Under the pieces are notes generated by a model that saw nothing but the letters and a program-made list of their open reading frames with translations, was not told the DNA's origin and did no database searches. From positions 1-21,547 of the IMG/VR virus record IMGVR_UViG_3300038424_000050: DNA of 21,547 nt. The stretch is one strand, 5' to 3'. A program made the translations under genes and the position numbers. The DNA is from a virus. Below are positions 1 through 21,547 of the stretch, one piece after another (position 1 is the stretch's first letter; every line of letters starts with the position of its first letter).

Positions 1-2301
1 CGCCTGCCCGACTTCCACCTGCGTTGGAAAACTCTGATTATTCGCAAATCCCGTGATCGTGAACGTGCCCGAGCTTGTGCCTACTACGGTGCCAATGACA
101 GCATCGGTCACATTGAAGATTCCATTACCGTTAAGAGTTCCTGTAACGGTTACGAGTTGACCGGTTACGGGTGGAGTCGCCGTTGCGCCCGAAAGCGCCC
201 AGTCGTAAGTTGCGACTCCCGCCGCCATCGAGGTCTGCGAGATTGAATAGGATCCAGAGTTGAGCGCATCCACAACCGGCCAAGTCTGATTCCAGCCCGA
301 GACACCCGCACCTGAGATTGTGATGTCGTCGCCCGTCTGGACTCCGGGCAGCGGTAGAGACGCTGTGAGGGTAGCAACGGTCAGACGATACTGGCCCGGC
401 TGCGAGTTCGCGCCACCACCAAGGTTCTGATACCGACTCTCGGCCACATTAAAGGTGAAGTAATAGCGCGTTGCCGCTGCTCCAGGCGGGAAGCCGGCGC
501 CGATCGATGTAACCAGATGGGTTCCGTTTGCTTGCGGTAGTCCAGTTCCTGAAACGTAGACATAAACCGGGAAAAGTTGTTGCTGCATGGCTGTCACCAG
601 ATTTGCATCCGGCAAGCCGTGCGAGCCCTGCAGATAATAGACCGTGATCACATTACCGCTGTTGGCAGAACCAGGCCCATCACTCCAAAGAATATCATCG
701 AGTTGCGTCTGGTAGGCCTGCGCCACATTCCAGAATGGAAATTGCGTGATGCCGTTGGGCGAAGCAACGATGGGATAGGTGTATTGCGGCGTGAATTGCG
801 CGGCGGTTGAACCGCTTCCGGTCACAAGCGCAGTGGAAATCTCAAACTGAGTCGCACTCAAGCCGGTCCCTAAGACATTGAAGGACAGGCCATTGATTGG
901 GAAAAGATCGTCCGAGGCAATCGCAACGACCGTCACTACCTCGCCAGCCGTGAAGGTGTTGGCCGCCGTTAGAGTCAATACGCCAGCCGCGGCTGAGTAT
1001 GCCGTCGCCGTCGAAGCTGTTCCCGTCGAGAGTGTCCCCTGGAAGGTGGGCGCGGCACCAGGCCCAACTTGCGAAACGCGGTCCTGCCAGCCCGTCTGTG
1101 CGCTGCTGGTGCCCACAATCTGTTGTGGAGGGTAATTGCCCTGGAGCAAGTCCGAGATGGCAAGATACTGGCGGGATTGCGCGGTGAAGGCTGAGGCGAA
1201 GCTATTTGCTGGTGGCCCACTGAAAAGCGGCACTAATTCACCCGGATTCGTGGTCACATACTCAATCCAGAAATCGCCATTGGCATCGAGTGCCACATTG
1301 TAGATGTTGCCGAAGTCATCCTCATAAGTGGCAATGAAATCGAAATTCTCCTGCGCCGGAAGGAAGTAGGCTTTGATGGTCGTATAGCCTAGATATGCAA
1401 CGCAGGAGACAGCGCTTGAAATCGTCAGACGAACGCCAAAGTTTGTAGCATTCAGATCGGAATAGAGCCATGCGGCCCCAAAGAGGTCATTGATCCCGCC
1501 CAGAGGAAGCGTAGTGACGCTGCCAACGTTCAACGCGATAGATTCGACATTGCCAACCGGAACGCCGGCCTTGAGCATTTGCGCGTGAAGTGTGCAGGGA
1601 GCGGAAGCAAGGCCGTTAACCAGAACCGCGAAGCCTTGCGGCGTATGGCCGGATGACACGGAGAATCCGAATTGCGTGATGTCGAGCGCATCAGAAAATC
1701 CTGTGATGCCGCCCACAATGACTGCAGTTCCAGTGTCTGCGGTTGCAGGCTGCAGAACCCAGTCTGTTGGAAACATGTGGGCAACCTGGAAGATTGCGGT
1801 ATCGGCCATGACTTGCACGGCGCTCAGGACTTGCCCATTGAGTTGCGTGTATCCAGTCAACCCGGAGAATGTATAGGTCTGCCCGGCTGTGATCGGCGGC
1901 ACTCCCGCCGTGAAAACAACGGTGATCTGTACTTCGCTGAGTCCAGGCGGCACCGTTACATTGGCAGCGGCCACCGTGGAGATACTGAGGGTGACAGAAG
2001 GGCTCAGACTGGCGGTAGCATAGACGCCGGTATTGAGCAGCGTGTTCCCAGGATTTGACCAGAACGCACCACCCAGCGACACATCCGCAGCCGCACCGCC
2101 GCCATCCGGCCCCGTGCTGCCACCCTGATAAGTGAATGGATTCTGGAGCCCTTGCCGCGTGAAGGCAGAGCCGACATTGAAATCTGCGTTCTGATTACGT
2201 GGGGATCCGCCCTCGGGCACACTCGGAGGATCAGAGAGCGTGATGGTGCCCGAGAACGTGTCCAGCACGGCCGATGCGCGGCCTTTGAGATCGTGCCCCA
2301 A
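1..2301 (-). CDS. Large beta-rich phage structural protein (tail or virion surface), C-terminus cut by window edge
   Basis: An unbroken frame of 767 codons runs from a TTG at 2301 off the left edge. An in-frame stop (2305-2307) lies just upstream, and GAGGGG sits 6 nt before the TTG, so this non-ATG start is well supported. The protein is rich in Gly, Ser, Thr, Val and Ala with almost no Lys, typical of virion beta-sandwich proteins. A module of the form GQxxTxxG...LNG followed by a Thr/Phe-rich strand recurs at about residues 137-195, 447-490 and 708-755, with a degenerate copy near 650-700. Pipelines often label such modules E1 FCCH-like. Around residues 530-620 is a different region containing the motif GSHGLPDANLVTAM. 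It follows a 222-aa protein carrying the same module after 14 nt. A tail or capsid-surface role is inferred from position and composition; no enzymatic motif is seen. Confidence 0.8.
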   Translation of the reverse strand, partial: MGHDLKGRASAVLDTFSGTITLSDPPSVPEGGSPRNQNADFNVGSAFTRQGLQNPFTYQGGSTGPDGGGAAADVSLGGAFWSNPGNTLLNTGVYATASLSPSVTLSISTVAAANVTVPPGLSEVQITVVFTAGVPPITAGQTYTFSGLTGYTQLNGQVLSAVQVMADTAIFQVAHMFPTDWVLQPATADTGTAVIVGGITGFSDALDITQFGFSVSSGHTPQGFAVLVNGLASAPCTLHAQMLKAGVPVGNVESIALNVGSVTTLPLGGINDLFGAAWLYSDLNATNFGVRLTISSAVSCVAYLGYTTIKAYFLPAQENFDFIATYEDDFGNIYNVALDANGDFWIEYVTTNPGELVPLFSGPPANSFASAFTAQSRQYLAISDLLQGNYPPQQIVGTSSAQTGWQDRVSQVGPGAAPTFQGTLSTGTASTATAYSAAAGVLTLTAANTFTAGEVVTVVAIASDDLFPINGLSFNVLGTGLSATQFEISTALVTGSGSTAAQFTPQYTYPIVASPNGITQFPFWNVAQAYQTQLDDILWSDGPGSANSGNVITVYYLQGSHGLPDANLVTAMQQQLFPVYVYVSGTGLPQANGTHLVTSIGAGFPPGAAATRYYFTFNVAESRYQNLGGGANSQPGQYRLTVATLTASLPLPGVQTGDDITISGAGVSGWNQTWPVVDALNSGSYSISQTSMAAGVATYDWALSGATATPPVTGQLVTVTGTLNGNGIFNVTDAVIGTVVGTSSGTFTITGFANNQSFPTQVEVGQA

Positions 2302-2315
2302 GGCTCACCCCTCGG

Positions 2316-2984
2316 CTACTGTTTGGCCCAACTCGCCGTGTAGTGAATCGTGTCCGCCACAACAGGCGATGGCAAAGCGGTGGCGCCCAATTCGACCAGA
2401 GGAGCCGCATTTGTCAACGAGCCCGCAGCGGGCACCTGGAGCACTTCAATTGTCGCCAGCGCCTTGTTGTACTGGTAGATGTAGCCCACAGGCGCAACGG
2501 AGTGGATCTCTAGATCGTCTGGGCCAATCACCGTAGCTGCGATGCCAGTATCCGCCGTCTTGCTTTGTGTTGGAACGGTGCTGACGCAGGTAAACGAAAC
2601 GCCGGCGCTGACGGTTGCAACTTTGAGCGTTTTCCCATTCAGTGCAACCGCTGTCGTCAGGCCATTGAGAGTCACATACTGGCCGGCAGTGGGCGTGTTG
2701 ATCGTGTAGATGGTCGTGGTGGCGCCGGAACTAGCGGAAGTGACGTACGTGATGATGCCCAGCGGAGAAAGCGTGTAGGTGGGAATCGTCACATTGACGC
2801 CTGACGTATCTTGCAATGGGCCGAGTTGATGGGCAACCGCGACGCCTAGATTTGGGAGCAGGCCGCCCGCAAGGTAATCGCCTGCCGCAAACGTGAGCTT
2901 GCCGCGCAGCCACATGCGCTGGTTGGTTTCATCAATGCCATACGGGGCATTGAATACGGTCTGTGTCAGAATTGCAGTTGCCAT
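2316..2984 (-). CDS. Phage structural protein with FCCH-like beta module
   Basis: This 222-aa protein starts at an ATG preceded by GAGGAG (spacer 5 nt); the SD overlaps the stop codon of the upstream gene. Residues 1-60 contain MWLRGKLTFAAGDYLAGG, a pattern common in small capsid-associated proteins. Residues 92-150 carry the TAGQYVTLNGL...ALNGKTLKV module also found repeatedly in the next gene downstream. The C-terminal 60 residues (IYQYNKALATIEVLQV, then VVADTIHYTASW) resemble the last beta domain of phage head decoration or minor structural proteins as I remember them. It lies between the adaptor-like gene and a giant beta-rich protein, so a virion role (decoration or tail interface) is likely. 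The exact function is unknown. Confidence 0.8.
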   Translation of the reverse strand: MATAILTQTVFNAPYGIDETNQRMWLRGKLTFAAGDYLAGGLLPNLGVAVAHQLGPLQDTSGVNVTIPTYTLSPLGIITYVTSASSGATTTIYTINTPTAGQYVTLNGLTTAVALNGKTLKVATVSAGVSFTCVSTVPTQSKTADTGIAATVIGPDDLEIHSVAPVGYIYQYNKALATIEVLQVPAAGSLTNAAPLVELGATALPSPVVADTIHYTASWAKQ

Positions 2985-2993
2985 TTCTTCTCC

Positions 2994-3833
2994 TCAGTAA
3001 AGCGCGGTCTCGGCTGGATTCCCAGCCCTTCCTGCCCTGCCATCACCATAAGCAGGGCGCGTAAAGTCGATCATTTGACGGTCTCTCGTAATTTGCTGCC
3101 GGAGTTTCAGAATTGAGTTCTTTGCATCCATCTTCGCGTCCGCCAGCGCCGTGCCGCCAAGCCGGGCGCTATAAAGCACCGCAATCTTGTCAGCTACAGC
3201 CTCTTGACAATCGAGAATCGGCACGAACGTTGCATCCCAGTCAATCGTTGAGCTGACCAGATCAGCGAACGTGAACAGATAGCGCAAGCGAACGTCGCGG
3301 TATTGCGTTGCGCCATTCATCCAGATTCCGTCTTGCCGCCATTCCCATTCGCCAAGCACCTGCACCTGCTGGCGCGGTGGGAGCGCGCCGCTCGCCTGCT
3401 TCATCGGCGAAAACGACATTGAACTGGCTGTGCCTGTCGATGCGCGTTCCCACATTTCCATGGGATAAAGCAGCCCGGCTGGGAGCGTGAAATTCGGCCA
3501 GTTAAGCAGGCCATCAAAGTAGCCTGTGAACTGCAGTGCTACCTGCACAGCCGGATTCATCACGCCTGGTCCCAGCGGGGAATTGATCGGCGGCAGATTG
3601 TAGAGGATGTAATTGTCAGCGATCAGCGTGGGCTGACCCATGATGCGCGTGTCGCGGTAAACATCGCGGATGGCGCTGTTCATGAAGTTCTGCAAGGTCA
3701 CGCTGGAATTGGTGAGGATTTGGCCTTCGCCGGGAGTGCCCGTCGCGCCCGGCTTGTCGTCGTTCACTTTTGAGCGCGCAAGATTGGCGATCGTGTTCAG
3801 AGAAGGATACGAATTATTCCCGCCGATAGGCAT
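2994..3833 (-). CDS. Putative head-tail adaptor/connector protein
   Basis: This 279-aa protein starts at an ATG preceded by AGGTGAG. The N-terminal part reads LARSKVNDD, then FMNSAIRDVYRDTR (about residues 49-62), a helical pattern seen in P22 gp4-type and gp6-type connector proteins that dock under the portal. The middle (about 100-200) is mixed with many aromatic residues and may form a beta domain. The C-terminal part (about 205-260) is helical: QEAVADKIAVLYSARLGG then KNSILKLRQQITRDR. It lies downstream of capsid and co-chaperonin genes and directly upstream of the structural beta-proteins, where head completion genes usually occur. The adaptor assignment rests on these helices and position, not on a firm family match; a minor tail protein is the alternative. 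Confidence 0.7.
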   Translation of the reverse strand: MPIGGNNSYPSLNTIANLARSKVNDDKPGATGTPGEGQILTNSSVTLQNFMNSAIRDVYRDTRIMGQPTLIADNYILYNLPPINSPLGPGVMNPAVQVALQFTGYFDGLLNWPNFTLPAGLLYPMEMWERASTGTASSMSFSPMKQASGALPPRQQVQVLGEWEWRQDGIWMNGATQYRDVRLRYLFTFADLVSSTIDWDATFVPILDCQEAVADKIAVLYSARLGGTALADAKMDAKNSILKLRQQITRDRQMIDFTRPAYGDGRAGRAGNPAETALY

Positions 3834-3934
3834 CTTCTCACCTCAAACTGCATCTATGGGCTTCGCAAGGTCCGAGAAATTGAGGGAGACCATCCCTATC
3901 TCGCCGTTTACTGACCCGCTCGGCCCATAGAAGG

Positions 3935-4723
3935 TCACGCAACCTCATTTGCTGGCCGCCCTGGTCCCCGCCTGAATCTGTCGGGGAAAAATTTGCGCGC
4001 TTTCTCTTCATCCAGCACCGCGCCGCACTTGCCGCACACTGCAGCTCCAACCGCGATCTTTTCAGCACAGTTCGGGCAATCCACCTGGCTTGCGGCCGGC
4101 TTCTGCAGCCGAATGTCACTCTGATGCCACGAACCGGAATAACCGAAGTAATCCGCAGCCGCGTGGCTGATGTTGTTCGCCATGACGCGCGCTTCGTCCG
4201 GCGTTTTTGCCGCAGCCATACGCTCCAATTCGCCGCGGTATGTCTTTTCCAGCCGCTTGCGCGCGGCGGCTAATTCCTCAGCCTCGGGCGGATTGCTGGT
4301 GGACCAGAACACGCCGTAAAGATTGAGATTTCCACCCTGATTGATCGAGGCCGCGTCGTCGAAGTTCTGATCGGTGCCCGGATTGCGCGGATTCAGCATC
4401 CGGCTGACTTCCTTGTACCCGTCGCGGAAAGCGTAGCTCTTGTTGCCGTTCTGGTCCTCGGTCATTTCCTTGAAGGGATGCGTTTCGCGCCCGACCAACA
4501 GATATTCCTTATCTGCGGGACAGCGGCGGATGAGCAAACGTGGGTGATTGGGAGGCCGCGTCTCATTGAATTCCATCGTGGAAATGTTGTAGATGAAGAT
4601 TTCGACTTCCTTGATTCCGAAGTTTGGCGGAAGTTCGCCCAGGGCGAGGTTCTCCACTGGAATGCTGGTCTGTCCCGAGGCTTGCACGAATGTTGCAGCG
4701 TCCATGATTACTGTGTCAGGCAT
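3935..4723 (-). CDS. Conserved-looking phage protein with C-terminal zinc ribbon
   Basis: This 262-aa protein starts at an ATG 3 nt after GGAGACC. It overlaps the stop of the upstream 238-aa gene by 8 nt, implying coupled translation. The N-terminal part (about 20-130) is mixed alpha/beta with no motif I recognise. Residues about 145-185 form a charged helix (EELAAARKRLEKTYRGEL). The end holds a zinc ribbon with Cys216, Cys219, Cys230 and Cys233 (CPNC...CGKCG). A basic tail follows that contains an AT-hook-like RRGPGRP core. This suggests binding of nucleic acid or a protein partner. Its setting in the head-assembly cluster points to a morphogenesis or virion role, but a function cannot be named. 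About 100 nt separate it from the adaptor-like gene downstream. Confidence 0.75.
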   Translation of the reverse strand: MPDTVIMDAATFVQASGQTSIPVENLALGELPPNFGIKEVEIFIYNISTMEFNETRPPNHPRLLIRRCPADKEYLLVGRETHPFKEMTEDQNGNKSYAFRDGYKEVSRMLNPRNPGTDQNFDDAASINQGGNLNLYGVFWSTSNPPEAEELAAARKRLEKTYRGELERMAAAKTPDEARVMANNISHAAADYFGYSGSWHQSDIRLQKPAASQVDCPNCAEKIAVGAAVCGKCGAVLDEEKARKFFPDRFRRGPGRPANEVA

Positions 4724-5432
4724 ACGGTCTCCGTTCTGCTTGGAAGAAGCGGTTACGGGATAGCATGGTCAGAAACGCCGCATTCGCGTGTTTCTCAATG
4801 CTGCGCTCCTTGTCTGCTATCCATTCAGTTGTGCGGGCGCTGGCCGGGAGCTTGACCGATTGGTAGGCACCCTCGACCTGCTGCCCGAATTCCTTGTCAT
4901 CCTTCTCGCGTTCCTCGCGCATGAAGCGCAGCTTGGCCTCGGCTGAGATTTCCATCGAAGCCTTGATGATTGGCACCATCATTTCGACAATCTCCGTCGA
5001 AAGCGGGAATGCCTTCAGGCGGAGTTGGCCTTTGTCAAACCATTTGGCAATGAGTTGCAGCGCGATCTGATAGCTGCCGTGGTAGGGATACTCGCCCAGA
5101 AGCGAGAGACCCGTCTTGGGGCATTTGTTGGCGGCGTACCATGCGGTGTCTGATTCAGGCGGCAGGTGTGGCATCTCGACACATTTTCCCGCATCGACCC
5201 ACTGCAAAAGCATCCAATGTGGAAGGCCATCACCCAAGAGAATGTCGCGGTATCCCTTGAACCAATCACCCTCAGCCTCCCACTCGCCACCTTGCCGCGT
5301 GGTTTCGGTCTGCGCCCAGGCGAGGCGAAAGTTTGGCTCGTCGTAGCGATTCACGCCGCCGACCTGCGTAAGCCGCTCCTGGAATTCCGGCGGACATTGC
5401 AAGCGCTCGACAGCGTAATCAGCCAATGGCAT
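4716..5432 (-). CDS. Conserved-looking phage protein of unknown function
   Basis: This 238-aa protein begins MPLADYAVERLQCP; its start lies inside the last codons of the GroES-like gene (14-nt overlap) and its stop overlaps the next start, so the three genes are translationally linked. The N-terminal half (about 30-120) is rich in Trp, Tyr and Gly, with GGVNRYDEPNFRLAW, DWFKGYRDILLGDGLPHWML and LLGEYPYHGSYQIALQL. I have the impression of having seen these blocks in hypothetical proteins of environmental phages, but cannot name a family. The C-terminal half is helical and highly charged (IKASMEISAEAKLRFMREER). No signal peptide, membrane segment or catalytic motif is visible. The compact aromatic domain plus coiled tail and its place beside the co-chaperonin suggest a head-assembly role, as inference only. 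Confidence 0.75.
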   Translation of the reverse strand: MPLADYAVERLQCPPEFQERLTQVGGVNRYDEPNFRLAWAQTETTRQGGEWEAEGDWFKGYRDILLGDGLPHWMLLQWVDAGKCVEMPHLPPESDTAWYAANKCPKTGLSLLGEYPYHGSYQIALQLIAKWFDKGQLRLKAFPLSTEIVEMMVPIIKASMEISAEAKLRFMREEREKDDKEFGQQVEGAYQSVKLPASARTTEWIADKERSIEKHANAAFLTMLSRNRFFQAERRPYA

Positions 5433-5874
5433 ACGTCACGCTCTCAACCAGTTTGACATCATGGAAGCGCACAAGCTGATAGTTCTCGCCGTCAATGTCG
5501 ATGGGCTCGGCATTGTACTTTCCGAATGTCACAACGTCACCCGGCTTGACTGGGCCTTGGCCCTTTTCTTCTGAGGATGCCAGCTCTGGTCCCACAGCAA
5601 CGACAACACCCTTGTTCGGGTTCTCTTGTGCGGATTCGGGGATATGGAAGCGCGTCCCATGATAGGTGGTTTCCTTTGCGTTCTGCCGCACCAACAAGTA
5701 ATCCTTGATCGGATGCGGCTCGGAATACACGCGGTCTACTTCGGCCAGCGTTACCAAATCAGGATGATCATGAATTGCGATCTTCCCGTCTGGATCAGTC
5801 TTGATTGTCCCCGCATCTATGTCTGTGCGAGAACGCCGGTCCACTATTTCCATTACTTCAGGTTGCTTGCTCAT
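5419..5874 (-). CDS. GroES-like (Cpn10) co-chaperonin encoded in the head module
   Basis: Residues 55-145 of this 151-aa protein follow the GroES fold order. PIKDYLLVRQ is the first strand. Residues 67-88 form a mobile-loop-like stretch with RFHIP where GroES has its GroEL-binding hydrophobic tripeptide. GVVVAVGP is the second strand, VKPGDVVTFGKYNAEPIDIDG matches the VGDKVLFGKYAGTEI block, and FHDVKLV is the last strand. About 54 residues precede the domain, which bacterial GroES lacks. The ATG follows AAGGAGACC at good spacing. Phage co-chaperonins such as T4 gp31 replace host GroES so that GroEL can fold the large capsid protein; the capsid gene lies just upstream, separated only by an endonuclease gene. 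The fold assignment is strong. A capsid-folding role is inferred from context. No GroEL gene is in the window. Confidence 0.88.
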   Translation of the reverse strand: MSKQPEVMEIVDRRSRTDIDAGTIKTDPDGKIAIHDHPDLVTLAEVDRVYSEPHPIKDYLLVRQNAKETTYHGTRFHIPESAQENPNKGVVVAVGPELASSEEKGQGPVKPGDVVTFGKYNAEPIDIDGENYQLVRFHDVKLVESVTYAIG

Positions 5875-5889
5875 TGCGGTCTCCTTGGG

Positions 5890-6381
5890 CTACTTGAATT
5901 TGCTTAAGTATGCCACGGCCTGAAACGGCCAATACGGTGTTTCTTCAACGCTATGGAGCGCGTGATTGCAGAGGCGGCAAAGAAGTCCACGAACTTTTCC
6001 ACTAGCGTGATCATGGTCTATTGCCAAGCTAACCACCCGTCCATTCTGATGGGTCGCCGTTTCCGGTTTCCCACATATTGCACAAACGCCATTCTGTTCG
6101 GCCAGCGTCTGCTCATACCATTCAAGCGGTTTCCCGAATTTCTTAAGCGTCTTGCGCCGTTCTGAATCTTGAAAGTAGCCTACAACCCGTTTCCGCTGCT
6201 TCCGATGCCATTCAGCCCGGTATTTGTCCTGCTTTTCCTTGTGGGCCGCATAATAGGCCCGATTAATTGCATCCTGACAAGTCTTGCAATAAACCTGCCT
6301 GCCATCACTCGTGATCCTGTTCTTAAAGAAATCCTCTAACGGCTTTTCCTTAGAACATTTCTTGCAAATCTTTGTTTCCAT
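5890..6381 (-). CDS. Endonuclease VII-like HNH nuclease, probably free-standing homing type
   Basis: This 163-aa protein has an N-terminal zinc site (Cys6, Cys9, Cys32, Cys35), a basic helical linker (about 40-90), and a C-terminal endonuclease VII type HNH core. The core has Cys100/Cys103, then LAIDHDHASGKVRGLLC with Asp122-His123-Asp124-His125, Cys135/Cys138 and Asn139. In this family the two Cys pairs bind zinc and the DHDH...N residues form the beta-beta-alpha-metal active site. T4 gp49 is the Holliday-junction-resolving member; many relatives in phages behave as mobile free-standing nucleases. The ATG follows AGAGGG. It separates the capsid gene from the GroES-like gene, has its own candidate promoter, and looks more AT-rich than its neighbours. 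These traits fit a selfish insertion; a resolvase used in packaging is the alternative. Confidence 0.88.
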   Translation of the reverse strand: METKICKKCSKEKPLEDFFKNRITSDGRQVYCKTCQDAINRAYYAAHKEKQDKYRAEWHRKQRKRVVGYFQDSERRKTLKKFGKPLEWYEQTLAEQNGVCAICGKPETATHQNGRVVSLAIDHDHASGKVRGLLCRLCNHALHSVEETPYWPFQAVAYLSKFK

Positions 6382-6413
6382 GGCGGTTACCCTCTAGGAT
6401 GAGAATAACCGCC
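6382..6413 (-). repeat. 8-bp perfect inverted repeat around the endonuclease RBS
   Basis: The transcribed strand reads GGCGGTTA, 16 nt, TAACCGCC, ending right at the ATG of the endonuclease gene. The loop contains the AGAGGG ribosome site and the arm overlaps the -10 element. In a read-through mRNA from the capsid gene the hairpin would enclose the ribosome site. In a transcript from the local promoter the 5' arm would be missing. This could restrict translation to the dedicated transcript. It is not followed by a T-run, so it is unlikely to be a terminator. Confidence 0.5.
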
Positions 6414-6430
6414 ATTTACTACATTGTCAA
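6402..6430 (-). promoter_or_regulatory. Sigma70-like promoter for the endonuclease gene
   Basis: On the minus strand a perfect TTGACA (6430-6425) is followed after exactly 17 nt by TATTCT (6407-6402, 4 of 6 to TATAAT). The predicted start of transcription lies about 15 nt before the endonuclease ATG, leaving room for its AGAGGG site. It falls in the short gap after the capsid gene stop, so the endonuclease and perhaps the GroES-like gene could be transcribed apart from the late operon. Confidence 0.55.
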
Positions 6431-6439
6431 GTTAAATGG

Positions 6440-7798
6440 TCAAATCGTTGGTTGACTGCAGTTGTATACATACAACTGATGCCTCGGTGCGGCACAGGCG
6501 AGATTGAACGAAACCTCATAGACGAACTGCGTCGAGGTCAGCCAGCCGCCTGCTGCTGTTCCGGCCGGCACTGGCATAACCGTATTCCCGCCGCCGAAGT
6601 CGTAAAGCTGCAGCGGGCAGAGTTCGCCGATGTACCACTCGGAGGTCAGCAGCATGTCGATGCGGCCCAGCGGCTGCACGTAGCTGAGATGCACGTCACG
6701 CCCGCCGAATGTGCCTTGGAAATACTTGCGGCTTGTGTCGGGAACCTTGCCGCTCGGTCCAGGCGTATCGGAGTTTTGTGTGATCTGCTTGTTGTAGTAA
6801 TTGGTTTGCGCGACAGCCAACGACTGATCTTCGCCGAAGATGTAGATGCCGCTGTCCTTGGTTTTGTTGTCGCCGCCCATCGCGCGCCCAAGCAATGCCT
6901 CGATGCGCTGCGAGAGCGATGCAACGACAGATCCACCGTTCAGGTTGATGGAGGGACTCGAAATGCGCGAGGGATAGGTGGCGCGGTTGATTCCGGCGAT
7001 CGTGCCACTGGCCGCCGAATTGATCCAGCCAGTTGTGCCGATGATGCCGTTGCCGGCGGTTGCTGAACCGTTGGCGCCGTACACCATCATGTAATCGCCA
7101 GCGGCCACGGTGCCCGAGAGACTCGAGCCCAAGGTGCTGGAGCCGGTCGCCAGGCCGCCGTAGAAGTACAGCGTCGAGGTCACAGGATCGTTCACGCTGA
7201 CGGTGGCATAGCCGTAACTCGATGTGCCCTCTGCGGTGAAGAAGGCGACAATCTGGTTATCGGTGAACGCCATGGCGCGAACGCCCACGATATTGCCCGG
7301 CCCAACGGTGGTGGCGGTGTTGACCGTCGCCGTGGTGGGAATCTGGGTAATCAGGCCGGAACCGTCGCCATACATCAGCCCTTCCAGACCAGCCATAGTC
7401 GAATCCAGCGAGTTCTTCAGTTCCTCGGCCTTGAGCGAAATCAGGCCGCGCTTCTTGCCATTCACGGCAAGTTGCGAAAGGTGACTCATCTGGTTGACGC
7501 TGAAGTTCCAGACTGGCGACAGGCTGAAGTCCTGCCACACGGACATGTTGCCGAGACCCAGTGCGGTTCCGTCGCCCGTTCCCTGCTGGATGGCCGCTCC
7601 GCCCTGCACCCGGAAAGGTACACGGAAGGATGGCCGACTGGCGCCGTTCGCATAGGTCTGATAGCTGACGGGGACTTTGGTAAAGCGGTCCCGTGCCAGC
7701 GAATAGAGGGATTTGCTCATTGGGATGAGCGAGGGAATTTCCGTCGAAAAGGCTTCAATTTCAACGGATTCTACAGCAGCTTCTACGCCGACGGCCAT
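6440..7798 (-). CDS. Major capsid protein (HK97-fold coat, P22-like setting)
   Basis: This 452-aa protein follows the scaffold-like gene and precedes head-completion genes, the usual place of the coat gene. The N-terminal part has ARDRFTKVPVSYQTYANG and the helical KAEELKNSLDSTMAGLEGLMYGDG, which fits the spine helix region of HK97-fold coats. Residues about 160-270 are Gly/Ser/Thr-rich and look like an inserted beta domain, as in P22-type coats. The C-terminal part (about 300-450) returns to a conserved-looking mix (IYIFGEDQSLAVAQTNYYN; QFVYEVSFNLACAAPRHQ). No N-terminal delta domain or protease is seen, matching a separate scaffold protein. The ATG has GGAG 9 nt upstream, preceded by a stable hairpin. 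The identification rests on size, position and these patterns. Confidence 0.85.
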   Translation of the reverse strand: MAVGVEAAVESVEIEAFSTEIPSLIPMSKSLYSLARDRFTKVPVSYQTYANGASRPSFRVPFRVQGGAAIQQGTGDGTALGLGNMSVWQDFSLSPVWNFSVNQMSHLSQLAVNGKKRGLISLKAEELKNSLDSTMAGLEGLMYGDGSGLITQIPTTATVNTATTVGPGNIVGVRAMAFTDNQIVAFFTAEGTSSYGYATVSVNDPVTSTLYFYGGLATGSSTLGSSLSGTVAAGDYMMVYGANGSATAGNGIIGTTGWINSAASGTIAGINRATYPSRISSPSINLNGGSVVASLSQRIEALLGRAMGGDNKTKDSGIYIFGEDQSLAVAQTNYYNKQITQNSDTPGPSGKVPDTSRKYFQGTFGGRDVHLSYVQPLGRIDMLLTSEWYIGELCPLQLYDFGGGNTVMPVPAGTAAGGWLTSTQFVYEVSFNLACAAPRHQLYVYNCSQPTI

Positions 7799-7806
7799 GG
7801 CATTTT

Positions 7807-7833
7807 CTCCAAGACGGACGAAGAACGCCCGTC
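7807..7833 (-). promoter_or_regulatory. Hairpin just upstream of the capsid gene ribosome site
   Basis: The strand transcribed reads GACGGGCG, TTCTT, CGTCCGTC: an 8-bp stem with one G-T pair and a 5-nt loop (7833-7813). It ends 2 nt before GGAG (7810-7807). A tight hairpin directly 5' of the strong ribosome site of a very highly expressed gene is typical of mRNA-stabilising 5' structures or processing sites. No T-run follows. Confidence 0.4.
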
Positions 7834-7947
7834 AGATGACGAGGTATGGTCTCTACGTCTGGAGAATCGTTCTTTATGGCCGGCACTTTTTAGCGAGGCG
7901 AGACCTCGATGAGCCGAACAATTCCGCCGGTCTCCCGGCTACCAGAG

Positions 7948-7956
7948 AATATAACA
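7948..7956 (-). promoter_or_regulatory. Candidate extended -10 promoter for the capsid gene
   Basis: The 161-nt gap before the capsid gene contains TGTTATATT on the minus strand, an extended -10 (TGnTATAAT with one mismatch) just after the stop of the upstream small gene. No convincing -35 lies 17 nt upstream (CGCCGC). It could boost coat expression, with the downstream hairpin protecting the new 5' region. The rest of the gap (7834-7947) holds no reading frame I would support. Confidence 0.3.
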
Positions 7957-7959
7957 CAC

Positions 7960-8139
7960 TTACGCCGCGGGCGGCGTCACTGCATTGGTCAGGGTGTCCG
8001 CATCCCCCTGGATTTGCTTTGCCGCATCCAGGATCGCAGCTTCATCGGCATTCGGCGTAGTGAGCTTGGCGACTGCGGCGGTGACGGCTGCACTCAGATT
8101 GTTCAGCGCGGTGGCGAGGGTATCGGTTGCAACACTCAT
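7960..8139 (-). CDS. Small Ala-rich helical phage protein
   Basis: A 59-aa product (MSVATDTLATALNNLSAAV...) starts at an ATG preceded by GAGG with 6 nt spacing, the style of ribosome site used by most genes here. The protein is one long Ala/Thr/Leu heptad-like helix followed by a linker and a second helix, suggesting a small coiled-coil protein. The frame stays open upstream to ATGs at 8199 and 8211. The extra segment (TNREIFTEIQELRKT) also looks like coding helix. Thus a longer start at 8199, 2 nt after the scaffold stop, is possible by reinitiation. It lies between scaffold and coat genes, where P22- and lambda-like phages keep small decoration or assembly proteins. No function can be assigned. 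Confidence 0.6.
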   Translation of the reverse strand: MSVATDTLATALNNLSAAVTAAVAKLTTPNADEAAILDAAKQIQGDADTLTNAVTPPAA

Positions 8140-8201
8140 AGTTTTCCTCAATTCTTGGATTTCCGTGAAGATCTCCCGATTTGTGATGCAAGTCCTCATG
8201 C

Positions 8202-9464
8202 TTACCGCCATGATACTAGACGGCCGTCCTTCAAGTAACCTTGCCCCTTGATCAGCAATAAATCGGCATTGGGGCGATTCAGGTCAAGCTGCGAATCCGC
8301 TGGCCGCGCTGAAATCCTGAGCGGGCCGCCGCCGGGCGCGGTCTGCGGCTGGCCTGCCTTTACCTGTCCTGTGCCTGGAACCGGCCCCGGCGTTCCCTTG
8401 GGCGCCCCGTAGATCGCCTTGGCAACCTCAAAGGCCATATCCTTTGCGCGCCCGGTGAATTCGCCCGCAATGAAGGTGCCGATGCCGTCAGGCGTCCGAT
8501 TCTTCTGCGCTTTGCGTAAATCCACCTGATCAGTGTAGGTTTTGTCGCCGTTCATTTGCTTAATCACGGCCTGCTCAAGACTTTCTCGGTAATGCGCCTT
8601 CTGGGTATCATTGAGCTTGTACTGTTTCGCGTACTGGTCAACGACCGCGCTGAATGGCTGTGCGATCGTCGCATTCACGTGCGAAGCAACGCCATCGGAG
8701 AAGATCTTCTCTTCGCGCTGCTGGAGTTCGGTTTCCTTGGCTTTCAACTTGTCCGTGCGAGGATCTGCTGCGGGCCGCATATTCTGCCGCACCGCCTGCG
8801 CGTTCCTGACCTGTCCCTTGAGATGTTCGGCAAGCTGCTTTGCCATCTGCGCTAGCCGCGCCGGGTCGGTTTCGGCCGCCATCGCATCCACATGCGCCAC
8901 TACGCCCGATTGCTGCAACATGCTGACCGCGTAAGGCCCAACGGCCGCTTGCAACGCCTGCGGGTTTAGCGAGTCGAGCTTTTCGAGGTAATGTGGGGCC
9001 AATGCCGCGGCGCCTTGCGGGAAATCCTCAAAGAAGCTGTCCAGCACTGCCGGATCTCCCGATTCGAGCCCGGTTTCCTGCTGGTCGTAGGCCTGGAGGC
9101 GTGTCTGGGCCTGTGCGATGCCCTCGATGCCGCCCGCGCTCTCGATGATTGACTTGGCCTGCGCTGCCTCTTGCGGCGTCTGGAAAGCGCCCTTCCAGCC
9201 TGTTGCCTCGCGGAAATGCGTGTCGGCGAGCTGCTTTAGGAGCTTGGCATCGGCGGGGGACTGTTGCGAAAGCCGCCGGATCGCGTCCCGAATGGCTTTC
9301 CCGGTCACTTCTTCCGGCGTTTCGCCAACTGGAGGCGGTTGCTGTTGACTATCTTGGTTCTCTAGGCCAGTTTCCGCACTTGAGACTATTCCAGCGTCGG
9401 GAATCTGTGCGCCAGAGTCGCCCGGAGTTTCGAGAGAGGCTACGTCGATTACGTCAGTTGCCAT
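8202..9464 (-). CDS. Scaffolding-like protein of the procapsid
   Basis: This 420-aa protein directly upstream of the coat module has the make-up of a scaffold. The N-terminus is acidic, Gln/Pro-rich and disordered-looking (residues 1-50). A helical, Gln/Ala-rich body follows, with a long coiled-coil stretch around 220-290 (DKLKAKETELQQREEKIF). A Pro/Gly-rich linker (about 360-385) leads to a C-terminal tail ending in KGQGYLKDGRLVSWR; short basic C-termini commonly bind coat in P22-like scaffolds. The ATG at 9464 was chosen because AGGAGACC lies just upstream; the frame is open to 9521 but that part is used by the previous gene. It overlaps the upstream gene by 11 nt. The assignment is from composition and position, not sequence identity. 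Confidence 0.72.
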   Translation of the reverse strand: MATDVIDVASLETPGDSGAQIPDAGIVSSAETGLENQDSQQQPPPVGETPEEVTGKAIRDAIRRLSQQSPADAKLLKQLADTHFREATGWKGAFQTPQEAAQAKSIIESAGGIEGIAQAQTRLQAYDQQETGLESGDPAVLDSFFEDFPQGAAALAPHYLEKLDSLNPQALQAAVGPYAVSMLQQSGVVAHVDAMAAETDPARLAQMAKQLAEHLKGQVRNAQAVRQNMRPAADPRTDKLKAKETELQQREEKIFSDGVASHVNATIAQPFSAVVDQYAKQYKLNDTQKAHYRESLEQAVIKQMNGDKTYTDQVDLRKAQKNRTPDGIGTFIAGEFTGRAKDMAFEVAKAIYGAPKGTPGPVPGTGQVKAGQPQTAPGGGPLRISARPADSQLDLNRPNADLLLIKGQGYLKDGRLVSWR

Positions 9465-9741
9465 GGATGGTCTCCTGTCTTGGTAGTATTTCTGTTCCGT
9501 CAGGGATAGCCGCGCAAGCATCCTCTAGAATTTGCCCTAGAATGTGCCCCATCTGATTGATTAGGTAGCGATCTATTTCCTCGTTCCTTCTTTCTACATC
9601 CTCCCATAAATCAGCGCGGCCCAAACTTCGCCGAACGTTGAATTTCTTGCCTCCAACTTTAACGATCAACCATCTTAGCGTTCCAAATTCCCAGTCCGTT
9701 GTAGCGAACTCGAAATCTTCAAGTTCTAATTTGATTTTCAT
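9454..9741 (-). CDS. Small acidic phage protein, unknown
   Basis: A 95-aa protein (MKIKLELEDFEFATTDWEFG...) starts at an ATG 3 nt after AAGGAGACC. The first half has short alternating strands (TLRWLIVKVGGKKFNVRRSL) and the second a charged helix (VERRNEEIDRYLINQMGHILGQI). Base use is noticeably more AT-rich than in the portal and scaffold genes beside it, which may reflect a separate origin. The end overlaps the scaffold start by 11 nt and the gene follows a 42-aa gene after 24 nt, so it belongs to the same operon. I do not recognise the family. Confidence 0.75.
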   Translation of the reverse strand: MKIKLELEDFEFATTDWEFGTLRWLIVKVGGKKFNVRRSLGRADLWEDVERRNEEIDRYLINQMGHILGQILEDACAAIPDGTEILPRQETIHGN

Positions 9742-9765
9742 GATGGTCTCCTTGGTTTTGAGCTT

Positions 9766-9894
9766 TTAGTGGAATTTCACCTTGATTGCCTTGACTGCGC
9801 CGGCATTCGGCACTTTCAACTCGATTTTCTTCTTGTCAGCGCCCTTTTTGAGCGCAAAAACGCTGTGTGGTTCAGATTTCTTGCCGTCTTTCAT
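9766..9894 (-). CDS. 42-aa basic small protein between phosphatase and scaffold genes
   Basis: A short frame encodes MKDGKKSEPHSVFALKKGAD... and ends ...AVKAIKVKFH. Its ATG overlaps the stop of the phosphatase gene in a TGATG junction, and GGGGG lies 6 nt upstream inside the end of that gene. The product is Lys-rich (about one quarter Lys) with alternating beta-like segments (KKIELKV; AVKAIKVKF). It fills an otherwise empty 150-nt gap in an operon with almost no gaps, which supports it being real. No family is recognised. A nucleic acid or capsid-interior role would suit its charge but is a guess. Confidence 0.65.
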   Translation of the reverse strand: MKDGKKSEPHSVFALKKGADKKKIELKVPNAGAVKAIKVKFH

Positions 9895-10514
9895 CAGCTA
9901 CCCCCAAATACTGCCTGTTCGGTCTGCCCGAACATGGGTTCCAGGCGATGCCCCTTGCCATCCCAGTAAATTGCGCCCACTCCGCCCGGCTTTACGCTCT
10001 CGCCAAGCTCTGGTTCGATCTCTTCCATGCCCTGAGTGAAATTCTCAAGCGCCGTAACGTTCGACGTATGCGCAACATAGAGCGTCAGACCCTCATTTCT
10101 CGCCATTTCCAGCGCAGCCTTCCAGAAAGCGTACTGGCGATCTTCAAAATCGCTCAATGACTCGCCTTCGGGCACACAGACGTTGGGATTCTGCACAAAA
10201 AGTCGAAGCGCCGGCTGATATTCGTCCTTCGAGAGCCCGGTAAAGATGCCCAGACGCCAGGGAAAGAGCCCGCGATGCTGCTTTACCATCAATCCATGGG
10301 GCGCGGCCGCGAAATCGGCAGTCACGAATGCCCGGAGCAGCGGCGAACTGATTACATGCTGGATTTTGAACTGTTTGAGGAAGCGGGCCGCGGCGATCGC
10401 TTGCTGTGTCCCTTCGTCATTCAGCGGCGGATCGCTCCATGAACGAAACAAGCCCTCCCGGTTGGCTGCCGTCTCGCCATGACGCAATATCAGGCCGATC
10501 ATCTGCTCTGCCAT
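9894..10514 (-). CDS. Histidine phosphatase superfamily (phosphoglycerate-mutase-like) protein
   Basis: This 206-aa protein opens with LILRHGET (catalytic His12 within RHG, residues 11-13). The family blocks follow in order: LNDEGTQQA (31-39), SSPLLRA with Arg61, PEGES (115-119) and AHTSN with His149. His12 would take the phosphate, with Arg11, Arg61 and His149 forming the phosphate pocket. All core residues are present, so the enzyme should be active. The substrate (sugar phosphate, nucleotide or phosphoprotein) cannot be told. Length fits single-domain members. No signal peptide is seen, so it acts in the cytoplasm or within particles. The ATG follows AGGAGACC. It lies 7 nt after the portal gene and overlaps the following 42-aa gene, so it is co-expressed with head genes, an unusual place for such an enzyme. 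Confidence 0.88.
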   Translation of the reverse strand: MAEQMIGLILRHGETAANREGLFRSWSDPPLNDEGTQQAIAAARFLKQFKIQHVISSPLLRAFVTADFAAAPHGLMVKQHRGLFPWRLGIFTGLSKDEYQPALRLFVQNPNVCVPEGESLSDFEDRQYAFWKAALEMARNEGLTLYVAHTSNVTALENFTQGMEEIEPELGESVKPGGVGAIYWDGKGHRLEPMFGQTEQAVFGGS

Positions 10515-10521
10515 CGGTCTC

Positions 10522-13008
10522 CTAGAGCTTCCGCTTTACCCGCGTCTTTACCTCGGCGAACGGTGTGCGCTGAATCGTCTCCTGCTCCTGCTCGTCCGGT
10601 TGCTGCAGGCTGGCTGGATCCGTCTGAATCCCGGCCGCCTGCTGGAGCAATTGCGCCTGTTGCTGCGGCGAGAGCTTGCCGGTCATGCTGATCTTGGGCG
10701 GCGGTGCCTGCGCCTGCGACAACTGCGCAGCTACCTGCTTGTGCGCCTGCCAGAACAGGAACACGTTCGTCCACTTTTTCCAGTTCGGACCCTGGCCGAC
10801 GGGTTCCTTTTCCGCCTTGCGCCTCAGTGAACGCCCATCCGACTCGCCCATCCAGCTAAACACTGTTGCCGCAATGGTTTCGTGGTCCTCGGAATCGTCC
10901 TGCGCCACCGGGATACTGGGCAGATACTGCGGCGTCTTGTCCAGTTGCGCCTTGAGTTGCGCTACCTGGTCCTCCATCTGCTGACCTTGCTGCCACTCTT
11001 CCGGCGCCAACTGCATTCCCGAGTCAACCGCCGTGGCCGCCAGCGATTTGACTTCCTCATGCTGCTGGTTCAGCGCCTCAAACTGCTGGCTCAACTGCGC
11101 CCAGGCCGGATTGATGGCGGGCTCGGAGTCCAGAAGCCGCTCAATATCCTCGAGTGCCCCATCCTCCCAGTTGGCCTCATCAACGGTAATCACATCAGTC
11201 AATCCCAATGCCTTGACAATCTCGCGCGTGTTTGATGGCCGCGCCACGACAGCCGCAACCTCCTGGTTCTGCATTGCCATGTCCAGCACCTGCAGCACTT
11301 TGGCCTCGCGCTGCGCTCCACTTTCAGGAATGGAGTTGATCGTTTCCGGCCTGCATTTGGCATTGCCCTTCAGGTTCTCCGGGTTCACCGCCACATCCCC
11401 ATAGCCGGGCACCGTATCGCTGATTTCCTCATTTCCAGTCTTCGCGCAGCAGACGGCAGCCTGCCCAATGGCCTCGGCGAACATCCAATTGGTCACGATC
11501 CAGGCTGTCCCAAGCCGCTCCAAAGCCTGCTGCAGCCGGATCTGTGTCGCACCCACGGTGTTATCCGCACCCTCCGCCGCGCCAAACAGCGCCGGGGTAC
11601 AACCATCGATCGACTGAATCAGCGGGCCCACGTACCACTGGAACATCTCAGCCATGCCCGGAATCGGTTGCGCTTCCGCCGTCTGGCCTACCAGATCGCC
11701 CATTGCGCGACCTTCGGGTAGTACAACGGGGATGGCCGCACCCGGTTCTGCTTCCATCCGGGCCCGCGCCTCCATGTTGAATGCCTGATCATCCAAGAGC
11801 GTGATTGGAATGGACTTCCGCACGAACTTGTCCCACAAATCCGCCCAGATGTTGACGCGCTTCTGGATCGGCATATCGGAACTGCCGAGCGCGCGCCGGT
11901 TCTGGCCGAAGCCGCGGCAGAACATGCCCAGCGACAGGTGATCGTCCATCGACTCGTTCCAGGCGCACACAAACTCCTTGCCGGCCAGAATGCAGAACAT
12001 GCCATCTGGGAATTCTTTCAGGAGCCATTCGCGCTGGGCGGCTGTGATCTTGTCATCGAAGAACATTCCGGGTCGGAACCACATATAACCCATCGTGGCT
12101 TCGCGTATTCCAGAAGTTCCCGTAATGTACTTGCCGACAATACCGATGCGGGTATTGATGCGCGCAATTCTCTCGAACTCAAGTTCACCAGCAGTCCCCC
12201 AGGAGGGCTTGATCTTATCTCCCATCCAAGGGTAAGCCGCACGAGCAAGCGCATAGTCCATTTCCTCAAAAATCTGCGCATAACTGCACTCCTTCAGGCA
12301 GTCCACCATCATCGGCAGTTTGGTTTCGAGAACGCCATACAGCTTTGAGCATTCGCGGCGGCGGATTGTGCCCTCATCCGTCAGTCCAAAGCGCTTGTCT
12401 GCCCATGTCGCGGTCCAGATCAGCCCGCGCGGATCCGTCCAAGCCAGCCCTGCTGTATCGCGCTGCAACTTCATCGAATTGTTGACTTCGTACCATAAGT
12501 GCTTGTATTTATTGGATTCATCCGCGCATTGCACATCCATCGGGTCTTTGCTCTTGTTGGGAGAGAAGTTGACCTTGATGGCGCCGCGGCAGAGCGCCGA
12601 TGTCGAAATGTCGCCCTGCGCCGATGAGATGTTGGTAGCATAGAGATTCGCGTCGTTGTTCTCGGCTAGGCCATTTTTGTTTTTGGCTACACTGGCGCCG
12701 ACGATTTGCCAGCCGCCATTCTGCCCGCCTTCGAGATACTGATAGCCGCGGTCCATGTGGCGCTCTTCCCACACCTGCAGGACAGAGAATCGCCGCGCCG
12801 CTTCATCGGCCTGTGAACAGCTTTCGGAGAGTGTGATGGGGATGCTGCAGAGGGTGTTGTCTATCTTTTCAAGGTCTGCCGGCTTCCAGACTTTCTGGTC
12901 GGTGATGATGGCTGGGACCAGTTCGCCGGGCTGGTACTCCTGCGCTACGGCGGCTGTTTCCTGATCGCCGGGCTTCAAATCGGCTGACTGCGAAACCTGT
13001 TCAGGCAT
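10522..13008 (-). CDS. Portal protein
   Basis: This 828-aa protein lies in the packaging-head cluster between terminase and scaffold genes. The portal forms the dodecameric ring at one capsid vertex through which DNA is packaged. The body (about 50-560) is mixed alpha/beta with many Trp and Tyr residues. The block around 470-520 (GADNTVGATQIRLQQALERLGTA) resembles the stem and clip region of large podoviral portals. The C-terminal part (about 620-828) is Gln-rich and coiled coil (LSQQFEALNQQHEEVKSLA; LSPQQQAQLLQQAAGIQ) and may form a barrel like that of P22 gp1. Its length is greater than P22 gp1 (about 725 aa). The ATG directly follows the stop of the upstream gene (TAGATG), with AAGGG 9 nt before it. 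Confidence 0.82.
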   Translation of the reverse strand: MPEQVSQSADLKPGDQETAAVAQEYQPGELVPAIITDQKVWKPADLEKIDNTLCSIPITLSESCSQADEAARRFSVLQVWEERHMDRGYQYLEGGQNGGWQIVGASVAKNKNGLAENNDANLYATNISSAQGDISTSALCRGAIKVNFSPNKSKDPMDVQCADESNKYKHLWYEVNNSMKLQRDTAGLAWTDPRGLIWTATWADKRFGLTDEGTIRRRECSKLYGVLETKLPMMVDCLKECSYAQIFEEMDYALARAAYPWMGDKIKPSWGTAGELEFERIARINTRIGIVGKYITGTSGIREATMGYMWFRPGMFFDDKITAAQREWLLKEFPDGMFCILAGKEFVCAWNESMDDHLSLGMFCRGFGQNRRALGSSDMPIQKRVNIWADLWDKFVRKSIPITLLDDQAFNMEARARMEAEPGAAIPVVLPEGRAMGDLVGQTAEAQPIPGMAEMFQWYVGPLIQSIDGCTPALFGAAEGADNTVGATQIRLQQALERLGTAWIVTNWMFAEAIGQAAVCCAKTGNEEISDTVPGYGDVAVNPENLKGNAKCRPETINSIPESGAQREAKVLQVLDMAMQNQEVAAVVARPSNTREIVKALGLTDVITVDEANWEDGALEDIERLLDSEPAINPAWAQLSQQFEALNQQHEEVKSLAATAVDSGMQLAPEEWQQGQQMEDQVAQLKAQLDKTPQYLPSIPVAQDDSEDHETIAATVFSWMGESDGRSLRRKAEKEPVGQGPNWKKWTNVFLFWQAHKQVAAQLSQAQAPPPKISMTGKLSPQQQAQLLQQAAGIQTDPASLQQPDEQEQETIQRTPFAEVKTRVKRKL

Positions 13009-13200
13009 CTATTGCACCCTTCCAAACCGCCCCACGAAGTCATCCACCGTGCTGCACAGGCGGTCAATCTTCCTGCCCATGGTCTCCCACGCTACCGAGA
13101 GCCGCGCGTTCTCTGTCTGCACATCGGCAAGCATGCCCCGTAACAGATTGTTATCGTGCTCCAGGTCATCGAGGCGCTGCTTGTCGGTACGACCGTCCAT
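13009..13200 (-). CDS. Small coiled-coil protein
   Basis: A 63-aa protein starts at the ATG at 13200 (TGATG junction with the upstream stop), 7 nt after GAGG; a GTG one codon earlier is less likely. The sequence MDGRTDKQRLDDLEHDNNLL... shows heptad spacing of Leu and Val through nearly its whole length. It thus forms one dimeric or trimeric coiled coil, with a short tail (FVGRFGRVQ). Its stop abuts the portal ATG. The function is unknown; a structural spacer or portal-associated helper is possible. Confidence 0.72.
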   Translation of the reverse strand: MDGRTDKQRLDDLEHDNNLLRGMLADVQTENARLSVAWETMGRKIDRLCSTVDDFVGRFGRVQ

Positions 13201-13382
13201 CACTCTTCCTCGTGCGGCGCTTCAGTTTCAGTGACGATTAGTGTCAATTCTGTTTCTCCCCGCACTTCAACAATTTTCCAGTTCCTCGCTACATGGCATA
13301 CAGGGCAATGCGAGTCCCGGAGATTGCGGACGTTCATTGAGCCGCAATTGCCGCAGAAATAGAACCGGAAAGCGTTCGCCAT
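13200..13382 (-). CDS. Small zinc-ribbon protein
   Basis: A 60-aa protein with Cys10, Cys13, Cys26 and Cys29 (YFCGNCGSMN...CPVCH) forms a compact rubredoxin-like zinc ribbon. A beta-rich acidic tail (IVEVRGETELTLIVTETEAP) follows. It begins 2 nt after the upstream stop, with GGGGA about 8 nt before the ATG, and overlaps the next start by 1 nt. It is one of several small zinc-binding proteins in this cluster. A nucleic acid or protein binding role is likely, but nothing more specific can be said. Confidence 0.72.
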   Translation of the reverse strand: MANAFRFYFCGNCGSMNVRNLRDSHCPVCHVARNWKIVEVRGETELTLIVTETEAPHEEE

Positions 13383-13384
13383 CG

Positions 13385-13663
13385 TTACATCCCCGGAATG
13401 TTCAGCGGGGCGGCCTGTGTGGCTTCCTGGCCGCTCTGCAATGCGCCGGCACCCGTGTCATCGCCGCCGCCCATAGCTTGCTCCACATCGTCTGCGGTAT
13501 AGCCCATCTGCTTCAACTGATCCACAAGCTGCATGGCCTGCGGGTCGTCCTGAATGGACTTGGGCTGGTCGGTTGCTTCAGGTGCAGCCGCTGGCTTCTG
13601 GCTGGCCTCATACGCCTTCATCTGGCTCGGGTGCGATGACCCGTCATTCGCCTTGAACTGCAT
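13385..13663 (-). CDS. Small Gln/Ala-rich protein with UBA-like helix
   Basis: A 92-aa protein starts at the ATG at 13663, 7 nt after GAGGAG; the frame is open 14 codons further but that part lies in the neighbouring gene. It is acidic and Gln/Ala/Pro-rich, probably largely disordered. The central stretch AMQLVDQLKQMGYTADDVEQAM resembles the short three-helix UBA-like fold (LxxMGYxxxxxxxAL). That resemblance is by eye only. It overlaps the upstream gene by 20 nt. The function is unknown. Confidence 0.68.
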   Translation of the reverse strand: MQFKANDGSSHPSQMKAYEASQKPAAAPEATDQPKSIQDDPQAMQLVDQLKQMGYTADDVEQAMGGGDDTGAGALQSGQEATQAAPLNIPGM

Positions 13664-13967
13664 CGGGTTTCTCCTCTGTTGCGGCTGTTCTGAATGGTCC
13701 CTCAATTTCTGGCTCTGGTTCGGGCGGATTTGCGCGTCTCGCTATTCGCAGCGCATCCCATCCACGCGGCTGCGTGACCGGCGCCAACGCGCCATCCGGC
13801 TTCTGCACATACTGAATCTTCATGCTGGGCTGCTTGAGCCCAATCAGCGCCTCCTGCAGCTCGTCAATCCTGCGCTGCTTCTGCGCCAACTGCTCCTGAA
13901 ACCAGACAATCTCAGCCTCAAGGTGGGCGCGGTACGGAAACAGGAACGGAATCAGATGCTGCATCAT
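13644..13967 (-). CDS. Small coiled-coil protein next to the large terminase gene
   Basis: A 107-aa protein starts at tandem ATGs (13967, 13964) 4 nt after GAGGTGA, which itself overlaps the stop of the terminase gene. Residues about 12-45 form a coiled coil (EIVWFQEQLAQKQRRIDELQEAL). The rest is Pro- and Glu-rich and ends disordered. The N-terminal MQHLIPFLFPYR is hydrophobic but too short and aromatic for a clear signal peptide or membrane segment. No family is recognised; its partner is most likely another packaging or head protein. Confidence 0.7.
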   Translation of the reverse strand: MMQHLIPFLFPYRAHLEAEIVWFQEQLAQKQRRIDELQEALIGLKQPSMKIQYVQKPDGALAPVTQPRGWDALRIARRANPPEPEPEIEGPFRTAATEEKPDAVQGE

Positions 13968-13971
13968 GCCG

Positions 13972-15621
13972 TCACCTCAGATTCGATTTCCACGAGGGCG
14001 GAAGTACTTGCCGCTTCGGTTTCGCCTTCGTCTGTTCACGCCTAAATGTTAACATCATACGCGCAGATGCACTTGCCGCATTCATTGTCTCACGAAATTC
14101 CTCTTCCTCGGGCTTCGCTTTCGGCGCCAGCATGGACTTGACCAGATACCGCCCCGCGTCCCCGATGTCCTGCTCGATCTTCGCCGTGCTCAAATCCGTC
14201 TTCAGAACATCGTCCAGATTCTTCGGATCCCGCAACAGCGCCGGTATCGCGTTCAGGAACTCCGGGCACTCGCTCGAAACCAGCAGCGCGTCATCGTATT
14301 GGAACCTATTGCCGTCCTTGTCCACGCCCCAGCCGCGGCCCTTGTTCGCCTTGAACAGCGCGCCCATCAATCCCCAGCCGCCCTTGCGGTCATTATCGGC
14401 CTTGAGCGGACCAGGCATGCCATTCTTGCGCAGTACCTTCGCTTGCTGACTGCCGATGCTGTTCGGATCGCCCGTCACTTCTTCCGGGCTCAGGAAGTAT
14501 GCCTTATGCTTCGCACGTTCCTCCTGCGGCGTCGAGTCCACAATATCCTGCGCCACATCTGGGGCCTCGCGCTCGTTCACGATCATTTCGCGGTAGAGAC
14601 ATGTGATGTTGATCGGCTTGATTAAGTCCCAATCCAGCAGCGCTTTGGCCTCAGACGGCTTGAGCGCTATCTTGAACGCCCAGAGCGTCGCGCACCAGTG
14701 AGCCTTGCCCCAATCCTGCGCGTACCAGTGAACCGCCCACGATTTGCGCAGACTTTCAACGAGCGAAGGAGCGATCCTCGTAGATTCCAAGTCAAAACTA
14801 TTGGCGAAGTAACTACCTTCAAGGCTATCCCAGTCGCCCTCCCAGTCAGCCTTTCGTATGACTTCATCATCTGTGGCAAGTTGGCGGGTGTAGGGTCCGC
14901 GCCTAGCTGCATAAGACTTGCGCTGCTCATCGGTCCAAGAGTAATACTCACGTACACTGTAGCCATCCTCTCTGAGCGCCGCCCGCACCCATTCCACGTT
15001 GTCCCAGGGATTCATCCTGATGCTGACATAATCCTCTGGATCTTCATCTTTGTTAACTTCATGCAAATAGAACCACTTACGTAGTTCCTGGATCGACGAG
15101 CCACGCATGTTGAATGACAGAATCGCCTTTGCCACGCGCCCGCCAGCTGATCGACAAGCCTTGCGCATCTCTCGAATCTCGCGCCCCGTGAATTGCTCTG
15201 CCTGGTCGATGGCGATAATGTCGTAGTTGCCAGATCGAAACGCCTCAATCACCGCGTCGTAGTTCTCGGCGTACTTGAAGTCCATGCGCGACGTGCCACG
15301 GCGCAGCATGGCGGGCGGACTCGCCTTTAGATCCTTCGCCGCCCACGGGAAATCTGACTTAATGCGCTCTAAATGAAAAGGGACCATCTGCTTGACCCAT
15401 GTGCGCATGATGAGACAGCAGGTCAAGCCTTTAATCTCATCCATCAGGCCAATTAACACGCGATCGAGCCCCGAAGACTTTGCAGATCCGCGACCACCAT
15501 AAATGCCGACCACGGGCGCGACAAGCTCGCGTGGCGTCCAATGATGCGCGGGAAAGAGATTGCGGCCAAGAACCAGGCTGTAAAGTTGCGATTGCTTCGG
15601 CTGCAGGTCGAGACCAGGCAT
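13972..15621 (-). CDS. Terminase large subunit (packaging ATPase and nuclease)
   Basis: This 549-aa protein has the two-domain layout of large terminases. The N-terminal ATPase has a Walker A GGRGSAKS at 42-49, a Walker B IIAID with Asp139 followed by QAEQ (catalytic acid probably Glu142), and a coupling motif SFNMRG at 169-174. The linker contains the family block ADWEGDWDSLEGSYF (258-272). The C-terminal RNase H-like nuclease has Asp303 in YAQDWGKAH. A conserved-looking end block (about 470-515, IPALLRDPKNLDDVLKTD then DAGRYLV) probably supplies further metal-binding acids. It pumps DNA into the procapsid through the portal and cuts concatemers. The ATG overlaps the stop of the DUF6496-like gene (TAATG), so translation is coupled. 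No inactivating change is seen. Confidence 0.93.
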   Translation of the reverse strand: MPGLDLQPKQSQLYSLVLGRNLFPAHHWTPRELVAPVVGIYGGRGSAKSSGLDRVLIGLMDEIKGLTCCLIMRTWVKQMVPFHLERIKSDFPWAAKDLKASPPAMLRRGTSRMDFKYAENYDAVIEAFRSGNYDIIAIDQAEQFTGREIREMRKACRSAGGRVAKAILSFNMRGSSIQELRKWFYLHEVNKDEDPEDYVSIRMNPWDNVEWVRAALREDGYSVREYYSWTDEQRKSYAARRGPYTRQLATDDEVIRKADWEGDWDSLEGSYFANSFDLESTRIAPSLVESLRKSWAVHWYAQDWGKAHWCATLWAFKIALKPSEAKALLDWDLIKPINITCLYREMIVNEREAPDVAQDIVDSTPQEERAKHKAYFLSPEEVTGDPNSIGSQQAKVLRKNGMPGPLKADNDRKGGWGLMGALFKANKGRGWGVDKDGNRFQYDDALLVSSECPEFLNAIPALLRDPKNLDDVLKTDLSTAKIEQDIGDAGRYLVKSMLAPKAKPEEEEFRETMNAASASARMMLTFRREQTKAKPKRQVLPPSWKSNLR

Positions 15622-15809
15622 TATTTGTGCTTCTTGGCTGCGAACACGTGTGGACGCTTGCGCGCCTTGTATTCCTTCTTGCCTTTGCGAGCCTCGCCCT
15701 TTTCGCTGTATTGAATAGCAACCGCCTGCGCAGGATTCGTGACCTTGGTGCCAGAACTACTACGCAACTTGCCGGCCTCAAACTTCGGCATTACCTCATT
15801 CCAAGGCAT
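15621..15809 (-). CDS. Small basic DUF6496-like protein between terminase genes
   Basis: A 62-aa protein begins MPWNEVMPKFEAGKLRSSSG then TKVTNPAQAVAIQYSEKG. It matches the pattern I know as DUF6496 (VMxxFxxGxLxSGSGxxVxxxxQAIAIxLSE), a family of tiny proteins of unknown role common in phages and bacteria. The tail is very Lys-rich (KKEYKARKRPHVFAAKKHK), suggesting DNA contact. It overlaps the small terminase stop by 1 nt (TGATG) and the large terminase start by 1 nt (TAATG), so all three are made together. A helper in packaging is a context-based guess. Confidence 0.78.
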   Translation of the reverse strand: MPWNEVMPKFEAGKLRSSSGTKVTNPAQAVAIQYSEKGEARKGKKEYKARKRPHVFAAKKHK

Positions 15810-16255
15810 CACTCACCATCCGAGCCGATGTGCTTGACCACCAGCGGGCCGCCATCTGGATCTGTCAGCGCGATTGCAGACTTGTCGCCGTAAACTTTTG
15901 GCAGCAGCTTTGAAGCTAGCCACTTCCGCGATTCGATGCGCAGTTTGCGATGTTCGATCATGTCCGCGCGCTTGATTTCAACAGTTCCATCGCCCTTTTC
16001 TGTGACAATCTCACCTGATTGCGTCGAATCCGCGATTGCGCAGATCTCATCAGCCATTACGCGAGCTTGTTCAGCTTTCGCGCGCGCGTATCTCTCACGG
16101 AATGAGTCGTTTTGCTGAATCCACTTATAAATCAGCGAGGGGGAGATTTGATAACCTAATTCCTCAATAATCGCGCCAAGTCCTTTAGATTGAGTTGCAA
16201 TCGCATCGCAAACCGCATCCGCAACTGATTCGTCGTACTCAATCGCGGCCGGCAT
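15809..16255 (-). CDS. Terminase small subunit
   Basis: This 148-aa protein starts MPAAIEYDESVADAVCDAI; AGGAG lies 6 nt before the ATG at 16255. The frame is open back to an ATG at 16315 (20 extra residues) with no good ribosome site. Residues 9-60 form the helix-turn-helix-like domain of Sf6-type small terminases (LGAIIEELGYQISPSLIYKW). The middle holds oligomerisation helices (FRERYARAKAEQARVMADEI). A C-terminal helix with RIESRKWLASKLLPKVYGDK is the family's typical end. The protein recognises the packaging start site and loads the large subunit. It sits immediately upstream of the DUF6496-like and large terminase genes. The family call is strong; only the start is open to doubt. Confidence 0.9.
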   Translation of the reverse strand: MPAAIEYDESVADAVCDAIATQSKGLGAIIEELGYQISPSLIYKWIQQNDSFRERYARAKAEQARVMADEICAIADSTQSGEIVTEKGDGTVEIKRADMIEHRKLRIESRKWLASKLLPKVYGDKSAIALTDPDGGPLVVKHIGSDGE

Positions 16256-16325
16256 TACGCGCTCCTGAGTAGGCTGTGATTCCCGTTCCAGCCCGGCCAG
16301 AATGCGCGCATCCATACATTTTCGC

Positions 16326-16454
16326 TCACGCCGCCCGCTTGCCGTTGAGAATCAGCACCCGCGTTGAGGGCAGCTTTCCCGCCTGGTGCACGTTGAGAAC
16401 TGTCTGCACGCGGAAGATCGGCTGCGCTTTCGGGATTTGGGCGGTTTGTTTCAT
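16326..16454 (-). CDS. Possible 42-aa small protein upstream of terminase
   Basis: The frame ATG AAA CAA... encodes a peptide starting MKQTAQIPKAQPIFRVQTVL and ending STRVLILNGKRAA. Its third codon positions are G/C-rich and its residues look protein-like (hydrophobic strands, basic end). No clear ribosome site precedes the ATG. A second overlapping frame of 75 codons (16255-16482) ends in a TAATG junction with the terminase start, but its product is Ser/Gly/Ala-rich and looks like a shifted shadow. Only one of the two can be the main product; I favour this one on composition. Confidence 0.42.
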   Translation of the reverse strand: MKQTAQIPKAQPIFRVQTVLNVHQAGKLPSTRVLILNGKRAA

Positions 16455-16530
16455 GTTGACTCATTGGATGCGATTTTAGCATGCTTGCAGGTGCATACGA
16501 GATATTTCTGTTTAAGTTTACACCCTGCTG

Positions 16531-16713
16531 TCAAGTCCACATGTTGGTTCGCCGGCCGAGCCGGATTGCGGCTGTCTTGCTTGGCTGCGTTTTCGGGGGC
16601 ATGCGCGTCTGATTTATCGCTTGTATTTTGTGTAATTTACAGAAATAGTGGCCGTTGACGCAATAATGCGTGGGTTGTGCGCCGCAGATACAGCATGCTA
16701 CTTCAGGAGGCAT
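16531..16713 (-). CDS. Small treble-clef-like zinc-finger protein
   Basis: A 60-aa protein begins MPPEVACCICGAQPTHYC and continues VNGHYFCKLHK. Cys7 or Cys8 with Cys10, Cys18, His22, Cys25 and His28 give a CxxC...CxxxH..CxxH pattern that can bind one or two zinc ions. A basic tail follows (PPKTQPSKTAAIRLGRR). The ribosome site is weak (GGAG is about 14 nt away). Its stop overlaps a TTGACA hexamer. It lies between a winged-helix protein and the packaging genes. The function is unknown; binding of nucleic acid is likely from the finger plus basic tail. Confidence 0.62.
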   Translation of the reverse strand: MPPEVACCICGAQPTHYCVNGHYFCKLHKIQAINQTRMPPKTQPSKTAAIRLGRRTNMWT

Positions 16714-16776
16714 ATGCTCATTCTATTCTCCGCCAACCGCGCCGGCGTCTAGCCCCCGCGCATCTCCCCGCGGCGG

Positions 16777-17157
16777 TCACGCCTCTAGGCGATACTCGTA
16801 GCTGCGCGAGCCTGCCCGCTTGCGCTTGATAATCACGTGATGCCCGTATTCCTCGCGCCGTAGCTCGCGTAGACGCGCCGATATGCTTGCGTCCGAGTGC
16901 CAGGTGCCTGTTCGTGCTTCAACTTGCGCCTGAAGCTGGTAGGGCGTCAGCCAGTCGTGGGCGAGCAAGACTTCGCGCACGATCGCAACGAGCGAAAATG
17001 CTTGCGGCGTGGCTGGTAGTAATTGAAGCTCCATCTGTACCATTTCTAATCCTCGGAAGGGCGGAAACGCCTTAGTGGTGGCGGTGTCCTCATAGTGACA
17101 GGTGTCCCCGTCCTGACAAGGACAAAATGGGTCGCCGTGCGCGCAATATGAAGTCAT
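16777..17157 (-). CDS. Cys-rich N-terminus plus winged-helix DNA-binding domain
   Basis: This 126-aa protein has two parts. Residues 1-25 carry a Cys/His cluster (YCAHGDPFCPCQDGDTCHYE), a peptide type seen alone as tiny proteins in some phages. Residues about 55-126 form a winged helix: VREVLLAHDWLTPYQLQAQ (first helices), SDASISARLRELRRE (recognition helix) and a two-stranded wing HHVIIKRKRAGSRSYEYRL. It could be a transcription regulator or replication/packaging factor. An internal ATG at 17043 has a better ribosome site (GAGG, 7 nt), so a shorter 88-aa form with only the winged helix may also be made. The upstream ATG lies in a coupled junction with the previous small frames. Confidence 0.72.
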   Translation of the reverse strand: MTSYCAHGDPFCPCQDGDTCHYEDTATTKAFPPFRGLEMVQMELQLLPATPQAFSLVAIVREVLLAHDWLTPYQLQAQVEARTGTWHSDASISARLRELRREEYGHHVIIKRKRAGSRSYEYRLEA

Positions 17158-17198
17158 TCTTTCGCTCGGTTAATAGCGGCTTTGAATTTGCTACTCAT
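17154..17198 (-). CDS. Possible 14-codon coupling micro-ORF
   Basis: Between the 70-aa Cys-rich gene and the winged-helix gene a frame encodes MSSKFKAAINRAKE. GAGG lies 6 nt before its ATG. The ATG overlaps the upstream stop by 8 nt and its stop overlaps the next ATG (GAATGAC). It could simply carry ribosomes across the gap to the winged-helix gene, which lacks a good site of its own. Such a short frame can arise by chance. Confidence 0.28.
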   Translation of the reverse strand: MSSKFKAAINRAKE

Positions 17199-17403
17199 TT
17201 TCATCCTCGCTTTCTTCACATTGTTCACACTCATCACACCAAGGCACGCCATGCTCGCAAGTATCTACGTACAGGTCGCCCGATTCATCCTCTGTGCCCC
17301 AACAGTCAGGGCAGCGATCCTCCACCGAAACTCCATGAATGCAGATGATTGGAGGATCAAAGGGCGTTGATTCGTTTCTGCTTCCAAACTCGCTTTGGCT
17401 CAT
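17191..17403 (-). CDS. Small acidic Cys-rich protein
   Basis: A 70-aa protein starts at the ATG at 17403, in an ATGA overlap with the replication gene and 3 nt after AAAGGGG. Two similar Cys/His units are seen: CIHGVSVEDRCPDC (21-34) and CEHGVPWCDEC (49-59), with Cys62 next to it. These suggest one or two zinc sites in a duplicated CxHG...CxxC arrangement. The tail is strongly acidic (EQCEESEDENE). No family is recognised. It is coupled to the replication protein, so it may serve it, but that is only context. Confidence 0.72.
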   Translation of the reverse strand: MSQSEFGSRNESTPFDPPIICIHGVSVEDRCPDCWGTEDESGDLYVDTCEHGVPWCDECEQCEESEDENE

Positions 17404-18086
17404 TTTGCCCCTTTCATTTCTGCCGCGCACATTCCTAGATGCAGATCCCCAGTCTCTGCCAGCACCGGCAGTTGCCGCCCACCCGCTGACTTCCACCACT
17501 CAAGCTCAGCCCCGCAAACCGAGCAAGCCCGCTTATTGGAAAACGTATAACCGTCCGCTATCATCTCGGCTTTGTTTTTGGGGAGGGCCGGAGAGGGAAG
17601 GATACCGTGACTGATAGACAAAAGGGAAGAAAAGTCTCCGTTTCGCTTGCCGTTACCGGAGTTGGCAGAGCGTCTGTTCTCCTCTCCTCTGTTTCTTATC
17701 TGTTCTGTTCTCCTCTCCTCTAGGGCGTTACACTTTGTTACATCAAATGTTTCATCCCGTTTCTGTAACGTTTCAGACTGTTTCTCACCGCGTCTATGGC
17801 GGCGAACACGCTCAGTTGAAGAATCTGAGATGAATTGACGCTTATTCCAGTTGAGAAGATTCCAGTTTTCATCGATAAAGCCATTTTCAACGAAAAGAGC
17901 CTTCGTTCGGGCCACTTCGTCGAGGCTCACACACCACTTGAAAGATTGTTGAGAATCCGTGCGTTTTTCCTCTTTGCATCGCTGGCAAAACAGGAGGACG
18001 AGGCGGCGCTGGTCAACCTCGGACATCATCTGGACTTTGGGATCATCTTCAAATTCCGAATAAAACCGAAACCACGGATTTGCCAT
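17400..18086 (-). CDS. Phage replication organizer-like protein with C-terminal zinc site
   Basis: This 228-aa protein starts MANPWFRFYSEFEDDPKVQM at the ATG at 18086, 3 nt after AAGGGG; the frame is open to 18233 but without support. The N-terminal 90 residues (DQRRLVLLFCQRCKEE; SLDEVARTKALFVENGFID; LNWNKRQFISDSSTERVRRHR) match the winged-helix part of phage replisome organizer/DnaD-like proteins, which bind the origin and recruit helicase or loader. The middle (about 100-155) is charged and low complexity (EERRTEQIRNRGEENRR), and its DNA carries iteron-like repeats. The end has Cys188, Cys191, His216 and Cys220, a likely zinc site. It is the first clear gene of the replication part and overlaps the next gene by 4 nt. 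Helicase recruitment is family-based inference. Confidence 0.75.
   Translation of the reverse strand: MANPWFRFYSEFEDDPKVQMMSEVDQRRLVLLFCQRCKEEKRTDSQQSFKWCVSLDEVARTKALFVENGFIDENWNLLNWNKRQFISDSSTERVRRHRRGEKQSETLQKRDETFDVTKCNALEERRTEQIRNRGEENRRSANSGNGKRNGDFSSLLSISHGILPSPALPKNKAEMIADGYTFSNKRACSVCGAELEWWKSAGGRQLPVLAETGDLHLGMCAAEMKGAK
17674..17784. repeat. Iteron-like direct repeats inside the replication gene
   Basis: The plus strand carries two identical 17-mers CTGTTCTCCTCTCCTCT at 17674-17690 and 17705-17721, 31 bp apart. Next to them GTTTC occurs four times at 17749, 17759, 17770 and 17780, spaced 10, 11 and 10 bp, about one helical turn each. The region between is AT-rich (TACACTTTGTTACATCAAATG). 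The 31-bp spacing is not a multiple of three, so the 17-mers are read in different frames and are not a protein repeat. Phased repeats plus an AT-rich stretch inside a replication gene are the layout of lambda's ori within gene O. Confidence 0.5.
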
Positions 18087-18201
18087 TTTCCCCTTCCCTA
18101 AGAGAGGCTGGCGGGGCGATTTAGGGAACCACCCCACCACTTGCGGCCCGGTGATCAGCCGAGCACCCGATGTCCGTGTGCGAGCGCAGCAGGACATCTC
18201 T

Positions 18202-18230
18202 AGTATGATGCACCCGCCGCGGCAATGCAA
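18202..18230 (-). promoter_or_regulatory. Weak promoter candidate for the replication gene
   Basis: On the minus strand TTGCAT (18230-18225, 4 of 6) and CATACT (18207-18202, 4 of 6) are 17 nt apart. They would start transcription about 110 nt before the replication gene. The gap 18087-18298 otherwise holds only a 42-codon frame (18121-18249, MIPQIHVALPRRVHHTRD...) with GGTGTGGGG before its ATG; its composition does not convince me. Confidence 0.28.
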
Positions 18231-18245
18231 CATGAATCTGCGGAA

Positions 18246-18761
18246 TCATCCCCACACCTCACCAAAATCAAAGACTTCCTGGCTCAGCCGTTTGGCGGCT
18301 AACGTATGGCAAACTGTTTCGTGCAGAATGGGCAAACCACATAGCCCCGATGAATGCCTTTGGTGACGATGGCAAGATTTTCTATCCTGTTGTCGCTCTT
18401 GATAGCGTTCCGATGATGGACGTTTTCCCACGCATAGAGGGGACGGCCTAGAAAGTCGGCCATTACCATCCGGTGTTCTGCGACCATGCCGCTTGAGTTC
18501 GCGTTTGGATGATCGGGCTTCTTGTGCCAAATGTAGCCGTTCTTGTCTACCTGCCTGCCGCCCTTCCAACATGGCGAATCTTCCCCTTTCCGGTTCGAGC
18601 GCGAACGCGCGAGCCTGGTGAAGTTCCGCTGCTTGCTTCCAATTCCGCGAGATTGCGGCCAGTTCCGCGCCGTGCTCAGGCCACAATGCCGCTTTACCAA
18701 TCAGATACGCCTGCTGCTCCCCGCAGAACCGCGCCCACCACTTGTGACCGGCTGCGTCCAT
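18246..18761 (-). other. Open frame overlapping the HNH gene; possible interrupted phage gene
   Basis: A 171-codon frame begins MDAAGHKWWARFCGEQQAYL and reads as sensible helical protein for about 60 residues (KAALWPEHGAELAAISRNWK). It then turns into Arg/Ser/His-rich sequence where the HNH core is encoded in the other frame, and ends again plausibly with AAKRLSQEVFDFGEVWG. The stop overlaps an ATG (ATGA). The protein-like frame also continues upstream of the ATG (AFDFEPAPPV). The pattern fits an older gene split by insertion of the HNH endonuclease, with the frame staying open by chance. Alternatively only the N-terminal part is real, overlapping the HNH start. Low confidence that the full 171 aa is a functional protein. 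Confidence 0.3.
18299..18700 (-). CDS. HNH endonuclease (homing-type)
   Basis: The C-terminal 95 residues are a classic small phage HNH nuclease. KGEDSPCWKGGRQVDKNGYI (38-57) is the usual entry motif, EHRMVM supplies Glu75-His76, ENVHHRN has His95-His96-Asn98, and SDNRIENL has Asp103-Asn104-Asn108. A final CPFC may bind zinc. These residues form the beta-beta-alpha-metal site that nicks or cuts DNA; relatives spread as homing endonucleases. The start is uncertain: the frame opens at a TTG (18700) with no ribosome site, and the first 37 residues lack the CxxC segment that relatives often have. The gene lies across another open frame that resumes behind it, suggesting insertion into a gene. Confidence 0.7.
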   Translation of the reverse strand: MVKRHCGLSTARNWPQSRGIGSKQRNFTRLARSRSNRKGEDSPCWKGGRQVDKNGYIWHKKPDHPNANSSGMVAEHRMVMADFLGRPLYAWENVHHRNAIKSDNRIENLAIVTKGIHRGYVVCPFCTKQFAIR

Positions 18762-18800
18762 GACGGGCGGCGCGGGCTCAAAGTCGAATGCGGTGCGTCT

Positions 18801-18831
18801 GTGACGGCGGACACAGGGGCGTGTGACGGCG
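18801..18831. repeat. Direct repeats upstream of the divergent promoter
   Basis: GTGACGGCG occurs at 18801-18809 and 18823-18831, exactly 22 bp apart (two helical turns), each preceded by a similar GCGT(CT) segment. The second copy ends 22 bp before the -35 of the plus-strand promoter. This lies between the minus-strand and plus-strand arms, the classic place of phage operators. No regulator gene is identified beside it, so the bound protein is unknown. Confidence 0.4.
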
Positions 18832-18853
18832 CAAAAATAGTTGAAATAAGGTA

Positions 18854-18880
18854 TTGACAGCGTGTACGGATAGGTATACT
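18854..18880 (+). promoter_or_regulatory. Plus-strand promoter for the zinc-ribbon gene
   Basis: TTGACA (18854-18859) and TATACT (18875-18880, 5 of 6) are separated by 15 nt, shorter than the ideal 17. The expected start of transcription (about 18887) is only a few bases from the ATG at 18890, and no Shine-Dalgarno precedes that ATG. A leaderless or nearly leaderless mRNA is therefore likely if this promoter is used. Confidence 0.5.
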
Positions 18881-18889
18881 GTTTCCCTC

Positions 18890-19048
18890 ATGAAGCTATT
18901 CCACACATGCAAACATTGCGGCTGGAGTTGGACAGCGCGGCCCCCAAAGAACTGCGCGAAGAATTGGAAGCCCGCTGCATGTCCAAATCCAAAATGCAAA
19001 CGGCGCGATTGGTGGCATAAGCAAGCAGCGCCAGAGGCAACGGCATGA
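18890..19048 (+). CDS. Small zinc-ribbon protein, first gene of the plus-strand arm
   Basis: A 52-aa protein begins MKLFHTCKHCGWSWTARPPK, with Cys7, Cys10, Cys31 and Cys36 (plus Cys22) and WWHK near the end. The CxxCGxxWxxR...CPNPxC...W pattern is that of a widespread tiny zinc-ribbon family in phages and bacteria, generally of unknown role and probably binding DNA or RNA. The ATG at 18890 is preceded by promoter hexamers rather than a ribosome site; a TTG at 18854 lies within the -35 and is not a credible start. As the first gene after the divergent region it may be an early regulator, which is inference. Confidence 0.7.
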   Translation: MKLFHTCKHCGWSWTARPPKNCAKNWKPAACPNPKCKRRDWWHKQAAPEATA

Positions 19049-19177
19049 TAGCGACTGGGAATGCCACGGTGAAGGTCGTGTGCATCCATCTAAAGCAAGT
19101 CGTCGAACTCTGGGTGTGGATTAGATAGGGAATTATGTCTTTTACTCCCTTGTCCACAAGATTTCCTCATTTTCTTC

Positions 19178-19206
19178 TTGACATTCGTGCGGGAATCAAC
19201 TACCTT
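19178..19206 (+). promoter_or_regulatory. Candidate promoter for the 148-aa gene
   Basis: A perfect TTGACA (19178-19183) is followed after 17 nt by TACCTT (19201-19206, only 3 of 6); TTAATA a few bases on is an alternative. It sits 37 nt before the ATG at 19243, which has AAAGGAG. The preceding gap (19049-19177) holds no convincing gene. Confidence 0.35.
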
Positions 19207-19242
19207 AATAACAGAGGCAACCAACCTCAAAGGAGAAACACA

Positions 19243-19689
19243 ATGAAAAGCCTTTACGAAGTGTTCCAACACCCGAATCCAGCACCTAACCAGAAGTGGG
19301 CAGTCCAGATGCAAACTGGATTGATCTGCTTTCGCACCCAAAAGCTCGCTACCGAATGGGCCGATGCCTGCAAGCGCGGAGACGCTGAAAAACAGCAGGG
19401 CATGATTGAGAATGACTTGGCGACGGAAGATAAGGAGACTCAACGCTCCCGCGACTTCGACCTTCACGAGAAACTGGTTGAACTTGGGGCGAGGGCGCTC
19501 ACTGAGGTCAAAGGCCCCAACAAAAGCACCCTGGAGTTCTACCGGCTCAATGGGCAAGCCGTTATTGTCCAGTGGTTCGCAGATAACCATGGGTACGAGG
19601 TTTACGCCCCGATTTTCAACGGCGACGAAGTCAAGGGAACATTTGACGCCTTGGACGCTCTTGCAGCGGAACGTTACGCAACCCGCTAA
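19243..19689 (+). CDS. Unknown 148-aa protein
   Basis: The ATG at 19243 follows AAAGGAG with 7-8 nt spacing; the frame is open from 19135 but that part is leader with a promoter. The protein begins MKSLYEVFQHPNPAPNQKW, contains TGLICFRTQKLATEWADACK, a charged helix (about 65-95, ENDLATEDKETQRSRDFDLH), and a beta-rich end (STLEFYRLNGQAVIVQWF; YEVYAPIFNGDEVKGTFDAL). No signal peptide, membrane segment or catalytic motif is seen and I do not recognise the family. It lies just before the transposase gene, separated by two small hairpins. It could be a phage early gene or cargo travelling with the transposase. Confidence 0.72.
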   Translation: MKSLYEVFQHPNPAPNQKWAVQMQTGLICFRTQKLATEWADACKRGDAEKQQGMIENDLATEDKETQRSRDFDLHEKLVELGARALTEVKGPNKSTLEFYRLNGQAVIVQWFADNHGYEVYAPIFNGDEVKGTFDALDALAAERYATR

Positions 19690-19724
19690 CCTTCGCCGCG
19701 CCGAGCATTCGGTAAGCGGAGCGT

Positions 19725-19759
19725 CCAGCGTGGTAGCTGGGGCCGGTACGTAACCCGGC
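19725..19759 (+). promoter_or_regulatory. Two short hairpins before the transposase gene
   Basis: CCAGC-GTGGTA-GCTGG (19725-19740) and GCCGG-TACGTAAC-CCGGC (19742-19759) are adjacent perfect 5-bp stems between the 148-aa gene and the transposase GTG. No T-run follows. Structured leaders often limit transposase translation or block read-through; here that is only a possibility. Confidence 0.3.
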
Positions 19760-19773
19760 TGAGGATCTTCATC

Positions 19774-20691
19774 GTGAGTAGATCGACAATCAGCACTTTC
19801 AAACTGTTTCAGATGTTTCCCGATGAGGAGTCGGCCAGAACTTACCTTGAGAGCCGTCTCTGGCCTAAAGGTGTCACCTGCCCAACCTGTGCCGGTCGGG
19901 ATCGCATCACACCCCGTAAGGCTGGCTTCCACCGCTGCAACAAGTGCCAGATTGATTTCACGATTCGCACCGGAACCATCTTTGAGCGTTCGCATATCCC
20001 GCTGCACAAGTGGCTCTATGCCATGTACTTGCTCGTGACCGCCCGGAAGGGAATCTCTTCCATGCAGATCGCCAAGGAAATCGGCGTACAGCAGAAATCG
20101 GCATGGTTTATGCTTCACCGGCTCCGTGAGGCTTGCGGAACGGAACTGGCGAAACTGCAAGGTGTTGTGGAGGTCGATGAGGCGTTCTTTGGTGGCAAGG
20201 AAGCGAACAAGCACGAATCCAAGAAGCTGAATGCAGGCCGTGGCTCTGTCGGCAAGGTTGCCGTCGTGGGACTCAGGGAGCGCGGCGGTAGGGTAATCGC
20301 CCACCCGGTTCCCAACACCGACAAGGAAGCCTTGCAGGGCGCGATTATGGAGCACGTTGAAATCGGCTCTCAACTCATGACTGACGAGGCTACGGGATAC
20401 AGCGGCATCGGCGGTCTTTTCTTCGACCATGACACCGTGGCGCATTCGGCTGGCGAGTACAAGCGTGGCCATGTCCACACAAACGGAATTGAGTCTGTCT
20501 GGGCAGTGATGAAGCGCGGAATGCACGGCGTCTACCACCACGCCAGCCCGAAGCACCTTCACCGCTACGTTGATGAGTTCACCTTCCGCCTGAATGAAGG
20601 CGACGTGAAACGGCACACCCTTGACCGGCTGGACTCGTTCATTGACGCGGTTGACGGCAAGCGCCTGACATATGCGAGGTTGATTCAATGA
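19774..20691 (+). CDS. IS1595/ISXO2-family transposase
   Basis: This 305-aa protein starts at a GTG with GAGG about 11 nt upstream. The N-terminal zinc ribbon has Cys36, Cys39, Cys55 and Cys58 (CPTCAGRD...HRCNKC), followed by DFTIRTGTIFERSHIPLHKW. This is the entry of the ISXO2-like transposases. A helix-turn-helix (about 93-118, ISSMQIAKEIGVQQKSAW) comes next. The DDE-type core has Asp135 in VEVDEAFFGGK, Asp204 in LMTDEATGY and HTNGIESVWAVMKRG with Asn237/Glu240. The end SPKHLHRYVDEFTFRLNE is also typical. The protein appears complete. I found no terminal inverted repeats within about 150 bp on either side, so it may be an IS with distant or degenerate ends, or a gene fixed in the phage. Its stop overlaps the next small gene by 4 nt. 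Confidence 0.93.
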   Translation: MSRSTISTFKLFQMFPDEESARTYLESRLWPKGVTCPTCAGRDRITPRKAGFHRCNKCQIDFTIRTGTIFERSHIPLHKWLYAMYLLVTARKGISSMQIAKEIGVQQKSAWFMLHRLREACGTELAKLQGVVEVDEAFFGGKEANKHESKKLNAGRGSVGKVAVVGLRERGGRVIAHPVPNTDKEALQGAIMEHVEIGSQLMTDEATGYSGIGGLFFDHDTVAHSAGEYKRGHVHTNGIESVWAVMKRGMHGVYHHASPKHLHRYVDEFTFRLNEGDVKRHTLDRLDSFIDAVDGKRLTYARLIQ

Positions 20692-20834
20692 AGCCACCTA
20701 AAATCCTCGATAAGATCGTTGACGTTGTACTCAATTACCGACCCGATGCGAAGCAAAAACCACCACGCCAACGGAAGAAATCCACAAAGAAGGTAAAGCC
20801 CGATGAATCAGCGAAACGGGAGTCAAGTACGTAA
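20688..20834 (+). CDS. 48-aa basic protein coupled to the transposase
   Basis: The ATG overlaps the transposase stop (ATGA). The product begins MKPPKILDKIVDVVLNYRPD and ends in a Lys/Arg-rich tail (KPPRQRKKSTKKVKPDESAK). The N-terminal 18 residues form an amphipathic helix; the tail would bind nucleic acid or a nucleoprotein. No domain is recognised. The 4-nt overlap means it depends on translation of the transposase, suggesting a partner such as an accessory DNA-binding subunit, a regulator of transposition, or a passenger gene. It is too short for default gene callers and easily missed. Confidence 0.65.
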   Translation: MKPPKILDKIVDVVLNYRPDAKQKPPRQRKKSTKKVKPDESAKRESST

Positions 20835-20879
20835 TTCCGATTAGATACCGCGGAGCGCTAGGCGAACGGGAGGATGAGG

Positions 20880-21287
20880 ATGACAACACCAGCAGCAGAA
20901 GCGCTTTATTTGGCGCAGCATCGTTATGAGATGGAGGGGCGCAAACGCGCCGTCTTCAATCCAGAGGGCAAGCCGCTTGAGGACTTGCCTGTGATTTACG
21001 GCTTCAACAATGGCGGTTCGCCCGGTTGGTATTCGGCGGTCGCAATTGCTGAGGATGGAACATGCTTGGGCGGTCATTGTTGCTCCGCTGAAGGCTACAT
21101 GGAACATGATCTTGGCATCCTCGAAGGAACACGCAAGGATCGCCACGAAAATGACTACCAGAAGCACTATCCGGGTGGCTATCGCATGGAGTTCGTGCCA
21201 AGCGACGAGATAAAGGGTCATGAGGCGTTAAATCGGGCATTTGCGCTGAATCAAGCGCAGGCTCCCACGGAAGAGGCCAGCAAGTGA
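20880..21287 (+). CDS. Conserved-looking phage protein of unknown function
   Basis: A 135-aa protein; the ATG at 20880 has GGGAGG 6 nt upstream, while an ATG at 20874 is too close to that site. The body contains LPVIYGFNNGGSPGWYSAVA, EDGTCLGGHCCSAEGYMEHD and HYPGGYRMEFVPSDEIKGHE. These Gly/Trp/Cys/His-rich blocks look conserved, and I believe similar hypothetical proteins occur in other phages, though I cannot name the family. The CLGGHCC...H cluster could hold a metal. No membrane segment or signal peptide is seen. Its stop overlaps the next start by 4 nt. Confidence 0.75.
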   Translation: MTTPAAEALYLAQHRYEMEGRKRAVFNPEGKPLEDLPVIYGFNNGGSPGWYSAVAIAEDGTCLGGHCCSAEGYMEHDLGILEGTRKDRHENDYQKHYPGGYRMEFVPSDEIKGHEALNRAFALNQAQAPTEEASK

Positions 21288-21547
21288 CCGACCCCACCGA
21301 TACCCCTCTGCCGTACTCGCAGGCTGACCGCTCGTGGATGAATCGCAACTGTGACCCGGACGTGTGCCGGGAAGCGGCGGCGGTGATGGGCGAGTACAAC
21401 GCGCTGATGCAGGAGCCAGTGGTGGGCGAGCGCATAGACGAGAGCCTGAGCCCGTTCGACGTGACAATGCTGGCGCACCTGAGCGACAAGATCGCGCACC
21501 AGCAAGCGGCATCGCAGGCGCGGATGGACGGCGCGATCAAACTGGCG
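21284..21547 (+). CDS. Unknown phage protein, cut by the right window edge
   Basis: An open frame of 88 codons starts at a GTG overlapping the previous stop (GTGA) and runs off the window. It begins MTDPTDTPLPYSQADRSWMN and continues as a charged helical protein (VCREAAAVMGEYNALMQE; AHLSDKIAHQQAASQARMDG). Third positions are strongly G/C, as in the neighbouring gene. No ORF beginning at ATG covers it as well, and the opposite-strand frames in this stretch are Arg/Ser-rich shadows. The function cannot be told from the fragment. Confidence 0.65.
   Translation, partial: MTDPTDTPLPYSQADRSWMNRNCDPDVCREAAAVMGEYNALMQEPVVGERIDESLSPFDVTMLAHLSDKIAHQQAASQARMDGAIKLA

Follow-up and report, generated by a model that had tools for sequence, protein, structure and literature searches.

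A probable phage replication origin within the gene of its own initiator, with a box sequence predicted by one residue of the encoded protein

In a 21.5-kb virus fragment (21,547 nucleotides, hereafter the window), we identified a segment that is very probably a phage replication origin lying within the gene of its own initiator, in which short boxes would be bound, an adjoining tract opened and a helicase loaded. The coding (minus) strand of the segment reads GAAACAGTCTGAAACGTTACAGAAACGGGATGAAACATTTGATGTAACAAAGTGTAACGCCCT, then AGAGGAGAGGAGAACAGAACAGATAAGAAACAGAGGAGAGGAGAACAGA. It is best read as a lambda-type intragenic origin with an initiator that lacks detectable lambda O homology, direct binding, opening, helicase loading and replication being steps that we infer. 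The initial annotation had already proposed a lambda-like origin embedded in an initiator gene, and this idea is now supported by boxes and a tract that occur in all reading frames, by their persistence past the end of the open reading frame (ORF), and by co-variation between a protein residue and the box sequence.

The gene, P0001 (17,400-18,086, minus strand), encodes a replication protein of 228 amino acids, shares an ATGA overlap with the next ORF and has the terminase genes directly downstream. Its product matched PHROG 10469 (DnaD-like helicase loader; E = 5.5e-11, residues 2-139) and PHROG 3926 (replication initiation protein; E = 9.3e-9), and the strand of the gene is here corrected to minus. 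The PHROG 10469 match is an N-terminal winged-helix match that spans only family positions 6-171 of 305, and the C-terminal part of the family is unmatched in P0001. Neither the PHROG O-like families ("replication initiation O-like") nor Pfam (whole protein) nor NCBIfam gave a match, and nothing in a viral structure library had an E value below 0.001.

In the AlphaFold2 model, P0001 is laid out as an N-terminal winged helix, a linker that encodes the putative origin, and a C-terminal predicted zinc ribbon. The winged-helix domain (residues 1-83; 17,838-18,086, minus strand) was modelled with a pLDDT of about 87-98 over most of its length and has winged helix-turn-helix structural matches. These include the plasmid Rep initiators of RepA_N type 4pql, 5kbj and 4pt7 (residues 1-83, Z 7.4-7.5, rmsd 3.9-4.0, 79 residues), which tie with many unrelated winged helices, and no sequence relation between P0001 and plasmid Rep proteins was found. 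After the winged helix comes a predicted basic helix (residues 89-110, SSTERVRRHR...; 17,757-17,822, minus strand), our proposed recognition helix on the basis of the model and of a column scan described below, and AlphaFold places V94 (codon at 17,805-17,807, minus strand) within it. The linker was modelled with low confidence. The zinc-ribbon-like domain (CSVC...C, residues 170-225; 17,412-17,579, minus strand) stands in place of the C-terminal domains of relatives; we found no relatives of it in viral contigs or NCBIfam, and a recognisable helicase-loading C-terminal domain is absent from P0001. No helicase gene was recognised among the ORFs scanned in this 21.5-kb fragment.

Several other genes in the window were also recorded. 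An HNH endonuclease gene (18,299-18,700, minus strand; PHROG 9e-24) lies directly upstream of P0001, and an IS1595/ISXO2-family transposase gene (19,774-20,691, plus strand; Pfam 3e-46) lies near the end of the virus fragment. A gene resembling recombination endonuclease VII (5,890-6,381, minus strand) sits among the structural genes, and an ORF at 9,894-10,514 (minus strand), starting MAEQMIGLILRHGETAANREG, has an RHGE motif that makes it a possible histidine phosphatase, which would be unusual between phage structural genes.

The array inside the initiator gene consists of six phased G[A/T]AAC boxes on the minus strand, spaced by 10, 11, 10, 12 and 10 bp. In coding order these are GAAAC (17,780-17,784), GAAAC(G) (17,770-17,774), GAAAC(G) (17,759-17,763), GAAAC (17,749-17,753), GTAAC (17,737-17,741) and GTAAC(G) (17,727-17,731), the last of which directly precedes the tract, as a final box commonly does in relatives too. 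The four GTTTC boxes at 10-11-10 bp that were originally reported are thus real, being minus-strand GAAAC starts at 17,784, 17,774, 17,763 and 17,753, and two GTTAC boxes (minus-strand GTAAC, starting at 17,741 and 17,731) bring the number to six. The first boxes encode the second half of the predicted basic helix. Chains of at least four G[AT]AAC boxes did not occur in any of 300 dinucleotide shuffles of the window, and when P0001 was recoded synonymously so that the protein was kept, the six-box chain arose in 3 of 20,000 recodings and four phased GAAAC boxes in 115 of 20,000. The array is 64% AT, which places it in the top 0.8%, whereas the window as a whole has 43.5%. An AT-rich part exists as annotated, but it is the box array itself and not a stretch surrounded by repeats and boxes, the repeat tract being only 51% AT.

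Next to the array lies a strand-asymmetric purine tract (AGAGGAGAGGAGAACAGAACAGATAAGAAACAGAGGAGAGGAGAACAGA; 17,673-17,721, minus strand), the proposed region of unwinding or single-strand loading, whose purine/pyrimidine asymmetry falls in the top 0.04% of windows and whose autocorrelation is strongest at 5 bp. It holds two copies of the repeat TCTGTTCTCCTCTCCTCT (17,673-17,690 and 17,704-17,721). The initial annotation gave these as two identical 17-bp repeats 31 bp apart; the offset of 31 holds and the length is 18 bp. The two copies do not share a frame, their translations being LEERRTE and RGEENRR. No 18-mer was repeated within 60 bp in 300 dinucleotide shuffles of the window, and the longest such repeat in 3000 synonymous recodings of P0001 was 12. 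The tract is built of pentamer or hexamer units, GAGGA here and CAGAA or CAGATA in relatives. Since CAGAA and CAGATA units fill the same place in relatives while the boxes persist, the 18-bp repeats are ruled out as iterons. Rather, and unlike the earlier assignment, the boxes are the iterons and the repeats are part of the adjoining asymmetric tract. The earlier argument that a change of frame implies conservation at the DNA level is strong for the boxes but carries little weight for a perfect pentamer tract, whose translation is QNRTE whatever the frame.

We collected relatives with an N-domain scan (residues 1-98) that was blind to the repeats, yielding 80 viral loci out of 265 matches and 30 loci from bacterial genomes. 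Absence of the repeats from close relatives had been named at the outset as a check; the relatives were found to have phased boxes and an asymmetric tract in the corresponding position, with all three frames represented, and do not refute the proposal. Linker statistics were taken from 84 distinct linkers of relatives selected by the N-domain only. Per 150 nt, these linkers contain 4.0 G[AT]AAC boxes and the remainder of the same genes 0.86, an enrichment of about five-fold, and the box starts are spread over the three frames (98/125/113). Spacing is 10 or 11 bp in 203 of 253 cases and exactly 11 bp in 185 of 253. Linker codons are skewed to ACA, GAT, CAG, AGA and GTA (p down to 1e-40), that is, toward the letters of the tract (ACA 0.67 vs 0.32, GAT 0.86 vs 0.49). 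The boxes are followed by CAGAA or CAGATA repeats in most relatives, so that the encoded peptide is QNRTE-like or DTDT-like, and 43 of 47 clusters fit a tract pattern.

The element also occurs where it is not translated. In four loci (L153, L180, L200 and L210) the ORF ends about 15 codons past a conserved SDxS motif, before any box, and the boxes and tract are still there; the DNA directly after the stop in this group reads, for example, GAAACGTTACAGAAACGGTTTTGTAACGCCCTAGAACAGAACAG. L152 and L221 have the module of boxes and tract downstream of the gene and inverted, and in L213 the DNA downstream of the gene contains a tract with GTGAC boxes. In two further initiators (L151 and L218) an HNH endonuclease domain is inserted between the helix and the boxes, at about codon 100, with boxes and tract resuming beyond it, and in L381 such a domain is apparently inserted after the helix. 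Selection acting on the peptide could not maintain this arrangement, as a DNA site could. Conservation of the candidate origin element is seen at the DNA level, whatever the frame and also where no frame is open.

Some of these loci merit a description of their own. The position of the HNH insertions in L151, L218 and L381 is what one would expect of a homing endonuclease directed at the putative origin. Past the stop of its 109-aa gene, L221, on a contig assigned to Acidobacteria, carries a run of units of about 22 bp (GTCACATGTGACGGTCAACTGTC), followed by GTGAC boxes with a CAGAA tract in inverted orientation, which would make it an enlarged, fully non-coding form of the putative origin. A distant relative (L450) on the 67-kb circular Bradyrhizobium elkanii plasmid pUSDA31-2, possibly a phage-plasmid, has RV, GAAAC/GTAAC boxes and only a degenerate tract.

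The box sequence follows a single residue of the protein. The pattern was first noticed in the linker, where ...RVxxH... goes with GWAAC boxes and ...RTxxY... with GTGAC. Among 183 distinct genes, valine was found with GWAAC in 144 and without it in 1, threonine with GTGAC in 16, and serine with GCAAC in 3 and without it in 1. A held-out scan that used only residues 1-92 as query, and so was blind to residue 94 and to the boxes, returned 13 unseen genes, 12 of which carried the predicted box; the lone exception carries an HNH insertion. When all N-domain columns were scanned without bias, the V94 position came first with 0.736 of the 0.761 bits of box-class information, the next column reaching 0.44. 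The closest contrast is L141, which is 82% identical to the window protein over residues 1-90 and has threonine and GTGAC boxes.

Two further scans, which chose loci by box class beside a tract, added more diverse initiators. In the pooled set, valine went with GWAAC in 131 of 131 genes and serine with GCAAC in 14 of 14, while GTGAC went with threonine in 39, glutamine in 7, other residues in 3 and valine in none; in this count four genes caught by a single GCAAC box were scored as GWAAC by the majority of their boxes, and up to six mixed or non-replication matches were removed by hand. On a tree of the domain without the residue-94 region, the box class changed 8 times in the first set and 21 times in the pooled one. 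The switch to GTGAC could be followed in five independent pairs on well-supported branches, about 4 concordant and 0 discordant, and with so few switches the phylogenetic test alone falls short of significance. Judged from these comparisons, one residue (V94 here) predicts the box, with V for G[A/T]AAC, T and sometimes Q for GTGAC, and S for GCAAC. In a few relatives with RAKxWR (blind-scan loci L261, L262, L263, L311 and L316), alanine at this position seems to go with CGAACGC boxes as a fourth class.

Tracts were also searched for by themselves. When viral contigs were scanned blindly for (CAGAA)n and (GATACA)n, each search gave at least 120 matches, and among the matches listed 87 of 104 distinct places for the pentamer and 105 of 115 for the hexamer lie in sense near the middle of an ORF that is 150 residues or longer. 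Most of the proteins among these listed matches fit DnaD-like loader, replication initiation, O-like or primosomal families, with a few DUF1376 and DnaT, and a minority of matches lie in other genes such as methylases. Some of these genes have quite different boxes upstream of the tract, for example GCATATGC or TGTCGCGAC repeats. The CAGATA tract stood in the DT frame in 101 of 102 cases among the matches listed, a confinement indicating that peptide constraints act too. In complete Pseudomonas phages, the relative of P0001 is flanked by cII-like genes on one side and by a gene for a DnaB-like helicase on the other; the latter is annotated as helicase in three phages and as "hypothetical" at the same place in one. 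GC skew was uninformative, as its minimum in the window is at 18,740, about 1 kb from the candidate origin but in a fragment only, and its extremes in two complete relatives (PP9W and P54) lie 4.7 kb, 4.2 kb or further from the candidate origin and track gene direction. It was therefore dropped as an origin marker.

We hypothesize that the N-terminal winged helix and the basic helix 89-110, with V94 in it, would bind the six boxes at their near-helical phasing of 10-12 bp. The bound array may then bend or strain the DNA so that the strand-asymmetric tract beside it opens, one exposed strand of which would serve for loading the replicative helicase, in the manner of O at ori-lambda.

Other accounts of the same features appear far less probable. 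If the repeats reflected only selection on a low-complexity linker, a hydrophilic and disordered hinge (QNRTE, DTDT, EERR), then the low model confidence in the P0001 linker, the limitation of the hexamer to the DT frame and the reading of the pentamer as QNRTE in any frame would all be expected; boxes in all three frames at 11-bp spacing, skewed synonymous codons, box letters that follow residue 94, and boxes and tract that survive beyond a stop codon or away from the gene would not. We consider this account highly improbable, and as the sole cause it is ruled out by the frame spread and by the relatives with a stop before the boxes. It is very unlikely that the same protein binds the array for regulation, as an operator for autoregulation or repression, instead of initiation. 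The residue-box code shows recognition and not purpose, and winged helices are common in repressors, but the array is found inside the gene or 3' to it and not at its promoter, and it adjoins a strand-asymmetric tract like the arrays of lambda and P22. The protein families are those of replication initiators, and helicase genes follow in complete relatives.

We would hardly expect a partition (centromere-like) site or a site of recombination or packaging. Centromeres too are phased repeats beside the gene of their binding protein, yet P0001 matches replication families and not ParB. The C-terminal domains do differ after the tract, as they would at a recombination joint, but a mosaic joint is equally expected at a conserved origin. 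A replication origin within the initiator gene thus remains our preferred reading.

More broadly, we think it likely that this is a portable origin module that recurs across several phage initiator families and is read by the basic helix, with one residue setting the box (V for GAAAC/GTAAC, T or sometimes Q for GTGAC, S for GCAAC). Since the residue that confers recognition is encoded next to the sites it recognises, an origin and its specificity would be passed on as one unit, with exchange of the helicase-loading modules at the C-terminus. Odd phage peptides such as QNRTEQNRTE and DTDTDT would then be explained as a translated replication origin, and the tract with its boxes would offer a simple means of locating origins in the genomes of uncultured phages. 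Initiator-origin specificity, which determines the phages and prophages able to share replication or interfere with it, would further become predictable from sequence by the one-residue rule. An origin within a gene is already known, and the new part is the residue-box code and the tract common to initiator families. In the literature searched we found no description of the tract peptides or DNA, of intragenic origins in the family of P0001, or of this origin specificity, and no account of a one-residue code or of a tract common to several initiator families; this is weak evidence, as subscription papers were mostly outside the coverage.

Among known systems, the DnaD-like loaders and replication initiation proteins (PHROG 10469 and 3926) resemble P0001 over the N-domain and linker, although the predicted zinc ribbon at the C-terminus of P0001 sets it apart from PHROG 10469. 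These two families also account for most of the genes listed from the blind tract scans. Iteron plasmid origins likewise have helically phased iterons adjoining an opening region (PMC5043065), but the array here lies within coding sequence. The DnaA-trio / DnaD Recognition Element of B. subtilis is similar in having short one-strand repeats beside initiator boxes, proposed for strand-specific helicase recruitment (PMC10201434), but its unit is 3 where that of the tract is 5 or 6. The window has a TnnT count of 14, a value that same-composition shuffles reach in 7.4%, and the hexamer tract has no TnnT; with paired TnnT not beyond composition, we rejected this element as a general account of the tract.

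The closest parallels are the lambda ori and the origin in gene 18 of P22, where the repeats also lie within the initiator gene, between an N-terminal DNA-binding domain and a C-terminal part, and where iterons are likewise followed by a purine-asymmetric (A-rich), T-poor tract (PMC5043065, PMC7466680, PMC6022878). Lambda has four iterons in gene O, then ACACAAAAGACACTATTACAAAAGAAAAAAGAAAAGA, and P22 has iterons, then ACACAAAAGACAATATACAAAAGACAATAAATACAAATACC. The minimum for unwinding in lambda is two iterons plus the A-rich region, whose single strand O binds (PMC7466680), and in O itself a flexible linker connects the DNA-binding domain at the N-terminus to the domain that binds P at the C-terminus (PMC6022878). 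Lambda differs in its 18-bp, partly palindromic iterons about 20-24 bp apart, compared with cores of 5-6 bp about 11 bp apart here, in that the tract here is built of pentamers or hexamers and is not AT-rich (51%), and in the O family, to which P0001 has no match. The complete relatives nevertheless match the lambda order of cII, O and P with their cII-like, initiator and DnaB-like genes. Given iterons and a tract as in lambda and P22 together with this lambda-like gene order, the system probably works like ori-lambda, despite an initiator from outside the O family.
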